Assembly: GCA_020062665.1 (NCBI GenBank)
Contig: JAGUVW010000022.1
Location: 62,001 to 126,000 of the forward strand
Direction: 5' to 3'
From: Pseudomonadales bacterium
Lineage (GTDB): Bacteria > Pseudomonadota > Gammaproteobacteria > Pseudomonadales > Ketobacteraceae
Length of the DNA stretch: 64,000 bases
This document shows, in pieces, positions 1-64,000 of the stretch; positions within the stretch are counted from its first letter, which is position 1; the number at the start of each line of letters is the position of its first letter. The notes beneath the pieces were generated by a model. That model ran no database searches. It was not told the origin of the DNA and saw only the letters and a list, made by a program, of their open reading frames with translations. Position numbers and translations under genes: made by a program.

Positions 1-423
1 GGTGATGGGCGTACCCTGCGCATCCTTGAGCGGAATCTTCGCCAGGATTTCGTAGTCGATGCCGTCGCCACGCAGTTTGGTTTTCAGCGCGATCTTGTAA
101 ATGGTGGGGGTGAAATCCGGCTGTGGGAATACTTTGCCCAGATCGTCAGCGCCGCAGAAACCTTCGATGCCGATGACGGCCAGGGTTTCATTGCAGGCGA
201 TGTTGGGGCCGCGATCGGTGACGGTCCAGAACACGTTGGCCGGATCGCCGGGGCGATGGTAGGCGCCGCTGCCGAAGCCGGTGGACAGATTTAGCGTCTT
301 GCCGCCGTCGAAGCTGACGCTGCCGAGCGAATCGGTAATCTGGACTTCGCCGGAATGCAGTTTGCAGCCCGCCAGCGTGCCTGCGGCCATGGCGAGGATG
401 ATGGCCTTGCGCAGTGTACTCAT
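1..423 (-). CDS. Esterase-like phytase-family lipoprotein (3' part beyond window)
   Basis: The gene reads leftward from ATG at 423 and runs off the window, so only about 141 N-terminal residues are visible. Residues 1-20 form a lipoprotein signal with lipobox LAGC (MSTLRKAIILAMAAGTLAGC), predicting a lipid-anchored envelope protein. The stretch FWTVTDRGPNIACNE and the later YKIALK segment resemble the start of the 'esterase-like activity of phytase' beta-propeller family. A second, full-length member of that family lies at 50184-51593. The RBS GGGGGAA sits a few bases before the ATG. The substrate cannot be inferred; family members are annotated only by weak homology to phytases and esterases. 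Confidence 0.7.
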   Translation of the reverse strand, partial: MSTLRKAIILAMAAGTLAGCKLHSGEVQITDSLGSVSFDGGKTLNLSTGFGSGAYHRPGDPANVFWTVTDRGPNIACNETLAVIGIEGFCGADDLGKVFPQPDFTPTIYKIALKTKLRGDGIDYEILAKIPLKDAQGTPIT

Positions 424-535
424 GGTGTTCCCCCAAATCAGGATGATCGAATTTTTGTGCAGGGGGCAGCGTATGACGGGAACGTGACAGGTTTATGAAT
501 TGGCTGGAAATTCGGCGCCGAATAAAAACGGCAGA

Positions 536-571
536 CACGAAAAAGCCGGCGCTCTTTACAGCAGCCGGCTT
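536..571 (-). terminator. Rho-independent terminator of dcd
   Basis: An 8-bp inverted repeat (AAGCCGGC at 543-550, GCCGGCTT at 564-571) has a 13-base loop. Read on the minus strand it is followed by a run of T. It lies about 30 bases beyond the dcd stop, in the direction of dcd transcription. Confidence 0.85.
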
Positions 572-600
572 GAAGTGGATCGTGGCGACAGAAAAACGGT

Positions 601-1167
601 TCAGGTCTTCGGCAACGTCACACCGGTCTGGCCCTGATACTTGCCGCCGCGATCCCGGTAGGAAGTCTCGCAGGGTTCATCAGACTGCAGGAACAGCATC
701 TGCGCCACGCCTTCGTTGGCGTAGATTTTCGCCGGCAGCGTGGTGGTGTTGGAGAATTCCAGGGTCACATGGCCTTCCCACTCCGGCTCCAGCGGTGTCA
801 CGTTGACGATGATGCCGCAGCGGGCGTAGGTGGATTTGCCCAGGCAGATGGTCAGCACGTCGCGGGGAATGCGGAAATATTCCACCGTGCGCGCCAGGGC
901 AAACGAGTTGGGGGGAATGATGCAGACATCGCTTTCGATGTCCACGAAGCTCTTGTCCGAGAAGTCCTTGGGATCGACGGTGGCGGAATGGATGTTGGTG
1001 AACACCTTGAATTCCCGCGAACAGCGCACGTCGTAACCGTAGCTGGACGTGCCATAGGAAATGATGCGCTGGCCGTTGACGGTGCGCACCTGGCCCGGCT
1101 CGAAGGGCTCGATCATGCCGTGTTCTTGCGCCATGCGGCGGATCCAGCGATCGGACTTGATGGACAT
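601..1167 (-). CDS. dcd: dCTP deaminase
   Basis: Deaminates dCTP to dUTP in pyrimidine deoxynucleotide synthesis (dTMP supply); cytosolic, trimeric in the family. The 188-aa product matches the normal length. Visible family motifs are TSSYGYDVR (about residues 40-48), GKSTYARCG (110-118) and [18 protein letters not shown] (about 123-140), which contains the catalytic glutamate of the LEPxWEGH block. The open frame extends 35 codons further upstream, but the family start is [13 protein letters not shown] at 1167. The gene is single and ends in a strong terminator. In Pseudomonas it also neighbours apbC and metG, which supports orthology. Confidence 0.97.
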
Positions 1168-1255
1168 CGGATTCAGACTCCCCGGAAATGGAAGGGCGCA
1201 TGATACAGGGTTTTGGCGCTGGCCAGAACCCCGCCCGCCCAGGGGAAACACCGGT

Positions 1256-1834
1256 TCAGCCGGCTTTGGCACCCAATTCCCCTGCCCTGGCCAGCCAACG
1301 CTGACGCTGCGCCTCCTCCGCCTTGATCACGGGCCCAAACAGATGGTGGCGCACCGGTTTGAAGCCGCAGAACGCCAGGGTGGCGGTATCCAGCTGTCGC
1401 ACCGCCGGCGCGCCCTGAAACAGGCGGAAATACCAGGGCGGCGTGTCCAGTGTCAGCAACAAGGTGGCGGTGCGGCCCTTCAGCAGCTGGTCGGGCCAGG
1501 TCTGTCCTTTTTCATAGCGGAACGCAAAACCCGGCAGAAAGGTGCGGTCGATCAGCCCTTTCAGCCGCGCCGGAATCGCGCCCCACCACACCGGTGCCAC
1601 CAGCACCAGATGCTCTGCCCACAGCAGCGCCTGCTGGAACGCCTGCAGATCCGGTTCCAGGGATCGGTTACGGTCGTAGCCCTCCGGCAGATCGCTGTCG
1701 AACTGCAGTTGAGCCAACGCCATTTGCTGAACCTCATGCTGCTGGCTTGCCTCCGTCGCATAGGCCGCCGCCAGACTCGCACACAGGCTGTTCTGCTTGG
1801 GATTGCCGTTCAGAATCAGGATACGTTTGCCCAT
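1256..1834 (-). CDS. NAD(P)H-dependent flavodoxin-fold oxidoreductase
   Basis: A 192-aa protein of the Flavodoxin_2 / NAD(P)H quinone reductase family. The N-terminus [20 protein letters not shown] is the FMN phosphate-binding loop. The central [20 protein letters not shown] (about residues 83-102) is the family's conserved W-W-x-x-P-A-x-L-K-G-x-x-D-R block. It probably reduces quinones or related electrophiles with NAD(P)H in the cytosol. It lies just downstream of a MerR-type regulator on the same strand (57-bp gap), so redox or electrophile control by that regulator is a reasonable guess. Which member of the family (MdaB, KefF or other) cannot be decided. Confidence 0.85.
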
Positions 1835-1891
1835 TGCCTACTCCTCGCATTGATTGCGACGGGAGTATGCACTCTGCCCTGCAGGGGAGAG

Positions 1892-2257
1892 TCAACCCGC
1901 CGTTTTCTGCAGGCTGGGGCAGGTTTCCATTTCGGCGATGCAGGCGTCGATGCGGGCGAGCTGATCTTCCAGCGCCTGGATCTCGCCGCGAAGGCGGGCT
2001 TTGTGCTGCTCCAGGAAATCCACCACCCGCCGCCAGTCCACCTGGCCGTCGGCCCAATGAATCAGATCTTTCAGGCCGGCAATGGACAGGCCCAGGGCGC
2101 GGGCCTGTTTGATCAGCAGCAGGATCTCGACGCTGGTGTCGTCGTAACGGCGGTAGCGTCCGGCACGGGGCGGCGCCGGAATCAGGCCCACGCTTTCGTA
2201 GAAGCGGATGGCCTTCACCGACAACCCGGTCTTGCGCGCGACGCCACCGATAAACAT
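1892..2257 (-). CDS. MerR-family transcriptional regulator
   Basis: A 121-aa DNA-binding regulator. The N-terminal winged helix-turn-helix is clear (MFIGGVARKTGLSVKAIRFY, then ESVGLIPAPPRAGRYRRYD), followed by the long dimerisation helix (EQHKARLRGEIQALEDQLARI) and a short C-terminus ending CPSLQKTAG. A longer open frame exists, but the MerR fold begins at ATG 2257, 10 bases after the apbC stop, so it is probably co-transcribed with apbC. Only one cysteine (near the C-terminus, within ETCPSLQ) is visible, so a CueR/ZntR-type metal site is not evident. The effector is unknown; the oxidoreductase downstream is a possible target. Confidence 0.85.
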   Translation of the reverse strand: MFIGGVARKTGLSVKAIRFYESVGLIPAPPRAGRYRRYDDTSVEILLLIKQARALGLSIAGLKDLIHWADGQVDWRRVVDFLEQHKARLRGEIQALEDQLARIDACIAEMETCPSLQKTAG

Positions 2258-2267
2258 GAGGGGCCGC

Positions 2268-3359
2268 TCAGTCGTTGTGAATGCTGATTTTGGGGAAGGC
2301 GGTGCCAGCCTGACGGGCCATGCGCGCCAGTTGCCCCGCCGCCAGCCGGGCGACCCTGCGATAGATGCCGGCGATTTCACCGTCCGGGTCGGCCGCCACC
2401 GTGGGCTTGCCGCCGTCGGCCTGTTCCCGGATCGACAGCGCCAGCGGCAGGCTGCCCAGCACCGATACACCATATTGCTTTGCCATTTTTTCACCGCCAC
2501 CGGCGCCGAAGATGTGTTCCTGATGGCCGCAGTTGCTGCAGATGTGAATGGCCATGTTCTCGACGATGCCCAGCACCGGCACGTTCACCTTGCGGAACAT
2601 TTCCACGCCTTTTTTCGCATCCAGCAGAGCGATGTCCTGGGGCGTGGTGACAATCACCGCGCCAGACACCGGCACCTGTTGCGCCAGGGTCAGCTGGATA
2701 TCGCCAGTGCCGGGGGGCATGTCCACCACCAGGTAATCCAGGTCGGCCCAGATGGTCTGCTTCAACAATTGTTGCAGCGCGCCGCTGGCCATGGGGCCAC
2801 GCCACACCATGGGGGTCTTTTCATCTGCCAGATAACCCATGGACATGGACTGCAGGCCCAGCGCCTCGATGGGCAGGAAGAAACTCTGCTGGTGCACCTC
2901 GGGCTTGGTGCCTTCCGGCACGCCCAGCAGGGTGGGCACGCTGGGGCCGTAAATGTCAGCATCCAGAATGCCGACGCGGGCACCGTCTGCCGCCAGGGCC
3001 AGGGCCAGATTGGCCGCCGTGGTGGACTTGCCCACCCCGCCCTTGCCCGACGCCACCGCCAGAATGTTACGCACCTTACCCGCGCCTTCCAGCAGCTTGC
3101 TCAGGGCTGGTTTCACCTTCCATTCCAGTTTCAGGTTGACCTTGGCCGCACCCAGATTGGTAAACAGCGGGGCCAGTTCCGCTCTCAGCTGCTCTTTCAC
3201 ACCATTGATCGGATAACCGAAAAGCAGGCCCAGGTTCAGGGTGTCGCCGCTGATGGAGACTTCGGTCAGATCCACCACATCCACCAGGGTCTGGCGGGAC
3301 ACCGGATCGGGCTGGCTGGCAAGGATGCGGCTGACCTGTTCGTGCAACTGGGAATTCAT
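2268..3359 (-). CDS. apbC: Iron-sulfur cluster carrier protein ApbC/Mrp
   Basis: A P-loop NTPase that binds and transfers Fe-S clusters to apo-proteins in the cytosol. The 363-aa protein has the N-terminal DUF59/MIP18-like domain (residues 1-85), the deviant Walker A GKGGVGKST (about 105-113), the switch DADIYGPS (133-140), and the C-terminal cluster-binding CxxC in ICSNCG (Cys274, Cys277). The start MNSQLHEQV at 3359 has a GGAG upstream and was preferred to an in-frame upstream codon. It is divergent from metG, separated by the zip-dps operon. An IscR type-1-like palindrome lies 65-90 bp upstream, suggesting control by Fe-S status. Confidence 0.95.
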   Translation of the reverse strand: MNSQLHEQVSRILASQPDPVSRQTLVDVVDLTEVSISGDTLNLGLLFGYPINGVKEQLRAELAPLFTNLGAAKVNLKLEWKVKPALSKLLEGAGKVRNILAVASGKGGVGKSTTAANLALALAADGARVGILDADIYGPSVPTLLGVPEGTKPEVHQQSFFLPIEALGLQSMSMGYLADEKTPMVWRGPMASGALQQLLKQTIWADLDYLVVDMPPGTGDIQLTLAQQVPVSGAVIVTTPQDIALLDAKKGVEMFRKVNVPVLGIVENMAIHICSNCGHQEHIFGAGGGEKMAKQYGVSVLGSLPLALSIREQADGGKPTVAADPDGEIAGIYRRVARLAAGQLARMARQAGTAFPKISIHND

Positions 3360-3423
3360 GGGGACTGCTCCATGGGGTTCAGGAATGAATGAGGGCAATT
3401 CAGAAGCGCGATGCTAAACGAAA

Positions 3424-3448
3424 ATATCCGACTAAAGTAGTCGGAATG
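3424..3448. promoter_or_regulatory. IscR type-1-like operator upstream of apbC
   Basis: A palindrome with core CCGACTAAAGTAGTCGG is flanked by ATAT on one side. Its layout, YYGACT-5 bases-AGTCRR, fits the IscR type 1 consensus with few mismatches. It lies upstream of the Fe-S carrier gene apbC, which fits IscR control. No binding evidence is available. Confidence 0.6.
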
Positions 3449-3515
3449 CGTGCAAAGGCAGGCCATCAGCGGGACGGGGCCACCCCGGCCAGGGCGTCCC
3501 GTGACGGCAGCAGGC

Positions 3516-4022
3516 TTACTCTTCCAGCAGACTGCGCAGCATCCAGGCGGTTTTCTCGTGAATTTCCAGACGCTGGGTCAGCACATCCGCCGTGGGCTGG
3601 TCGTTGGCTTCTTCCACCAGCGGGAAAATATTGCGGGCGGTGCGGGCGGTGGCCTCCTGCGCCGCCACCAGATGCCGCACCATGTCCATCGCCGACGGCA
3701 CGCCCTCCACTTCCTTGATCGACGCCAGCTTCACGAACTCCTTGTAGGTACCCGGCGCCGGGTGGCCCAGGGCGCGAATCCGCTCGGCGATGATGTCCAG
3801 CGCATTCCACTGCTCGGTGTACTGGGTCATGAACATGTTGTGCAGACTGTTGAACATCGGGCCCTTAACATTCCAGTGGAAATTGTGGGTCATCAGATAG
3901 AGCGTGTAGCTATCTGCCAGCAGAGCGGACAGGCCGTCGGCGATTTTCTTGCGGGCGGAATCGCTGATGCCGATGTCGATGCGGGTGCCTTTGGTGGGTT
4001 TTTTCGCTTTCTTTTCTTTCAT
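3516..4022 (-). CDS. Dps/ferritin-like DNA-protection protein
   Basis: A 168-aa four-helix-bundle protein of the Dps family, which stores iron, detoxifies peroxide and may bind DNA. A lysine-rich N-tail (MKEKKAKKPTKG) is followed by the ferroxidase helices: HNFHWNVKGPMFNSLH (His49 and His61) and LDIIAERIRALG (Asp76, Glu80). The carboxylate usually found four residues after the second His appears to be Met65 (LHNMFMTQ), an unusual change at the inter-subunit iron site. The RBS AGGAG is 6 bases before ATG. It lies 23 bp downstream of a ZIP metal permease, probably one operon. Confidence 0.9.
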   Translation of the reverse strand: MKEKKAKKPTKGTRIDIGISDSARKKIADGLSALLADSYTLYLMTHNFHWNVKGPMFNSLHNMFMTQYTEQWNALDIIAERIRALGHPAPGTYKEFVKLASIKEVEGVPSAMDMVRHLVAAQEATARTARNIFPLVEEANDQPTADVLTQRLEIHEKTAWMLRSLLEE

Positions 4023-4045
4023 GACGAACTCCTCTTGCGTGGGAT

Positions 4046-4969
4046 TCAGCCCAGGGTGGTGTCGAGCACCATCATCAGGGCAAAGCCGATCATCAACCCA
4101 ATGGTCGCGGTGGTTTGATGGCCGTTACGGTGCGTTTCGGGAATCACTTCGTGGGAAACAACGAACAGCATGGCACCGGCCGCCAACCCCAGCCCCACCG
4201 GATAGGCCAGCGCCATACCGCTGGAAAGCCCGACGCCCAGCAGCGCACCGATGGGTTCGAGCACGCCACTGAGGCCCGCCACCAGCACCGCCAGCACAGC
4301 AGAATAGCCAGCTGCGCGAATCGCCAGGGCCACCGCCAGCCCCTCGGGAATATCCTGCAGCGCGATCGCCGTGGTGAGCGGCAGACCCACCGACATGTCA
4401 CCCTGGGAAAAACTCACGCCGATGGCCATGCCTTCGGGCAGGTTGTGCAACGCGATGGCAAACACGAACAGCCAGATGCGGGTGCAGGCCTGATAACCGG
4501 GGCCGCAGGGGCCGGTCTTTTCATGTTCGTGGGGTGTGAACTGATCCAGGCCGAGCATCAGCAGCACGCCCAGCGCCATGCCCGCCACCACGGCAGCGGC
4601 ACCCAGCGGCTTGCTGCCCAGGATCGATTCCCCAGCATCCAGCCCCGGCAACAACAGCGAAAACGCGCTGGCCGCCAGCATCATTCCTGCGGCGAATCCC
4701 AGCAGGCTGTCTTCCACCCGCTGCGGCAATCCTTTCAACACCAGTGCTGGCAGCGCACCCAGCGCCGTGGCCGCAAATCCGGCCGCGCCACCGAGCAACG
4801 CCAACTGCAGACCCACCGGCGCCTGCCCCGCCACGATCTGCCCGATGCTCTGGCCCAGCAGAAACACCACCGCCAGCAGCGCCAGTCCCAGCCCGATGGC
4901 CGCAGGCAAATGTTCCCGCACATGACTGCGCAGCGCATCCATCCAGTGGGCAGAAACGGCTGTAGACAT
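4046..4969 (-). CDS. ZIP-family metal permease
   Basis: A 307-aa inner-membrane transporter of the ZIP family (zinc or other divalent cations). Eight hydrophobic segments are visible. The metal-site signatures are HNLPEGMAIG in TM4, QDIPEGLAVAL in TM5 and VSHEVIPE further on. A variable cytoplasmic loop has FTPHEHEKTGPCGPG. The start MSTAVSAHWMD at 4969 has GGGAG 9 bases upstream; an in-frame codon 7 residues earlier is less well placed. It is first in an operon with the Dps gene, suggesting linked metal uptake and storage. Direction and metal cannot be told from sequence. Confidence 0.9.
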   Translation of the reverse strand: MSTAVSAHWMDALRSHVREHLPAAIGLGLALLAVVFLLGQSIGQIVAGQAPVGLQLALLGGAAGFAATALGALPALVLKGLPQRVEDSLLGFAAGMMLAASAFSLLLPGLDAGESILGSKPLGAAAVVAGMALGVLLMLGLDQFTPHEHEKTGPCGPGYQACTRIWLFVFAIALHNLPEGMAIGVSFSQGDMSVGLPLTTAIALQDIPEGLAVALAIRAAGYSAVLAVLVAGLSGVLEPIGALLGVGLSSGMALAYPVGLGLAAGAMLFVVSHEVIPETHRNGHQTTATIGLMIGFALMMVLDTTLG

Positions 4970-5005
4970 GAATTCGAACTCCCGACGCAACTTCGCTGAG
5001 GGTTC

Positions 5006-5034
5006 AGTTAAAGTAACCTTCGACGTCGTGTCAA
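5006..5034 (-). promoter_or_regulatory. Sigma70-type promoter of the zip-dps operon
   Basis: On the minus strand TTGACA (5029-5034) and TTAACT (5006-5011) are separated by 17 bases, about 40 bases upstream of the ZIP start codon. The -35 is perfect and the -10 has 4 of 6 consensus bases. Confidence 0.6.
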
Positions 5035-5172
5035 TTGAAAGAAATCAATGAAATCAACAATGAAAGACTATCAGCCCAGCGCCGGACGGGGCGCGCTTTA
5101 TGGAATCCCCCTGTCAATAGCGATATAGTTAGCGCCTTTCCGCCACCCCCTAGCGAGCCTGTCCGAACCCCC

Positions 5173-7206
5173 ATGACTGCAGCAGCCAAACGCAAGATCC
5201 TCGTCACCAGCGCCCTGCCCTACGCCAACGGACCCATCCACCTGGGGCACATGCTGGAATACATCCAGACCGACATCTGGGTGCGCTTCCAGAAACTGCG
5301 CGGGCACACCTGCACCTACGTCTGCGCCGACGACGCCCACGGCACCGCAATCATGTTGAAGGCCGAACAGCTGGGCCGCACGCCGGAACAACAGATCGCC
5401 GTGGTAAAGGCCGAACACGAACGGGATTTCGCCGCGTTTCTGGTGGGCTTCGACAACTACTATTCGACCCACTCGGAAGAGAACCGCCGCCTGTCGAACC
5501 TGATCTACGAACGCAACCGCGACAAGGGCTTCATCGTCACCCGCGAGATCACCCAGCTGTTCGACCCGGAAAAACAGATGTTCCTGGCGGACCGTTTCGT
5601 CAAAGGCACCTGCCCCAAGTGCGGCAAGGAAGACCAGTACGGCGACAACTGCGAAGCCTGCGGTGCCACCTACGCCGCCCACGAACTGAAAAATCCGCGC
5701 TCCACCATTTCCGGCGCCACACCGGTGCTGAAAGCCAACACGCAACTGTTCTTCGACCTGCCGCAATTTGCCGGCATGCTGAAGGAGTGGACCCGCTCCG
5801 GCCGCCTGCAGGAAGGCATCGCCAACAAGCTGGCGGAATGGCTGGAAGCCGGCCTGCAGCAGTGGGACATTTCCCGCGAGGCGCCCTATTTCGGCTTCGA
5901 AATTCCGGATCATCCGGGCAAGTATTTTTATGTCTGGCTGGATGCGCCCATCGGCTACATGGCCAGTTTCGAAAACCTGTGCGCGCGCCGCAGCGACCTC
6001 AAGTTCGATGACTACTGGGCGAAGGATTCGTCCGCCGAGCTGTATCACTTCATCGGCAAGGACATCATCAATTTCCACGGCCTGTTCTGGCCCGCCATGC
6101 TGACCGGCGCGGATTTCCGCACGCCCACGGCGATTTTCTCCCACGGCTTCGTCACCGTGAACGGCGCGAAAATGTCGAAATCCCGCGGCACCTTCATCAA
6201 GGCGGAAACCTACCTGCGCCACCTGAATCCGGAGTACCTGCGCTACTACTTCGCGGCGAAACTGAGCGGGCACATCGACGACATCGACCTGAACCTGGAA
6301 GATTTCGCCCAGCGCGTGAATGCGGATCTGGTGAACAAGGTGGTGAACATTGCCAGCCGTTCCGCCGGTTTCATTGCCAAACAGGGTGGTCGCCTGTCCA
6401 CCCACAACGCGGAAGCCGATCTGCTGGCCGACGCCCAGGGCAAGGCCGCGCAGATCGCGGAATTCTACGAACAGCGCGAGTTCGGCAAGGCCATGCGCGA
6501 AATCATGGCGATTGCCGACAAGGCCAACCAGTACATCGACGAGAAGGCTCCCTGGGCGCTGGCGAAACAGGCCGGCAAGGAACAGGAGGTGCTGGACGTC
6601 TGCACCGTGGGCATCAACCTGTTCCGCCTGCTGGTGCTGTACCTGAAACCGGTGCTGCCCAAACTGGCCGAACAGACCGAAGCCTTCCTCAACGTGCCCG
6701 CCTTCCACTGGGAAGATTGCAACAATCTGCTGCTGGGCCATGCCATCAACCCGTTCAAACCCCTGATGCAGCGAGTGGACATGAAACAGATCGACGCGGT
6801 GCTGGAAGAAGGCAAGGCGGAAGCCGCCGCCGAAGCACCCGCCAAACCGAAAACCGCGCTGGACGAAGACCCGGTTTCCCCCGTGATCAGTTACGACGAC
6901 TTTGCCAAAATTGACCTTCGCGTGGCGAAGATTGTCGCTGCCGGTCATGTGGCGGGCGCGGACAAGCTGTTACAGTTGACCCTCGATATCGGCGGCGAAA
7001 CCCGTAACGTTTTTGCGGGCATCAAGTCGGCCTATCAGCCGGAAGATCTGGTGGGGCGCCTCATCGTGATGGTGGCCAACCTGGCACCGCGCAAGATGAA
7101 GTTCGGCATGTCCGAAGGCATGGTGCTGGCGGCAGGCCCTGGCGGCAGCGACATTTTCATCCTGTCCCCCGACACTGGCGCCCAACCTGGCATGCGAGTG
7201 AAATAG
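5173..7206 (+). CDS. metG: Methionyl-tRNA synthetase
   Basis: Charges initiator and elongator tRNA-Met with methionine. The 677-aa protein has the Rossmann catalytic domain with class I signature HLGH (residues 23-26), a zinc knuckle [18 protein letters not shown] (about 147-164), the KMSKS loop (about 334), an anticodon-binding domain and a C-terminal EMAP/Trbp111-like tRNA-binding dimerisation domain (from about 576, [15 protein letters not shown]), i.e. the long E. coli-type enzyme. An open frame extends 46 codons upstream from a TTG, but the family begins at [20 protein letters not shown]. Its position upstream of rnf and opposite apbC is as in Pseudomonas. Confidence 0.98.
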
Positions 7207-7295
7207 GATCCCGGTGACCGCCCGGTTCATGTTAAAATGCGCGCCCATTTCACACGGGTTACTCCGTAGCGGGTCATTCTGAAAAGGTTTCTGCG

Positions 7296-7880
7296 ATGCC
7301 TGAATTTCTGCTGGTATTGATCAGCACCATTCTGGTGAACAATTTCGTGCTGGTGCAGTTTCTGGGACTGTGCCCGTTCATGGGCGTGTCCAACAAACTG
7401 GAAACCGCCATGGGCATGTCCCTGGCCACCACCTTTGTGCTGACCCTGTCGTCGGTGCTCAGCTATCTCACCTACACCTACATCCTGCTGCCGCTGGATG
7501 TGGAATACCTGAAAACCATTTCCTTCATCCTGGTGATCGCCGTCACCGTGCAGTTCACCGAGATGGTGATGCGCAAGACCAGCCCTCTGCTTTATCGCGT
7601 GCTGGGTATTTTCCTGCCGCTGATCACCACCAACTGCGCCGTGCTGGGCGTGGCGCTGCTGACCGTCAAGAAAGGTATCGACAGCTTCCTGTACGCTTTT
7701 CTTTACGGCTTCGGCGGTGCGCTGGGGTTTTCCCTGGTGCTGGTGCTGTTCGCCGCCATGCGTGAACGCATTCTGGTGTCCGACGTTCCCACTCCCTTCA
7801 AGGGCGCATCCATCGGCATGATCACCGCCGGTTTGATGTCCCTGGCCTTCATGGGCTTTTCCGGCCTGATCAAGATCTGA
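7296..7880 (+). CDS. rnfA: Electron transport complex subunit RnfA/RsxA
   Basis: A 194-aa integral membrane subunit of the Rnf/Rsx complex, which couples electron transfer between ferredoxin and NAD to ion movement or reduces SoxR. Six hydrophobic helices are visible; the segment [18 protein letters not shown] and the later [12 protein letters not shown] carry the paired cysteines that in RnfA/RnfE bind a membrane [2Fe-2S] cluster. It is the first gene of a six-gene operon (A-B-C-D-G-E). The RBS AAAGG precedes the ATG. RnfE downstream is its paralogue. Confidence 0.97.
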
Positions 7881-7891
7881 CGGGGCGCAGT

Positions 7892-8488
7892 ATGGATGTA
7901 TTGACCAACAATCTGGGAGCTGTCACTGCACTGGTGGCCATGGCCCTTGTCTTCGGCGCCCTGCTGGGGTTTGCCGCCGTGAAATTCAAAGTGGAAGGCA
8001 ATCCCATCGTCGAGCAGATCGATGCCCTGCTGCCGCAAACCCAGTGCGGCCAGTGTGGCCATCCCGGCTGTCGCCCCTATGCAGAGGGCATGGCTGCCGG
8101 GGAAGAAATCAACAAGTGCGTGCCCGGCGGCGAAGACACCATTCGTGCGCTGGCGGATCTGCTGGGCCGTGAATTCGTGCCGCTCGACGAAGAATACGGC
8201 CAGGAAAAAGAACACAAGATGGTGGCCTACATCCGCGAGGACGAGTGCATCGGCTGCACCAAGTGCATCCAGGCCTGCCCCATGGACGCCATCCTCGGCG
8301 CCGCCAAACAGATGCACACTGTGATCGTGGATGAATGCACCGGCTGCGATCTGTGCGTGGAGCCTTGCCCGGTGAGCTGCATCGACATGGTGCCGGTGAA
8401 AGTCACGCCGCAAAGCTGGATCTGGCAGCCTCCGCAGGGCATCGGCGCCCGCCCCGGCAACCTGATTCCGGTGAGGAACCTGGCATGA
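7892..8488 (+). CDS. rnfB: Electron transport complex Fe-S subunit RnfB/RsxB
   Basis: A 198-aa ferredoxin-like subunit that feeds electrons into the Rnf complex. An N-terminal membrane anchor (residues about 7-30) is followed by a four-cysteine 4Fe-4S domain ([19 protein letters not shown]) and two ferredoxin clusters with motifs [12 protein letters not shown] and [12 protein letters not shown]. It starts 12 bp after rnfA and overlaps rnfC by four bases (ATGA), so the two are translationally coupled. Confidence 0.97.
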
Positions 8489-10674
8489 GCCGTCGCATCT
8501 GGGACATTCCCGGTGGCATTCATCCGCCGGAAAACAAAGCACAATCCGCCGGCGTCTCCATCCGTCAGGCCACGCTGCCGGAACGGGTGTACATTCCGCT
8601 GCAACAGCATATCGGTGCACCCGCCAAACCCATCGTGAATGTGGGCGATCGCGTGCTGAAGGGCCAGAAGATCGGTGAAGCCACCGGCTTTGTGAGCCTG
8701 CCAGTACATGCTTCCACGTCCGGCGTGGTGGAAGCCATCGGCCTGCATCCGGTGCAGCATCCGTCGCAGATCGATTCCGTCTGCATCACCATCAAGAGCG
8801 ATGGCGAGGAGCGCTGGATCGAACGTCATCCCATCCCGGATTATCGCGCTCACAGCAAGAAGGAAATCCTCGACCGCATCCGCGACGCCGGTATCGCCGG
8901 GATGGGTGGCGCCGGTTTCCCCAGCGTGGTGAAACTGGGCGTGAAATCCGATACCAAAATCGAGCAACTGATCCTGAACGCGGTGGAATGCGAACCCTAC
9001 ATCACCGCCGATGATCGCCTGATGCAGGAGCGCGCGGACCAGATCGTTGCCGGTCTGGAAATCATGGCCTGGCTGGTGGAGCCGAAGGAAATCCTCATCG
9101 GCATCGAAGACAACAAGCCCCACGCCATCAACGCCATGCGCAAGGCCTGCGAAGGCAAACCCATCGACGTGGTGGTGGTGCCGACCAAATACCCCTCGGG
9201 TGGTGAAAAACAGCTGATCCATCTGCTCACCGGCAAGGAAGTGCGCAGCGGCGGCCTGCCGGCAGACGTGGGCGTGGTGTGCCAGAACACCGGTACGGCT
9301 TACGCGGTGAAGCGCGCGGTGCTGGATGGTGAACCGCTGATCTCGCGCATCACGACCCTGACCGGCGACGCTGTCACCCACAAGGGCAATTACGAAGTAC
9401 TGCTGGGCACACCCGTGGCCGATCTGCTGCTGCAGGCCGGCTTGCAGCGGGACAGGATGCACCGTCTGGTGATGGGCGGCCCCATGATGGGCTTTTCGAT
9501 TCACGATCCGTCGGTACCGGTGGTGAAAACCACCAACTGCCTGCTGGCGCCCACCGAAAAAGAATTTCCCGATCCGGCGCCGGAACAGCCCTGCATCCGC
9601 TGCGGCAGCTGCGCCAACGCCTGTCCGGTGAATCTGCTGCCGCAACAGCTGTACTGGTTCGCCAAAGCCAAGGAATTCGACAAGGCGGCCCACTTCAATC
9701 TGTTCGACTGCATCGAGTGCGGTGCCTGCGCCTATGTCTGCCCCAGCAGCATTCCGCTGGTGCAGTACTATCGCTTTGCCAAAGGATCGATCCGCACCGC
9801 CGAGCAGGAAGCCCGCAAGTCCGATCACGCCCGCACCCGCTTCGAAGCCCGCAAGGCACGACACGAAAAAGAAGAGCAGGAAAAGGAACTGAAACGGCAG
9901 GAACGTGCGAAAGCAGCCGCCGCCAAACAGGCCACCAAGAAAGAAGCTCCGGTCAAACCGGCACCGGTGGCAGCCGATGCAGCACCCACCGCTGTGGCAA
10001 TGCCAGCGACATCGGCTACCGATACCGCAGGCGAACCGGATGAACTGACCAAACTGCAGACCGCCGCCGCGTCCACCATGAAACGCTACAAGGACGCACA
10101 AAAGGCCCTGGAAACTGCTGAGAAAGCCGGTTCCGACCACATCGACGCCCTGCGCAAGAAAGTCGAACAGCTGAAAGCCAAGGCCGACGCCGCCAAGGAC
10201 GCCTTCATCGCCGCGAAAAATGCCGCCAAGGCCGAACCGGAAGCGCACAAGCCTGCCCACGATGATCCCCTGGCCGCACTCAAACAGGCCTCCGCCGACG
10301 ACTTCAACGCCTACAAGGCAGCAGAAGAAGCGCTGCAGCAGGCCGAAGCCAGCGGCAGTGGCGATCTGGAATCCCTGCGCACCCAGGTGGCCCAGCTCAA
10401 AGCGAAGTCCGACGCATCCAAAGCGGCGATGAAAGAAGCCCGCGCCAAAGAGAAAGAAGAAATCCAGGCCCGCAATGCCGCCGCCGATCCAGTGAAACAG
10501 GCGAAAATGGAGGTGGCGAAAACCCAGGTGCTGCTGAAGAAAGCCCGCAAGGCGCTGGAAGCCGCCCAGGCCAGCGGCGAAGGCGACATCGCCGCACTGA
10601 CCCAGGCCGTGCAGGACGCCGAAGCCGCCAACACCCAGGCCGAAGCTCACCTCAAGCAACTGGAAGGGGCGTAA
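8485..10674 (+). CDS. rnfC: Electron transport complex subunit RnfC/RsxC
   Basis: A 729-aa peripheral subunit with NADH/flavin-binding fold. The start [18 protein letters not shown] at 8485 overlaps the rnfB stop. Residues about 140-160 hold the glycine-rich [12 protein letters not shown] loop typical of RnfC/NuoF. Two 4Fe-4S motifs follow near residues 371-420 ([24 protein letters not shown]). From about 450 the protein becomes a long Ala/Lys/Glu-rich helical tail with three related repeats of roughly 65 residues (LKxKxDAxKxA pattern). Such C-terminal extensions are known in gamma-proteobacterial RnfC and vary greatly in length between species. Confidence 0.97.
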
Positions 10675-10680
10675 CCGCAC

Positions 10681-11733
10681 ATGGCATTACTGAACGTCAC
10701 CTCGCCCCACCTGCACAAACCCGGCAACACCGGCGCCTTCATGCGGCAGGTGATCTACGCCACGGTGCCCGGCATCGCCGTCCTCACCCACTTCTTCGGC
10801 TGGGGAACCCTGATCAACACCGTGCTGGCAGTGCTCACCGCCCTGGCCTGCGAAGCCGCGATCCTGAAGATCCGCCAGAAGCCCATCGCCTTCTACCTGA
10901 ATGATTACAGCGCCGTGGTCACCGCCCTGCTGCTGGCGCTGGCCATTCCGCCCAGTTCGCCCTGGTGGCTGACGGTGGTCGGCACCAGCTTTGCCATCGT
11001 GGTGGCCAAGCATCTGTATGGCGGACTGGGGATGAATCCCTTCAACCCCGCGATGATCGGTTATGTGCTGCTGCTGATTTCGTTCCCCAAGGAAATGACC
11101 ACCTGGCTGCCGGCCAGCGGCGTCACCGCCAGCACCGAAGCGCTGAATCTGCTGCAGTCCCTGCAACTGGTGTTCACCGGCCAGATCAGCGGTGTCGATG
11201 CCTTCAGTGGCGCTACGCCGCTGGATACTTTCCGCACCTATGCCGGCCAGCCCGAAGTGCTGGACACCAACGCGGTGCTGCACGGCCTGATGGCGGGCTA
11301 CGGCTGGGAATGGGTGAACGTGGCGTTTCTGCTGGGCGGCATCTACCTGATCTGGCGTCGCATCATTACCTGGCACATCCCGGTGGCGATGCTGGCGGCG
11401 ATCTTCTTCCTGTCCGGCTTTTTCAACACCGCCGTGGACGCCGACAACTACGGCAGCATCCTGTTCCACCTGCTCAGCGGCGGCACCATGCTGGGGGCGT
11501 TCTTCATCGCCACCGATCCGGTTACCGCCGCCACCAGCGCCAAAGGCAAACTAGTATACGGCGCCGGCATCGGCATCCTGGTGTACGTGATCCGCAGCTG
11601 GGGCGGCTATCCCGACGCCGTGGCCTTTTCGGTGCTGCTGATGAACCTGGCGGCGCCCACCATCGACTACTACACCCAGCCGCGCACCTACGGCCACAGC
11701 AAGCCCAACAAAGGGCTGGCGAAACGGAGTTGA
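10681..11733 (+). CDS. rnfD: Electron transport complex subunit RnfD/RsxD
   Basis: A 350-aa membrane subunit related to NqrB. About nine hydrophobic segments are visible. The motif SGATPLD (about residues 178-184) carries the threonine that is covalently flavinylated with FMN in RnfD/NqrB proteins. AGGGG precedes the start, which is 6 bp after rnfC. Confidence 0.97.
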
Positions 11734-11737
11734 TGCC

Positions 11738-12412
11738 ATGCAGATGATCCGCCAATCCGTTTCCCGCAACAGCATTGTGCTGGCGATCTTTGCTGTGATC
11801 ACCACGGGTCTGGTCGTGCTCACCGCCAATCTCACCCGCGAGCCCATCGCCCGCGCGGTGGAGGAAACCCTGAAAAAAAGCCTGTTCGACGTCATGCCCC
11901 GCGAGCGCCTGGACAACGATCTGCTGAATGATCAGCTGATGCTGGACGCCGACAAGCTGCTGGGCACCCGCACTGCCAAAGCCGCCTATCTGGCTCGCCT
12001 GCAGGGCCAGCCAGCCGGTGCAATCCTGCAGGTGGTGGCGCCGGAAGGCTACGGCGGTTCCATCAACCTGCTGGTGGGTGTGGATGCCGAGGGTGTCATC
12101 ACCGGGGTGCGGGTGATTCCGCCCCATTTCGAAACGCCGGGCCTGGGCGATGCCATCGAAGTCCAGAAGTCCGACTGGATACGGGATTTCGACGGCAAGT
12201 CATTGCAGAACACACCCGAGCCACAATGGCGGGTGAAAAAGGACGGCGGCGAATTCGATGCCTTCACCGGCGCCACCATCACGCCCCGCGCTGTAGTGGA
12301 CGCGGTGTACAAGGCCCTGCAGTATTTCGATGCGCACAAACAGGTCATACTGAACGGCAACACCAGCCCGCTGACCCCGGCTCACGAGGAAACCGCCCAT
12401 GTCGGACATTGA
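11738..12412 (+). CDS. rnfG: Electron transport complex subunit RnfG/RsxG
   Basis: A 224-aa subunit with one N-terminal membrane helix (IVLAIFAVITTGLVVLTANL) and a periplasmic FMN-binding domain. AFTGATITPRAVVDAV (about residues 175-190) is the SGAT-type motif whose threonine is flavinylated. GGAG lies 8 bases before ATG 11738. The 3' end overlaps rnfE by 14 bp. Confidence 0.96.
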   Translation: MQMIRQSVSRNSIVLAIFAVITTGLVVLTANLTREPIARAVEETLKKSLFDVMPRERLDNDLLNDQLMLDADKLLGTRTAKAAYLARLQGQPAGAILQVVAPEGYGGSINLLVGVDAEGVITGVRVIPPHFETPGLGDAIEVQKSDWIRDFDGKSLQNTPEPQWRVKKDGGEFDAFTGATITPRAVVDAVYKALQYFDAHKQVILNGNTSPLTPAHEETAHVGH

Positions 12413-13112
12413 TTACGGCAAGATCACCCGCGATGGTCTGTGGAAGAACAATCCGGCCCTGGTGCAGGTACTGGGCATGTGTCCCCTGCTGGCAGTGTCT
12501 GGCTCGGTGGTGAACGCGATGGCACTGGGCGCCGCCACCATCGGCGTACTGGCGCTGTCCAACATCGCCGTCTCCCTGATCCGCAACAGCACCACCGACG
12601 CGGTACGACTGCCGATCTTCGTGATGATCATCGCGGCGTTTACCACCTGCATCGAATTCCTGATGAATGCCTTCACCCATGAACTCTATCTGATCCTGGG
12701 CATCTTCATTCCCCTGATCACCACCAACTGCATCGTGCTGGGCCGCGCCGAATCCTTTGCCAGCAAGCACAGCCTGCCCGCTGCCGCGCTGGATGGTTTC
12801 ATGATGGGTGCCGGTTTCACCGCCGTGCTGGTGGCGCTGGGCGCCATCCGTGAACTGATTGGCACCGGCGGCATTTTCGCGAACATGCATCTGCTGTTCG
12901 GCGACATCGCGCTGAACTGGCATCTGCAGCTGATCCCGGAGTACAAGGGTTTTCTGGTGGCGATTCTGCCGCCCGGCGCGTTCCTGGTGCTGGGCCTGCT
13001 GATGGCGCTGAAGAACATCATCGACGCCCAGCAAGCCGCCAAGGCCGCTGCACGCAAACAGAAAGTGGCTGCTGGCAGCAGGCGCGTAAGAACGACAGGA
13101 GCCATTTCGTAG
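12399..13112 (+). CDS. rnfE: Electron transport complex subunit RnfE/RsxE
   Basis: A 237-aa membrane subunit, paralogous to RnfA. The segments NNPALVQVLGMCPLLAVSGS and LITTNCIVLGRAESFAS carry the conserved cysteines. About six membrane helices are visible, and the C-terminus is a basic cytoplasmic tail (AAKAAARKQKVAAGSRRVR). It ends the rnf block and is followed after 4 bp by nth, so both are probably transcribed together. Confidence 0.96.
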   Translation: MSDIDYGKITRDGLWKNNPALVQVLGMCPLLAVSGSVVNAMALGAATIGVLALSNIAVSLIRNSTTDAVRLPIFVMIIAAFTTCIEFLMNAFTHELYLILGIFIPLITTNCIVLGRAESFASKHSLPAAALDGFMMGAGFTAVLVALGAIRELIGTGGIFANMHLLFGDIALNWHLQLIPEYKGFLVAILPPGAFLVLGLLMALKNIIDAQQAAKAAARKQKVAAGSRRVRTTGAIS

Positions 13113-13116
13113 CGTC

Positions 13117-13752
13117 ATGAACAAAGAAAAGCGCCACGAAATCTTCCGTCGTCTGCGGGAACACAACCCCAATCCCACCACCGAGCTGGAATATCACTCC
13201 ACTTTCGAATTGCTGATCGCGGTGATCCTGTCGGCCCAGGCCACCGACGTCAGCGTCAACAAGGCCACCGCAAAACTCTATCCGGTGGCCAACACCCCGC
13301 AGGCGATACTCAAACTCGGCGTGAAAGGCCTCACGCCCTACATCAAGACCATCGGACTCTACAACGCGAAAGCGGAAAACATCATCAAGACCTGCCAGAT
13401 ACTGCTGAACCAACACGGCGGCGAAGTCCCCTGCGACCGCAAAGCCCTCGAAGCGCTCCCCGGTGTTGGCCGCAAAACCGCGAACGTCGTGCTCAACACC
13501 GCCTTCGGCCTGCCCGCCATGGCGGTGGACACCCACATATTCCGGGTATCCAACCGCACCAAGATCGCACCGGGCAAAAACGTACTTGAAGTGGAAAAAA
13601 AGCTGCTGAAATTCGTGCCGGAGGAATTCCTGCAGGACGCCCACCACTGGCTGATCCTGCACGGCCGTTATGTCTGCACCGCGCGCAAGCCCCGTTGCGG
13701 CGCCTGCATCATCGAAGACCTGTGCGAATTCAAGGACAAGACCTCGGACTGA
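13117..13752 (+). CDS. nth: Endonuclease III
   Basis: Base-excision-repair glycosylase/AP lyase for oxidised pyrimidines. The 211-aa protein contains the helix-hairpin-helix ALPGVGRKTANVVLNTAFG with catalytic Lys, followed by the catalytic Asp in AVDTHIFRVSNR. The C-terminal 4Fe-4S loop is C-x6-C-x2-C-x5-C (CTARKPRCGACIIEDLC). It is the last gene of the rnf operon, an arrangement shared with Pseudomonas and enteric bacteria. Confidence 0.98.
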   Translation: MNKEKRHEIFRRLREHNPNPTTELEYHSTFELLIAVILSAQATDVSVNKATAKLYPVANTPQAILKLGVKGLTPYIKTIGLYNAKAENIIKTCQILLNQHGGEVPCDRKALEALPGVGRKTANVVLNTAFGLPAMAVDTHIFRVSNRTKIAPGKNVLEVEKKLLKFVPEEFLQDAHHWLILHGRYVCTARKPRCGACIIEDLCEFKDKTSD

Positions 13753-13943
13753 CACCCCCTCATCCCGCATCAATCCCGCACAACGCCCTGAGCCAATAGC
13801 CAAGATCAGATCGATTGATCAGTTTTTACAATTCAATCTTGCAGGCCGCCAATACACTGATAACAGGACATACACCACGCCATGCCAACCGGCATAGCAA
13901 GCAGGGTAGCTTCCCAACACCGTATCCACGGGGAGGACGCTGA

Positions 13944-14297
13944 ATGCAACCACCACCCCTGCTGCCGTTTTCCATCCACGGCAGCACGTCTGAGCTATTC
14001 ACAGCCGCCTTTCTGGCTGCATGCATCCTGATGTTTTGCACGTTATTGCCAGGCATTCATCACGCCCAGGCCCAGGATCTGTTCGACCTTTCGCTGGAAG
14101 AGCTGACGCAGATAGAAGTGCGCCCCGCAACAAGCGAGCCCGCCGGAACCCGTTACCACCATCGGCAACCGTTCGTATACACACCCGCCGCCACCCCAGA
14201 AATGCCACCGGCCATCGCTGACCGGTTCACGCAGCCCCACCAGGGAAATTCCAGCATCCAAGCCCATGACACGCGTTCCCTAAACACCCATCCGTGA
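13944..14297 (+). CDS. Small secreted protein with DLSLEEL motif (unknown function)
   Basis: A 117-aa protein with a strong RBS (GGGGAGGA, 5 bases before ATG). Residues about 19-37 are hydrophobic and are followed by AQAQ, consistent with a signal peptide cleaved near residue 44. The mature protein starts QDLFDLSLEELTQIEVRPAT, which closely resembles the DLSLEELL-x-IEV-S segment at the mature N-terminus of many TonB-dependent receptors, but no plug or barrel follows. The remaining ~60 residues are Pro/His/Thr-rich and low in complexity. It lies 9 bp upstream of the porin, so it is probably the first gene of a three-gene operon. It may be a receptor remnant or a small periplasmic partner. Confidence 0.6.
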   Translation: MQPPPLLPFSIHGSTSELFTAAFLAACILMFCTLLPGIHHAQAQDLFDLSLEELTQIEVRPATSEPAGTRYHHRQPFVYTPAATPEMPPAIADRFTQPHQGNSSIQAHDTRSLNTHP

Positions 14298-14306
14298 GGA
14301 AACAAC

Positions 14307-15557
14307 ATGAAATCCAGATTGACGGCCTTTCTTCTGATGTTGGCTGCGGCACCGCTCGCCCATGCCGAACGCAGCATTGAAGATTACGTGCGCTTTTCCG
14401 GCTTCGGCACGGTGGCGATTTCCAACAGTGACGACAACGATGCAGACTATCGCAGCAACATCGAACAGAGCACCGGTGTGGGCCGCAGCAATAATCCGGA
14501 TTCCGGCCTGGACACCGTGTTCGGCGCCCAGGTCGACATCCAGGCGGCCCCCCAACTCACGGCAACAGCACAGATCATATCCCGGCGCCTGTCCGACTAC
14601 GACAGCACACGGCCCTATTTCGAATGGGCCAATCTCAAATACGATTTCAACGAACAAACCTACTTGCGCGCCGGTCGCTTCGTTGCGCCGACTTTCATGA
14701 TTTCGGAATCGCGCATGGTGGGTTACGCGCAGCCTGCAGTGCGGCCCGTCGCCGAGGTCTATCTGCTCAGCCCCATTTCCTACATGAACGGTGTCGACGG
14801 CGGCTATAAATTTGCGCTGGGTTCGGCGCTGGTAAAAATGCGGGCGGGCATCGGCACATTGAATCAGCAGATCAACCAGACCAACGGCACACTGAACTTC
14901 CGCTTCAAGATCAAATCCTTTGATACCAGCATTGAGCACGACGGATCGGTTTTCCGCCTCGGTTACCAGCGCATCCACATGGACGTCGAAAACGATGCAC
15001 TGGAACTGTATGACATGGCCATGGATCAGCTCGAAGCCAATAACGTCGCCAATGCCGACAGTATCCACAACCGCATGCAGCGGCTGGATGTGCCACTGGA
15101 CTTTTTCAGCTTGGGCTACATGTACGACCAGGGTGGCCTGTTTGTGCAAAGCGAATACGCCATCCGCAAGTTTGATTCCGATTTCGTGCAGAGCCTGGAC
15201 GGCTTTTCCCTGTTGAGCGGCTATCACTTCGGCAACTGGTCGCCCTATGTGTCCTACAGCAAGCTGATGCACCGCGACAAGGCCAGGTTCCCCGCGCTGG
15301 ATACGTCGTCCATTGATCCTGGTTTGGGTGGGCTGGTAACCGCCGTTAATGCGGGTTCGCAGTTATTGATCGAGCGTGATGCCTGGTCGGCCGGCGTGCG
15401 CTGGGATCTGATGAGTGGCGTCGCGTTCAAGGCCCAGATCGACCACATCATCAAGCCCCGCAATACCGTGGCGGAGTTCGTCAATGCTACCGACGAATTC
15501 TTTGCTGAAGAACGCAGCGTGAACATCGTGTCCGCCGCCATTGATTTCATCTTCTGA
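14307..15557 (+). CDS. Porin-like outer-membrane protein
   Basis: A 416-aa protein with a classic signal peptide (MKSRLTAFLLMLAAAPLAHA) and amphipathic beta-strand pattern throughout, ending in AAIDFIF with a C-terminal Phe as in outer-membrane barrels. The segment FSGFGTVAISNSDD is typical of the first strand of gamma-proteobacterial porin-like proteins. The substrate is not evident. It is sandwiched between the DLSLEEL protein and a short PstS-like protein; this pairing of porin and small PstS-like protein is recurrent in marine gamma-proteobacteria. Confidence 0.8.
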   Translation: MKSRLTAFLLMLAAAPLAHAERSIEDYVRFSGFGTVAISNSDDNDADYRSNIEQSTGVGRSNNPDSGLDTVFGAQVDIQAAPQLTATAQIISRRLSDYDSTRPYFEWANLKYDFNEQTYLRAGRFVAPTFMISESRMVGYAQPAVRPVAEVYLLSPISYMNGVDGGYKFALGSALVKMRAGIGTLNQQINQTNGTLNFRFKIKSFDTSIEHDGSVFRLGYQRIHMDVENDALELYDMAMDQLEANNVANADSIHNRMQRLDVPLDFFSLGYMYDQGGLFVQSEYAIRKFDSDFVQSLDGFSLLSGYHFGNWSPYVSYSKLMHRDKARFPALDTSSIDPGLGGLVTAVNAGSQLLIERDAWSAGVRWDLMSGVAFKAQIDHIIKPRNTVAEFVNATDEFFAEERSVNIVSAAIDFIF

Positions 15558-15571
15558 CAGGAGCGCATGAC

Positions 15572-15997
15572 ATGAAAAATATGATCGCTATCCTGATGGG
15601 TGTTTACATCCTGTTCCATGCCAGTATCAGCAACGCTGAATGGGTGGTTATCGTGAGCAAAGCCAATCCCACCCAGACGGTAACCCAGGCCGATGTCGAG
15701 AAAATATTTCTGGGTAAACTCAAACTGTTTCCCGATGGCAGCAGCGCCATCCCCCTCGACATGCCCGAAAAATCGGCCGAGAAAAGCGCGTTCTACCAGC
15801 AAGCTGTCGGCAAGAGTGAATCCCAGCTGCGGTCGTACTGGTCGCGCATAATCTTTACCGGTAGCGGTGCACCACCCAAAGCGGTGGAATCCCCGGCCGA
15901 CATGCTGAAGCTGGTGGCGGAAAATCCCAACACCATCGGCTATATCGACAAATCCCTGATCAACGACAGCGTGCGCGTGGTGTGGGCAGCGCCCTGA
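15572..15997 (+). CDS. Short PstS-like periplasmic protein
   Basis: A 141-aa protein with a signal peptide ending SISNAEW, then VVIVSKANPTQTVTQADVEKIFLGK, the opening of phosphate-ABC-transporter substrate-binding-like proteins. AENPNTIGYIDKSLI is the typical second-half motif. It is much shorter than true PstS (about 320 aa), so it matches the small stand-alone PstS-like group rather than a transporter subunit; no pstCAB genes are present. AGGAG precedes the ATG. It is the last gene of the operon before a strong terminator. Confidence 0.8.
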   Translation: MKNMIAILMGVYILFHASISNAEWVVIVSKANPTQTVTQADVEKIFLGKLKLFPDGSSAIPLDMPEKSAEKSAFYQQAVGKSESQLRSYWSRIIFTGSGAPPKAVESPADMLKLVAENPNTIGYIDKSLINDSVRVVWAAP

Positions 15998-16042
15998 CCT
16001 GATCAGTACATACAAGCCATTTTTATCCCGTAGCGCTAAATT

Positions 16043-16071
16043 GGCGGCAGCAAACCACTGCCGCCTTTTTT
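16043..16071 (+). terminator. Rho-independent terminator after the porin/PstS-like operon
   Basis: A perfect 8-bp stem (GGCGGCAG at 16043-16050, CTGCCGCC at 16058-16065) is followed directly by six T. Confidence 0.92.
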
Positions 16072-16103
16072 ATCGGCTTGCCGTTACCGAACCTTTCCTC
16101 ACG

Positions 16104-16129
16104 GGATATTTCTTCACAGGATATTTCTT
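16104..16129. repeat. Short direct repeat upstream of the hydrolase gene
   Basis: GGATATTTCTT occurs at 16104-16114 and again at 16119-16129 (15-bp period), with a third degenerate copy (GGATGTTCC) after it. It lies in the 5' leader of the hydrolase gene. No function is evident. Confidence 0.6.
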
Positions 16130-16172
16130 AAAAGGATGTTCCCTCACCGGGCCTCACTTAAACGAGATTGCC

Positions 16173-17144
16173 ATGACACCACTCGCGTATTCCCCCGGCT
16201 ACCTGACCGAACGCTGGCAACAGTCTGTGTATCACATCACCCAAACCCTGGGACGCAGAATGGCGGGCCTGACGCTCAAGTGGATCGACACCGGACCCGG
16301 CTGCCGCTTCTGCTATTACGACAACAACAATACCCGCGCCACCGACACGCTAGTGCTGGTGCATGGATTCAATGCGGACAAGGATCACTGGCTCGCCATG
16401 GCGCGGCATCTGCGGCAATTCCGCGTGATCATTCCGGATCTGGGTGGCCATGGCGAATCCTGCTACGATCCGGCCCTGACATACGATATCGCCTGCTATG
16501 CCAGCCAGCTGAACCAGTTGCTGCAGGCCATCGGCATTGAATCCTGTCATCTGCTGGGCAACTCCATGGGGGGCTGGATCGTCGCGCATTATGCACATGC
16601 TTACCCTGATATGGTTAAGTCGCTCGCGCTGATGAATGCCTGTGGTGTCACCTCCCCCAGGCTCAGCCCATATTTCAAAGCGCTGGCAAACCGCCACAAC
16701 CATTTCTTTTATACGTGCCCCGCCGAATTTGATGCGCTGTTGCAGATTTCCGTCGCGCGCCCCCACGCCATTCCCAAAGCACTACGCGACGTTGCCTTTC
16801 GCAGCGGGCTGGCACGCATGGAAAAGGCACGCAAGCTCTTTGCCGATATCACCAATGCCGACCAGACCTGGATCGATCCGGCCCAGATGCTGGATGACAA
16901 GCTGGCAGCCATTGGGCAACCGGCTCTGGTTTTATGGGGTGATCGGGATGGCATCATGGACCCATCGATGCTTCACATATTCCGCGCCCGACTACGTCAC
17001 AGCAAGGCCATCATCATGACCGATGTGGGCCACACGCCCATGCTGGAAAAGCCGCGCCTGGCCGCATGCCACTACACTGCTTTTCTGCAGGATTGCCAGG
17101 ACATGCTGACGCAACAACAGCGGTTTATTTCACCGGCGGAATAA
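16173..17144 (+). CDS. Alpha/beta-fold hydrolase (lipase/esterase-like)
   Basis: A 323-aa alpha/beta hydrolase. LVLVHGFNADKDHW carries the oxyanion HG motif, LLGNSMGGWIVAHYA the nucleophile elbow (Ser in GNSMGG), LWGDRDGIMD the acid and VGHTPMLE the catalytic His. The catalytic order and the cap (MNACGVTSPRLSPYFKALAN) resemble gamma-proteobacterial lipases and meta-cleavage-type hydrolases. No signal peptide is obvious. Start ATG 16173 was chosen because similarity begins there; the frame stays open upstream through a short repeat. Its 3' end overlaps that of the convergent AraC gene by 20 bp. The substrate is unknown. Confidence 0.85.
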   Translation: MTPLAYSPGYLTERWQQSVYHITQTLGRRMAGLTLKWIDTGPGCRFCYYDNNNTRATDTLVLVHGFNADKDHWLAMARHLRQFRVIIPDLGGHGESCYDPALTYDIACYASQLNQLLQAIGIESCHLLGNSMGGWIVAHYAHAYPDMVKSLALMNACGVTSPRLSPYFKALANRHNHFFYTCPAEFDALLQISVARPHAIPKALRDVAFRSGLARMEKARKLFADITNADQTWIDPAQMLDDKLAAIGQPALVLWGDRDGIMDPSMLHIFRARLRHSKAIIMTDVGHTPMLEKPRLAACHYTAFLQDCQDMLTQQQRFISPAE

Positions 17145-17928
17145 TTTCAGCGCGAATTTCACGATTGAAAAGGCAGCTGGGGCTGACACCCCACATGGTG
17201 CGAAGGGTATGAGTGTAGTGGGATGAATCGGTAAAACCTGCATTTATGGCGGCATCGGTAAGATTCTGGCCGGCACTGATAAAAATCATGGATTCATAGA
17301 TCCGGTGCCAAAGCCGGAAGCGCCGGATCGGCACACCGGCCTGCTGCTTGAACTTGCGAATCAAAGTGGGAGTCGATACATGAACCCGTCGCGCCAGTTC
17401 GTCGATGGGAATATTGTCCTGAAAATTCTGCTTGATGAAATTCACCGTCGCCTGCACTTGGGGGTCGATGGTGGACGCCTGCCCGATCTGCGCAACGCCG
17501 TATTCCAGCGTGGCATCAAGCAGATCATACAGATGCGCTGATGCCATTGGCTGGCGATAGGTGCCGCCCAGCAAATAGCGCAAATCCTCCTCGACATGCA
17601 GGCCATGAGGAACAACCACACCACTGCCCTGGTGCACGAACCCACCCTGCAAACGCCGGGCATCATCACCCAGCACATCCAGATGCAGCAACGCCACGGT
17701 TTCAATACCGGCGTCGATCCCCACCTGAATCCCTGCAGGAATAAGAAAGCTTCCACCCTGCAAGGTACGGCCATTAACCCGGACTGCAATGCTCTTGCCC
17801 AGGCTGATCAACAGCGTGGCGGCGCCATAGGCTGCATAAAGCGGCTCTGGCAGGCGGCCAATGAACAGCGTGCGTTTTTCCCAGGGATACATCAGAGCGG
17901 GGTTGTGCAGTTGCAGATGTGACGACAT
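17125..17928 (-). CDS. AraC-family transcriptional regulator
   Basis: A 267-aa regulator. The N-terminal cupin-like half (residues 1-150) has no recognised ligand motif. The C-terminal half has two helix-turn-helix units (IPIDELARRVHVSTPTLIRK and LTDAAINAGFTDSSHYTHTL) with the AraC signature PIRRFRLWHRIYESM. The start MSSHLQLHNPAL at 17928 was chosen over an upstream in-frame codon. It is convergent and 20-bp overlapping with the hydrolase, which may be a target. The effector is unknown. Confidence 0.88.
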   Translation of the reverse strand: MSSHLQLHNPALMYPWEKRTLFIGRLPEPLYAAYGAATLLISLGKSIAVRVNGRTLQGGSFLIPAGIQVGIDAGIETVALLHLDVLGDDARRLQGGFVHQGSGVVVPHGLHVEEDLRYLLGGTYRQPMASAHLYDLLDATLEYGVAQIGQASTIDPQVQATVNFIKQNFQDNIPIDELARRVHVSTPTLIRKFKQQAGVPIRRFRLWHRIYESMIFISAGQNLTDAAINAGFTDSSHYTHTLRTMWGVSPSCLFNREIRAEIIPPVK

Positions 17929-18036
17929 GTGGGTAACTCGTGCTAATCCGTTTTTATTATAGTCAATGCCCGTGCGGATTACCGTGAACCACAACTAAGT
18001 GCGTTAGACTGACTGCCCCGTCGAATACCTCTGTAA

Positions 18037-19707
<1,671 letters not shown>

Positions 19708-19711
19708 TCCC

Positions 19712-20419
19712 ATGCACCAGCAGCAGTCGGTGCGACTGATCGTCAATGATGGATTTCTGGATGCGGAATTGCTGGAACCCCGGCAACCGGCGGACGCCTG
19801 TGTCATCTGGTTGCACGGGCTGGGCGCCAGCGGTGAAGACTTTGTGCCGGTGGTACCGCACCTGAAGCTGCCCGACAACCTCAACATCCGTTTCCTGTTC
19901 CCCCACGCGCCGGCCATGCCTGTCACCTGCAACGGCGGCTACATCATGCCCGCCTGGTACGACATTCTGGCCCTGAGCGAAATACGCGAGATCAATGACA
20001 CCGATCTGCAGCACAGCATCGCCCGCATCAACGATCTGATCCAGCAGCAGATGGCGCAGGGCATCGCGCCCGAACGCATTGCGCTGATCGGATTCTCCCA
20101 GGGTGGTGCCGTGGCCTATCACACTGCGCTGCGGTTTCCGCAACGGCTGGCGGGATTGATCGCCCTGTCCACCTACCTGCCCTCGCCCCACCTGCTGGAG
20201 CAGCAGAATCGCAGCGCCAACCAGGGCATTGCCGTGCGCATTGCCCACGGTGATTTCGATGACATGGTGACAGAACGGGCCGCACGCATGGCTTATGACT
20301 GGCTCGATGCGCGGCACTATGACGTAATGTGGAAAAACTACCCGATGGCACACGAAGTGTGCATCAGCGAAATCCGCCAGATCAGCGAATGGTTGCGGGG
20401 AATGCTGGCGGCGACCTGA
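19712..20419 (+). CDS. Phospholipase/carboxylesterase family hydrolase
   Basis: A 235-aa alpha/beta hydrolase of the Abhydrolase_2 (acyl-protein-thioesterase-like) family. Motifs are CVIWLHGLGASGEDF, nucleophile GFSQGGAVAYHTAL, acid HGDFDDMV and histidine MAHEVCISEI. The class acts on short acyl esters. Start ATG 19712 is 4 bp after the HIT stop. The stop codon lies inside the loop of an 11-bp inverted repeat. Confidence 0.93.
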   Translation: MHQQQSVRLIVNDGFLDAELLEPRQPADACVIWLHGLGASGEDFVPVVPHLKLPDNLNIRFLFPHAPAMPVTCNGGYIMPAWYDILALSEIREINDTDLQHSIARINDLIQQQMAQGIAPERIALIGFSQGGAVAYHTALRFPQRLAGLIALSTYLPSPHLLEQQNRSANQGIAVRIAHGDFDDMVTERAARMAYDWLDARHYDVMWKNYPMAHEVCISEIRQISEWLRGMLAAT

Positions 20420-20432
20420 CATCGCCGCCAGC
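20404..20432. terminator. Hairpin between convergent carboxylesterase and yccA
   Basis: A perfect 11-bp inverted repeat (GCTGGCGGCGA / TCGCCGCCAGC) encloses the esterase stop codon. There is no T-tract, so it may act as a bidirectional barrier or mRNA end rather than a strong intrinsic terminator. Confidence 0.5.
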
Positions 20433-20440
20433 ACAAAACA

Positions 20441-21202
20441 TTATTCGCTGCGCAGTTTGGCCAACAAACGCAACATTTCCAGATACAGCCAGATCAGGGT
20501 CACCAGCAGGCCAAACGCGGCATACCACTCCATATACTTGGGCGCACCCATCTCGACACCGTTCTCGATGAAGTCGAAATCCAGCACCAGATTCAGCGCC
20601 GCGATCACCACCACCACCAGACTGAAAATGATGCCGAAGGTACCGCCTTCATGGATGAACCCCATGCCATCGAAACCCACCAGACGCAGCACCATATTCA
20701 CCACATACAGCAGGCAGATCGCGCCGGTCGCTGCCACCACACCCAGCTTGAAATTCTCGGTGGGCTTGATCAGTCCGCTGCGATAGGCCATCAGCAACGC
20801 GAACAGCGTGCCAAAGGTCAAACCCACTGCCTGCATCACAATGCCGGGAAAGCGCATCTCGAAAAATGCCGACACACCACCCAGGAACAAACCTTCTGCC
20901 AGCGCATACATCGGCGCAATAAAAGGCGCAGTGGTCTTCTTGAATACACAGATCAGAGCCAGCACAAAACCACCGATGGCGCCCCCAATGGTCAGCGGCA
21001 TCAACAGCGGGCTGGCCTGGGCCACACCATCCACGGTCTGGGTTGCCTGCATGGCCATACCCCAGGTGATCATCGCGGTGATCAGGGTCATGGCCAACAG
21101 CATGGCGGTTTTGTTCACGGTACCACCCAGGGTCATGGGCGGATTGCTGGGTTCAACACTCGAAAACGTATTGGCCTTCAGGGCCGGATTGCCGGTACGC
21201 AT
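20441..21202 (-). CDS. Bax inhibitor-1/YccA-family membrane protein
   Basis: A 253-aa protein with seven hydrophobic helices. The N-terminal MRTGNPALKANTFSS and MTLGGTVNKTAMLLAMTLITA are typical of the YccA-like branch (DUF4199/Bax1-I), and the C-terminal helices are followed by EWYAAFGLLVTLIWLYLEML. The role is uncertain; E. coli YccA modulates FtsH. AGGAG sits just before ATG 21202. It converges with the esterase operon. Confidence 0.9.
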   Translation of the reverse strand: MRTGNPALKANTFSSVEPSNPPMTLGGTVNKTAMLLAMTLITAMITWGMAMQATQTVDGVAQASPLLMPLTIGGAIGGFVLALICVFKKTTAPFIAPMYALAEGLFLGGVSAFFEMRFPGIVMQAVGLTFGTLFALLMAYRSGLIKPTENFKLGVVAATGAICLLYVVNMVLRLVGFDGMGFIHEGGTFGIIFSLVVVVIAALNLVLDFDFIENGVEMGAPKYMEWYAAFGLLVTLIWLYLEMLRLLAKLRSE

Positions 21203-21359
21203 AATCACTCCTGGAATCAAAAGGTTGTGTCCCTACTGCTGCAGACTGGCATCGCATGGGTTAACGCCCAGACTGCAGCGCGTAGTGATTAAAGCCTAGC
21301 CAGCCTTATTCCCGCTGGCAATGTGGCTTATTCACAAAATGCCTATCCCAATGGAGGCA

Positions 21360-22367
21360 TCATTCACCGGGTGGCACTGACTTCTGCGCATTCTTGCGGG
21401 CCAGCTTTTCCGCCCGACGCGCCTGCCGCACCTGCAACTGATTGCTGCCAATGTGGCGCTCACCGCGCTTCTTCGCCAACTGCATCTGCTTTTCCCGCTG
21501 CTGATAACGGGCAATCTGCTCGGGATTGTGCTCGTCATAACAATGATGACAGCTCACACCCGGCACATAGTGCGCCGACTTTTTATCATCCTCGGAAATC
21601 GGCCGGCGACAGGCATGACACTGATCGAAGTTACCCTTCTGCAGCAGATGATTCACCGTCACGCGATTGTCGAAAACAAAACACTCGCCTTCCCACAGCG
21701 ACTGCTCCGGCGGCACATCCTGCAAATACTGCAGAATCCCGCCTTCCAGATGATAAACCTCGTTGAAACCCTGCTCCTTCAGATAGGCCGTGGATTTCTC
21801 GCAGCGGATACCGCCGGTGCAAAACATGGCGACCTTCTTATGCTTCTGCGGATCGAGATTCTGTTTCACATACTCCGGGAATTCCCGGAACGTGGTGGTA
21901 TTGGGATTGATGGCGCCGCGGAACGTGCCGATCTCCACTTCGTAATCATTGCGCGTATCCACCAGCACCACATCGGGATCGGAGATCAGCGCATTCCAGT
22001 CCTGCGACTTTACATAGGTACCCACCACCTGGCGCGGATCGATGCCCTCGACACCCATGGTGACGATTTCCTTTTTCAGCTTCACCTTGGTGCGATAGAA
22101 CGGCTCGATGGTGTCGAAGGACTCCTTCCAGCTCAGATCCTGCAAGCGCGGATCACGGCGCAGATAGGCCAGCAATGCATCGATGCCCGCGCGGCTGCCA
22201 GCCACCGTACCATTGATACCTTCCTGGGCCAGCAGCAACGTGCCTTTCACATCATGCTCAAGCATGAAATCCAGCAACGGCTGGCGCAGCTGTTCATAAT
22301 CGGGGAGTGAGACAAATTTATAGAGGGCGCACACCACATAGGGCGCGCTGGTGTTTTCATTGATCAT
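21360..22367 (-). CDS. trhO: tRNA uridine(34) hydroxylase TrhO (rhodanese family)
   Basis: Oxygen-dependent formation of 5-hydroxyuridine at position 34 of certain tRNAs. The 335-aa protein has an N-terminal acylphosphatase-like domain ([20 protein letters not shown]), a rhodanese domain with active-site loop [15 protein letters not shown] (about residue 190), and a C-terminal zinc-like region [13 protein letters not shown] followed by CHHCYDEH. The basic tail ([16 protein letters not shown]) is common in the family. The start [11 protein letters not shown] at 22367 has GAGGA upstream. Confidence 0.94.
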
Positions 22368-22486
22368 GTTGTCCTCGCGGGCTGGATCGTAAATCCAGAG
22401 CGTTTTCAAAGGGTTCCTGTCAGGCAACGCAGGCAGTTAATGCCACGGCCGGCGCGGATTCTACCGCAAGCCGGCCTGTATGGAAA

Positions 22487-22882
22487 TTATGCACTGCCCC
22501 GCTTGGCACCCAGCAGTTCGATCTTGTAACCATCAGGATCCTGCACAAAGGCCAGGATGGTGGAACCGTGCTTCATCGGGCCGGGCTCGCGGGTGACCAC
22601 GCCCCCTTTGGCACGGATGCGATCACAGGCGGCGTAGACATCCTCCACCTCCAATGCGATGTGGCCGTAACCGGTGCCCAGCTCATACTGCTCGGTATCC
22701 CAGTTATGGGTGAGCTCGATGGCAGCCTGCTCCGACTCCGGCCCGTAACCCACAAAGGCCAGCGTAAACCGGCCATCGGGATAATCCTTCTTCCGCAACA
22801 GCGTCATGCCCAGCACGTCGGTGTAAAACGCAATGGAACGATCCAGATTGCCCACCCGGATCATGGTGTGAAGAATGCGCAT
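22487..22882 (-). CDS. gloA: Lactoylglutathione lyase (glyoxalase I)
   Basis: Converts the methylglyoxal-glutathione hemithioacetal to S-lactoylglutathione. The 131-aa protein is the usual bacterial length. Visible motifs are [20 protein letters not shown] (metal His5), [20 protein letters not shown] (metal Glu) and [11 protein letters not shown] with HIA, and [12 protein letters not shown] near the end (metal Glu). Start MRILHTM at 22882 has GAGGA 8 bases upstream. The nickel-type (short) class is expected from its length. Confidence 0.96.
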
Positions 22883-22988
22883 GGAAAAAATCCTCGTGCG
22901 ATGCAAAACGCTACTCTAGCAGACGCCGCCGGCGCCCTCATACCCTATAATCCACTCACATCACATGAATGAACCGGAGGGTAGAGCC

Positions 22989-23387
22989 ATGCTGAAAGGA
23001 AGCTGTCTGTGCGGCGGCGTACAATACGAATACAACGGTGAAATCACCGAACTGGCCGTGTGCCACTGCAACCAGTGCAAGCGCGCACAAGGCACCGCAT
23101 TCGTCACCAACGCCCCGATCGACTACCACAAGTTCGTCATCCTGCACGGCAAGGGCCTGCTGAAAGCCTACGAATCCAGCCCCAACAAAAACCGCGTCTT
23201 CTGCTCCCGCTGCGGCAGCCCCCTGTTCAGCCAGCGCATCGACGCACCGGACACCATCCGCCTGCGAGTCGGCACCATCACCGAAGGCCACATCCCCGAA
23301 CCGGACTACCAGATCTATTGCGACTTCAAAGCCGACTGGTGCGTATTGAGCGACGACAAGCCCAAATACCCGTTGGGTAAGGTCTGA
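22989..23387 (+). CDS. GFA-family (glutathione-dependent formaldehyde-activating-like) protein
   Basis: A 132-aa zinc protein. Cysteine motifs GSCLCGGVQYEYNG (residues 4-17), CHCNQCKRAQGTAF and CSRCGSPLFS are the GFA family signature that builds two zinc sites. The biochemical role of most members is not known. GGAGGG is 6 bases before ATG 22989. It is convergent with the 162-aa unknown gene at 23528. Confidence 0.92.
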   Translation: MLKGSCLCGGVQYEYNGEITELAVCHCNQCKRAQGTAFVTNAPIDYHKFVILHGKGLLKAYESSPNKNRVFCSRCGSPLFSQRIDAPDTIRLRVGTITEGHIPEPDYQIYCDFKADWCVLSDDKPKYPLGKV

Positions 23388-23418
23388 ATCCTGTTTAGAT
23401 ACTCGGCTGATCGATTTT

Positions 23419-23454
23419 CATACTCTGAGAATCATTCAGGATGCTCAGAGTATG
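23419..23454. repeat. 11-bp inverted repeat near copy A module
   Basis: CATACTCTGAG (23419-23429) and CTCAGAGTATG (23444-23454) form a perfect 11-bp stem with a 14-base loop. It lies between the convergent GFA gene and copy A, next to GGCTGATCGATTT, a sequence also found beside copy B at about 40829. Confidence 0.7.
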
Positions 23455-23480
23455 GTTTCAGGATATTCGCCCTACCCTGC

Positions 23481-23507
23481 AACCATGACGGGAAACCCCG
23501 CCATGAT
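23481..23507 (-). terminator. 3' hairpin of copy A with GGAAACC loop
   Basis: CATGACGGG and CCCCGCCATG flank AAA about 20 bp beyond the copy A stop. Copy B has a corresponding hairpin with the same GGAAACC centre at 41126-41149, so it belongs to the duplicated module. There is no T-tract. Confidence 0.45.
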
Positions 23508-23527
23508 TGCCCCGGTATCAACCGACC

Positions 23528-24016
23528 TTAATCAGGGTCGGTAACGACCTCTGCCTTCTTGCGGCGGCCACCGGTAAAGCGCGAAGAAAGATCCTCGTAA
23601 ATCGCCTTGGCCTTCACCACACCATTGGCTGCCAGCAGCTTGATGTTCTGATAGAACATAGTGGCACCGCTCAGCGCCTCGGCACCGGTCAGCATCACCG
23701 TATCATCCAGCGCCACCATCAGCGGGTTCAGCTTGCGCTGATAATTGGAGAGACGCGCATTATTGGTGACCGACCGGTTGAACCACGCCAGATCCAGAAA
23801 CACCGGCACGGCCTCGGGGTTTTGGCCGGCATACTCCTGGCATTTATCTACCCAGCCCTGCTTTTTATCCCCCTTTTTGTGCAACTCCCTGCGCTCTTCA
23901 GCCGTCAGCGTTGACAGTATCACCAACATCTCCAGGGTCAGCTCATCAATCATGCCGTTGATACGGCGATCCATCTCATCCGATATTTCAAAATCGGCCC
24001 TACTATCCTGCGACAT
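23528..24016 (-). CDS. Conserved protein of unknown function, copy A (162 aa)
   Basis: A 162-aa soluble protein beginning MSQDSRADFEISDEMDRRIN. It aligns without gaps to copy B (41165-41653) with about 101 of 162 identical residues; the most conserved part is residues 98-150 (MVALDDTVMLTGAEAL to IYEDLSSRF, with FYQNIKLLAANGVVKAKAIY). The sequence is mostly helical, with no membrane segment or catalytic motif I can name; it fits a recurrent ~165-aa family seen in several phyla. AAGGAGG is an ideal RBS. Its ~200-bp upstream leader is also shared with copy B, and beyond it an integron-type cassette array begins. A ribosome-, envelope- or stress-related role would be guesswork. Confidence 0.75.
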   Translation of the reverse strand: MSQDSRADFEISDEMDRRINGMIDELTLEMLVILSTLTAEERRELHKKGDKKQGWVDKCQEYAGQNPEAVPVFLDLAWFNRSVTNNARLSNYQRKLNPLMVALDDTVMLTGAEALSGATMFYQNIKLLAANGVVKAKAIYEDLSSRFTGGRRKKAEVVTDPD

Positions 24017-24346
24017 CTGCCGCCTCCTTCGTAAAAGAATAAACGTTAAAAGCACGGGCAAAAAATTTGCCTCGTATTAGGAAGACGGGGGCGACGCAAA
24101 TAAATGGCAAATTCTGTGAAAAAAATGCCTCCGCCTAAGCGGGTTTGCCAGGGGAATGTATTGTGATAGGTTGGGGATGTCAGGCGGATTGACTTGGGGG
24201 TTGGGCTGGGCTGGGATGCCCGGCCTTGGGGGATTGGTAGTATGGGGTATGTGAGGGGCTGGGGTGTGGAACGTTATGTTTATGGTCAGAATTGGGTGTC
24301 CAGATTTGCAGGGTTACCAGACTTGGTAAGGTTGTGGATTGGGGGC
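24017..24346. other. Leader of copy A: shared non-coding module, no gene
   Basis: No gene is seen in this stretch. It shares several blocks in the same order with the leader of copy B (41654-42012): AAAGCACGGG...TTGCCTCGTAT...AAGAC, CCTAAGC-GGTTTGCC-GGG, and GATGTCAGGCGGATTGACTTGG (one mismatch in B). Base composition turns strongly G-rich towards the right, then AT-rich at GTTGAATAA (24347), where the cassette array begins. Confidence 0.65.
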
Positions 24347-24382
24347 GTTGAATAAACTGTTATGTGAATTTAAGGTGTTCAT

Positions 24383-25012
24383 TTGTATATTGATGACTAT
24401 GTAAAAGCAAAAAGGCCTTTGGGGTACTGGAGAGAGCTCCTGCACGAGTGGGTTCTGATGGTTCATCGGGTTTATCGAGTATCCGATAAAAAGGCGTCTG
24501 TTCATGCGGAAAAAGAGAGAGCCAATACTGGTCTGCTAGCAGCAGCTGCAACAAAAAATGGCTGGGTCGCACTCGAAGAATGTCGTACCGAAAAGGCGCA
24601 TAGGCATTTGAAGAAAACTACTTATGGTGGCCGTTGTGATTTGATGCTTTGGCGAGATATTCGGCATCATGAAATTGAAGCGAAGTTTTCGCGAATATCT
24701 ATAGCTGCTAGATCCAGTGTGCGCGTGGATAAAGCTTATGCAAAGGCAATAGCTGATTCTGCGAGGTCAACGTCAGCGGGTTATCGCTCAGAGAAGAAAA
24801 TCGCTGTGACCTATATTGTGCCGGTTATTAGGCCGAAGTTAATCGAATCACTAAGCGAATCTCAGATTGCGGATAAACTCCAAGATCTCGTTGGGTACAT
24901 TAAAAGCGAATTAGATCCTACGCTTTTGGCCTATGCGTTTCCTGGCCCCGTATCATTAGAAGGCAGCCCCAATATTGGCTTGGGTGTAATATTGATTGGC
25001 GATATCACATAA
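24383..25012 (+). CDS. Cassette protein with PD-(D/E)XK-like motif
   Basis: A 209-aa protein, probably starting at TTG 24383 with AAGGTG about 7 bases upstream; no better ATG keeps the conserved part. It is the first gene after the GTTGAATAA border. I do not recognise the family. It contains GGRCDLMLW (Asp86) followed after 12 residues by EIEAKFS (Glu99-x-Lys101), with an upstream acidic helix (Glu44 in HAEKERANTG). This spacing fits the D-Xn-ExK core of PD-(D/E)XK nuclease-like folds, so a nuclease or DNA-binding role is possible. Codon use is AT-rich compared with backbone genes. It ends next to attC-1. Confidence 0.6.
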   Translation: MYIDDYVKAKRPLGYWRELLHEWVLMVHRVYRVSDKKASVHAEKERANTGLLAAAATKNGWVALEECRTEKAHRHLKKTTYGGRCDLMLWRDIRHHEIEAKFSRISIAARSSVRVDKAYAKAIADSARSTSAGYRSEKKIAVTYIVPVIRPKLIESLSESQIADKLQDLVGYIKSELDPTLLAYAFPGPVSLEGSPNIGLGVILIGDIT

Positions 25013-25118
25013 TTTGCTGTACTCGGACCCAACTACGCGCCGCAATCTTGTGGTTTGCTGCGCAAGCTTTACCACAAGCTTGCTCTGCTCCGTTGGGCCT
25101 GTAAGCAAGGCGTTAAAT
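25010..25118 (+). other. attC-like integron recombination site 1
   Basis: A ~109-bp imperfect palindrome. The inner arms CTTGTGGT / ACCACAAG surround GCTGCGCAAG, the outer arms CCCAAC / GTTGGG and TTGCTGTAC / GTAAGCAA pair, and it ends in the core GCGTTAAAT. The left end (TAAT instead of TAAC) is degenerate. It is nearly identical to attC-4. Confidence 0.8.
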
Positions 25119-25140
25119 GAATAATCAAAATTGGTAGGAA

Positions 25141-26298
25141 ATGATGAGTACTGAAAAGAAAAGCCATTCTTCTGAAGAAAAGCCCGAAAATAAAGCCCGT
25201 ACGAGGAAGGTAAGAAAATATCCTTCTTGCACATTTGAAGACGCTATTGGATTGGCTAAAGCAATCCAGAAAAATGCGGGTAGCCAACAAATTAGGCGCA
25301 TTACATTATTCGATCTAATTGGAAAGGCTTCCGAGAGTGGGCCGTCTCGTGGTTGGGTTACTAACACAGCAAAGTATGGATTAATAAAGGGAAGCTCAAG
25401 CTCGGAATATCTTCAGCTGACTGATCTTGGATATAAAGTGACAGCAGAAGAGGTATCAGAATACGAGCGATCTAAAGCAGCCATTCAGTTGGCAATTCTC
25501 GATATTGAAATTTTCTCTTATCTGTTTCACACGTTTAAAGGTAACAAACTGCCCCAGCAGGTAGTTATGATAGATTCGCTGGATGGGCAGGATGTAGATA
25601 TAGATGATCGTCCTGCTGTTGTCGATACGTTCATAGTAAATCTGGAATACACTGGTTTGTTAAAGATGCTTTCTGGTGCTCAGCGCATTATAGAAGTAGA
25701 CCACGCGCTTGAAGAGAAGGAGAAGCAAAAGACAGCATTTCCCGTAGCGACTAATGGCAGAAAAGGTGTCAACGAATATCAGGGAGTCGTAACTTCTGGA
25801 AATTCGCACTTTGATTCCGCGTGTTTCTACATTACACCAATAGGTGAGGATGGTTCAGAGCAAAGGAAGCACTCAGACCTATTTCTGGGATCAATTGTAG
25901 AGCCGGCTATTGAACAATTAGGTCTTAAGGTGATTCGAGCTGACGGAATTGACATGCCTGGGATGATCACGAATCAAGTTATAGAGTACGTGCTCAATTC
26001 AAAGTTGGTAGTGGTTGATCTATCCTTTAACAACCCGAATGTTTTTTACGAGCTTGCGCTTCGCCATGCCACTCGTCTGCCTACTGTGCAGATAATTAGA
26101 AAAGGCGACAAGATTCCTTTCGATATTAGTCAATTTAGAACTCTGATTCTAGATTGCACGGACATATATACGCTTGTTCCGAAAATCGAAACATATAAGG
26201 CTGAAATTTCAACTTTAGCTAGGCAGGCGTTGGACAATCCAAAAGCAGCTGAAAACCCTGTGACATCTGTGTATCCAAATATAATGCTTACGATGTGA
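25141..26298 (+). CDS. Cassette protein with C-terminal nucleoside 2-deoxyribosyltransferase-like domain
   Basis: A 385-aa soluble protein. The basic N-tail is followed by a winged-helix-like part (residues 30-100, TFEDAIGLAKAIQK to YLQLTDLGYKV, resembling DUF5343-type domains), a helical middle, and a C-terminal domain from about 228: CFYITPIGEDGSEQRKHSDL, then VEPAIEQLGLKVIRADGI, then VVVDLSFNNPNVFYELALRH with Asp293 and Glu304. The D-x-S-x-x-N-P-N-V-x-x-E-L pattern is that of NDT/TIR-like nucleotide-cleaving folds. Related domains act as NAD or nucleotide-degrading effectors in antiphage systems, so a defence role is plausible but inferred. It is flanked by attC-1 and attC-2. Confidence 0.7.
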   Translation: MMSTEKKSHSSEEKPENKARTRKVRKYPSCTFEDAIGLAKAIQKNAGSQQIRRITLFDLIGKASESGPSRGWVTNTAKYGLIKGSSSSEYLQLTDLGYKVTAEEVSEYERSKAAIQLAILDIEIFSYLFHTFKGNKLPQQVVMIDSLDGQDVDIDDRPAVVDTFIVNLEYTGLLKMLSGAQRIIEVDHALEEKEKQKTAFPVATNGRKGVNEYQGVVTSGNSHFDSACFYITPIGEDGSEQRKHSDLFLGSIVEPAIEQLGLKVIRADGIDMPGMITNQVIEYVLNSKLVVVDLSFNNPNVFYELALRHATRLPTVQIIRKGDKIPFDISQFRTLILDCTDIYTLVPKIETYKAEISTLARQALDNPKAAENPVTSVYPNIMLTM

Positions 26299-26308
26299 AT
26301 TCATTTAA

Positions 26309-26413
26309 TAACCAGCAGCGGAAAAAACTACGCTCCGGCAACTTGTGGTTTGCTGCGCAAACTATACCACAAGTTGCCTCCACTCCGTTTTTACGCTGTG
26401 GTTGGCGTTATAC
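26309..26413 (+). other. attC-like integron recombination site 2
   Basis: A well-formed site: starts TAACCAGC, has a perfect inner stem GGCAACTTGTGGT / ACCACAAGTTGCC around TTGCTGCGCAAACTAT, outer arms CGGAAAAA / TTTTTACG, and ends GGCGTTATAC (G-TTRTRY-like core). Confidence 0.9.
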
Positions 26414-26434
26414 GAATATCAGATTAGGTGCCGA

Positions 26435-27256
26435 ATGAAGCAGCAGCTTTATAAAAAAGCAGTAGAGTTTGTACAGATAAATGGTGGCGATGGGTTTGGA
26501 GAAAATAATTTGCAGAGATACATGGCGCCAGATAAAGAGCGAGAAAAACCGCCATCAATTAACAGAATATATCAATCGATACTTGAGTCCGCGCAAAATG
26601 TTCAAATGAGTCCAAATGTCATTGGTGGCGCCATAAGCGGTGAGAAAGGAAATATAAAACCACTCGGTAAATTTTTGTTTGATTTTTCACCATCAAATGT
26701 TTTCGATGCGTATGGAGGTATTTCTGCCGAAGAATTGCTTGAGAAAATAATTCCAACTTTATTTACGAAACCCCATCAAGAGAAAAGGAAGCTTTGGCTT
26801 CGGTATTGCAAGACCATCATATCAGCCGCTAGATTTCTCAACCAGTTTCCCGGCCATGAATCCTTCTACGAATTTGTGGAAGGATATTATGCTGATGATC
26901 GAATAAAGCCATTTTTGCCAATGCTTTTAAGCTATGAGATTGATGGCATTGGGTTTGCTCTAGCATGTGATTTTTTAAAGGAACTTGGGTATAGCCAATA
27001 CGGGAAGCCGGATACACACATTAAGGATATTTTCATCGAACTGAATTTACTAAATGGTGTTCAAAAACAATCATCTAAAGCTGACTATTTATCGTTGAAG
27101 CTAATAGACGAAATTGCAGCGTTGAACGATGTCACTCCATATGCGGTAGACAAAATGTTGTGGTTGGTATGCAGCGGCGACTACTACTACGAGAAGCGCA
27201 AAATTGGCAATAAAAAAAATGATTTCATTGCCTTTGCCAAAGCGTCAGCTAAGTAA
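26435..27256 (+). CDS. Cassette protein with HhH-glycosylase-like C-terminal region
   Basis: A 273-aa protein starting at ATG 26435, 22 bp after attC-2. The segment IDGIGFALACDFLKELGYSQYG-KPDTHI (about residues 169-196) resembles the helix-hairpin-helix (GIG) and following Asp/His stretch of HhH-type DNA glycosylases, and the spacing KPDxHIKDIF is recurrent in such cassette proteins. The rest is helical. A DNA-base-processing role is possible; the catalytic Lys of glycosylase/lyases is not identified. AT-rich codon use and attC sites on both sides mark it as a cassette gene. Confidence 0.6.
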   Translation: MKQQLYKKAVEFVQINGGDGFGENNLQRYMAPDKEREKPPSINRIYQSILESAQNVQMSPNVIGGAISGEKGNIKPLGKFLFDFSPSNVFDAYGGISAEELLEKIIPTLFTKPHQEKRKLWLRYCKTIISAARFLNQFPGHESFYEFVEGYYADDRIKPFLPMLLSYEIDGIGFALACDFLKELGYSQYGKPDTHIKDIFIELNLLNGVQKQSSKADYLSLKLIDEIAALNDVTPYAVDKMLWLVCSGDYYYEKRKIGNKKNDFIAFAKASAK

Positions 27257-27262
27257 GTCTTA

Positions 27263-27329
27263 TAACAATCAGCAGCAGCGGAAAAATCTACGCGCCGCCA
27301 ATTTTTGGTTCGCTGTGCAGGGCGTTGTG
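27263..27329 (+). other. Truncated attC-like site 3
   Basis: Starts TAACAATCAGCAGCAGCGG, shares the left half of attC-2 (AGCGGAAAAA-CTACGC, then GCCAATTTTTGGTTCGCTG), then jumps directly to GGCGTTGTG. The right half of the stem is missing, so it is probably no longer a good recombination substrate. Confidence 0.65.
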
Positions 27330-27380
27330 AGCCAGAGTTGCTATAGCTCAGGATACGGATTCACATCTGGAATAATACAT

Positions 27381-28034
27381 ATGGATACCTCCTCGATTTA
27401 TGAAAATTGCGATCAATATACTGCGTTTCCAGATGCAGACCAGGTGTTTTATTCTGATTACGAAAAGGAAGTCATGTTACCGTTGGGCATGATGCATGTT
27501 GATTTCGACGGTGTTCAATATGATGTTCTGCTGGCTGTTCCGACAATTAGTCACGAAGAAGGAATCATTGGATACGAGAATATTGGCGAACGCTGTGGCG
27601 AATTTTGGATCACATACTCGAACGTCGATGGAAAGTGGGCGTTGGACAGTTTGCCTGATGAGCTATGTGAGCTGGAGTTTGCGCCACCGAAGGTTAGGGA
27701 AAGATATGAGGAACGAAAAGCGCTTTTTGAGATACATCGCTGTCTGCCTTTTGAGGGAGATATAAATCACAAACTTCCGCTACTACGTTTGGGGCATGAA
27801 ATAACGAATCTAAGCAATTTGTTCACACGTCTTGACAGATATATACCTAGCTCCTTACGAGATATTCCTTACGGATACGGGGAAAAGTTAGTGACATTTG
27901 AAAGCTCAGAAGGTGGCGAGTATATTTACTTAGGCCGTTTGACTGGTTGGATTTATTGCGGTTTATTTGGCGACTTCATGTTTTTCTTCAACACAGTTCT
28001 AGGGCGAGTGTTGGTCGTAGTTGATTATGATTAA
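27381..28034 (+). CDS. Cassette protein of unknown function (217 aa)
   Basis: A 217-aa soluble protein starting ATG 27381 (MDTSSIYENCDQY), 52 bp after truncated attC-3. An open frame continues upstream through the attC remnant, but that part is not coding-like. I do not recognise the family. It is rich in aromatic residues (DYEKEVMLPLGMMHVDFDGV, GWIYCGLFGDFMFFFNTVLG). No signal peptide or catalytic motif is evident. It ends just before attC-4, as expected for a cassette gene. Confidence 0.55.
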   Translation: MDTSSIYENCDQYTAFPDADQVFYSDYEKEVMLPLGMMHVDFDGVQYDVLLAVPTISHEEGIIGYENIGERCGEFWITYSNVDGKWALDSLPDELCELEFAPPKVRERYEERKALFEIHRCLPFEGDINHKLPLLRLGHEITNLSNLFTRLDRYIPSSLRDIPYGYGEKLVTFESSEGGEYIYLGRLTGWIYCGLFGDFMFFFNTVLGRVLVVVDYD

Positions 28035-28057
28035 ATAACTACCTCTCATTTTGCTCA

Positions 28058-28168
28058 TAACAAGTTGCTGTACTCGAACCCAGCTACGCGCCGCAAGCTT
28101 GTGGTTTGCTGCGCAAACTTTGCCACAAGCTTGCTCTTCTCCGTTGGGCCGGTAAGCAAGGCGTCAGC
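28058..28168 (+). other. attC-like integron recombination site 4
   Basis: Starts TAACAAGTTGCTGTACTCG, inner arms GCAAGCTTGTGG / CCACAAGCTTGC around TTTGCTGCGCAAACTT, outer arms CCCAG / GTTGGG and TTGCTGTAC / GTAAGCAA, ending GGCGTCAGC. The 3' core is degenerate (GTCAGC for GTTRRRY). It is nearly identical to attC-1 in the central part. Confidence 0.8.
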
Positions 28169-28189
28169 TTTCCGAATAGAGGCGAGACA

Positions 28190-28999
28190 ATGAACAGGCT
28201 GAGTGGAAAAATTGCTCTTGTTACTGGAGCGGCTAGAGGCATCGGAGAGGCAATCGCACATGCCTTTCTCAATGAGGGGGCCAGCGTCTACCTTTCTGAC
28301 ATTAACGATGAGCTGGGATTCAAAACCGCAAAAAAACTTGGCAGGTCGGCGCAGTACGTTCGCCTTGATGTTCGTAGCGAACAGGACTGGTCATCAGTAA
28401 CGAACCTCATTGTTAGTACGCATGGAGCCATAGACGTTGTCGTCAATAACGCAGGGATCACTGGCTTTGAGGGCGGTGATCTGGTCCATGATCCAGAAAA
28501 TGCCAGCCTTGAGGCTTGGAGGTCAGTTCATGCAACAAACCTTGATGGCGTGTTCTTGGGGTGCAAGTACGCAATCAAAGCCATGCGCCCGAGAAGGTCT
28601 GGTTCAATAATTAACATCTCATCCCGCTCTGGACTGGTAGGTATACCTGGTGCGGCAGCTTATGCGTCTTCAAAGGCCGCCGTCAGGAATCACTCAAAGT
28701 CTGTTGCACTTTACTGCGCGGAACAGGGTCTTCAGATCCGCTGTAACTCAATACATCCGGCAGCAATACTCACGCCAATGTGGGAACCGATGCTGGGCCA
28801 TGGTCCAGACCGAGAGGCAAGAATGACGGAGTTTGTGAGCGATACCCCGCTGCGCAGGTTTGGTATGCCAGAAGAGGTAGCGGCATTTGCAGTGCTACTG
28901 GCTTCTGATGAAGCGACATACATAACAGGATCCGAGCTGAGCATTGACGGTGGGCTTTTGGCAGGCTCTGCTGCAAGCCCGCGTGCCGATGACGCATAA
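28190..28999 (+). CDS. Short-chain dehydrogenase/reductase (SDR) in cassette array
   Basis: A 269-aa SDR. NAD(P) loop [14 protein letters not shown] (about residues 11-24), NNAG motif ([13 protein letters not shown]), catalytic Ser in [10 protein letters not shown] and Tyr-x-x-x-Lys in YASSKAAV are all present; the C-terminus [23 protein letters not shown] is classical. The acid/cofactor preference is not clear from one motif (DIND after the second strand suggests NAD). ATG 28190 follows attC-4 by 21 bp with AGAGGCGAG upstream. GC content is higher than its neighbours, suggesting a different source. Confidence 0.92.
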
Positions 29000-29042
29000 C
29001 CATGATAAACAATAAAGCTACGCCGGCGCTTGAGGCGTTAGC
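28997..29042 (+). other. Short truncated attC-like site 5
   Basis: TAAC at 28997 and core GCGTTAGC at 29036-29042 enclose only about 46 bases (…AAGCTACGCCGGCGCTTGAGG…). The outer boxes are kept but the hairpin stem is lost. Confidence 0.45.
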
Positions 29043-29056
29043 AGGTGAAATAGACT

Positions 29057-29614
29057 ATGAAAACTCAGTATTACACTGCCGCAAGTCTTGACGGATTTCT
29101 CGCGACTGAAGATGACTCTCTTGATTGGCTTTTCCCTCTTGGCGATATTAATAGTTCTAGCTATCCAGAATTTATATCCGGTGTAGGAGCCTTGGCAATG
29201 GGGTCTGCAACCTATGAATGGATGGTACGCAATGCGGACCAAGTTGCTAAAGAGGTTGGCTCACCATGGCCTTATAGCCAACCCACGTGGGTGTTTTCAA
29301 GTCGTAAGCTGCCAATGATTGATGGCGCAGATGTGCATTTTACAAAAGGGGATGTACATCAAGCGCACAGAGAAATGCGAGTCGCAGCTAAAGGTAAAAA
29401 TATTTGGATTGTGGGCGGTGGTGATCTGGCAGGTCAGTTCTACGACGCAGGTTTGCTGGATGAACTAATTGTTCAAATTGGTTCTGTCACACTTGGCAAA
29501 GGTAAGCCACTTTTTCCGCGTCGTGTTTTAAGCCCAACTCTCCAGCTGGCATCCGTTCGCCAAATGGGGATAGGGATGGCTGAATTGCGTTACAAAGTGC
29601 ACAAAAGCGATTAG
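29057..29614 (+). CDS. Dihydrofolate reductase-like (RibD C-terminal) family protein
   Basis: A 185-aa protein opening MKTQYYTAASLDGFLATEDD, the family's N-terminal strand and SLDGF loop. WIVGGGDLAGQFYDAGLLDEL (about residues 115-135) is the dinucleotide-binding-like GGG loop. These proteins share the DHFR fold and NADPH site, but usually are not trimethoprim-resistant DHFRs. AGGTGA is about 9 bases before ATG. It lies 15 bp downstream of attC-5 remnant, i.e. in cassette position. Confidence 0.88.
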   Translation: MKTQYYTAASLDGFLATEDDSLDWLFPLGDINSSSYPEFISGVGALAMGSATYEWMVRNADQVAKEVGSPWPYSQPTWVFSSRKLPMIDGADVHFTKGDVHQAHREMRVAAKGKNIWIVGGGDLAGQFYDAGLLDELIVQIGSVTLGKGKPLFPRRVLSPTLQLASVRQMGIGMAELRYKVHKSD

Positions 29615-29627
29615 AGCAAGGTGTCCA

Positions 29628-30354
29628 GTGAGCTACAAAGAAGCAGTGTCGGCATGGGAATCGCGTGGAAATCCGCTCATTGTTGAAGGCGCGAATAGTC
29701 GAATCTGGCGTGAAGGATGTGGGGAGCCGGTAATTTGTCTGCATGGCGTGCCGGCATCTGGGTTCTTGTACCGCAAGATGCTCCCGGAACTTGCTGCACG
29801 TGAATTGGAGGGAATCACATTTGATCTGCCAGGAATGGGATTTGCGGATCGTCCCTCGGATTTCGACTACTCATGGAGTGGTTTGTCGCGGTGGGTCATC
29901 AAAGCAATTGACGCCGCCGGCCTCGATCAATTCCACCTGGTAGTCCATGACATCGGCGGGCCGGTCGGATTCGACGTAATCAGACAAATTCCCGACAGAA
30001 TACGCTCGCTAACCGTACTCAATACCTTGCAACGACGATCTGCGGGCGTATGGCTACCTGCTCACACGCGTTGACGGAGGTGCGGCATTCAGAAAGGTAA
30101 TGCGTGGTTTTGAGCGAACATCTGAATTCGAGAATCGTATTGTCTCTGCTCTTAAAGCACGCAAATTTCCCGCGCAGGTAATTTGGGGCGCGCAGGACCC
30201 AGCGCTGAAGATGTCCAAATACGCTCCAGAAGTATGCGAGGTCCTTGGCCTGAGTTCCTGGCATCAGGTGCGTGGAAAGCACTTTCTGCAGGAAGATTCA
30301 CCACAAGAAATCGCGCAACTAATTGCGTCATGTATTGCGAGCCAACCGCAATAA
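29628..30354 (+). pseudogene. Decayed haloalkane-dehalogenase-like alpha/beta hydrolase
   Basis: A GTG at 29628 starts MSYKEAVSAWESRGN; the first frame gives ICLHGVPASGFLYR, FDLPGMGFADRP and LVVHDIGGPVGF (the nucleophile Asp position in the HDIGG elbow) up to SLTVLNT, then stops at 30074. The rest continues in another frame from about 30037 (DDLRAYGYLLTRVDGGAAFRKVMRGFE) to 30354 with QVIWGAQDPALKM and VRGKHFLQED. Most of the cap-domain sequence that normally separates the two parts is missing, so the gene carries a deletion with a frameshift near 30030. Product presumably inactive. Confidence 0.75.
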
Positions 30355-30416
30355 TGAATCCATCAGAAATAGCTTGGCGACGGCTATACCTTTTTAATTA
30401 GGAATGATTGCGTGTT

Positions 30417-30920
30417 ATGAAGTTTAAAGAGAAGGATTTGTTAGAGCTTGCAAGCAGCCTGAAATCAACCATCGAATTGCATGAAGTGAAACTGGAAATT
30501 CAGGATTCACTCTTATCCGACATACTTTTTCACGTCGCTCAGATGATAGATGAAAAGCAGGGATCAACCTTACATGAACGTGTATTTGAAATCCTTGAAG
30601 ATTTCGCTCCCCCACCTAGAGATTATCTGGTTTGCGAACTGAACGTGAAACTGGGTAGAAAAAAGCTCGAAACCAATATCTTAAAGTCGAACATCGAAAA
30701 CCCTGCAAGCTTGCAACTGAATTTGGAGATTCTTCTAGGTCTTCGAGACATATCTGAAATCGAGAACGATATAGACATTGAGGCCAAGTTCGAAAAAGTA
30801 AAAATTTCGGGATTAGATTTCATAGCACCGGATGGAACCAAAGAATCGCATTCTGAGCGGTTTGATAATTTTATTGACTTTGTTAACTATATTGTAAATG
30901 TCGCAAGCAAATGGGTATAA
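30417..30920 (+). CDS. Cassette protein of unknown function (167 aa)
   Basis: A 167-aa charged, mostly helical protein from ATG 30417 (MKFKEKDLLELASSLKS); a TTG three codons upstream is an alternative. No signal peptide or motif I recognise. Its stop TAA is the beginning of attC-6 (TAAC), typical cassette packing. Codon use is AT-rich. Confidence 0.6.
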   Translation: MKFKEKDLLELASSLKSTIELHEVKLEIQDSLLSDILFHVAQMIDEKQGSTLHERVFEILEDFAPPPRDYLVCELNVKLGRKKLETNILKSNIENPASLQLNLEILLGLRDISEIENDIDIEAKFEKVKISGLDFIAPDGTKESHSERFDNFIDFVNYIVNVASKWV

Positions 30921-30973
30921 CAGTCATTCAATCGGAATGCGCGAAGCGCGGCGACTTACCTCCAGCGTTAGTC
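30918..30973 (+). other. Compact attC-like site 6 (56 bp)
   Basis: TAACAGTCATTCAATCGGAA, then hairpin GCGCGAAGCGCG, then CGACTTACCTCCAGCGTTAGTC. This is the classical short attC layout (TAAC...TTCAAxCGGA...GCGCGGC...CTTAxCTC-AGCGTTAG) and the most typical mobile-integron site here. Confidence 0.88.
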
Positions 30974-30982
30974 GGAGTACCT

Positions 30983-31110
30983 ATGGAATCGAAAGAACAT
31001 TGGGAACAGGCAACGAACAGAAGTTCGTTTATTGTTTTTGTCGAAAAATTGCTTCGTAGTGAGCAGGCTAACCTGAGATCGTCGGGCCAGCCCTATAACG
31101 TGGCGTTAAA
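30983..31110 (+). pseudogene. Truncated cassette ORF (N-terminal fragment)
   Basis: ATG 30983 with GGAG upstream starts MESKEHWEQATNRSSFIVFV; the frame then runs across a cassette-core-like GGCGTTAAAC (31103) into the LysE gene in another frame. The opening resembles small cassette proteins such as DUF7660, so it may be a 5' remnant. Weakly supported. Confidence 0.3.
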
Positions 31111-31111
31111 C
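31096..31111 (+). other. Possible attC scar (TAAC directly followed by GGCGTTAAAC)
   Basis: TAAC at 31096 and the core GTTAAAC at 31105-31111 are separated by only a few bases, as if the two ends of an attC had been joined after loss of the stem. The LysE gene starts 14 bp later. Confidence 0.35.
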
Positions 31112-31124
31112 CCTGGAGTTCTCT

Positions 31125-31742
31125 ATGAGCTTGATCGATATAGTCGTTCTGTTTGCCGTGCTGGCCGCGCTTGCGCTCGTTCCCAGCGCCAGTGTCGCAT
31201 TGGTGGTGGTCCGATCGTCGACTGCAGGATTCCTGAATGGCTGCGCTGTTGCGGCGGGAATCGTCATCGGTGATCTGATATTTGTTTTGTTGGCTGTGCT
31301 TGGTATGGCGGCATTAGCCGAGGTGATGGGCAGTCTGTTCATGATTCTGCGGTATGTGGCGGGCGCATATCTGATCTGGTTTGGCATCAACCTGCTGAGG
31401 GCAAGGCCATTCTGGCAAGCAGAGGCTTCCAGCAATTCGGCATCAACGCTCTCAGCCAGTTTTCTGTCGGGATTGATCCTCACCCTTGGCGATGTGAAGG
31501 CTATATTTTTCTATGCAAGCCTGTTTCCCGCGTTTGTCGATCTGGCTGCTCTCAAGGCTTCGGATATGGCAATGATCGTTGTTCTGACCATAGTCGCCGT
31601 GGGTGGCGTCAAGCTGGGCTATGCCTATTCTGCAAGAAGCGTCGTATCCTTTGCCAAAGGGTTCAAGGCAGAACGGGCGGTGAAAGTTGCGGCGGGTAGC
31701 TTTATGGTGGGTGCAGGCTCCTACCTCATCGCAAAGACTTGA
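31125..31742 (+). CDS. LysE/RhtB-family amino-acid exporter
   Basis: A 205-aa membrane protein with about six helices. PSASVALVVVRSSTAGFLNGCAVAAGIVIGDL and GAYLIWFGINLLRAR are typical of the LysE superfamily; GLILTLGDVKAIFFYASLFPAF corresponds to the conserved NPKAxxFF block, here GDVKAIFF. It probably exports amino acids or similar metabolites across the inner membrane. GGAG precedes ATG by 6 bases. It lies 14 bp behind a cassette-core-like sequence but is GC-richer than the cassettes, so whether it belongs to the array is open. Confidence 0.88.
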   Translation: MSLIDIVVLFAVLAALALVPSASVALVVVRSSTAGFLNGCAVAAGIVIGDLIFVLLAVLGMAALAEVMGSLFMILRYVAGAYLIWFGINLLRARPFWQAEASSNSASTLSASFLSGLILTLGDVKAIFFYASLFPAFVDLAALKASDMAMIVVLTIVAVGGVKLGYAYSARSVVSFAKGFKAERAVKVAAGSFMVGAGSYLIAKT

Positions 31743-31800
31743 TCCGCGTTATTCATCCAGCCTCATAATGTTCAACCAATAACGACACAAGGAGTCCCCC

Positions 31801-32703
31801 ATGGCCATTCAATACTTTCTTCTTGATGTATTTGCCGATGTGCCCTTTCAAGGTACCCAGGTGCCGGTTGTCGTCACCGAGCGTGAACTCGCGGATACGG
31901 ACAAGCAGCTGATTGCCAGCGAATTCCAGCAATCGGAAACGGTGTTTCTCGAAACCTCGAAGAAGGATGCGCCGGCCAGCGTCTATACCGACAGTGGGCA
32001 GACCATCTTCGGCGCTCATACCATTCTGGGGGCGTCGTATATTGCCCATGAGCTGGGCATGACCCAGGATCAAGGCACCTACACATCATTTGAGATTTCC
32101 CAGAACAATCAAACCATCAAGGTATTTATCGACAAGGCACCTGCGGGCGTGGGTTCGATCCAGTTTGCGCGCACGCTGCAGCCTTCGTTCGATCGCTTTA
32201 CACCGTCGCTGAGCCGCATCGCCAAGGCGCTGAATACCGAAGAAAAGCACATTTCATTCAGCAAATACCGGCCGATGGTGGTGAGTGTCGACACCCCTAC
32301 CCTGATCATTCCCTTCACCCGTAGCGAACATGTGCTGGCAGCACGACTGAATGTGGATCTGTGGCAGGATATGATGTCAGAAACCTATGCGGCGGATATT
32401 TTTCTGTTTGCGCCAAAGTCACAGGGTGAAAGCGAGAACTTCCACGGCCGCATCCTGAATCCCAATGTGGCATACAACGTTTATCCGCCGATTGGCAATG
32501 TGATGCCGGAATTCATTGCCTATCTGGCCGAGCAGAATGAAACCGCCGACGGCACCCATACGTTCAGTATCGACCGTGGCAGCGAGCGCACCCGCCGCAG
32601 TGTGTTGCGGGTGGAGTTCGACAAACGCCCCAGAAAAAGCACGCAATGCCGCATCGGTGGCCGGGTAATCAAGATGGGCGTGGGGAATCTGCTGTTTCCC
32701 TGA
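31801..32703 (+). CDS. PhzF-family isomerase-like protein
   Basis: A 300-aa protein of the phenazine biosynthesis PhzF/diaminopimelate-epimerase-like fold. The start MAIQYFLLDVFADVPFQGTQ and the following QLIASEFQQSETVFLE place the catalytic Glu (SETVFLE, equivalent of Glu45). GAHTILGASYIAHELG and IGNVMPEFIAYLAEQ are the other family blocks. No phenazine genes are nearby, so its substrate is unknown. AAGGAG lies 6 bases before ATG. Confidence 0.92.
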   Translation: MAIQYFLLDVFADVPFQGTQVPVVVTERELADTDKQLIASEFQQSETVFLETSKKDAPASVYTDSGQTIFGAHTILGASYIAHELGMTQDQGTYTSFEISQNNQTIKVFIDKAPAGVGSIQFARTLQPSFDRFTPSLSRIAKALNTEEKHISFSKYRPMVVSVDTPTLIIPFTRSEHVLAARLNVDLWQDMMSETYAADIFLFAPKSQGESENFHGRILNPNVAYNVYPPIGNVMPEFIAYLAEQNETADGTHTFSIDRGSERTRRSVLRVEFDKRPRKSTQCRIGGRVIKMGVGNLLFP

Positions 32704-32742
32704 AGCCGATCCAGTGGCCCGGTAATCCCCTCCCCACCCGCC

Positions 32743-32770
32743 TTGTTGACCTCTCAATACTGTATATAAT
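32743..32770 (+). promoter_or_regulatory. Promoter of the imuA-imuB-dnaE2 operon
   Basis: TTGTTG (32743-32748) and a perfect TATAAT (32765-32770), 16 bp apart. The -10 lies inside the LexA box, so LexA binding would block RNA polymerase. Confidence 0.75.
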
Positions 32771-32777
32771 TACAGTA
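32758..32777. promoter_or_regulatory. LexA (SOS) box
   Basis: TACTGTATATAATTACAGTA is a near-perfect match to the E. coli-type SOS box (CTGT-N8-ACAG, fully symmetric flanks). It lies 27 bp upstream of imuA and overlaps the -10 element. Confidence 0.95.
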
Positions 32778-32803
32778 TACGATTTCACCAAGGCCCTGTT
32801 CCC

Positions 32804-33628
32804 ATGTCTTCTGCCCTGTCCTCCCTGGACAACCTGCTGCTTCACCCTGCCCTCTGGCGTGCCGCCGATGCCCGCCGGGGGGCGGAGGGCCTGCGTCAGG
32901 GGGCAGATCATGCGGGCATTGGCACCGGTTATCCTTTGCTGGATCAAGCCCTGCCTGGCGGTGGTTGGCCAGAACAGGGGTTGGCAGAACTTCTATGTCC
33001 CCACTGGGCCTGCGGCGAAGCCGAACTGCTGGCGCCCCTGCTGCGCCAGTTGAGCGCCCAACCCCGCTGGCTGGTGTGGGTGAATCCGCCCTGGTTGCCC
33101 TTTCCCCCGGCCCTGGCCCAACAGGGCGTGACGCTGGATAACACCCTGCTGCTGCGCTGTGAACAGGAGAAAGACGCCCTTTGGGCCATGGAACAGTGTC
33201 TGGCCTCGGGCAGTTGCAGTCTGGTGCAGGGCTGGCCCGCCCATCCGCAGCCCAACCAGCTGCGACGCCTGCAACTGGCGGCGCAGAAAGGCCATAGTCT
33301 GGGCCTGTTGCTGCGCCCTTCCCTGCATGGCCAGCAACCTTCGCCGGCACCGCTGCGGCTGGAACTGGCACCCCTGCAGCTGCATCCCCGGGTACGCATT
33401 GTGAAATGTGCGGGACATTGGGGAAGCGACTGGCTGACGCTGAAGCCGGCGCCCGATCCGTCCAGCCTCAGCGAACCCGCGCTGCCCATGGGCGTTGCCA
33501 CCCAATTGCCGCAATCCGATGTCCCTGCACCGCTGCTGCCCTTGCGGCCCATTCCGCACCGGCCTTCCGCCCATTCTTCCAAATCCGGCCTTCCACCCAC
33601 GCCCGGCCCGCAACCACCCGGAGCCTGA
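32804..33628 (+). CDS. imuA: Translesion synthesis accessory protein ImuA
   Basis: A 274-aa RecA/SulA-like accessory factor of the ImuA-ImuB-DnaE2 mutasome. AGIGTGYPLLDQALPGGGWPEQGLAELL is the typical opening; LVWVNPPWLPFPPALAQQGV and the later CEQEKDALWAMEQCL are recurrent ImuA blocks. The C-terminal tail is proline-rich. It is first in an SOS-controlled operon and starts 27 bp after the LexA box; imuB follows after one base. Confidence 0.93.
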   Translation: MSSALSSLDNLLLHPALWRAADARRGAEGLRQGADHAGIGTGYPLLDQALPGGGWPEQGLAELLCPHWACGEAELLAPLLRQLSAQPRWLVWVNPPWLPFPPALAQQGVTLDNTLLLRCEQEKDALWAMEQCLASGSCSLVQGWPAHPQPNQLRRLQLAAQKGHSLGLLLRPSLHGQQPSPAPLRLELAPLQLHPRVRIVKCAGHWGSDWLTLKPAPDPSSLSEPALPMGVATQLPQSDVPAPLLPLRPIPHRPSAHSSKSGLPPTPGPQPPGA

Positions 33629-33629
33629 C

Positions 33630-35072
33630 ATGCTGTGGGCCTGTCTGCACTTTCCCGCACTGGCGCTGAAGCTGGTGGAGCAACACCTCCCCCCGGAACA
33701 GCCCGTGATCATTGAAATCACCCACCGCCAGCGCCGGCGGGTATGGCTGGCCAATGCAGCCGCCCGTGCCGCCGGTATCCAGCCAGACATGACCGTGCCC
33801 ACCGCACAGAGTCTGGTGAAGGGTCTGCACTGCGCCGAACGCGACACCGACGCCGAGCAGGCCGCGCTTATCGCCATCGGTCACTGGGCCTATCAGTTCA
33901 CGCCCTATCTGCACCGCCACGGCGACAACAATCTGCTGCTGGAAGTAAGCCAGAGCCTGACCCTGTTCGGCGGCAAGGACGCACTGGCCCAACGCATGCA
34001 AAGCCTGCTGCCGGATACCTTCCGCCCCGTCAACCTCGCCTTCTGCGACACCGCCCTGGCCGCCCTGCTGTTCGCGCAGACCCACGCCTCCACGGCATCA
34101 GCCCTGTTCTTCACCCTTGATCAGCTGAATGAAGAACCCATCGACGGCCTCGACATCGACGACGCCCTCAAGCGCGTACTGCACAGCGTCGGCATCACCA
34201 CGCTCGCGCAGTTGCTGGCATTGCCACGGGATGCGCTGGCCAAGCGTTTCGGCCCGACGCTGGTGCACTACCTGCGGCAACTGACGGGTGAAACACCCGA
34301 CCTGCTGCCCACCTGGAAACTGCCGGATCATTTCCAGGCGCAACTGGATTTCCCCCACGAACTGGAAAACAGCGCGCAACTGCTGTTTCCCCTGCGTCAC
34401 CTGCTGACACGGCTGGAACACTATCTGCGCGCCCGTCAGGCCGCCACCACCTGCCTGCAGTTTGCGATGCCCCTGCGCAACCGCCAGCTGCAGCACTGGA
34501 CATTGCGGCTGGCTGCGCCCCATTACCGCAGCACCGACATGATTCCCCTGCTGCAATTGCAACTGGAACGGCTGCAGCTGCAAGCCCCCGCGCTGGGTGT
34601 GCAACTGCAGGTGAATGAATTCGTGCCGTTACCGGGCGGCCAGCAGGATCTGCTCACACCCTGGCGCAGTGATCAGGTCAGCCGTCAGCAACTGGTGGAT
34701 CGCCTGCAGGCGCGACTGGGGCAGGACAACGTCTGCGGCCTGGGCATGGTGGCGGATCATCGCCCCGAATTCAGCTGGACACCCACACCGCCCGGCACAC
34801 CGGCAGGACAAGGCAAAACCGTCGAGCACCCCACCGAGCAACGGCCATTCTGGCTACTGGAACAACCGCAAAAGCTGCGCGACAAGAAAGGACTCCCCGT
34901 GTATGGCGATCCCCTGCAACTGCTCAAAGGCCCCGAGCGCATCGAAACCGGCTGGTGGGACAACCGCCCCGTCAACCGGGATTATTTTGTCGCCCGTCGC
35001 GGCAACGGCCAGCGTCTGTGGATCTACCGCGACCGCACCAACCAGCAATGGTATCTGCACGGCATTTTCTAG
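33630..35072 (+). CDS. imuB: Y-family DNA polymerase-like protein ImuB
   Basis: A 480-aa Y-family (DinB/UmuC-like) protein, thought to be catalytically inactive and to bridge DnaE2 and the beta clamp. The start MLWACLHFPALALKLVEQ at 33630 (1 base after the imuA stop) gives the family N-terminus; an open frame further upstream overlaps imuA. In the palm region the usual catalytic DE pair is not visible (LLLEVSQSLTLFGG has a Glu but not the two-acid motif). The little-finger region and the C-terminal domain ending WYLHGIF are typical. Confidence 0.93.
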   Translation: MLWACLHFPALALKLVEQHLPPEQPVIIEITHRQRRRVWLANAAARAAGIQPDMTVPTAQSLVKGLHCAERDTDAEQAALIAIGHWAYQFTPYLHRHGDNNLLLEVSQSLTLFGGKDALAQRMQSLLPDTFRPVNLAFCDTALAALLFAQTHASTASALFFTLDQLNEEPIDGLDIDDALKRVLHSVGITTLAQLLALPRDALAKRFGPTLVHYLRQLTGETPDLLPTWKLPDHFQAQLDFPHELENSAQLLFPLRHLLTRLEHYLRARQAATTCLQFAMPLRNRQLQHWTLRLAAPHYRSTDMIPLLQLQLERLQLQAPALGVQLQVNEFVPLPGGQQDLLTPWRSDQVSRQQLVDRLQARLGQDNVCGLGMVADHRPEFSWTPTPPGTPAGQGKTVEHPTEQRPFWLLEQPQKLRDKKGLPVYGDPLQLLKGPERIETGWWDNRPVNRDYFVARRGNGQRLWIYRDRTNQQWYLHGIF

Positions 35073-35095
35073 AACGCACTCTTTTCAGGACTCGC

Positions 35096-38000
35096 ATGGA
35101 TTACGCTGAACTGCTCTGCCACACCAACTTCACCTTTCTGCGCGGCGCCTCCCATCCCGAGGAACTGGTGCAGCAGGCCATCGCCCTGGGTTATCGCGCC
35201 CTGGCCATCACCGACGAATGCTCCGTGGCCGGTGTGGTACGCGCGCACGTGGAAATCAAAAAACTGCGGGAAGAAAACAACCTGCAGGAATTCAAACTGA
35301 TCATCGGCAGCCGCTTTCTCACCGAAGAAGGCATCGAATGCATTCTGCTGGCACCGGATCGCCGCGCCTATGGCCAGCTCTCCACCCTGATCAGCCGCGC
35401 CCGCCGTCGCAGCAAAAAAGGCACCTACAGTTTAAAGGTGAGCGATCTGACACCCGCCACCGACGCCTGCCTGTTCATCTGGCTGCCCGGCAGCGATCAA
35501 ACCCTGCTGGGCACCGACACCGCGCCACACATTCCCGCCCTGCAGCAAGCGCTGCAAATCCAGCACGCACACTGCCGCCAATTCATTCAGATTGCCGGGC
35601 AACGGCTGTGGATCGGCCTCACCCACAACCTGTCCAGCCAGGACGAACACCAATGCCAGCAACGCCGCCAACTGGCCCAGCGTCTGCAACTGCCCCTGGT
35701 GGCCTGTGGCAACGTGCACTGCCACATTCCGCAACGGCAACCCCTGCAGGACATCCTCACCGCCATCCGCCTCAACACCACCGTCCACAGCGCCGGCTTC
35801 AGCCTGCTGGCCAACCGTGAATCCTGCCTGCGCCCGCTTGCAGAACTGCAACAACGCTTTACGGCAGAAGAACTGCAACAAACCCTGGCCATCGCCGCGC
35901 GCTGTCATTTCCAGCTCAGCGAACTCAACTACGAATATCCCCACGAACTGGTGCCCACCGGACACAACGCCGCATCCTGGCTGCGTTCCCTGGTGGAAGA
36001 CGGCGTAAAACAACGCTGGCCCCAGGGCGAAGACGCCAAAACCCGCGCCCTCATCGAAAAAGAACTGCAGATCATCCACGAACTGAATTACGAACCCTAT
36101 TTCCTCACCGTGTACGACATCGTGCACTTTGCCCGCTCGCAAAAAATCCTCTGCCAGGGACGCGGTTCCGCCGCCAACTCCGCCGTCTGCTACTGCCTGT
36201 TCATCACCGAAGTGAATCCCGCCACCAGCTCATTGCTGTTCGAACGCTTCATCTCGAAAGAACGCAACGAACCGCCGGACATCGACGTGGATTTCGAGCA
36301 CGAACGGCGCGAAGAAGTGATTCAGTTCATCTACCGCAAATATGGCCGCCAGCGTGCCGCACTCACTGCCACCGTCATCCGCTATCGCACCAAAAGCGCG
36401 ATCCGTGACGTGGGCAAGGCCATGGGCTTCGACCAGACCCTGCTCGACACCCTGTCCCAATCCCTGGCCTGGTGGGATCGCAAGGAACAACTGCCGCAAC
36501 GCCTGCGCGAACTGGGCATCGATCCCGACAACCCGCGCATCCGCCAATTCAAATGGCTGGTGGAACAACTGCTGGGATTTCCGCGCCATCTATCGCAGCA
36601 CGTGGGTGGCTTCATCATTTCCGCCGGACCGCTGGATCAACTGGTGCCCATCGAAAACGCCAGCATGGACGACCGCACCGTGGTGCAATGGGACAAAGAC
36701 GACATCGAAGCCCTGGGCCTGATGAAAATCGACGTGCTGGCCCTGGGCATGCTCACCGCCATCCGCAAAAATTTTGCCCTGGTGGAACAGATACGCGGCG
36801 TGCAACACACCATGGCCGCCCTGCTGCAACAACAGGATGAAGCCACCTACAAGATGCTGCAACGCGGCGACAGCGTGGGCGTATTCCAGGTGGAATCCCG
36901 CGCCCAGATGGCCATGCTGCCGCGCCTCAAACCCAAGGTGTTCTACGATCTGGTGATCCAGGTGGCCATCGTGCGCCCCGGCCCCATCCAGGGCGACATG
37001 GTGCATCCCTATCTGCAACGGCGCCAACTGAAACCGGAAGATATTCATTACGAATCCGATGCGCTGCGGCCCGTGCTGGAACGTACCCTCGGCATTCCCA
37101 TTTTCCAGGAACAGGTGATTGCGCTGGCGATGGTGGCCGCCGGTTTCAGCGGTGGCGAAGCCGATCAACTGCGCCGCGCCATGGCCGCGTGGAAACGCAA
37201 AGGCGGACTGGAACCCTACGAACAGAAACTCGAAACCGGCATGCTGGAGCGCGGCTATTCGCTGGAATTCGCCCACCGCATCATCGCCCAGATCCGCGGT
37301 TTCGGCGAATACGGATTCCCTGAATCCCACGCCGCCAGTTTCGCCTTGCTGGTGTATGTGTCGGCCTGGCTGAAATGCCACGAACCCGCCGCGTTCTGCT
37401 GCGGCCTGCTCAACGCACTGCCGATGGGATTTTATTCCCCGTCGCAACTGGTGCAGGATGTCAAACGTCACCACATCGACGTGCGCCCCATCGACGTACT
37501 GCACAGCCACTGGGATCACACACTCGAAACCGACGCCCTGGAACGCCACCCGCAACGGCAACCCGCCATCCGCCTGGGCCTGCGTCTGGTGCAGAACCTG
37601 TCGCACAACGGCGCCGAACAGTTGCTGCAACAACGCCGGCAGAAAAACTTCCACTCCCTGGCCGACTTCACCCGCCGCTGCCGCCTCAACCAGAAAGACA
37701 TGGACGCCCTGGCCCACGCCAACGCCCTGCAATCCCTCAGCGCCCACCGTTTTCAGGCACGCTGGGACATGCAGGGCCTGCAACGGGAATCCCCACTCCT
37801 GCAACAGGAACAACAACGGGAATCCCCCGTGCAACTGCCCGCCCCCAGCGAAACCCAAAACCTGCGCGAGGATTACCACAGCACCGGCCTCACCCTGGGC
37901 CGTCATCCCATGGCACTGCTGCGCAACCACCCCGCCCTGCGCAACGTCAAACGCCACAGCGACCTGCACTCCCTGCACCACAAATGCTTCGTCCGCATCG

Positions 38001-38266
38001 CCGGCATCGTCACCGGCCGCCAACGCCCCGGCACTGCCACCGGCGTCGTCTTCATCACCCTTGAGGACGAAACCGGCAACAGCAACATCGTCGTCTGGCG
38101 CGATCTGGTGGAACGCTTTCGCGCCGAAGTCCTCCACGCCCAGATGCTGTGTGTCAAAGGCGTGGTGGAGCGGGATGGCGACGTCATCCACGTCATCGCC
38201 GGCCACCTGCAGGACATGACGGACTTACTGGGGGAACTGGATACCAGTTCGCGGGATTTTCACTGA
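35096..38266 (+). CDS. dnaE2: Error-prone DNA polymerase DnaE2 (ImuC)
   Basis: A 1056-aa C-family polymerase that copies past lesions in the SOS mutasome. The start MDYAELLCHTNFTFLRGASHPEEL at 35096 is the DnaE2-type PHP domain. PDIDVDFEHERREEVIQF (about residues 392-409) holds the metal-binding aspartates, and the polymerase core continues with GRGSAANSAVCYCL, FQEQVIALAMVAAGFSGGEAD and GFPESHAASFALLVY. The C-terminal part has an OB fold (VRIAGIVTGRQRPGTATGVVFITL). The length is in the usual DnaE2 range. AGGA precedes ATG. Confidence 0.96.
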   Translation: MDYAELLCHTNFTFLRGASHPEELVQQAIALGYRALAITDECSVAGVVRAHVEIKKLREENNLQEFKLIIGSRFLTEEGIECILLAPDRRAYGQLSTLISRARRRSKKGTYSLKVSDLTPATDACLFIWLPGSDQTLLGTDTAPHIPALQQALQIQHAHCRQFIQIAGQRLWIGLTHNLSSQDEHQCQQRRQLAQRLQLPLVACGNVHCHIPQRQPLQDILTAIRLNTTVHSAGFSLLANRESCLRPLAELQQRFTAEELQQTLAIAARCHFQLSELNYEYPHELVPTGHNAASWLRSLVEDGVKQRWPQGEDAKTRALIEKELQIIHELNYEPYFLTVYDIVHFARSQKILCQGRGSAANSAVCYCLFITEVNPATSSLLFERFISKERNEPPDIDVDFEHERREEVIQFIYRKYGRQRAALTATVIRYRTKSAIRDVGKAMGFDQTLLDTLSQSLAWWDRKEQLPQRLRELGIDPDNPRIRQFKWLVEQLLGFPRHLSQHVGGFIISAGPLDQLVPIENASMDDRTVVQWDKDDIEALGLMKIDVLALGMLTAIRKNFALVEQIRGVQHTMAALLQQQDEATYKMLQRGDSVGVFQVESRAQMAMLPRLKPKVFYDLVIQVAIVRPGPIQGDMVHPYLQRRQLKPEDIHYESDALRPVLERTLGIPIFQEQVIALAMVAAGFSGGEADQLRRAMAAWKRKGGLEPYEQKLETGMLERGYSLEFAHRIIAQIRGFGEYGFPESHAASFALLVYVSAWLKCHEPAAFCCGLLNALPMGFYSPSQLVQDVKRHHIDVRPIDVLHSHWDHTLETDALERHPQRQPAIRLGLRLVQNLSHNGAEQLLQQRRQKNFHSLADFTRRCRLNQKDMDALAHANALQSLSAHRFQARWDMQGLQRESPLLQQEQQRESPVQLPAPSETQNLREDYHSTGLTLGRHPMALLRNHPALRNVKRHSDLHSLHHKCFVRIAGIVTGRQRPGTATGVVFITLEDETGNSNIVVWRDLVERFRAEVLHAQMLCVKGVVERDGDVIHVIAGHLQDMTDLLGELDTSSRDFH

Positions 38267-38358
38267 GTACGCCCACCGGCCCCTCACCAGAGCAAATCCG
38301 TGCCTTTGGACTACACTTTACAGTTAGACCCAAATCCATCGAGCCACGAGATAACCCC

Positions 38359-40791
38359 ATGTTTTCCGACACTATTGCCGGCTGGAAGATCTTCCGCAAC
38401 GCACAACGCCGCAAAGAAGCCCAGGCCATGATGGACGCCTTCAGCAAATCCATGGCCATCATCGAATTCACACTGGATGGCACCATCATCACAGCCAATG
38501 ATAATTTTCTGCGTGCGATGGGCTACTCGCTGGGCGAAATCCAGGGGCAACATCACCGCATGTTTGTCGAACCCGGCTATCAGAACAGCAACGACTATCA
38601 CGCCTTCTGGGAACGACTGGGGCGCGGACAATTCGAGTCCGGGCAATACCTGCGCCTCGGCAAGGGCGGCAAACCGATCTGGATCGAAGCCACCTACAAC
38701 CCCATCTTCGACGCCAAAGGCCACCCCTACAAAGTGGTCAAATTCGCCACCGACATTACCGCCAGAAAACTGCGCGATGCAGATTACGAAGGACAGATTG
38801 CCGCGATTGGAAAATCCATGGCTGTCATCGAATTCTCGCTCGACGGCAAGATACTGACCGCCAACAGCAACTTTCTGGATGCAATCGGCTATTCACTGAA
38901 TGAAATCGTCGGCCAGCATCACAGCATGTTCGTTGATTCTGCCCAGCGCGACAGCATCGAGTACCGCCGATTCTGGGAAAAACTCGGCCGCGGCGAATAT
39001 GATTCAGGACAATACCTGCGTATCGGCAAGGGCGGCAGACAGATATGGATACAGGCCTCCTACAACCCCATCGTGGATGCTGCCGGCAAATATTTCAAAG
39101 TCGTGAAATTTGCCACCGACATCACCCAGCAGAAATTGCGTGACGCCGAATCGGCAGGACAAATCGCAGCGATTGGAAAATCCATGGCCGTGATCGAATT
39201 CCTGCCCGACGGCACCATCCTGACCGCCAACGACAATTTTCTGCAGACACTCGGCTATTCACTCGACGAGATCAAAGGCAAGCATCACAGCCTGTTCGTC
39301 GATGCAACCTACCGGCAGAGCCCGGAATACCGCATGCTCTGGGACAAGCTGGGCCGTGGCGAATACGACTCCGGCCAATACCTGCGTATCGGCAAGGGCG
39401 GCAAACGGGTATGGATACAGGCGTCGTACAACCCCATCCTGGATGCCAATGGCAAGTGCTTCAAGGTAGTGAAATTTGCCGCCGACATTACCGCACAGAA
39501 GGAACGCAACGCGGAATTCGAAGGCCAGCTCGCCGCCATCGACAAATCCATGGCTGTCATCGAATTCACACTGGACGGAAAAATCCTCAAGGCCAATGAA
39601 AACTTCCTCAAAACCATGGGCTATTCGGCGGCGGAAATCACCGGCCAGCATCACGGCATGTTTGTCGATCCCACCTATCGCCAAAGCGCGGAATACAAAC
39701 TGTTTTGGGAACGGCTCGGCCGGGGCCAATACGACGCCGGGCAATATCTGCGCCTTGGCAAGAACGGCAAAAAAATATGGATTCAGGCCTCCTACAACCC
39801 GATCCTGGATGCCAACGGCGTTCCCTTCAAAGTCGTGAAATACGCAACGGATATCACCGAACAGAAAAATGCCGCCGCCACCACACAGCAAGCCATCGAA
39901 GACGTCATGCGGGTCATGAGCGCGGTTGCCTCCGGCAATCTGTCCGAGAAAATCACGCGGGATTACGACGGCCCGTTTGCACAGCTCAAGGCCAATGTGA
40001 ACGATACCTGCAACACACTCACCGAGATCATCAGCAACATCCGGCAAGCATCGACGCTGATCACATCGGCGGCCACCGAAATTGCCGATGGCAACTCTGA
40101 TCTGAGCCAGCGCACCGAAGAGCAAGCGTCATCACTGGAAGAAACGGCCGCCAGCATGGAAGAGATGATGAGCACGGTGAAGCAAAGCACCGAAAACGCC
40201 ATACAGGCCAGCCAGCTTGCAGCTGACGTGCTGCGTCGCGCCCGCTCCGGCGGCGAAGTGGTAGAACGCGCCGTTCAGGCCATGGACGAGATCAACCGTT
40301 CCAGCAAACGGGTTGCCGACATCATCGGCGTCATCAATGACATTGCCTTTCAAACCAATCTGCTGGCATTGAATGCAGCAGTCGAAGCGGCGCGCGCCGG
40401 CGACCAGGGCCGGGGCTTTGCTGTAGTGGCCGGCGAAGTCCGCAATCTGGCCCAACGCTCGGCAGGCGCTGCAAAGGAAATCAAGGAACTGATCAGCGAC
40501 AGCGTAAGCAAAGTCGCCGATGGCACCCAGTTTGTGAATCAATCCGGCCAAACCCTGAAAGAGCTGGTCGAAACCATCGGCAAAGTGGACATGATGATGC
40601 GCGAAATCAGCGACACCTCCCAGGCACAAAAGGCCGGCATCGAACAGGTAAACCAGGCCGTCGCGCAAATGGATCAAGTGACCCAACAGAATGCCGCACT
40701 GGTGGAAGAAGCAACCGCCGCCAGCGAAGCCATGGCGGAACAATCACAAAAACTGCAAGAGATGGTGGGCTTCTTCCGGGTGGGCAGCTAG
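38359..40791 (+). CDS. Soluble methyl-accepting chemotaxis protein with four tandem PAS repeats
   Basis: An 810-aa chemoreceptor/energy-sensor without membrane helices, so cytoplasmic. Four near-identical PAS modules of 122 residues begin at about residues 31, 153, 275 and 397 (each SMAxIEF-x-DG-I-ANxNFL...GYS...GQHH-MFVDP... GQYLR-GKGG-WI-A-YNP... KVVKFATDIT), so the DNA holds a 4 x 366-bp in-frame repeat (38449-39900). A HAMP-like stretch (EDVMRVMSAVASGNLSEKITRDYDG) leads to the MCP signalling domain, with hairpin tip IAFQTNLLALNAAVEAARAG and methylation helices. PAS domains of this type (with H/W-rich loops) often bind heme or flavin, giving redox or oxygen sensing; cofactor not determined. 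Start MFSDTIAGWK. Confidence 0.92.
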   Translation: MFSDTIAGWKIFRNAQRRKEAQAMMDAFSKSMAIIEFTLDGTIITANDNFLRAMGYSLGEIQGQHHRMFVEPGYQNSNDYHAFWERLGRGQFESGQYLRLGKGGKPIWIEATYNPIFDAKGHPYKVVKFATDITARKLRDADYEGQIAAIGKSMAVIEFSLDGKILTANSNFLDAIGYSLNEIVGQHHSMFVDSAQRDSIEYRRFWEKLGRGEYDSGQYLRIGKGGRQIWIQASYNPIVDAAGKYFKVVKFATDITQQKLRDAESAGQIAAIGKSMAVIEFLPDGTILTANDNFLQTLGYSLDEIKGKHHSLFVDATYRQSPEYRMLWDKLGRGEYDSGQYLRIGKGGKRVWIQASYNPILDANGKCFKVVKFAADITAQKERNAEFEGQLAAIDKSMAVIEFTLDGKILKANENFLKTMGYSAAEITGQHHGMFVDPTYRQSAEYKLFWERLGRGQYDAGQYLRLGKNGKKIWIQASYNPILDANGVPFKVVKYATDITEQKNAAATTQQAIEDVMRVMSAVASGNLSEKITRDYDGPFAQLKANVNDTCNTLTEIISNIRQASTLITSAATEIADGNSDLSQRTEEQASSLEETAASMEEMMSTVKQSTENAIQASQLAADVLRRARSGGEVVERAVQAMDEINRSSKRVADIIGVINDIAFQTNLLALNAAVEAARAGDQGRGFAVVAGEVRNLAQRSAGAAKEIKELISDSVSKVADGTQFVNQSGQTLKELVETIGKVDMMMREISDTSQAQKAGIEQVNQAVAQMDQVTQQNAALVEEATAASEAMAEQSQKLQEMVGFFRVGS
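38449..39876 (+). repeat. Four in-frame 366-bp tandem repeats (PAS modules)
   Basis: Units start at about 38449, 38815, 39181 and 39547, each encoding SMAxIEF and ending in a TDIT motif. All four PAS modules of the chemoreceptor share most residues, so the gene expanded by recent tandem duplication and is a candidate for length variation by homologous recombination. Confidence 0.9.
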
Positions 40792-40930
40792 GACATCCCT
40801 TTTGATGGATGAACAACCCCACCGGGATACCCGGCTGATCGATTTATATACTCGCCATATCAATTGACCATACTTGGACGATCAAATTTCATTCTCTGGG
40901 TATCCGTGAGGATACTCCCGACATCATTAC

Positions 40931-41059
40931 TGGATACCGCGAGAATACAAATTGATCAGCGGAGAATGGTGCTTGGATACGCCGGGAATATAAATTGATC
41001 TGCGCAGAGGGGTAGTTTGATACCCGGAGAATATAAATTGACCCGCGCAGAGGGGTCAG
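40931..41059. repeat. Three 43-bp tandem repeats
   Basis: Units start at 40931, 40974 and 41017 with TGGATAC/TGATACC. Each has the form GGATACC-GGAGAATATAAATTGAtC-GCGCAGAGGGG with substitutions. A degenerate fragment precedes them (GGGTATCCGTGAGG). AATTGATC and the GATCGATTT blocks also occur in the flanking sequence near copy A. Confidence 0.85.
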
Positions 41060-41099
41060 AGGATGTTCTGAGCATGCTAATGCAGGCTCCGGGAGGAAA

Positions 41100-41149
41100 G
41101 GCAGGGCCTGCGCCCTGCCCCGCAACCCTGCCAGGAAACCCCGGCAGGG
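41100..41149 (-). terminator. Tandem hairpins at the 3' end of copy B
   Basis: GGCAGGGC / GCCCTGCC (41100-41119) and CCCTGCC / GGCAGGG (41126-41149) around AGGAAACCCC. The second shares the GGAAACC centre with the hairpin behind copy A. No T-run. Confidence 0.5.
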
Positions 41150-41164
41150 CCGCCCGACCCGGTG

Positions 41165-41653
41165 TCAGGTTGCATCCCCATCCGGCGCGGGCTTCTTGCG
41201 ACGGCCACCGGGAAAGCGCACAGCCAGATCCTCATAGATGGCCTTGGCCTTCACCACACCGTTGGCAGCCAGCAACTTCACGTTCTGATAGAACTTCATC
41301 GCCCCCTGCAACGCCTCGGCACCGGTGAGCATGATCGTGTCATCCAGCGCCACCATCATCGGCTGCAACCGACGCTGATAGCTGGACAGACGCGAATTGC
41401 TGTTCACATCGCGGTTCAGGTGCTGCACGTTCAGGAACACCGGCACCATTTCGGGGTTCTGCGCCGAATACTCCACCGCCTTGCCCAGCAGACCATAGTT
41501 CTTCTGCCCCAGCTTGTGCAGTTCCTTGCGCTGCTCGACCGTCAACGTCCTCAGCAACGTCAACAGATCCGTCTCCAGCCCATCAAGATGAGCGTGAATA
41601 CGGCGATCGAGCTCGTCCGTGATATCGATATCGACACGATTATCCTGCGACAT
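41165..41653 (-). CDS. Conserved protein of unknown function, copy B (162 aa)
   Basis: A 162-aa protein, gapless paralogue of copy A (23528-24016), about 101 identical residues. It starts MSQDNRVDIDITDELDRRIH, with GGAG in the leader. Conserved segments include KELHKLGQKN, AQNPEMVPVFLNV, RLSSYQRRLQPMMVALDDT and FYQNVKLLAANGVVKAKAIY; a basic GGRRKK motif near the C-terminus is shared, whereas the last ~12 residues differ. Predicted soluble and helical. The identical gene length, shared upstream leader and matching position (left edge of AT-rich cargo) in the two regions indicate a duplicated module rather than two unrelated acquisitions. No function is known. Confidence 0.75.
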   Translation of the reverse strand: MSQDNRVDIDITDELDRRIHAHLDGLETDLLTLLRTLTVEQRKELHKLGQKNYGLLGKAVEYSAQNPEMVPVFLNVQHLNRDVNSNSRLSSYQRRLQPMMVALDDTIMLTGAEALQGAMKFYQNVKLLAANGVVKAKAIYEDLAVRFPGGRRKKPAPDGDAT

Positions 41654-42012
41654 CGGACTCCTCCTTATCTGTGAATGAAAGGGTTTAAGCACGGGGAAAA
41701 TATTTTCCTCGTATCAGAAAGACAGAGGTCACGTAAAAAAACGGCAATTTTTGGAAATAATCGGGGGGATGGTGAAAAGCGGTAGCGGGATGCCGCTACC
41801 TAAGCAGGTTTGCCGGGGATTTTAGGGATATGGTAACGTTGGGCTATGTCAGGCGAATTGACTTGGATTGGGCGTGAGGGGCGAAGGCGCCGGGGGCGGT
41901 TCGTTGAATTGGGATGGGTGGGGATTCATCCGGGCTGACAGGCGGGTTCTAGCTGCATGGCGTCGAACAGGGTTGGATGCTGGAGCGGAACGGTGGGTTT
42001 TGGGTTTGGGTA
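41654..42012. other. Leader of copy B: shared non-coding module, no gene
   Basis: No gene is seen here. It shares blocks with the leader of copy A (TTTAAGCACGGG...TTCCTCGTAT...AAGAC, CCTAAGCAGGTTTGCCGGG, TATGTCAGGCGAATTGACTTGG). A hairpin GGTAGCGG / CCGCTACC lies at 41781-41800. The AT-rich cargo begins at GTTGAATAA (42013). Confidence 0.6.
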
Positions 42013-42045
42013 GTTGAATAATATTCTTAGAGGTTTAGGCACTCT

Positions 42046-42753
42046 GTGGACAGTAAGCATGCAATAGAACTTGGTGCAAAAATAATGGAGCTTCAGTCCA
42101 TAATGATCGCATACGCAACAGATGGAAGGACTTCAGATCAGCCTCGTGCCTATCGTGATCTATATGCTGAAATGACCATTGAATTGGAAGCTGCAAAATA
42201 TGCTAATCCGAACCCCCATAAGTCTTTGGAGGTCTTTTACGCGTTTTGCAAACTGCAAGAAATGAAAACGTACGCAAGTCGTCGAATGTATGTTGAGGAA
42301 CTTTACTCAGATATTCTGCTAGATCTAAAACGAATACAAAAACATGCGCCTTCATCAAGAAACTGGGCCAAAGCAAATGATGCTCTTTCTGACGAATTGA
42401 CTCCAGTCCGTGCGCAGTGGTTAAAAGCAAAGAATTTTATTTTTTCATCAAGCCCTGATTTTGAAAATTCTATAAAAGAATCAATCAGCGCCATTGAGTC
42501 GTGCTTGATGGTTCTTCTAAATGATCCAAACGGCACCCTCGGAAAAATAATTAAGCAAGCAGGGCTTGACGCAGACATTGAGCGCCTAATAAGTCAAGCA
42601 TACGGTTATACCAGCAATAAGGCATTTGTACGGCACGGTGGCACGACCGCATCAAATCTTACAAAGGCAGAGGCTGAGTTTTTCTTAGAGTTTGCAGCGA
42701 CGTCTATCCTATACATTACTGCGAAGTTAAAAAATGAATCGAGAAACATTTAA
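42046..42753 (+). CDS. Abortive-infection (Abi_C/HEPN)-like protein
   Basis: A 235-aa soluble protein from GTG 42046, 25 bp after the GTTGAATAA border. Residues 1-130 are helical without recognised motif. The C-terminal part (139-235) resembles the Abi_C/HEPN-like domain found in abortive-infection proteins: SIKESISAIESCLMVLLND, NGTLGKIIKQAGLDADIERL, GYTSNKAFVRHGGT (RHGG at 196-199) and AEAEFFLEFAATSILYITAKL. Such domains often have RNase activity in phage defence or toxin-antitoxin systems. The activity is inferred from similarity of pattern only. The stop is immediately before attC-7. AT-rich codon use. Confidence 0.6.
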   Translation: MDSKHAIELGAKIMELQSIMIAYATDGRTSDQPRAYRDLYAEMTIELEAAKYANPNPHKSLEVFYAFCKLQEMKTYASRRMYVEELYSDILLDLKRIQKHAPSSRNWAKANDALSDELTPVRAQWLKAKNFIFSSSPDFENSIKESISAIESCLMVLLNDPNGTLGKIIKQAGLDADIERLISQAYGYTSNKAFVRHGGTTASNLTKAEAEFFLEFAATSILYITAKLKNESRNI

Positions 42754-42868
42754 CCAGAATTTTCAGTCGATTCCCTCAAAATTTACGCTCTGGCAATTTG
42801 CAGTTTGCTACGTAAACTTTCCCGCAAATTGCCACCGTTCCGCTTATCCACCGTGGAAGGCGTTATGC
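42751..42868 (+). other. attC-like integron recombination site 7
   Basis: Starts TAACCAGAATTTTCAG, inner arms GGCAATTTGC / GCAAATTGCC around AGTTTGCTACGTAAACTTTCCC, ending GGCGTTATGC. Its design matches attC-2 of region 1 closely, so both clusters carry the same attC type. Confidence 0.85.
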
Positions 42869-42931
42869 ACATAGGGACATCGCGCGAATAAAAGTATGGA
42901 CTGAACTAAATAAGGTTAAATATAAGTAGCA

Positions 42932-43561
42932 ATGATGCAGTTTGAAATTCAGATAAAAAGATTAGAGCGTCATTATTGTGCATGCTGCGAAGGTTATGAT
43001 CCGATTTCTCTCTTAGATCTGGCTCATTCTCTGAGGGTAGTTACTGAATCAATTAATTTATTGCCGAAAGATAGCAATTATTCAAAAATAATGCTTCCCA
43101 CTTGGTATTTTACAAAGAAAATTAAAGGATTGATGAGTAAGTATGGATATATTATGGCGCTATTTCCAAACCCCATAAAAATGAGAAAAATGGAATTTGG
43201 TGCGTTTGGCTTTGTTTTCGGAGCGCCGAAGGAAGATGAGATAAAGACATATATGGACTATATGCATAATGATCATATACGCATGGTGTCTCCTGCGAGC
43301 TGGCTACAGTCCGATGCAATCTGTTGGAAACTTCCTTCTGATGGAAAAAAGAGAACTATTTCCCGAGAGCGTCTTATTAAAAGAGTTTCAAATTATTTAG
43401 GCGGCAGCCATCCTGCGCATGCAGATAAGGAAAAAGCTTCTGATGACGACAAAATGGTTTCCGATCTGATGATATTTAATGTGGCTGAGAGGCCGCTGCC
43501 ATATTTGGCTCTGATGAGTATAGCTCAGGAAATTTTGCATCTTTATCGAGACAATCGGTAA
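42932..43561 (+). CDS. Cassette protein of unknown function (209 aa)
   Basis: A 209-aa protein from ATG 42932 (MMQFEIQIKRLERHYCACCE). Notable are HYCACCEGYDPISLLDLAHSLR (residues 15-35) and LGGSHPAHADKEKASDD (about 156-172); the second resembles a GGxH element seen in other cassette-borne helical proteins. No catalytic motif or signal peptide is apparent. It follows attC-7 by 64 bp, and its AT-rich codon use marks it as foreign. Function unknown. Confidence 0.55.
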   Translation: MMQFEIQIKRLERHYCACCEGYDPISLLDLAHSLRVVTESINLLPKDSNYSKIMLPTWYFTKKIKGLMSKYGYIMALFPNPIKMRKMEFGAFGFVFGAPKEDEIKTYMDYMHNDHIRMVSPASWLQSDAICWKLPSDGKKRTISRERLIKRVSNYLGGSHPAHADKEKASDDDKMVSDLMIFNVAERPLPYLALMSIAQEILHLYRDNR

Positions 43562-43633
43562 ATTTACAAATCGGGTAATGGGTAGCTTCAAACTGGCCCT
43601 CGTGCGCTATGCAACCAAACCCAGGACTCAACA

Positions 43634-44089
43634 ATGCCAGCAGAAATTCATCAACTCACACCACACAACATCGACGTGATGAATGCCTTGCTGACCTGTT
43701 TCGGTGAGGCGTTCGAGGACATGAACACTTACACCCGGAAGCGCCCAAGTGCCCATTACCTGAAAAGCCTGCTTGGCAGTGACTCTTTTGTAGCGCTGGC
43801 GGCGGTAGAAGGTGGAAAGGTTATCGGTGGCATTGCGGCCTATGAGCTAAGAAAATTCGAGCAGGAGCGTAGCGAGTTTTATATATACGATCTGGCTGTT
43901 TCAGCTGGGTATCGGCGCCAGGGAATAGCAACCGCCTTGATTGAAAGGTTGAAAACGATAGCGAAAGCACGCGGGGCGTATGTCATATTTGTCCAGGCGG
44001 ATACTGGCGTCGAGGATGAAGCGGCAATCGCTCTGTACACCAAGCTTGGGGTTCGTGAAGACGTTTTGCACTTTGACATCCCAGTATAG
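43634..44089 (+). CDS. AAC(3)-I-like aminoglycoside 3-N-acetyltransferase (GNAT family)
   Basis: A 151-aa GNAT enzyme. It matches the AAC(3)-I gentamicin/astromicin resistance family over its full length: SFVALAAVEGGKVIGGIAAY, RSEFYIYDLAVSAGYRRQG (acetyl-CoA loop with RRQGIATALI), and YVIFVQADTGVEDEAAIALY ending LGVREDVLHFDI. Catalytic and cofactor motifs look intact. It is clearly divergent from the clinical aac(3)-Ia, so its substrate range is uncertain. It sits in a cassette-like region with AGGA before its ATG; no attC follows it directly. GC content is higher than in the preceding two genes. Confidence 0.85.
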   Translation: MPAEIHQLTPHNIDVMNALLTCFGEAFEDMNTYTRKRPSAHYLKSLLGSDSFVALAAVEGGKVIGGIAAYELRKFEQERSEFYIYDLAVSAGYRRQGIATALIERLKTIAKARGAYVIFVQADTGVEDEAAIALYTKLGVREDVLHFDIPV

Positions 44090-44162
44090 AGTGAGACGCC
44101 ACCCCAACAGAAAGACATCCACCCACCAGTCACAGCAACTTAACAACGCATGGAGCGAAAAT

Positions 44163-44666
44163 ATGTGCAAGGTAGTTTTCATCGGAGATGTCCACAACGC
44201 TGATAAATCAATTCTTGAAAATTACAATCGCTTTAAAAAGAGATACGGGGATATTGGCAATCCCTTCACTCTATTGCTGGAAATAGATTACGACAAAAGC
44301 CCAGACCAATTCGCAATCCAGTCTGTCGACATCATCACAGTCAATAAAAACGGAAGTAGCGACAAGACTTTCCTCAAACAACTGGTTAGCAAAGCTGCCT
44401 TTTGTTACGGTTTCGATTCCAGCAAACCAACGTATTCGCTGGAGCGACAGAATGAGCAGTATTCAAATATCGCAAATCTGGTGAGCAAGATTCAGAAATC
44501 TCATCACATGGATGTTCTTGTGATCGTAGGGGCCGCGCATCTGGAAAGAAACGATAGCTATCCAACCTGGGAACCCCATCACGAGAAATTGAATGGAAGC
44601 CTGGAAAAGGTCTATTGCTATTCAATGTTTGACGATGGGAAGGAATTGGATTATGACAGCGACTAG
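44163..44666 (+). CDS. Protein of unknown function (167 aa)
   Basis: A 167-aa protein starting MCKVVFIGDVHNADKS; the frame is open further upstream through the previous gene but that part has no family-like sequence. Two hydrophobic strands (VVFIGDVHN, DVLVIVGAAHLERND) with conserved His residues suggest a metal- or nucleotide-binding fold, but I do not recognise it. It has no signal peptide. It lies between the acetyltransferase and a cupin on the same strand. Confidence 0.5.
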   Translation: MCKVVFIGDVHNADKSILENYNRFKKRYGDIGNPFTLLLEIDYDKSPDQFAIQSVDIITVNKNGSSDKTFLKQLVSKAAFCYGFDSSKPTYSLERQNEQYSNIANLVSKIQKSHHMDVLVIVGAAHLERNDSYPTWEPHHEKLNGSLEKVYCYSMFDDGKELDYDSD

Positions 44667-44685
44667 TTCACACAGGGGCCACCAC

Positions 44686-45180
44686 ATGAAACCAATCATG
44701 AACCTCGACGACGTTGTATTCGATGACATCGAGGATAACGGATACTTCACATCCCGACGCGCCCAGATCAGTGATCACATCGGCGCGCGCAAGCTGGGTT
44801 ACAACCTGACGGTACTGCCGCCGGGCAAGGCCCAATGCCCTTTCCACAATCACCACGGCGAAGAGGAGATGTTCTTCATCCTCGAAGGGGAAGGAGAGCT
44901 TCGCTTCGGCGACAAGCGTTATCCGATTCGCAAGCATGATGTCATCGCCTGCCCCACCGGCGGCCCCGAAGTAGCCCACCAGATCATCAATACCGGCACC
45001 GAGACAATGCGTTATCTCGCGCTATCGAATCTGGTGGAGATCGAAACGTGCGAGTATCCTGATTCCAACAAGATCATGGTGGTGTCTGGCCCACGGGGGC
45101 AAAGGGGCCTGCGCAAGATGTTCCGCGCCGAAGACACCACCGACTATTACGACCGCGAAAGCAACGAGGCCCCGGAATAA
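44686..45180 (+). CDS. Cupin-domain protein
   Basis: A 164-aa single-domain cupin from ATG 44686 (MKPIMNLDDVVFDDIEDNGY). The two beta-barrel motifs are present: CPFHNHHGEEEMFFILEGEGELRFG (metal-binding H-x-H-H ... E) and GGPEVAHQIINTGTETMRYLAL (His). Such stand-alone cupins act as sugar isomerases, dioxygenases or sensors; the exact activity cannot be inferred. A start in the open frame 31 codons upstream is unlikely. Confidence 0.88.
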   Translation: MKPIMNLDDVVFDDIEDNGYFTSRRAQISDHIGARKLGYNLTVLPPGKAQCPFHNHHGEEEMFFILEGEGELRFGDKRYPIRKHDVIACPTGGPEVAHQIINTGTETMRYLALSNLVEIETCEYPDSNKIMVVSGPRGQRGLRKMFRAEDTTDYYDRESNEAPE

Positions 45181-45225
45181 CAGCAGCACATTCCGCAATT
45201 GCCATGGTTGGGGGAAGCTTCCAGG

Positions 45226-48200
45226 ATGAAACTGACAGCGATAGAAAAGCGTTTTCTTGAAGCCGTTGCCCAGGGCCAGACCTTTGATGTATCAGGCGAA
45301 GCCGACAGTACGGCCATTATCCGCGCCGAGCTGATCCGCAATCTGTATTTCAACGGCATCGAGATCCCGAACAACCGGCTGTTTTTTGCATCCCCACGCC
45401 GGATCACTGTCGCCGATTCCGGACTGCGGATCAAAGGTGCCACCATTACAGGCCGCATCAACCTGGATGGCCTGGGTAGAGATGCCAGCAACGGTGCCCC
45501 CGGCCTGTATCTGACCAACTGCCACCTGAGCGAAGGCATCAGCGCCGTCAACGCCATCCTGACCGAACTGGATTTAAGCGGCACCACCTACGAAACCTAT
45601 CCCGATGCAGAGTCCGCCCTCCCCCCCATCCATCTGAACGGCGCCAGAATATTCGGATCTCTGTTGCTCAATAAAATACGCGGCAAAACCGAAACCACTC
45701 CAGTATGGGTATTCGCAAGCGGATCTGAAATCGGCAATGGCGTATTTGCCACTGATGCCCATTTCTTTTATCCGGCACGAAAAGTGTTGGGCGCAGATGA
45801 CATTACAAACTATGCACTCGGCTTTGGCAGAGCGAATATCAAGGGTGGATTCAACTCTCTATATGGACTGATCTGTAATGGTGGTTTGAGCTTCAGTACC
45901 GCCGATGTACGAGGGGATGTATGGCTGGGAGGAAGCCACCTGATCGGTGGGGAATCTTCCGCCATTCGCGCACAGAGCCTGCGGCTGGATGGAAATTTCA
46001 TTTTCAGGCCCATGGAAGACAACGACACCATCATCACCCCTGCCTGTTGTGAAGGTGAATTGTATCTATTCGGTTCTACCATATCTGGCGGCGTCTATCT
46101 GGAAGGCTTGCAAATCACCAATCATCCCAAAGAGGATCACATCGGGATCAGCAAGTTCTCTCTGAATCTTACTAAAGCAAAGACAGGAAAAGATCTCTTC
46201 GCGAACATATGGCATGGCGATCACGGAGGGACAAGAGCGTTCACCTGCACAGGTCCAATACGACTGCAAAGCGCGACAATTGCCGGGGATATCAATCTGA
46301 GCGGTGCTACAGTCGGCGCCAGCAAGGACAGCAATCTTTATCTGACCAGCATTTTTGGAGATGATTTGAATCTCAGTGGAAACCTGACTATCTCCCCCAC
46401 AAAATTAAAGGAAAGATCCTACATTCCAACATTCAGCGGAATGCTGATATTCGATAGAGCGTCAGTTGACGGCAGCATATTCTCCCAGGAACTGAAAATT
46501 GCAGACGATAGAAGCGGATGGTTCTTGATGAGGAAGGCAATCATCAACGGCGAGCTGAATCTGAATAGCTGGGATATTGCTGGCGGCGTCGACATCAGTG
46601 AAACCAGTATTCAGGGAGATTGCATCATCAAAGTGCCACGCGCAACGATGGATGGATTTTCAAAACCACGCTTCATCCATGTCGATCTGGCAAAAGCAAA
46701 GCTCGATTCATCCCTGGTTATTTACGCCGATGTTTCCAATCTGAACCTGTTCTCGATCGAGGTTGCCAAACAAGTCGATCTCTATGTCGCCGCAACCAAA
46801 AATGTGGGCCTGATGCATGCCAGGATAGGCGGCTCTCTGTATTTCAGGGACTTTCGTTTTCTGGAATCGCTGGAAAAGGCCTCCAACGACGAACGCAATC
46901 TGCTCGAGCTTAAAAGCGCCTCCATCGCAGGCAATATCAAGATCCAGATTCCCACCATCGAGGACACCAGCGACCTGCTGATCACCAATGCCTGGAGCAA
47001 GCCTCTCACGTGCTATTCCGGCTGGACATTTATCGAAGTGGAAATCAACCGATCAAATGGCATCTGGTATGCGTCCTTCCTGCAGCCGCCAGAGGGCTCC
47101 GAAGCACACAGCGGCCTTTACCTCTGCAACAGCCGCTCGCTGATATTTCATCAGCTGAACAAGGAAAACAAACTGAATCTGTCAACAGAGGAATCCGCCA
47201 AGGAGTATCTGAAACTGTTCTGTGCCTGTACATGGGGGGATGAAGGCGCATTCGTTATCACCGAAGACGCCAACCACCTGCCCTTCGACTACATAGACCT
47301 GGTTGAAACCAACAAGCTGGAAGCATTTGATCGCCATAGCATCGCGCCAGTCGAAATACTGCCTCCGAATACGCCAGTGGTGAAATCAGACAAGGATCAT
47401 CGCACACCACCCGCAGGCGAGGCATATCTGCTGAAAGCCTTTGTTCGCTTTGGAAATGGCCTTTTCCGGGCCTATTTTTCCATTCAGCGGGACGGCCCCA
47501 TCACGATGCTGGACGACAAACCGTTACTGGCCTTCCAGAAGACCACAACCCCCGAATACAAAAAGCCCCTCAGAAAGCAGAACCGCTTCTTCACGCGCAG
47601 ATCCGATTTCGTTCTGAATATCGACACCGATATGACGCTCTTGCCCAAAGGCCAACTGGACAAGCTCAAGGAGTCGATGGAGAAGATCATCAAGGCAGAA
47701 ATTTGCCCGCACAATTTCTCGAACGCCAGGGTGGATCTGAGCGATGCGTCCATTTCCGGCCTGGATGACAATGATGGCGCTGGCTGGGGCGAGGATGTGC
47801 AGCTGAATCTGATCAACTTCCGCTATCAGCATTACAGCACGGATACCCGGTTCGAGAGTGACAGGGAATCCTTCCGCATCCGCACAAAGCGACTTCTGAA
47901 GAACACCATTGCGGACATTGCGCTGTATCTGGCCCATCGCAGTTTATCCCTGGGGTTTGCCACTTTTGCCAAGCGGCTGATGCGAAGCCGGCTGACAAAC
48001 AAGTATCCCGAGCCCAAGCAACCAGACATTCGCGATCGTGTGAGAAAGCGGATTCGCTGGCTGGAACTGCAGTATCCGAAGGTGCCGGAAACAAGTTCAA
48101 AGTGGTCGGCGCGGTATTGGATCGGCAAGTTGCCATATCTGCGCACGCGCCTGCCAGACAGGCGCGTGGATCTGGATCTGTTCGAACCCCAGCCCTATTC

Positions 48201-48870
48201 CCAGGCCGCTGCAGTATTCCGTCGGGAAGGTGCCAGTGATCACGCCCGCTCGATCGACCAAATCCAGCGCAAGATGTCTGGCCGCAAACAGGTTCAGAAC
48301 GCGGGGTTGAAGCGTCCCTGGTACTGGTTACTCCATTGGCTGTTCGATCAGACATCGGGCTACGGATTGTCGCCCATTCGCGCGCTGCTGGTGACGCTGT
48401 TTTTCGTGGCATTCGGCGGACTGATGACAAGTGCAGCCAATCAGAAGGGGCTGCTGATTGTCGATGCGACGCCGGTGGTTCAATCCGCGCCGGATGCCAG
48501 TGGAAAACCCGGCGAACTGTCCTATACGCTCACCAACGATGGCTGGCGTTTTGGCGAGGTTCTCTGTGGCGAAAGTATCGAGCCCATTCTGTATGCCGCC
48601 GATATTTTCATTCCCCTGCTGGATATCCGGCAGGAAGTGCGCTGCATGATCCGCCCTGCCGATTCACCCTATTCGGGCAAATCACCTACTGCTGCTGCGA
48701 CAAACACCGGTTGGGAAAAACTGGTGCAGACTATCGTCCCACTGCTTACGGACAATATCGAGGCCTGGCACTGGTTCCGCTCGCTGTATTCGCTGACTGG
48801 CTGGGTAATGATCTCGCTGCTGATCTATACGCTCAGCCATAACTTGAGATCCAGGGACACTATCAGTTAG
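45226..48870 (+). CDS. Large beta-helix-like protein with C-terminal membrane domain
   Basis: A 1214-aa protein. The main part (residues about 55-870) is built from irregular repeats around LxLxGAxI-G-I-LxG (GATITGRINLDGL, GARIFGSLLLNKI, TISGGVYLEGL, ATIAGDINLSGAT), typical of a right-handed beta-helix related to pentapeptide-repeat proteins. Towards the C-terminus basic helical stretches are followed by membrane segments: WYWLLHWLFDQTSGYGLSPIRALLVTLFFVAF and SLYSLTGWVMISLLIYTLS, a YGLSPxRAL context seen in ion-channel-like domains. No signal peptide is apparent. Start MKLTAIEKRF (GGGGGAAG upstream) was preferred to a TTG 9 codons earlier. Function unknown; family members exist in other bacteria. 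Confidence 0.75.
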   Translation: MKLTAIEKRFLEAVAQGQTFDVSGEADSTAIIRAELIRNLYFNGIEIPNNRLFFASPRRITVADSGLRIKGATITGRINLDGLGRDASNGAPGLYLTNCHLSEGISAVNAILTELDLSGTTYETYPDAESALPPIHLNGARIFGSLLLNKIRGKTETTPVWVFASGSEIGNGVFATDAHFFYPARKVLGADDITNYALGFGRANIKGGFNSLYGLICNGGLSFSTADVRGDVWLGGSHLIGGESSAIRAQSLRLDGNFIFRPMEDNDTIITPACCEGELYLFGSTISGGVYLEGLQITNHPKEDHIGISKFSLNLTKAKTGKDLFANIWHGDHGGTRAFTCTGPIRLQSATIAGDINLSGATVGASKDSNLYLTSIFGDDLNLSGNLTISPTKLKERSYIPTFSGMLIFDRASVDGSIFSQELKIADDRSGWFLMRKAIINGELNLNSWDIAGGVDISETSIQGDCIIKVPRATMDGFSKPRFIHVDLAKAKLDSSLVIYADVSNLNLFSIEVAKQVDLYVAATKNVGLMHARIGGSLYFRDFRFLESLEKASNDERNLLELKSASIAGNIKIQIPTIEDTSDLLITNAWSKPLTCYSGWTFIEVEINRSNGIWYASFLQPPEGSEAHSGLYLCNSRSLIFHQLNKENKLNLSTEESAKEYLKLFCACTWGDEGAFVITEDANHLPFDYIDLVETNKLEAFDRHSIAPVEILPPNTPVVKSDKDHRTPPAGEAYLLKAFVRFGNGLFRAYFSIQRDGPITMLDDKPLLAFQKTTTPEYKKPLRKQNRFFTRRSDFVLNIDTDMTLLPKGQLDKLKESMEKIIKAEICPHNFSNARVDLSDASISGLDDNDGAGWGEDVQLNLINFRYQHYSTDTRFESDRESFRIRTKRLLKNTIADIALYLAHRSLSLGFATFAKRLMRSRLTNKYPEPKQPDIRDRVRKRIRWLELQYPKVPETSSKWSARYWIGKLPYLRTRLPDRRVDLDLFEPQPYSQAAAVFRREGASDHARSIDQIQRKMSGRKQVQNAGLKRPWYWLLHWLFDQTSGYGLSPIRALLVTLFFVAFGGLMTSAANQKGLLIVDATPVVQSAPDASGKPGELSYTLTNDGWRFGEVLCGESIEPILYAADIFIPLLDIRQEVRCMIRPADSPYSGKSPTAAATNTGWEKLVQTIVPLLTDNIEAWHWFRSLYSLTGWVMISLLIYTLSHNLRSRDTIS

Positions 48871-48916
48871 TGTTGGCCATTCACTGAACCATCACACTGC
48901 GGAACGAGAATTCAAC

Positions 48917-49306
48917 GTGAAACACATGCTGAGAATACTGACACTCTGTCTGGCAGCTCTGGTTGCAGCCGGCTGCAGCACGCTGGGTTCCAAACACCCC
49001 GCCGACTGGGTTGGTCACACCGACAAGGGCCAGGCATCGTTCTATGCCGACAAGTTCCAGATGCGCAAAACCGCCAGCGGCGAACCCTATCGGCATGATC
49101 TGAAAACCGCGGCCCATCGCACCATGCCCTTTGGGTCAAAGGTCAAAGTCACCAACCTCGCCAATGGCCGCAGCGTGGTGGTGAGGGTCAATGATCGCGG
49201 ACCATTTGTGCGGGGTCGCATTATTGATCTGTCCAAATCCGCATTCAGCAGTATTGGTAATACTGCAGCGGGTTTGCTCAACGTCAAAATCGAAGTGATA
49301 GACTGA
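48917..49306 (+). CDS. RlpA-like septal-ring lipoprotein
   Basis: A 129-aa lipoprotein with lipobox VAAGCST (Cys near residue 20) from a GTG start. The mature part is one double-psi beta-barrel domain: GQASFYADKFQMRKTASGEPY, AAHRTMPFGSKVKVTNL and VVVRVNDRGPFVRGRIIDLSKSA, the RlpA signature. Members are lytic transglycosylases acting on stem-peptide-free peptidoglycan. It lacks the SPOR domain of full-length RlpA, so septal targeting is doubtful. Confidence 0.92.
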   Translation: MKHMLRILTLCLAALVAAGCSTLGSKHPADWVGHTDKGQASFYADKFQMRKTASGEPYRHDLKTAAHRTMPFGSKVKVTNLANGRSVVVRVNDRGPFVRGRIIDLSKSAFSSIGNTAAGLLNVKIEVID

Positions 49307-49382
49307 TATGGAAATACCCTTCACCAACCTCCGGAACTGATTTTCAGGACGATCGGTTCCGGATCTGCAAAGGAGATGAAGC

Positions 49383-50072
49383 ATGAAGAAATATGGGGCG
49401 GAGTTTATTGGAACCTTTTGGCTGGTTCTGGGTGGTTGTGGCAGTGCAGTGCTGGCGGCTGCGTTTCCAGAGGTTGGTATTGGGCTGCACGGCGTTTCCC
49501 TGGCATTTGGTCTTACGGTGTTGACCATGGCGTTTGCCATCGGACACATTTCCGGTTGCCATCTGAATCCCGCTGTTTCGATTGGGCTTTGGGCCGGCGG
49601 CCGCTTTCCGGCAAAGGAGTTGTTGCCTTACATTGCATCCCAGGTATTGGGCGGGATTGCGGCTGGCGGTGTTCTGTTTCTCATCGCCAGTGGCAAGGCA
49701 GGGTTTGATGTTTCGGCAGGCTTTGCCTCCAACGGTTACGGCGACCATTCGCCGGGCGGATACAGTTTGACGGCTGCACTGGTTACTGAAATCGTCATGA
49801 CCATGCTGTTCCTGATCGTCATCCTGGGTGCCACCGACAAGCGCGCACCCGCTGGCTTCGCGCCCATCGCCATTGGCCTGTGTTTGACGCTGATTCATTT
49901 GATCTCGATCCCGGTCACCAATACATCGGTGAATCCGGCACGCAGCACGGGCGTGGCGGTGTTTGTGGGGGATTGGGCAGTAGCGCAGCTGTGGCTGTTC
50001 TGGGTGGCGCCCATTGTGGGTGGCGTGCTGGGCGCCTTTATCTATCGCTTTATTGGCAGCGAAGATAAGTAG
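49383..50072 (+). CDS. aqpZ: Aquaporin Z (water channel)
   Basis: A 229-aa MIP-family inner-membrane channel with six helices and both NPA boxes: [14 protein letters not shown] (about residues 58-71) and [16 protein letters not shown] (about 180-195). The aromatic/arginine filter (NPARS) favours water. AAGGAG precedes ATG by 7 bases. It is a single gene with its own terminator. Confidence 0.95.
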
Positions 50073-50105
50073 TTCGGCTGAACCGGCCAACGCGGTTCTT
50101 CAAGG

Positions 50106-50152
50106 CTGGGGTGAAACGGCTGGCAGACAGCGGTTTCACCCCAGTGGTTTTT
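50106..50152 (+). terminator. Terminator of aqpZ
   Basis: A perfect 12-bp inverted repeat (CTGGGGTGAAAC / GTTTCACCCCAG) with GC-rich loop is followed by TGGTTTTT. Confidence 0.85.
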
Positions 50153-50183
50153 CAGGATCGGCAATAGCAACGTTCAATCGGTG

Positions 50184-51593
50184 TTACTTGCCGCCCTTTC
50201 CGTGTTTGTAATCGTGCTTTGACTCACACTTCTTCGACTCATCCAGCGGCGCCACATGCAGCAGAATGAATTCATTGTTATCCGCCACACCAAACTCACG
50301 CCCGGATGAGAACGGGAAGTTGTTGTCGTTCACCACCAGCAGCGTGTTGTTATCCACCACCAGCACGTCTTCGATGGTGACGAACGGGAAGGTCAGCACG
50401 GTGTTGGCCGCACCATCTCCAGCCACATCGCGGGGATCGTAAATATTCATCAGATCCACTACTTCCTGTTTGATCAGGTGGCCGTCTGCATCCACCTTGT
50501 CCAGATTGATCTTGAAGATCTTCTTGAATCTGGCGGGATTGGTGAAGTTCGGATTGCTGGCATCGCCCTGGCCGTTGTCGCGCTCGATGATCAGGTAGTC
50601 GCGATCGGTGATGGCGGTGAAGTCGCCGATGGCATGGCTGGGGCTGTCCATCAGGTAGGCGAAGTTGTTGCCGGTGTAGGCTTTGGTTTTCGGGTTGAAT
50701 TCATGAATCCACAGGCGGTTGCGGTGGTCATCGCCGTTGATGGCTTTTTCCAGCAGCGCATACAGCCGCGTGCCGCTGATGTTCAGTGCCATGCCTTCGA
50801 AGCCGCCGGAGTTGGGCAGGTTTACGTCGGCAGGATTGGCCAGCAGCGGATTGCTGGGGGACTGTATCCAGGGATTGATGCTGCTGCCGCCCAGCGTGCT
50901 GGGGAAATGATTGAAGTTGGGCAGTGATACCGGTGCATCCAGTACGCGGCCATCACGATCGGTGCGGATCAGGAATGGGCCAAATTCCTCGCCAAACCAG
51001 AATGAACCATCGGCAGTGCGGCGCACGGATTCCAGATCGAAATCCCAGCCGGTCAGCAGGCGCTGGTTGCGAATCGCGGGATCAACGGGTACCGGGCCGG
51101 GAACGGACACTGTTGCGCCGGGATAGCTTTCCAAATCAGCCACGATCTGAAACGGCAGACGCTTTTTCGGATCGCTCAGGGTGAAGTAGCTGCGCTCGTC
51201 GAACTCAGCCAGCACCTTGCCGGTACGACGATCCACCGGATGTACGGTGCCGGTTTTGAAATCCGGTTTCACCGCGAACACCCGCAGCAGCACGTCCGGC
51301 GAGTTGGGCTTGCTGCCAAAGCCGTTGTCCATCATGACGTAGTAGGTGCCTTTTTTGGGGCCGTCCACAATGGCCGAGAATCCCTGCACGGGTTGTTTGT
51401 TTTCAAACGGCGTGACATATCCGTTGCCACCGTTGGTGAACTGGCCCGAGGTGGGGCCATCGGCAAAAGTCGCTGCGGGCAATACGGCGCGACCCATCAA
51501 TTCCGCCGCCTGCGCGCTACCAGCAATTGCGCTGCCAATGCCCAGTGCCAGTGCGCAAAGAGCGGCACCGGTGCGATGTTCGATCTTCTTCAT
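50184..51593 (-). CDS. Esterase-like phytase-family secreted protein
   Basis: A 469-aa protein with a Sec signal peptide (MKKIEHRTGAALCALALGIG, cleaved about SAQAAEL). The mature protein belongs to the 'esterase-like activity of phytase' beta-propeller family: GFSAIVDGPKKGTYYVMMDN, FGEEFGPFLIRTDRDGRVLD, GFEGMALNISGTRLYALLEK and YLIIERDNGQGD. A partial relative lies at 1-423 with the same GGGGGAA RBS. Periplasmic or exported. Substrate unknown. Start ATG 51593 was chosen over an open frame 43 codons longer that has no signal-like sequence. Confidence 0.85.
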   Translation of the reverse strand: MKKIEHRTGAALCALALGIGSAIAGSAQAAELMGRAVLPAATFADGPTSGQFTNGGNGYVTPFENKQPVQGFSAIVDGPKKGTYYVMMDNGFGSKPNSPDVLLRVFAVKPDFKTGTVHPVDRRTGKVLAEFDERSYFTLSDPKKRLPFQIVADLESYPGATVSVPGPVPVDPAIRNQRLLTGWDFDLESVRRTADGSFWFGEEFGPFLIRTDRDGRVLDAPVSLPNFNHFPSTLGGSSINPWIQSPSNPLLANPADVNLPNSGGFEGMALNISGTRLYALLEKAINGDDHRNRLWIHEFNPKTKAYTGNNFAYLMDSPSHAIGDFTAITDRDYLIIERDNGQGDASNPNFTNPARFKKIFKINLDKVDADGHLIKQEVVDLMNIYDPRDVAGDGAANTVLTFPFVTIEDVLVVDNNTLLVVNDNNFPFSSGREFGVADNNEFILLHVAPLDESKKCESKHDYKHGKGGK

Positions 51594-51788
51594 GGTGATT
51601 CCCCCGATAGGTTGTGTGCCCCTGCCACCAGGCAAGGGGTTCCACGGGAGTCTGCTGCGCGAAATTGACAGAATGATTGAACGCTGAAGAAGAATCGGTG
51701 ACGCTACAATGGGTTGGCGCAAGATGCGCTTGCCCGATCAGGTATCATGGGTGATGCCGTCATCATTTCACTTGCAAGGAGTTTGTCC

Positions 51789-52262
51789 ATGACCGCTACG
51801 CTGGATGCATCCCGCCGGGTCAGCACGCCACGCTATTCCATCGCCGCTTTTGTGTTGCTGCTGCTCACGCTGCTGCCACTGGCTGCCTGTTCCACTATTC
51901 CCATTTCCTATTACGACGGCACCACCTACACCCAGCTGACCAGCCTGAAGGCGGAGTCGATGATGCTGGTGGAAAGTTTCGACACCAAACCGGTTACCGC
52001 CAATCAGGCCGCCATCGACGCCACGTTGCTGAATTTCCGCAAGGCCTACGAATACGAAAAAGGCAAAGGTGATGCGAACAGTGACACCCTGCGCCAGTTC
52101 GAGGCCATCCAGTCGCTGTTCAAGGCGGATGTGCAGGACTATCGGGACAGCGGCCCCGGCGCACTGGGGCGCGCCTATTTTGCGGAAGCGGCCCGCGTGC
52201 TGGGCCAGGCCTTTGATATTGCGATCGCCACCGAGAACCTCAAAAACCGGGACAAGCGCTAG
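51789..52262 (+). CDS. Lipoprotein of unknown function
   Basis: A 157-aa protein from ATG 51789 (MTATLDASRR) with AAGGAG upstream. An N-terminal hydrophobic segment ends in lipobox PLAACST, predicting lipid modification at the cysteine near residue 35. The mature part is helical with no recognised domain (YDGTTYTQLTSLKAESMMLV). It is 9 bp upstream of a small helical protein, so probably one operon. Confidence 0.75.
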   Translation: MTATLDASRRVSTPRYSIAAFVLLLLTLLPLAACSTIPISYYDGTTYTQLTSLKAESMMLVESFDTKPVTANQAAIDATLLNFRKAYEYEKGKGDANSDTLRQFEAIQSLFKADVQDYRDSGPGALGRAYFAEAARVLGQAFDIAIATENLKNRDKR

Positions 52263-52271
52263 GAGGGAACC

Positions 52272-52595
52272 ATGAGCAAATTTACCGACTTCATTGATGG
52301 CATCGTCGACGACAGCAAGATTCTGGCAAAGGCGGAGCTGAAACAGCTGGTGGCCGACGCCAAGAAGGATCAGTCGGATTTTGTGCGCCTGCAGGCCGAA
52401 AACCTCGAGCGCTGGACGGTGTTGCTGGCCGACGGCGATCTGACGCCCGCCGGCTACAAGAAGCTGGTGCGCAAGATGGAGGTGCTGACCCAGCTGGAGG
52501 TGATCAAGCTGAAGGTCAGCGCCAAAGCCAGTGCCCAGCGTCTGGCCCAGGGTATCCAGACCCTGGTGATCGACAGCCTGTTCGCACTGATCTGA
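52272..52595 (+). CDS. Small helical protein of unknown function
   Basis: A 107-aa mostly helical, charged protein (KILAKAELKQLVADAKKDQS, VLLADGDLTPAGYKKLVRKM). No membrane segment or motif known to me. GGAGGG precedes ATG, 9 bp after the upstream lipoprotein stop, so the two are probably co-transcribed. Confidence 0.65.
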   Translation: MSKFTDFIDGIVDDSKILAKAELKQLVADAKKDQSDFVRLQAENLERWTVLLADGDLTPAGYKKLVRKMEVLTQLEVIKLKVSAKASAQRLAQGIQTLVIDSLFALI

Positions 52596-52703
52596 ATGCC
52601 ACACGCCCGGCGTCGCTGCGCCGGGTGCCCCGTTGAAAAAACCACCACCGCCCCCATAACTCCGCAAACGCCCTTTCCCCTACCGGTTCTGGAATCCCCT
52701 TTC

Positions 52704-55103
52704 ATGCACGATCAATATGACAACGATCCCGAAATCATCGAACAGGTTGAAGAAGTACAGCAGAACGGGCTGGTGCTGCCCGACAGTTCCCTGCCGGATC
52801 GCTTGTATATTCTGCCGATCTCGAACAAGCCGTATTTTCCGGCCCAGGTGCAGCCGATCATCGTGGATGAAGATCCCTGGCTGAGCACGCTGGAACGGGT
52901 GGGCAAGACGCCCCACAAGTGCCTGGCCCTGTGCTGGGCGCCGGAACCTGCCGACCAGATCATGCTGCCCGACCGCTTTGCCCGCATGGGCTGCGTAGTG
53001 CGTGTGCACAACGTGGTGAGGGCCGAAGGCAAGATCCAGTTCATCGCCCAGGGCATCCGCCGGGCCTGGGTGCACCAGTGGCTACATCGTCAGCCGCCGC
53101 TGCTGGCGAGCGTCACCTATCCATCGCCCCGCCAGGAAGACGCCCAGGAGGTAAAGGCCTACGCCATCGCCATCATCGATTCCATCAAGGAGCTGGTGTC
53201 GATCAACCCGCTCTATTCCGAGGAACTGCGCAATTATCTCGACCGCTTCAGCCCCAACGATCCGTCGCCGCTGACGGATTTCGCCGCCGGCCTTACTACC
53301 GCCGATCCCAGCGATCTGCAGGAAGTACTGGATGCAGTGCCGATGCTCAAGCGTATGGAGAAGGTGTTGCTGCTGCTGAAGAAGGAACTGGAAGTGGCCC
53401 GCCTGCACATGCAGATCAACAAGCAGGTGAATGCCAAGCTGGTGGAACACCAGCGCAATTTCTTCCTGCGGGAGCAGTTGAAGGTCATTCAGAAAGAGCT
53501 GGGCATTTCCAAGGATGACAAGGAAAGCGACGCCGACGAGTTCCGCAAGCGCCTGGAGCGTTGCACCGTGCCCCCCGCAGCGATGAAGAAGATCGACGAA
53601 GAGCTGCACAAGCTGTCGCTGCTGGAAACCGGGTCGCCGGAATATGCCGTTACCCGCAACTATCTGGACTGGGCCACGTCGGTGCCCTGGGGCGTGTTTT
53701 CGGCCGACAAGCTCGACATCAAGCACGCCCGCAAGGTGCTGGACAAGGGTCACGACGGCCTGGACGACGTGAAGGATCGCATCATCGAGTTTCTGGCGGT
53801 GGGTGCGTATAAAGGTGAGATCAGCGGCTCGATTCTGTTGCTGGTGGGCCCGCCCGGCGTGGGCAAGACGTCCATCGGCAAATCCATCGCCGAAGCGCTG
53901 GGCCGCCCCTTCTACCGCTTCAGCTTGGGCGGCATGCGCGACGAGGCCGAAATCAAGGGCCATCGCCGCACTTACATCGGCGCCATGCCCGGCAAGCTGG
54001 TGCAGGCCCTGAAGGATGTAGAGGTGGCCAACCCGGTAATCATGCTGGACGAGATCGACAAGATCGGCGCGTCCTATCAGGGTGATCCCGCCTCGGCCCT
54101 GCTGGAAGTGCTCGACCCGGAGCAGAACAAGGAATTCCTCGACCACTATCTGGATCTGCGCATTGATCTGTCAAAGGTGCTGTTCGTGTGTACCGCCAAC
54201 CAGCTGGACACCATTCCCGGCCCGCTACTGGATCGCATGGATATGATCCGCCTGTCCGGCTATATCACGGAAGAAAAGATCGCCATCGCCCGCAACCACC
54301 TGTGGCCCAAGGCGCTGCAACGGGCCGGCGTGAAGAAGTCGCTGCTGAAGATTTCCACCCCTGCCCTGCGCAATATCGTGGAAGGCTATGCCCGCGAATC
54401 CGGCGTGCGCAACCTGGAAAAGAACCTGCAAAAGATCGTGCGCAAGGCGGTGATCAAACTGCTGGACAAGCCCAAAACCGCCATCAGCGTGTCGCCGGAC
54501 AATCTGCAGGACTTCCTGGGCGCACCCATCTTCCGTGAGGAAAAGCCCATCCGCGGTGTGGGCGTGGTGACCGGCCTGGCGTGGACATCCCTGGGGGGCG
54601 CAACTCTGCCCATCGAGGCCACCGCCGTGCATCACCGCAACGCCGGCGTGAAACTCACCGGCCAGCTGGGGGACGTGATGAAGGAATCCGCCGAGATCGC
54701 CTACAGCTATGCTTCGTCCCACATTCAGGAATATGGTGGCGATCCGGCATTCTTCGAGAAAGGCTTCATCCACGTGCACGTGCCCGAAGGCGCCACGCCC
54801 AAGGACGGCCCCAGCGCCGGCATCACCATGACCACGGCCCTGATCTCCCTGGCCCGTAACAAACAGCTGCCCCGCCCCATCGCCATGACCGGGGAAATCA
54901 CCCTGACCGGCCAGGTACTGCCCGTGGGGGGTATCCGCGAGAAGGTGATTGCCGCGCGGCGCCAGAAAATCAAGGAGTTGATTCTGCCGGACGCCAACCG
55001 GCGCGATTTCGACGAGTTGCCGGACTACATCCGCAAGGGCCTGACCGTGCACTTTGCCGATCATTACCGCGACGTTTATAAGGTGATTTTCAGCGGGCGT
55101 TAA
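52704..55103 (+). CDS. lon: ATP-dependent protease Lon
   Basis: An AAA+ serine protease, cytosolic hexamer. The 799-aa product has the N-terminal substrate-binding domain (LYILPISNKPYFPAQVQPII at about residue 34), a coiled linker, an AAA+ domain with Walker A GPPGVGKTSIGKS (about residue 382), Walker B VIMLDEIDKIG, and a protease domain with catalytic Ser in PKDGPSAGITM (about 703) and Lys in GIREKVIAARRQKI (about 746). Start MHDQYDNDPEIIEQ at 52704; the open frame reaches back over a segment that does not look like Lon. It is followed by a large hairpin before the carbonic anhydrase. Confidence 0.96.
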   Translation: MHDQYDNDPEIIEQVEEVQQNGLVLPDSSLPDRLYILPISNKPYFPAQVQPIIVDEDPWLSTLERVGKTPHKCLALCWAPEPADQIMLPDRFARMGCVVRVHNVVRAEGKIQFIAQGIRRAWVHQWLHRQPPLLASVTYPSPRQEDAQEVKAYAIAIIDSIKELVSINPLYSEELRNYLDRFSPNDPSPLTDFAAGLTTADPSDLQEVLDAVPMLKRMEKVLLLLKKELEVARLHMQINKQVNAKLVEHQRNFFLREQLKVIQKELGISKDDKESDADEFRKRLERCTVPPAAMKKIDEELHKLSLLETGSPEYAVTRNYLDWATSVPWGVFSADKLDIKHARKVLDKGHDGLDDVKDRIIEFLAVGAYKGEISGSILLLVGPPGVGKTSIGKSIAEALGRPFYRFSLGGMRDEAEIKGHRRTYIGAMPGKLVQALKDVEVANPVIMLDEIDKIGASYQGDPASALLEVLDPEQNKEFLDHYLDLRIDLSKVLFVCTANQLDTIPGPLLDRMDMIRLSGYITEEKIAIARNHLWPKALQRAGVKKSLLKISTPALRNIVEGYARESGVRNLEKNLQKIVRKAVIKLLDKPKTAISVSPDNLQDFLGAPIFREEKPIRGVGVVTGLAWTSLGGATLPIEATAVHHRNAGVKLTGQLGDVMKESAEIAYSYASSHIQEYGGDPAFFEKGFIHVHVPEGATPKDGPSAGITMTTALISLARNKQLPRPIAMTGEITLTGQVLPVGGIREKVIAARRQKIKELILPDANRRDFDELPDYIRKGLTVHFADHYRDVYKVIFSGR

Positions 55104-55113
55104 CATTTGGAAA

Positions 55114-55157
55114 CGGGAATGAATCGACAGCCCGCCTGTCGATCAATATCATTCCCG
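55114..55157. other. Nested hairpin between lon and carbonic anhydrase
   Basis: CGGGAATGA / TCATTCCCG encloses an inner stem ATCGACAG / CTGTCGAT. Reading between the two genes, it may terminate lon or attenuate the downstream gene. No T-tract. Confidence 0.5.
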
Positions 55158-55187
55158 CCACGCGCCACCACCAGACAGAGGGCCCCC

Positions 55188-55835
55188 ATGCCAAAGCTAT
55201 ACGAACTGCTGTCGAACAACGTGAAATGGTCTGAGCAGATGACGCGGGAAGATCCCGAGTTCTTCCAGCGTCTGGTACACGCTCAATCCCCTGAATACCT
55301 GTGGATCGGTTGTTCCGACAGCCGGGTTCCCGCCAACGAGATCGTGGGCCTGTTGCCCGGTGAGATCTTTGTGCACCGCAATATCGCCAACCTGGTGGTG
55401 CACACCGATTTCAACTGCATGTCGGTGCTGGAATATTCCGTCGAAGTGCTCAAGGTCAAACACGTGCTGGTGGTGGGCCATTACGGCTGCGGCGGTGTCC
55501 GTGCCGCCATCTCCAGAACCTCCTTCGGCCTGATCGACAACTGGCTGTACGGCATCAAGAACCTGTATTACCGCAACAAATACCGCATGGATTCCTTCGA
55601 CAACGAGGAAGACCGCCTGAATTTCCTCTGCGAACTCAATGTCATGCAGCAGGTGAAGAATGTGGCCCACACGGCGGTGGTGCAACGGGCCTGGGAACGC
55701 GGCCAACCGCTCACCATCCACGGCTGGATCTACAGCCTGAAGGACGGCCTGGCCAAGGATCTGGGCATCAGTATCAAGGGCCTGGACGATCTGGCAGATG
55801 AATACCGGGTCGTGAACGGCTTGAAGGACGGCTGA
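55188..55835 (+). CDS. can: Beta-class carbonic anhydrase
   Basis: Interconverts CO2 and bicarbonate. The 215-aa protein shows the zinc site CSDSRVPANEIVG (Cys and Asp) and VVGHYGCGGVRAAIS (His-x2-Cys), with family end PLTIHGWIYSLKDG. Cytosolic; start MPKLYELLSNNVKWSEQM at 55188 with AGAGGG upstream. Confidence 0.95.
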   Translation: MPKLYELLSNNVKWSEQMTREDPEFFQRLVHAQSPEYLWIGCSDSRVPANEIVGLLPGEIFVHRNIANLVVHTDFNCMSVLEYSVEVLKVKHVLVVGHYGCGGVRAAISRTSFGLIDNWLYGIKNLYYRNKYRMDSFDNEEDRLNFLCELNVMQQVKNVAHTAVVQRAWERGQPLTIHGWIYSLKDGLAKDLGISIKGLDDLADEYRVVNGLKDG

Positions 55836-55848
55836 GACGCCGTCCGCT

Positions 55849-57564
55849 TCACCCCGCTGGCGCGATGAGGGTTTGCAGTTGCGCCAGCGTCATCGGTCTG
55901 CCGGTCAGGTAGCCTTGCACTTCATCACAGCCACAGGCCTGCAGGAATTCCATCTGGGCCTGATTCTCGACCCCCTCAGCCACTACGTTCAGATTCAGTT
56001 TTCCCGCCAGATCCACGATGGTGGCCACCAGCACACTGCTGCGTTCGGAATGGGGCACCGCCTGCAGAAAATTGCGATCCAGCTTGATGGTATCGATGGG
56101 CAGATGGCTCAGATAGCTCAGCGACGAATAGCCGGTGCCGAAATCGTCCAGCGCCACCCGCACCCCTTCCGCACGCAACGCTTCCAGCATGGGAATGGCC
56201 GAATCCTGGCGTTCGATGAACAGGTTCTCGGTCACTTCCAGTTCGATGCGCGACGGATCGATGCCACGCTGGTGCAGCTGATCCAGCAGATACTCCTTCA
56301 CGCGGGAGCTGGCGAAATTGCTGGGCGATACATTGATCGACAGATGGCAGCCGGGCGCCAGTGCATCCAGCGCAGGAAAATCCACCAACGCCTTGTTGAT
56401 CACCCGGCACGTGAAAGGATCCATCAGGCCCATGGCCTCCAGCACGGGGATGCAGTCGAGCGGCGACAGCTGGACATCATCGCGGCTCGACCAGCGTGAC
56501 AGCGCTTCGAATCCCAGCACGTTCTGGTGACGGCTGCAGACCCGGGGCTGGTAATGCAGTTCGAATTCGCCGGATTCCACCGCCTGCTGCACCATCTGCT
56601 CGATCAACACCCGCCGCGACAGGGCGTCGATCAGATTGCGGTTGTAGGAGCAATAGGTGTGCTTGCCCAGGGTCTTGGCCTGGTAGAGCGCGCGATCGGC
56701 GCTGGTAAGGATTTCATCCGGGGAACGGGATTCCTCGTTGAACACACACAAGCCGATGGACAGCGAGCAGTGGATACGTTGCTGCTGCAGTTCGATAGGT
56801 GTTTCCATGGTGTGCAGCAGTTTTTGCGCTACGCGATGGGCTTCTGCAGCGCTGATGTTTTCCAGCAGGATCACGAATTCATCGCCGCCGAGCCGCGCTA
56901 CCGTGTCAGAGGAGCGCACGATGCCGCTCATGCGTTCTGCCACACCACGCAGCAATTCGTCACCCAGTGCGTGACCCAGCTCGTCATTGATCTGCTTGAA
57001 TCCATCCACATCGATGTAGAGCAAGGCGCAGGAGGTACCGTGGCGCTTGACACCCTCGAAGGAATGACTGAGCCGGTCCATGAACAGGCGACGGTTGCAC
57101 AAGCCGGTGAGCGTGTCGAAATGGGCAAGATATTCCAGTTGTTGCAGCCGCATGAAATCCCGGTGGGCATAACGGATCGAGCGATCCAGCGTCACCGGAT
57201 TCACCACCCGCTTGGGCAGAAAGTCCGCCACACCCTTGGTGAGCGCGAGTTGATCCAGTTCGTCGTTGTCCACCCCGGTGAGCATGATCACCGGCAGATT
57301 GCAGCCGGCGCGCTGCATGTGGCCCAGAAAATCGAAACCGTTCTGGTCGCCAAGATGGTAATCCAGCAGCACGATGTCGGGCAGTTGCTGCAACTGCGCC
57401 ACTGCCTGATCCACATTGCTGGCTTCGATCACGTTGTGCTTGCGGCCGGATTTGGCGAGCAGACGCTTGAGGAAATACAGATCCTCGGCATCGTCGTCCA
57501 CCAGCAGCAATTTCAACGTCTGGTCGTTCTGGTTGACCGGCGCTCTTTGAAGTTGTGATTCCAT
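55849..57564 (-). CDS. Response regulator with GGDEF and EAL domains
   Basis: A 571-aa c-di-GMP signalling protein. REC domain (LLVDDDAEDLYFLKRLLAKS; phospho-acceptor Asp68 in IVLLDYHLGDQ), GGDEF (VARLGGDEFVILLEN, about residue 224, intact signature) and EAL (GFEALSRWS, VALDDFGTGYSSLSYL, NVVAEGVENQ, all catalytic motifs intact; C-terminus TGRPMTLAQL). Both enzymatic activities could exist or one be regulatory. Last gene of an operon with a hybrid-like kinase and a stand-alone REC (4-bp gap). Confidence 0.94.
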   Translation of the reverse strand: MESQLQRAPVNQNDQTLKLLLVDDDAEDLYFLKRLLAKSGRKHNVIEASNVDQAVAQLQQLPDIVLLDYHLGDQNGFDFLGHMQRAGCNLPVIMLTGVDNDELDQLALTKGVADFLPKRVVNPVTLDRSIRYAHRDFMRLQQLEYLAHFDTLTGLCNRRLFMDRLSHSFEGVKRHGTSCALLYIDVDGFKQINDELGHALGDELLRGVAERMSGIVRSSDTVARLGGDEFVILLENISAAEAHRVAQKLLHTMETPIELQQQRIHCSLSIGLCVFNEESRSPDEILTSADRALYQAKTLGKHTYCSYNRNLIDALSRRVLIEQMVQQAVESGEFELHYQPRVCSRHQNVLGFEALSRWSSRDDVQLSPLDCIPVLEAMGLMDPFTCRVINKALVDFPALDALAPGCHLSINVSPSNFASSRVKEYLLDQLHQRGIDPSRIELEVTENLFIERQDSAIPMLEALRAEGVRVALDDFGTGYSSLSYLSHLPIDTIKLDRNFLQAVPHSERSSVLVATIVDLAGKLNLNVVAEGVENQAQMEFLQACGCDEVQGYLTGRPMTLAQLQTLIAPAG

Positions 57565-57568
57565 TGCA

Positions 57569-58033
57569 TCACTCGTTTGAAGTTGAAGGCAATGCTGACA
57601 CGCTGAACCAGTATTGGCAGATGTTCGCTACCACACCGACCAGGCCTTCCAGTCCAAAAGGCTTGCTGATGAAACTGTTGGCACCCAGCCGGTAGGAGGT
57701 ATCGATATCCTCCTGGGCTTTTGATGTGGTGAACACCACCACGGGAATCTTGCGCCATTCCTCGTGCCGCTTGATACGCTGCAGGGTTTCCATACCGCCC
57801 ACACCGGGCATGTTGAGATCCAGCAGCATCAAGCCAGGATAGCTGGCATGTTCGTGTTCAGAGCGCTGCAGAAACTCCAGCGCCTCTTCGCCCGACAAAA
57901 CCGAGAACAGGGGATTTTCCACCTTGTTCTTTTTGAAAGCGCGCTTGATGAAATGCACGTCTTCCACGTCATCATCCACAATCAGAATCGGTGTCAGACC
58001 CACTGATTCCGCGTTGGCGTCAGTCATGAGCAT
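57569..58033 (-). CDS. Single-domain response regulator (Rcp1-like)
   Basis: A 154-aa stand-alone receiver. VDDDVEDVHFIKRAFKKN opens with the acidic pocket, phospho-acceptor Asp72 is in MLLDLNMPG, the Thr in VVFTTSKAQED and Lys in SFISKPFG complete the site. The Rcp1-like form, with a long last helix, often partners PAS/phytochrome-type histidine kinases, matching the kinase gene upstream. AAGGAGGAG precedes ATG 58033; a GTG one codon upstream is an alternative. Confidence 0.93.
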   Translation of the reverse strand: MLMTDANAESVGLTPILIVDDDVEDVHFIKRAFKKNKVENPLFSVLSGEEALEFLQRSEHEHASYPGLMLLDLNMPGVGGMETLQRIKRHEEWRKIPVVVFTTSKAQEDIDTSYRLGANSFISKPFGLEGLVGVVANICQYWFSVSALPSTSNE

Positions 58034-58172
58034 CACGGCGACTCCTCCTTCCGCGTGACCTGGGTCACGATGATGACTTCAGTATCGTACACAAAATGTT
58101 CGCTTTCCATCGTGCAGCCGCCTCCCTCACTGTTAATTATTCACATATTCCCTTCTGTTTTATCTAACGCTT

Positions 58173-59468
58173 CTAACGAGCCTTTAGTTGCTTCAACCAG
58201 ATCGAAAACACTGCGCCCTGCTGAGGCTGACCGTTGGCCACAATAAAACCTTCATGTCTTTCAACGATTTTGCGGCAGATGGCCAACCCCATGCCGGTAC
58301 CCTGATATTTGTCACGGCCGTGCAGGCGTTTGAACACATCGAAAATCAGTTCGTTGTAGCGGTTATCAAAACCGATGCCGTTATCGCTCACAGCAATACA
58401 GCACAGGGATTTATCATCGTTCGGCGCGCTGTCGTTGCGGGCATGGATGTGAACATGGGACCTGACATCTTCCCGATGATATTTCAGGCTGTTGGAAATC
58501 AGGTTCTGGAACAGTTGCCGCAGCTGATTGCGATCCCCCAGCACCACCGGCAGCGCGCCCACTTCAATTTTTGCCTGGGCATCGCTGATGGCCAGTGACA
58601 TGTCTTCCAGCACGTCGGCCAGTATGCTGTTGAGCGGCACGGCTTCGAAGGGTTGGGCCTTGGTGGTGATGCGGGAATAGTTCAGCAGGCTGTCGAGCAG
58701 GCCTTCCATCCGCTGCACGGCACCGCCCATGGAATTCAGTACAGCCTTGCCATCGTCATCCACTACTGCCTCATAGTCTTCCTGCAGAATTTCGATGTAG
58801 TTCATGACTTTCCGCAGCGGCTCGCGCAGATCGTGGGACGCGGCGAAGGCAAACTGCTCCAGCTCGCGCACTGAACGTGCCAGATTGGTGTTCTGCCGAT
58901 TGATGATCTCCTGCGCTTCCTTCAGCGCGCGGATGTCGATGACGCCAACGATGATCAGGGCGTTATCGCCTTCGCCTAAAAACGTGAGGCCGATTTCCAG
59001 CGGAATTTCCAGACCGTCACGGGTCACGCCACGAATGTCGCGGCCCTCACCCATGCGACGGCTGCGACGCTCTTTGAGGAAACTGCTGCGCAGCTGGGGA
59101 TGCCGCGCACGAATATCGAAGGGGATCAGGTCTTCTACCGAGGTTCCCACCAGCGAGTCCACCGTGTAGCAGAAGATGGCACAGGCGGTGGGATTCGCAT
59201 ACTGGATGACGCCCTGGGTATCCACGCACAGAATGCCCGACGGCGATGCATCGAGCACTTCGCGCAGGGCAATCAGCTTGTGATCAGTGCGGACATGCAG
59301 CCGTGCGGCGATGCCGATGGCAATGATGGCGATAACCAGAGGAGCGCTGGCCCAGACCGCGGAATAAACGGCCAGCGAAACAGCAAGCACACTGCCGAGG
59401 GCGGCGGCGAGCAACAACATCAGCGCAGGGGCGGAGGAGCGGCGTCGATCGAAGCGAGTGACAATCAC
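58173..59468 (-). CDS. PAS-domain sensor histidine kinase
   Basis: A 431-aa kinase from GTG 59468 (AAAGGAA upstream). Two N-terminal helices (about residues 15-57) likely anchor it in the membrane, then a PAS domain (about 70-180, SPSGILCVDTQGVIQYANPT), HisKA with His212 in FAASHDLREPLRKVM and an HATPase domain with SNSLKYH, GFDNRYNELIFDVFKRLHG and GTGMGLAICRKIV. It is first gene of an operon with the Rcp1-like receiver and the GGDEF-EAL regulator. The signal is unknown; the neighbouring nar operon makes redox sensing a possibility. Confidence 0.94.
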   Translation of the reverse strand: MIVTRFDRRRSSAPALMLLLAAALGSVLAVSLAVYSAVWASAPLVIAIIAIGIAARLHVRTDHKLIALREVLDASPSGILCVDTQGVIQYANPTACAIFCYTVDSLVGTSVEDLIPFDIRARHPQLRSSFLKERRSRRMGEGRDIRGVTRDGLEIPLEIGLTFLGEGDNALIIVGVIDIRALKEAQEIINRQNTNLARSVRELEQFAFAASHDLREPLRKVMNYIEILQEDYEAVVDDDGKAVLNSMGGAVQRMEGLLDSLLNYSRITTKAQPFEAVPLNSILADVLEDMSLAISDAQAKIEVGALPVVLGDRNQLRQLFQNLISNSLKYHREDVRSHVHIHARNDSAPNDDKSLCCIAVSDNGIGFDNRYNELIFDVFKRLHGRDKYQGTGMGLAICRKIVERHEGFIVANGQPQQGAVFSIWLKQLKAR

Positions 59469-59594
59469 GTTATTCCTTTAACAGGCAATTCGGTTCAAAC
59501 GGGATGCGAGCGCTGTGCGTGCGGGCACAGAACAGCTTCGACATGGCGTCCGGCCATTTCGCAGCGGTCTGTTGGTAAAAGTAGGAAAGATTGT

Positions 59595-59626
59595 CCGCTG
59601 TTGCAACGTTGATGTCGCAACAGCGG
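59595..59626. terminator. Hairpin at the end of the nar operon
   Basis: A perfect 10-bp inverted repeat (CCGCTGTTGC / GCAACAGCGG) with 12-base loop is located 70-100 bp beyond the narI stop. On the plus strand it is followed by CGCTTTTT; on the minus strand the tail is weak, so it may be an RNA-stability hairpin. Confidence 0.5.
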
Positions 59627-59693
59627 CGCTTTTTCTGCAATAGCCTCAATATGAGAAAGGATTTATTTCAATTGGCAGAATTTTGTGTGGACA

Positions 59694-60374
59694 TTATCTT
59701 TGTGCAGTCTTCTGCCGCACCACTTGATAGCGGCGTCCCAGATACCAGACTGGCGCACTGATCACGTGCACCAGTCGCGTGAACGGCACCAGCAGGATCA
59801 ACGTCATCCCCAGTACGACGTGCAACTTGTAGATGAAGCCCACCGGTTCGATCGCGCTTGCCGCCGCACCGCCTTGCAGCGTGACGATGTACTGCGCCCA
59901 GTCCGCCAGCATCACCATCACCGAGCCATCCAGATGTTGCGTGGACGCGACGATGGTGCCCAGTCCCAGCAACAGTTGCGCCAGCAGCAACAGCAGCAGA
60001 GTCAGATCCCCCTTGCTCCCGGTATTGCGAATGCGCGGATCCTGCATGCGCCGCAGAATCAACATGCACAGCCCCGCCAGACACACCAGTCCAAAAAATC
60101 CACCGGACACCATCGCCAGCAGCTGTTTGGCTTCGGTGGAAATGACATGATGATAGATCGACGCCGGTGTCAGCAGCCCCACGAAATGGCCTGCCAGAAT
60201 AAACAGAATGCCAACGTGAAACAGATTGCTGGCGATGCGGAAATTGCGCGTGCGCAACAGCTGGCTGGAGCCGGCCTTCCAGGTGTACTGGTCACGATCG
60301 AAGCGCGCCCAGCATCCAATCAGGCAGACTGCGATGGCGATGTAGGGATAGATGCCGAAAAAGAATGTATTCAT
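59694..60374 (-). CDS. narI: Respiratory nitrate reductase gamma subunit (cytochrome b)
   Basis: A 226-aa membrane cytochrome b of NarGHI that oxidises quinol and feeds electrons to NarH. Five hydrophobic helices are visible; His residues in NLFHVGILFILAGHFVG and FIYKLHVVLGMTLI, PFTRLVHVISAPVWYLGR coordinate the two hemes. Start MNTFFFGIYPYIA at 60374 with GGAGGA upstream. Fourth gene of narGHJI. Confidence 0.96.
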   Translation of the reverse strand: MNTFFFGIYPYIAIAVCLIGCWARFDRDQYTWKAGSSQLLRTRNFRIASNLFHVGILFILAGHFVGLLTPASIYHHVISTEAKQLLAMVSGGFFGLVCLAGLCMLILRRMQDPRIRNTGSKGDLTLLLLLLAQLLLGLGTIVASTQHLDGSVMVMLADWAQYIVTLQGGAAASAIEPVGFIYKLHVVLGMTLILLVPFTRLVHVISAPVWYLGRRYQVVRQKTAQR

Positions 60375-60394
60375 GCTGAGTTCCTCCGCGCTGA

Positions 60395-61123
60395 TCAGCG
60401 GGTTGCAACCTGTGAGTGGGACGGGTGCGGTGGCCGGGTGCCTTCCACCCATTTCACGGCGGCCAGGGAATCGGCAGGCAGTGGCTGTTGCGCGTTGCAA
60501 CCACCCGCCTGACCGCCGCCGAACGTGGTGGCTTCTTCTTCCCAGAGTTTGTCCATGGCAGCAGGCGTGTCGTCGCGCACTTCGGCTTGCACCGTGACCT
60601 GCAGTTTTGATGTATCCGTTTGCACCTGACCGATTTCCAGCAGCGCGTCGAACAGCACGGCATAGGGACTTTGGCGTTCGCGCAACCGGGTGGCCAGCAA
60701 CGCCAGAATGTGCCCGGCATCGCCGAGCCATTCCTGAATATCACTGAGCGGACGCGAGGCCAGAAATTCCAGAAACAGCGGAATGTAATCGGGCAATTCC
60801 CGTACCGCGATGCTGAACCCGTGACGCTGGTACAGATCCATCAGATCCACCATGGCCTGACCCCGATCACGGGAATCGCCGTGCACGTGCTCGAACAGCA
60901 GCAACGACAGCGAACGGCCACGATCAAACAGCGCGGTGTAATCTTCCTGCGCATCCATTGGATTGCGATCGGTGAGCATTTTCACAAATGCGATCAATGC
61001 ATCGGCGGAGCGCGGCAGGGATGTACGGGCCAGCCGGATTTCGGCAATAAGATCATTGCGATGATGCCACAACAGCGGATCAGGGTAATCCAGCAGGCGT
61101 GAGATGAGCGTGAGAATGCGCAT
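60395..61123 (-). CDS. narJ: Nitrate reductase assembly chaperone NarJ
   Basis: A 242-aa chaperone that inserts the molybdenum cofactor into NarG. Start MRILTLISRLLDYPDP at 61123 (an open frame is longer but unlike NarJ). Family blocks: ALFDRGRSLSLLLFEHVHGDSRDRGQAM, HGFSIAVRELPDYIPLFLEFL and the Asp-rich region after. The C-terminal tail is Pro/Thr-rich and poorly conserved. Overlaps the narGHJI operon order. Confidence 0.94.
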   Translation of the reverse strand: MRILTLISRLLDYPDPLLWHHRNDLIAEIRLARTSLPRSADALIAFVKMLTDRNPMDAQEDYTALFDRGRSLSLLLFEHVHGDSRDRGQAMVDLMDLYQRHGFSIAVRELPDYIPLFLEFLASRPLSDIQEWLGDAGHILALLATRLRERQSPYAVLFDALLEIGQVQTDTSKLQVTVQAEVRDDTPAAMDKLWEEEATTFGGGQAGGCNAQQPLPADSLAAVKWVEGTRPPHPSHSQVATR

Positions 61124-61127
61124 GGGA

Positions 61128-62657
61128 TCACTCCATATTCCAGGTTTTGATGATCGCGGAATTGGTTTTGCGTCCGCCGAACATGTTGACCTCGCTGTTG
61201 CCATCGGAACAGCCATTGCCAAACGTGAAACCGCAACCGCCCCGCTCCGGAAACGCGGCCAGCGCTTCTTCCCGGTGACTGGTGGGAATCACAAAGCGAT
61301 CTTCGTAATTGGCGATGGCCAGGTAGCGATACATTTCCAGCGCCTGGGATTCGCTCAAGCCGGCCTGTTCCAGCACCGCCAGATCCTTCACGCCTTCCAC
61401 CTGGCTGGCACGCATGTAGGCACGCATGGCCAGCATGCGTTCCAGCGCCCGCACAACCGGTCTTTCATCGCCGGCAGTGAGCAGGTTAGCCAGATACTTC
61501 ACCGGGATGCGCAGCGATTTCACATCGGGAATCACGCCGCTGGAACCGATATGGCCTGCCTCGTGAGCGGACTGGATCGGGCTGAGCGGAGGCACGTACC
61601 ACACCATGGGCAAAGTGCGGTATTCCGGGTGCAGTGGCAGCGCCAGCTTCCAGTCAACCGCCATCTTGTACACCGGCGACTGCTGGGCAGCCGTGATCAC
61701 GCTGTCGGGAATGCCGTCCTTCTTCGCCTGCGCGATGATTCTGTCATCGAAGGGATCGAGGAAAATTTCCAGCTGCTTCTCGTACAGATCCTGCTCGGAG
61801 CCGGACGCTGCCACTTCCTTGATGCGATCAGCGTCGTACAGCAGCACACCCAGATAGCGAATGCGGCCCACGCAGGTTTCCGAGCATACCGTGGGCAGGC
61901 CTGCCTCGATACGCGGATAGCAGAGGATGCATTTCTCTGACTTACCGGACTTCCAGTTGTAGTAGATCTTTTTGTACGGGCAGCCGGAAATGCACATGCG
62001 CCAACCCCGGCATTTATCCTGGTCGATCAGCACAATGCCGTCTTCCTCCCGCTTGTAGATGGCGCCGGAAGGACACGCAGCCGCGCAGGTAGGATTGAGG
62101 CAGTGCTCACACAGACGCGGCAGGTACATCATGAAGGTATTTTCGAACTGGCCGTAGATATCCTTCTGCACGTTCTCGAAATTCTGATCCTTGCTGCGCT
62201 TGCTGAATTCACCGCCGAGAATTTCTTCCCAGTTGGGGCCGGTTTCGATCTTCTGCATACGCTCGCCAGAAATCAGGGAACGCGGTCGCGCGGTGGGTTG
62301 ATGCTTGGAATCCGGTGCGGTGTGCAGATTCTGGTAATCGAAGGTGAACGGTTCGTAGTAATCGTCGATCTGAGGCAGATCGGGATTGGCGAAGATATTA
62401 CCGAGTACCTTGAGCTTGCCGCCGATGCGCGGTTGCAGGGTGCCGTCGGATTTTCGTTCCCAACCGCCTTTCCACTTCTTCTGGTTTTCCCATTCATTGG
62501 GATAGCCCACGCCAGGTTTGGTTTCGACGTTGTTGAACCAGGCGTATTCCATGCCTTCGCGGGACGTCCAGACATTCTTGCAGGTAACGGAACAGGTGTG
62601 ACAGCCGATGCATTTGTCCAGGTTCAGCACCATACCGATTTGTGAACGGATTTTCAT
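61128..62657 (-). CDS. narH: Respiratory nitrate reductase beta subunit
   Basis: A 509-aa Fe-S electron-transfer subunit. Cysteine clusters: CIGCHTCSVTCKNVW (residues about 16-30), CEHCLNPTCAAACPSGAIYKRE, CRGWRMCISGCPYKKIYYNW and the last cluster WKSGKSEKCILCYPR. The third (GWRMC) matches the NarH 3Fe-4S-type variant with a Trp at a usual Cys position. GGAGG lies 8 bases before ATG 62657. It follows narG closely. Confidence 0.97.
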   Translation of the reverse strand: MKIRSQIGMVLNLDKCIGCHTCSVTCKNVWTSREGMEYAWFNNVETKPGVGYPNEWENQKKWKGGWERKSDGTLQPRIGGKLKVLGNIFANPDLPQIDDYYEPFTFDYQNLHTAPDSKHQPTARPRSLISGERMQKIETGPNWEEILGGEFSKRSKDQNFENVQKDIYGQFENTFMMYLPRLCEHCLNPTCAAACPSGAIYKREEDGIVLIDQDKCRGWRMCISGCPYKKIYYNWKSGKSEKCILCYPRIEAGLPTVCSETCVGRIRYLGVLLYDADRIKEVAASGSEQDLYEKQLEIFLDPFDDRIIAQAKKDGIPDSVITAAQQSPVYKMAVDWKLALPLHPEYRTLPMVWYVPPLSPIQSAHEAGHIGSSGVIPDVKSLRIPVKYLANLLTAGDERPVVRALERMLAMRAYMRASQVEGVKDLAVLEQAGLSESQALEMYRYLAIANYEDRFVIPTSHREEALAAFPERGGCGFTFGNGCSDGNSEVNMFGGRKTNSAIIKTWNME

Positions 62658-62672
62658 ATGCAGAGCCTCCAA

Positions 62673-64000
62673 CTACAGGGTTTGCAAAGGTTGTGGAAGT
62701 TGATCGCCGTTGGGGCCGTCGAGCCAGTCCACCTTGTTCATCTTTCTCACCACCACGAATTCATCACGGTTGGCACCCACGGTGCCGTAATAGTTGAATC
62801 CGTAACTCAGCTGCGCGTAACCGCCGATCATGTGAGTAGGTTTGGTTACGGTGCGAGTCACCGAGTTGTGAATGCCGCCCCGTGTGCCAGTGATTTCCGA
62901 GCCTGGTGTGTTCACGATTTTTTCCTGGGCGTGGTACATCATCACCATGCCTTCCGGCACCCGTTGGCTCACCACTGCGCGACAGGCGATGGCACCGTTG
63001 ATGTTGAAGACTTCGATCCAGTCATTGTCTTCGATGCCACCTTTTTTCGCGTCGGTTTCGCTCATCCACACGATGGGGCCGCCCCGCGACAATGTCAGCA
63101 TCAGCAGGTTGTCGCTGTAGGTGGAGTGAATGCCCCACTTCTGGTGTGGCGTGATCCAGTTACACACCACTTCCTTGTTGCCGTTGGGCTTGCGATTCAG
63201 GATCGGCGCTACGGTTTTCATGTTCACTGGTGGGCGATAACTGACAAAGCCTTCGCCGAACGCCAGCATCCATTTGTGATCCTGGTAGAACTGCTGACGC
63301 CCGGTAAGGGTACGCCATGGAATCAATTCATGCACGTTGGTGTAGCCGGCGTTGTAGCTGACATGTTCATCTTCCAGACCACTCCAGATGGGCGACGAAA
63401 TGATCTTGCGTGGCTGGGCCTGGATGTCGCGAAAGCGGATTTTTTCCTCGTGTTTGGGTTCCGCCAGATGTCTGTGATCACGGCCGGTAATCTTGCCCAG
63501 CGCTTCCCAGGATTTCACCGCCACGTTGCCGTTGGTTTCCGGCGCCAGACTCAGGATCACTTCTGCGGCGTCGATGTCGGTTTCGATTCTGGCGCACCCC
63601 TTGCTGACACCTTCTTCAGTCACTTCGTAGTTCAGCCTTTTCAGGAACGCCACTTCATCATCGGTATTCCAGTTGATGCCCTTGCCACCATTGCCCAGCT
63701 TATTCAGCAGCGGGCCGAGCGAAGTGAACTTCTTGTAGGTGTCGGGATAGTTCCGTTCCACCACCACGAAGTTCGGTGCGGTCTTGTTGGGAATCAGATC
63801 GCACTCGCCTTTTTTCCAGTCCTTCACGTCCAGCGCCTGGGCCAGTTCCCCCGGCGTGTCGTGCAGCGTCGGCACCGCAACGATGTCCTTCTCGACGCCC
63901 AGCACACCCTGCGCCACTTCAGAGAATTTCTTCGCGATCCCTTTGTAGATATCCCAGTCGGTGCGGGATTCCCAGGCCGGATCTGTGGCGGCTGACAGCG
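62673..64000 (-). CDS. narG: Respiratory nitrate reductase alpha subunit (5' part beyond window)
   Basis: Only the C-terminal ~442 residues are in the window; the frame continues beyond base 64000. The visible part includes the NarG block LSAATDPAWESRTDWDIYKG and GIAKKFSEVAQGVLGVEKDI, then NRKPNGNKEVVCNWITPHQKWGIHSTYSDN, TLSRGGPIVWMSETDAKKGG and the family end PNGDQLPQPLQTL. It is the molybdopterin-containing catalytic subunit that reduces nitrate on the cytoplasmic side of the membrane. The promoter, with any FNR/NarL sites, lies outside the window. Confidence 0.97.
   Translation of the reverse strand, partial: LSAATDPAWESRTDWDIYKGIAKKFSEVAQGVLGVEKDIVAVPTLHDTPGELAQALDVKDWKKGECDLIPNKTAPNFVVVERNYPDTYKKFTSLGPLLNKLGNGGKGINWNTDDEVAFLKRLNYEVTEEGVSKGCARIETDIDAAEVILSLAPETNGNVAVKSWEALGKITGRDHRHLAEPKHEEKIRFRDIQAQPRKIISSPIWSGLEDEHVSYNAGYTNVHELIPWRTLTGRQQFYQDHKWMLAFGEGFVSYRPPVNMKTVAPILNRKPNGNKEVVCNWITPHQKWGIHSTYSDNLLMLTLSRGGPIVWMSETDAKKGGIEDNDWIEVFNINGAIACRAVVSQRVPEGMVMMYHAQEKIVNTPGSEITGTRGGIHNSVTRTVTKPTHMIGGYAQLSYGFNYYGTVGANRDEFVVVRKMNKVDWLDGPNGDQLPQPLQTL

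Follow-up and report, generated by a model that had tools for sequence, protein, structure and literature searches.

Two copies, A and B, of a duplicated gene block in a 64,000-nt stretch of DNA (the window, positions 62001-126000 of contig C66 of the 5.78-Mb draft genome G000) may each represent a module that pairs a protein with a DNA array, is specific for itself and sits in exchangeable islands, a reading to which we give about even chances. The module would comprise a gene for an all-helical protein of ~160 residues and, 3′ of it, a degenerate array in which palindromic units follow one another in tandem every 21 bp. The two-part architecture, the period, the dyads, the co-variation of unit and protein, the changing neighbours and the location of cassettes at attI-like sites were all computed.

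The preliminary description of this DNA had reported gapless 162-aa paralogues with about 101 identical residues, and the alignment bore this out (62% identity, i.e., ~100 residues; Table 1). The homology claimed for their leaders was likewise confirmed by BLASTN, which matched leader plus gene at 72% over 572 nt (E = 1.4e-81) and a further leader block of 78 nt (E = 1e-6); a leader-only local alignment scored 75, against a maximum of 35 among 300 shuffles. The 3′ hairpins reported behind both genes are real. The GGCTGATCGATTT block is indeed present in both 3′ flanks, but its nature as one unit of a tandem array (21 bp in A, 21/43 bp in B) had not been recognised. A simple old segmental duplication describes the relation between A and B but misses both the array and the family-wide pattern.

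Table 1. Positions in the window of the two modules and of the integron-related features beside them.
Feature	Position	Strand	Remarks
Short array behind A	23390..23475	-	Worn; ~4 units by eye; includes GGCTGATCGATTT block
Hairpin A	23484..23505	-	Between stop codon and array
Family gene A	23528..24016	-	162 aa, all-helical by prediction; ORF, alignment, structure model
Leader A	24017..24346	.	G-rich (cargo strand); blocks common to B and G001:C21
attI-like core A, GTTGAATAAACTGTTATGT	24347..24365	+	Inferred crossover G^TT at 24359
Cluster A cassette ORFs	24383..28034	+	Unknown; TIR-effector-like; Ogg-HhH-like; unknown
attC site, cluster A	25004..25121	+	129 bits; part of model's training set
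attC site, cluster A	26299..26416	+	118 bits; part of model's training set
attC, degenerate or truncated, cluster A	27260..27333	+	20.6 bits, E 0.014
attC site, cluster A	28055..28172	+	123 bits; part of model's training set
21/43-bp array behind B	40826..41062	-	~11 units of 21; includes GGCTGATCGATTT block
Hairpin B	41127..41149	-	Between stop codon and array
Family gene B	41165..41653	-	162 aa, 62% identical to A; ORF, alignment
Leader B	41654..42012	.	Leader alignment, blastn
attI-like core B, GTTGAATAATATTCTTAGA	42013..42031	+	More diverged than A
First cassette ORF, cluster B	42046..42753	+	Similar to PADLOC candidate PDC-S32
attC site, cluster B	42754..42871	+	94 bits; part of model's training set

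The leaders of A, B and several other copies in the genus contain G-quadruplex-like G-rich runs on the cargo strand. The ImuA-ImuB-DnaE2 genes lie to the right of cluster A. In the corresponding stretches read from five of the 13 relatives with a DnaE2 match (G001, G004, G008, G010 and part of G006), both the GFA gene found to the left of A and the chemoreceptor gene to the left of B are absent. Positions 38446-39843 of the window comprise four copies in tandem of a 366-bp repeat (identity to the first copy, 71-74% over 300 nt); these represent a multiplied 122-aa domain inside a chemoreceptor-like 880-aa ORF.

By sequence comparison, A and B belong to an undescribed bacterial protein family, with no usable match in Pfam, NCBIfam, PHROGs or the PDB sequences; the best hit in the latter, a designed TIM barrel (E = 0.0008), was taken as chance. 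In the AlphaFold2 model (mean pLDDT 90, pTM 0.68) the protein is all-helical and includes a helix of 55 residues; structure searches returned no convincing fold match (best Foldseek E, 0.67; best VIA Z, 4.7). The whole protein is slightly acidic, with a mean net charge of -3, and its last 20 residues are basic in 77 of 93 members. The family is sporadically distributed and often multi-copy. Going by record titles, its hosts include Bacteroidetes, Spirochaetia, Akkermansiaceae, Pyrinomonadaceae and Proteobacteria. Counting G000 itself, it was found in 3 of 115 relatives and 2 of 398 genomes of the phylum, and, including genomes already known to have it, in 31 of 395 genomes of the phylum of G504 and 7 of 198 of that of G497. 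With one query protein, phages gave no match and 72,556 plasmid records a single partial one. Family-wide counts are based on 95 located members; a weak sixth match in G000 (C60, E = 0.4) was left out of all of them.

Short repeats were first noticed behind six members (C8, A, B, G001:C21, C40 and G042:C11), and all 95 were then tested. The mean lag-21 excess was 0.102 downstream of the gene (n = 92), 0.013 upstream (n = 91) and 0.015 in distal DNA (n = 151), giving z values above the distal mean of 30, 28 and 24 at lags 21, 42 and 63, and of 25, 24 and 20 after dereplication to 71 members. An excess above 0.06 was found in 63/92 downstream, 8/91 upstream and 7/151 distal sequences; without the loci that had given the idea, the counts were 57/86 downstream versus 8/85 upstream, and with the 71 dereplicated members 49/70, 6/67 and 6/114. 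When flanks of 900 nt were scored against the distal 97.5th percentile, 61/93 downstream, 7/93 upstream and 4/152 distal flanks exceeded it, and 21 was the best lag in 54 of those 61; the array is thus undetectable in 32 of 93 members, about a third. Discrete arrays, of a median length of 226 nt, were located in 53 of 93 flanks and in 2 of 148 distal windows. The pattern extends over several phyla, with an excess above 0.06 in 7/9 members of the window's genus, 2/2 of G042, 8/9 from Spirochaetes, 22/37 of the Bacteroidota sample, 4/5 from Lysobacter genomes, 2/2 from Pyrinomonadaceae and 2/3 of G143. Akkermansiaceae had none at lag 21 (0/2), yet show a 22-bp spacing, and 18 of the 53 located arrays have a spacing other than 21.

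The arrays of the window are worn and make poor examples; they alone would not have shown the pattern, but the family does. In the flank of A (23300-23527), lag 21 scored 48/105 against a maximum of 44 in 1000 Markov shuffles, and the automatic extent of the array (~23271-23507) overlaps the end of the neighbouring gene. Behind B, 43-bp copies stand in register, with a score at lag 43 of 76/105 (shuffle maximum 47, 1000 Markov shuffles), the highest in the window. At lag 21 alone, A and B reach the 99.7th and 99.4th percentiles of the window, and two coding stretches score above A. The array locator passed neither of them, nor G001:C14.

The units show dyad symmetry (P ≤ 0.05 by column permutation in 37 of 53 arrays; Fisher 5e-39), in many cases with merely 0-2 unpaired central bases. 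Their sequences vary widely by lineage (ACCTCAGAGGT in L168, TGAACCAGTTCA in L137, TACCCGGGTA in L144), and paralogues within one genome have differing consensus units (L132, L133 and L136). Units resemble each other more as protein identity increases (Mantel r = 0.33, P = 0.001, n = 51), though the unit has changed in some close pairs (L089/L091 and L082/L168). A coding function as runs of seven codons was not supported: open frames occur in 18/53 arrays on the gene strand and in 22/53 on the other, against 6.7 and 9.7 expected from shuffles, an excess that says little because a stop-free 21-mer stays open when repeated, and 18 of the 53, as noted, do not keep to a spacing of 21.

We propose that the protein, which probably dimerises by way of its 55-residue helix and has a basic tail, would recognise its own array as double-stranded DNA by binding the dyads. 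As 21 bp equal two helical turns, the bound copies would line up on one face and might form a nucleoprotein filament. An array acting as RNA, with 21-nt units of the 3′ transcript binding and restraining the protein as in type III toxin-antitoxin systems, appears unlikely. It would suit a small protein beside tandem repeats, the lineage-specific co-variation of unit and protein and the defence neighbours found in the genus, and the gene strand is the one that folds somewhat better as RNA, as an RNA role would predict (stronger in 33 of 53, weaker in 20, P = 0.03). However, the repeats lie behind the gene, the 0-2 central bases are too few for an RNA loop, although neighbouring units could pair across ~10 nt, and the period stays close to 21 even though the sequences are unrelated, in line with the helical phasing of DNA. 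Moreover, a perfect 7-bp hairpin lies within 90 nt of the stop codon in 37/93 members (12/154 controls), with a T-run in 19, and mostly precedes the array (in 15 of 19 members that have a hairpin as well as an array).

The DNA directly 5′ of the gene carries mobile or defence-like cargo in 8 of the 9 genus copies. The C8 copy has an integron integrase (IntI) and cassettes there, and the A and B copies have cassettes. A CRISPR-type array with 28-bp repeats and a period of 61 (15 copies in the stretch examined, L022 8660-9558) starts ~0.4 kb 5′ of the C40 copy, and a 1357-aa gene, STAND-like by our reading and with no PADLOC match, precedes the C48 copy. In G001, the copies adjoin Lamassu (C21; LmuA 9e-69, LmuB 4e-128), an AAA/PHP protein whose best PADLOC match is Ppl (C14; 5e-26) and Gabija (C2; GajA 3e-297). 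The ninth is a weak second copy on the far side of the C48 STAND gene. In the wide family the genus pattern is diluted: only a minority of members have defence genes as neighbours, and these occur on either side. A one-sided enrichment of defence genes was not clear there: among the matches listed for the nearest ORFs (77 upstream, 75 downstream; 25 families of many), restriction genes appear on both sides and Cas1 upstream. Left out of these sets are A and B themselves, near-duplicates, members for which no ORF of ≥150 aa lies within range, and spurious ORFs of the C40 CRISPR array; for L020, the downstream ORF was picked by hand. One-sided AT-rich cargo was rejected for the wide family, since GC content was lower upstream in 44 of 79 pairs (P = 0.99). 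The contigs of L132-L134 (G858), L078, L080 and L095 end less than 2 kb from the 5′ side of the gene, as if the cargo there were repetitive or hard to assemble.

We compared 15 close pairs, 14 of which were assigned to a class (all but L155/L156). In five (C8/G001:C2, L163/L164, L097/L098, L099/L100 and L175/L176), homology covers the gene and all or part of the array, in four of them with ~0.1-0.2 kb of leader, and then gives way to unrelated DNA. Thus, it runs from -195 to +742 between C8 and G001:C2 (array end, 785) and from -94 to +872 between L163 and L164 (array end, 873), which share a syntenic locus but differ in the DNA flanking them on either side; L175 and L176, from one genome, are 97% identical over 1499 bp. 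In six pairs (A/B, A/G001:C21, L089/L091, L081/L082, L133/L136 and L132/L133) homology covers the gene, with the leader in five, but not the array; it continues far into the flanks in L088/L089 and L089/L090, and L143/L144 have none. A homology limit at the array end is therefore not a rule. The earlier suggestion that the gene is itself mobile finds some support, as some close copies share leader, gene and array between unrelated flanks, once at 97% within one genome.

These sharp limits in some pairs, together with the almost identical 1.5-kb copies, could indicate a transposon-like element whose one end is the array, with many binding sites, and whose recombinase is the protein. At G000:C43:53736-53835 (L199 5737-5836), an array resembling that of C8 stands as an orphan, as the 12 kb read around it revealed no family gene. 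Its neighbours, read by eye, are hsdR on one side and hsdS/hsdM on the other, in what looks like a type I restriction locus, and it too would fit such an element. However, no terminal repeats, inverted or otherwise, and no target duplications were seen by eye at the ends of L175 and L176, and Pfam and NCBIfam revealed no transposase or recombinase domain in the family proteins; we thus consider a transposon of this kind improbable.

Both leaders were described as ending in GTTGAATAA, with cargo directly after. The motif does end both, and its only occurrences on the two strands of the window start at 24347 and 42013, but cassette DNA starts ~12-13 bp further right. On sequence grounds, GTTGAATAA probably represents the left portion of an attI-type site. 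The core of A, GTTGAATAAACTGTTA, can be set against the IntI-adjacent core on C8, GTTGAATAAAACTGTTA; it is unchanged at G000:C59, has one extra A at C8 and differs by one base at G001:C28. The A and C59 sites match at 92% over 24 bp; A keeps a ~16-bp core and B is weaker. The C8 site matches that of C59 over 37 bp (89%) and that of G001:C28 over 41 bp (88%). The likeness of these last three ends by eye at G^TTAGC, which places the crossover 12-13 bp right of GTTGAATAA. For the start of the cassettes, comparing three other sites gives G^TTATGT in A and probably C^TTAGAG in B. The published core of delta-attI2, AATAAAATGTTRRRY, as given in the part of PMC12901181 consulted, resembles the C8 head core AATAAAACTGTTA; A has one A fewer.

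The cassettes end in folding attC sites, three strong and one weak in cluster A and one in cluster B. The alignment of seven attC sites from the window and C8 has 28 consensus pairs, 10 of them with compensatory changes. A covariance model built from it was run over G000 and G001, where it scored the best 150 of 468 and the best 150 of 509 candidates, respectively, so that further sites are possible. Omitting reverse-strand echoes of the same sites, it identified at least three attC on C8 beside IntI, four in the window and one on C59, and in G001 at least two on C28 and one on C31; all four of the window stand right of the two modules. GCGTTA-type ends at 29037, 30967, 31105 and 31748, none of which the model reports, suggest by their sequence worn attC remnants and older cassettes further right in cluster A. 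The TIR-effector-like ORF of that cluster spans 25141-26298 and the Ogg-HhH-like one 26345-27256, the latter below the cut-off. A Pfam scan of ten ORFs gave three matches (8-oxoguanine glycosylase-like, below the cut-off; short-chain dehydrogenase; RibD C-terminal) and a PADLOC scan of five window ORFs gave two (TIR effector-like; candidate PDC-S32).

Contig C66 gave no PF00589 match, and none of the window's ORFs matched the IntI profile. Clusters A and B resemble CALINs (clusters of attC sites lacking an integrase), with no integrase beside them. By default, IntegronFinder 2 asks for at least two attC sites per cluster (PMC9024848, in the part consulted); A has three strong ones and B one. 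Two matches to TIGR02249 exceed the cut-off in G000, on C8 and C77, and the C8 IntI (427 bits) is directly followed by a 158-aa family member. A and B may once have been complete integrons with the C8 order of cassettes, attI, intI and family gene, and have since lost intI: removal of intI from C8 would yield their layout, and the attI core is common to all three. Such an origin is doubtful, however. The C8 attI region aligns with the A and B leaders no better than shuffles, the leader of the C8 family gene has no blastn match, and its protein is only ~22% identical to A. In addition, the G001 ortholog of the C8 protein adjoins Gabija, and G001:C21, with leader blocks of the A/B type, has no attC or IntI in the 18 kb read.

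The idea that gene and leader form a landing module for cassettes holds in a narrow sense, as both leaders end in an attI-like core that is followed by attC cassettes. That they serve integron cassettes specifically, as a dedicated partner or landing module, is highly improbable, even though a family gene heads three of the four places in G000 with attC of this class. As a general rule it is contradicted. G000:C59 and G001:C28 have an attI-like site with attC but neither a family gene nor IntI in the 20 kb read around each, and G001:C31 has such an attC without the gene, which argues against the proposed linkage of gene and cassettes. Conversely, the partner role fails the refuting condition set in the preliminary description at G001:C21, where the gene and recognisable leader blocks stand beside Lamassu, and no such attC was found beside any of the three family genes of G001. 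An integron integrase as the usual neighbour was also rejected, since it adjoins 1 of 95 members (only at C8); weaker tyrosine recombinases (~200 bits) lie 3′ of two others. The gene-cassette link is thus not general.

We infer instead that the self-specific module stays in place while the cargo islands beside it, which comprise defence genes, a CRISPR array and integron cassettes, are exchanged, an exchange that it may promote or insulate. In the window, the cargo side would have acquired attI-like sites, and an IntI working in trans (most simply the C8 one) would have inserted attC cassettes there, giving CALIN-type arrays without an adjacent integrase. The presumed role of the C8 IntI is supported by attC sites of the same class. 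The module would explain the duplicated block of the window, where integron cassettes stand at attI-like sites away from their integrase. More tentatively, it may represent an undescribed class of elements, in which a helical protein with its own palindromic 21-bp array and a private repeat code for each paralogue anchors defence and integron cargo and helps its exchange in several phyla. If the protein reads its own array, the two would constitute a self-specific protein-DNA pair of a new kind, offering dozens of natural specificities to compare and a period that points to helical phasing. It would also provide a physical handle on why variable islands form beside one small gene. A 21-bp palindromic array behind a gene of ~160 codons would then serve as a search signature for more.

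No known kind unites these features in the libraries and literature searched; among open-licence PMC articles, titles and beginnings of abstracts contain no description of such a module that we could find. A complete integron has an IntI gene next to its array, and clusters A and B have none. Like CALINs, they carry attC sites with no integrase beside them. However, CALINs are not defined by any neighbouring gene, whereas here the helical-protein gene and its array adjoin, an arrangement found in none of the integron descriptions retrieved, in part, from open-licence PMC. The type III toxin-antitoxin systems (ToxIN, CptIN) likewise pair a small protein gene with a tandem nucleotide-repeat array, a pair that lies near defence genes in the window's genus. 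In these systems the tandem repeats precede the toxin gene, in contrast to the array of this family, which is located behind the gene, has a period of 21 and is palindromic and degenerate. No toxin family in Pfam, NCBIfam or PHROGs matches the protein; for a ToxN-like endoribonuclease in particular, these libraries gave no match and the all-helical model no convincing one in the PDB. REP elements and RAYTs similarly associate palindromic repeats with one small protein family, but REP elements are dispersed and the RAYT is a Y1_Tnp (HUH) transposase, for which 24 members gave no match at E ≤ 1. Replication iterons are tandem sites about two helical turns apart beside the gene of their binder, and the arrays described here also lie, at such a spacing, next to a putative binder gene. 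With one partial match in the plasmid records and no initiator match in Pfam, the family differs from them in being multi-copy and in having palindromic units that differ between paralogues of one genome. Finally, CRISPR arrays alternate near-identical repeats with unique spacers, whereas the arrays of this family consist of contiguous degenerate units.
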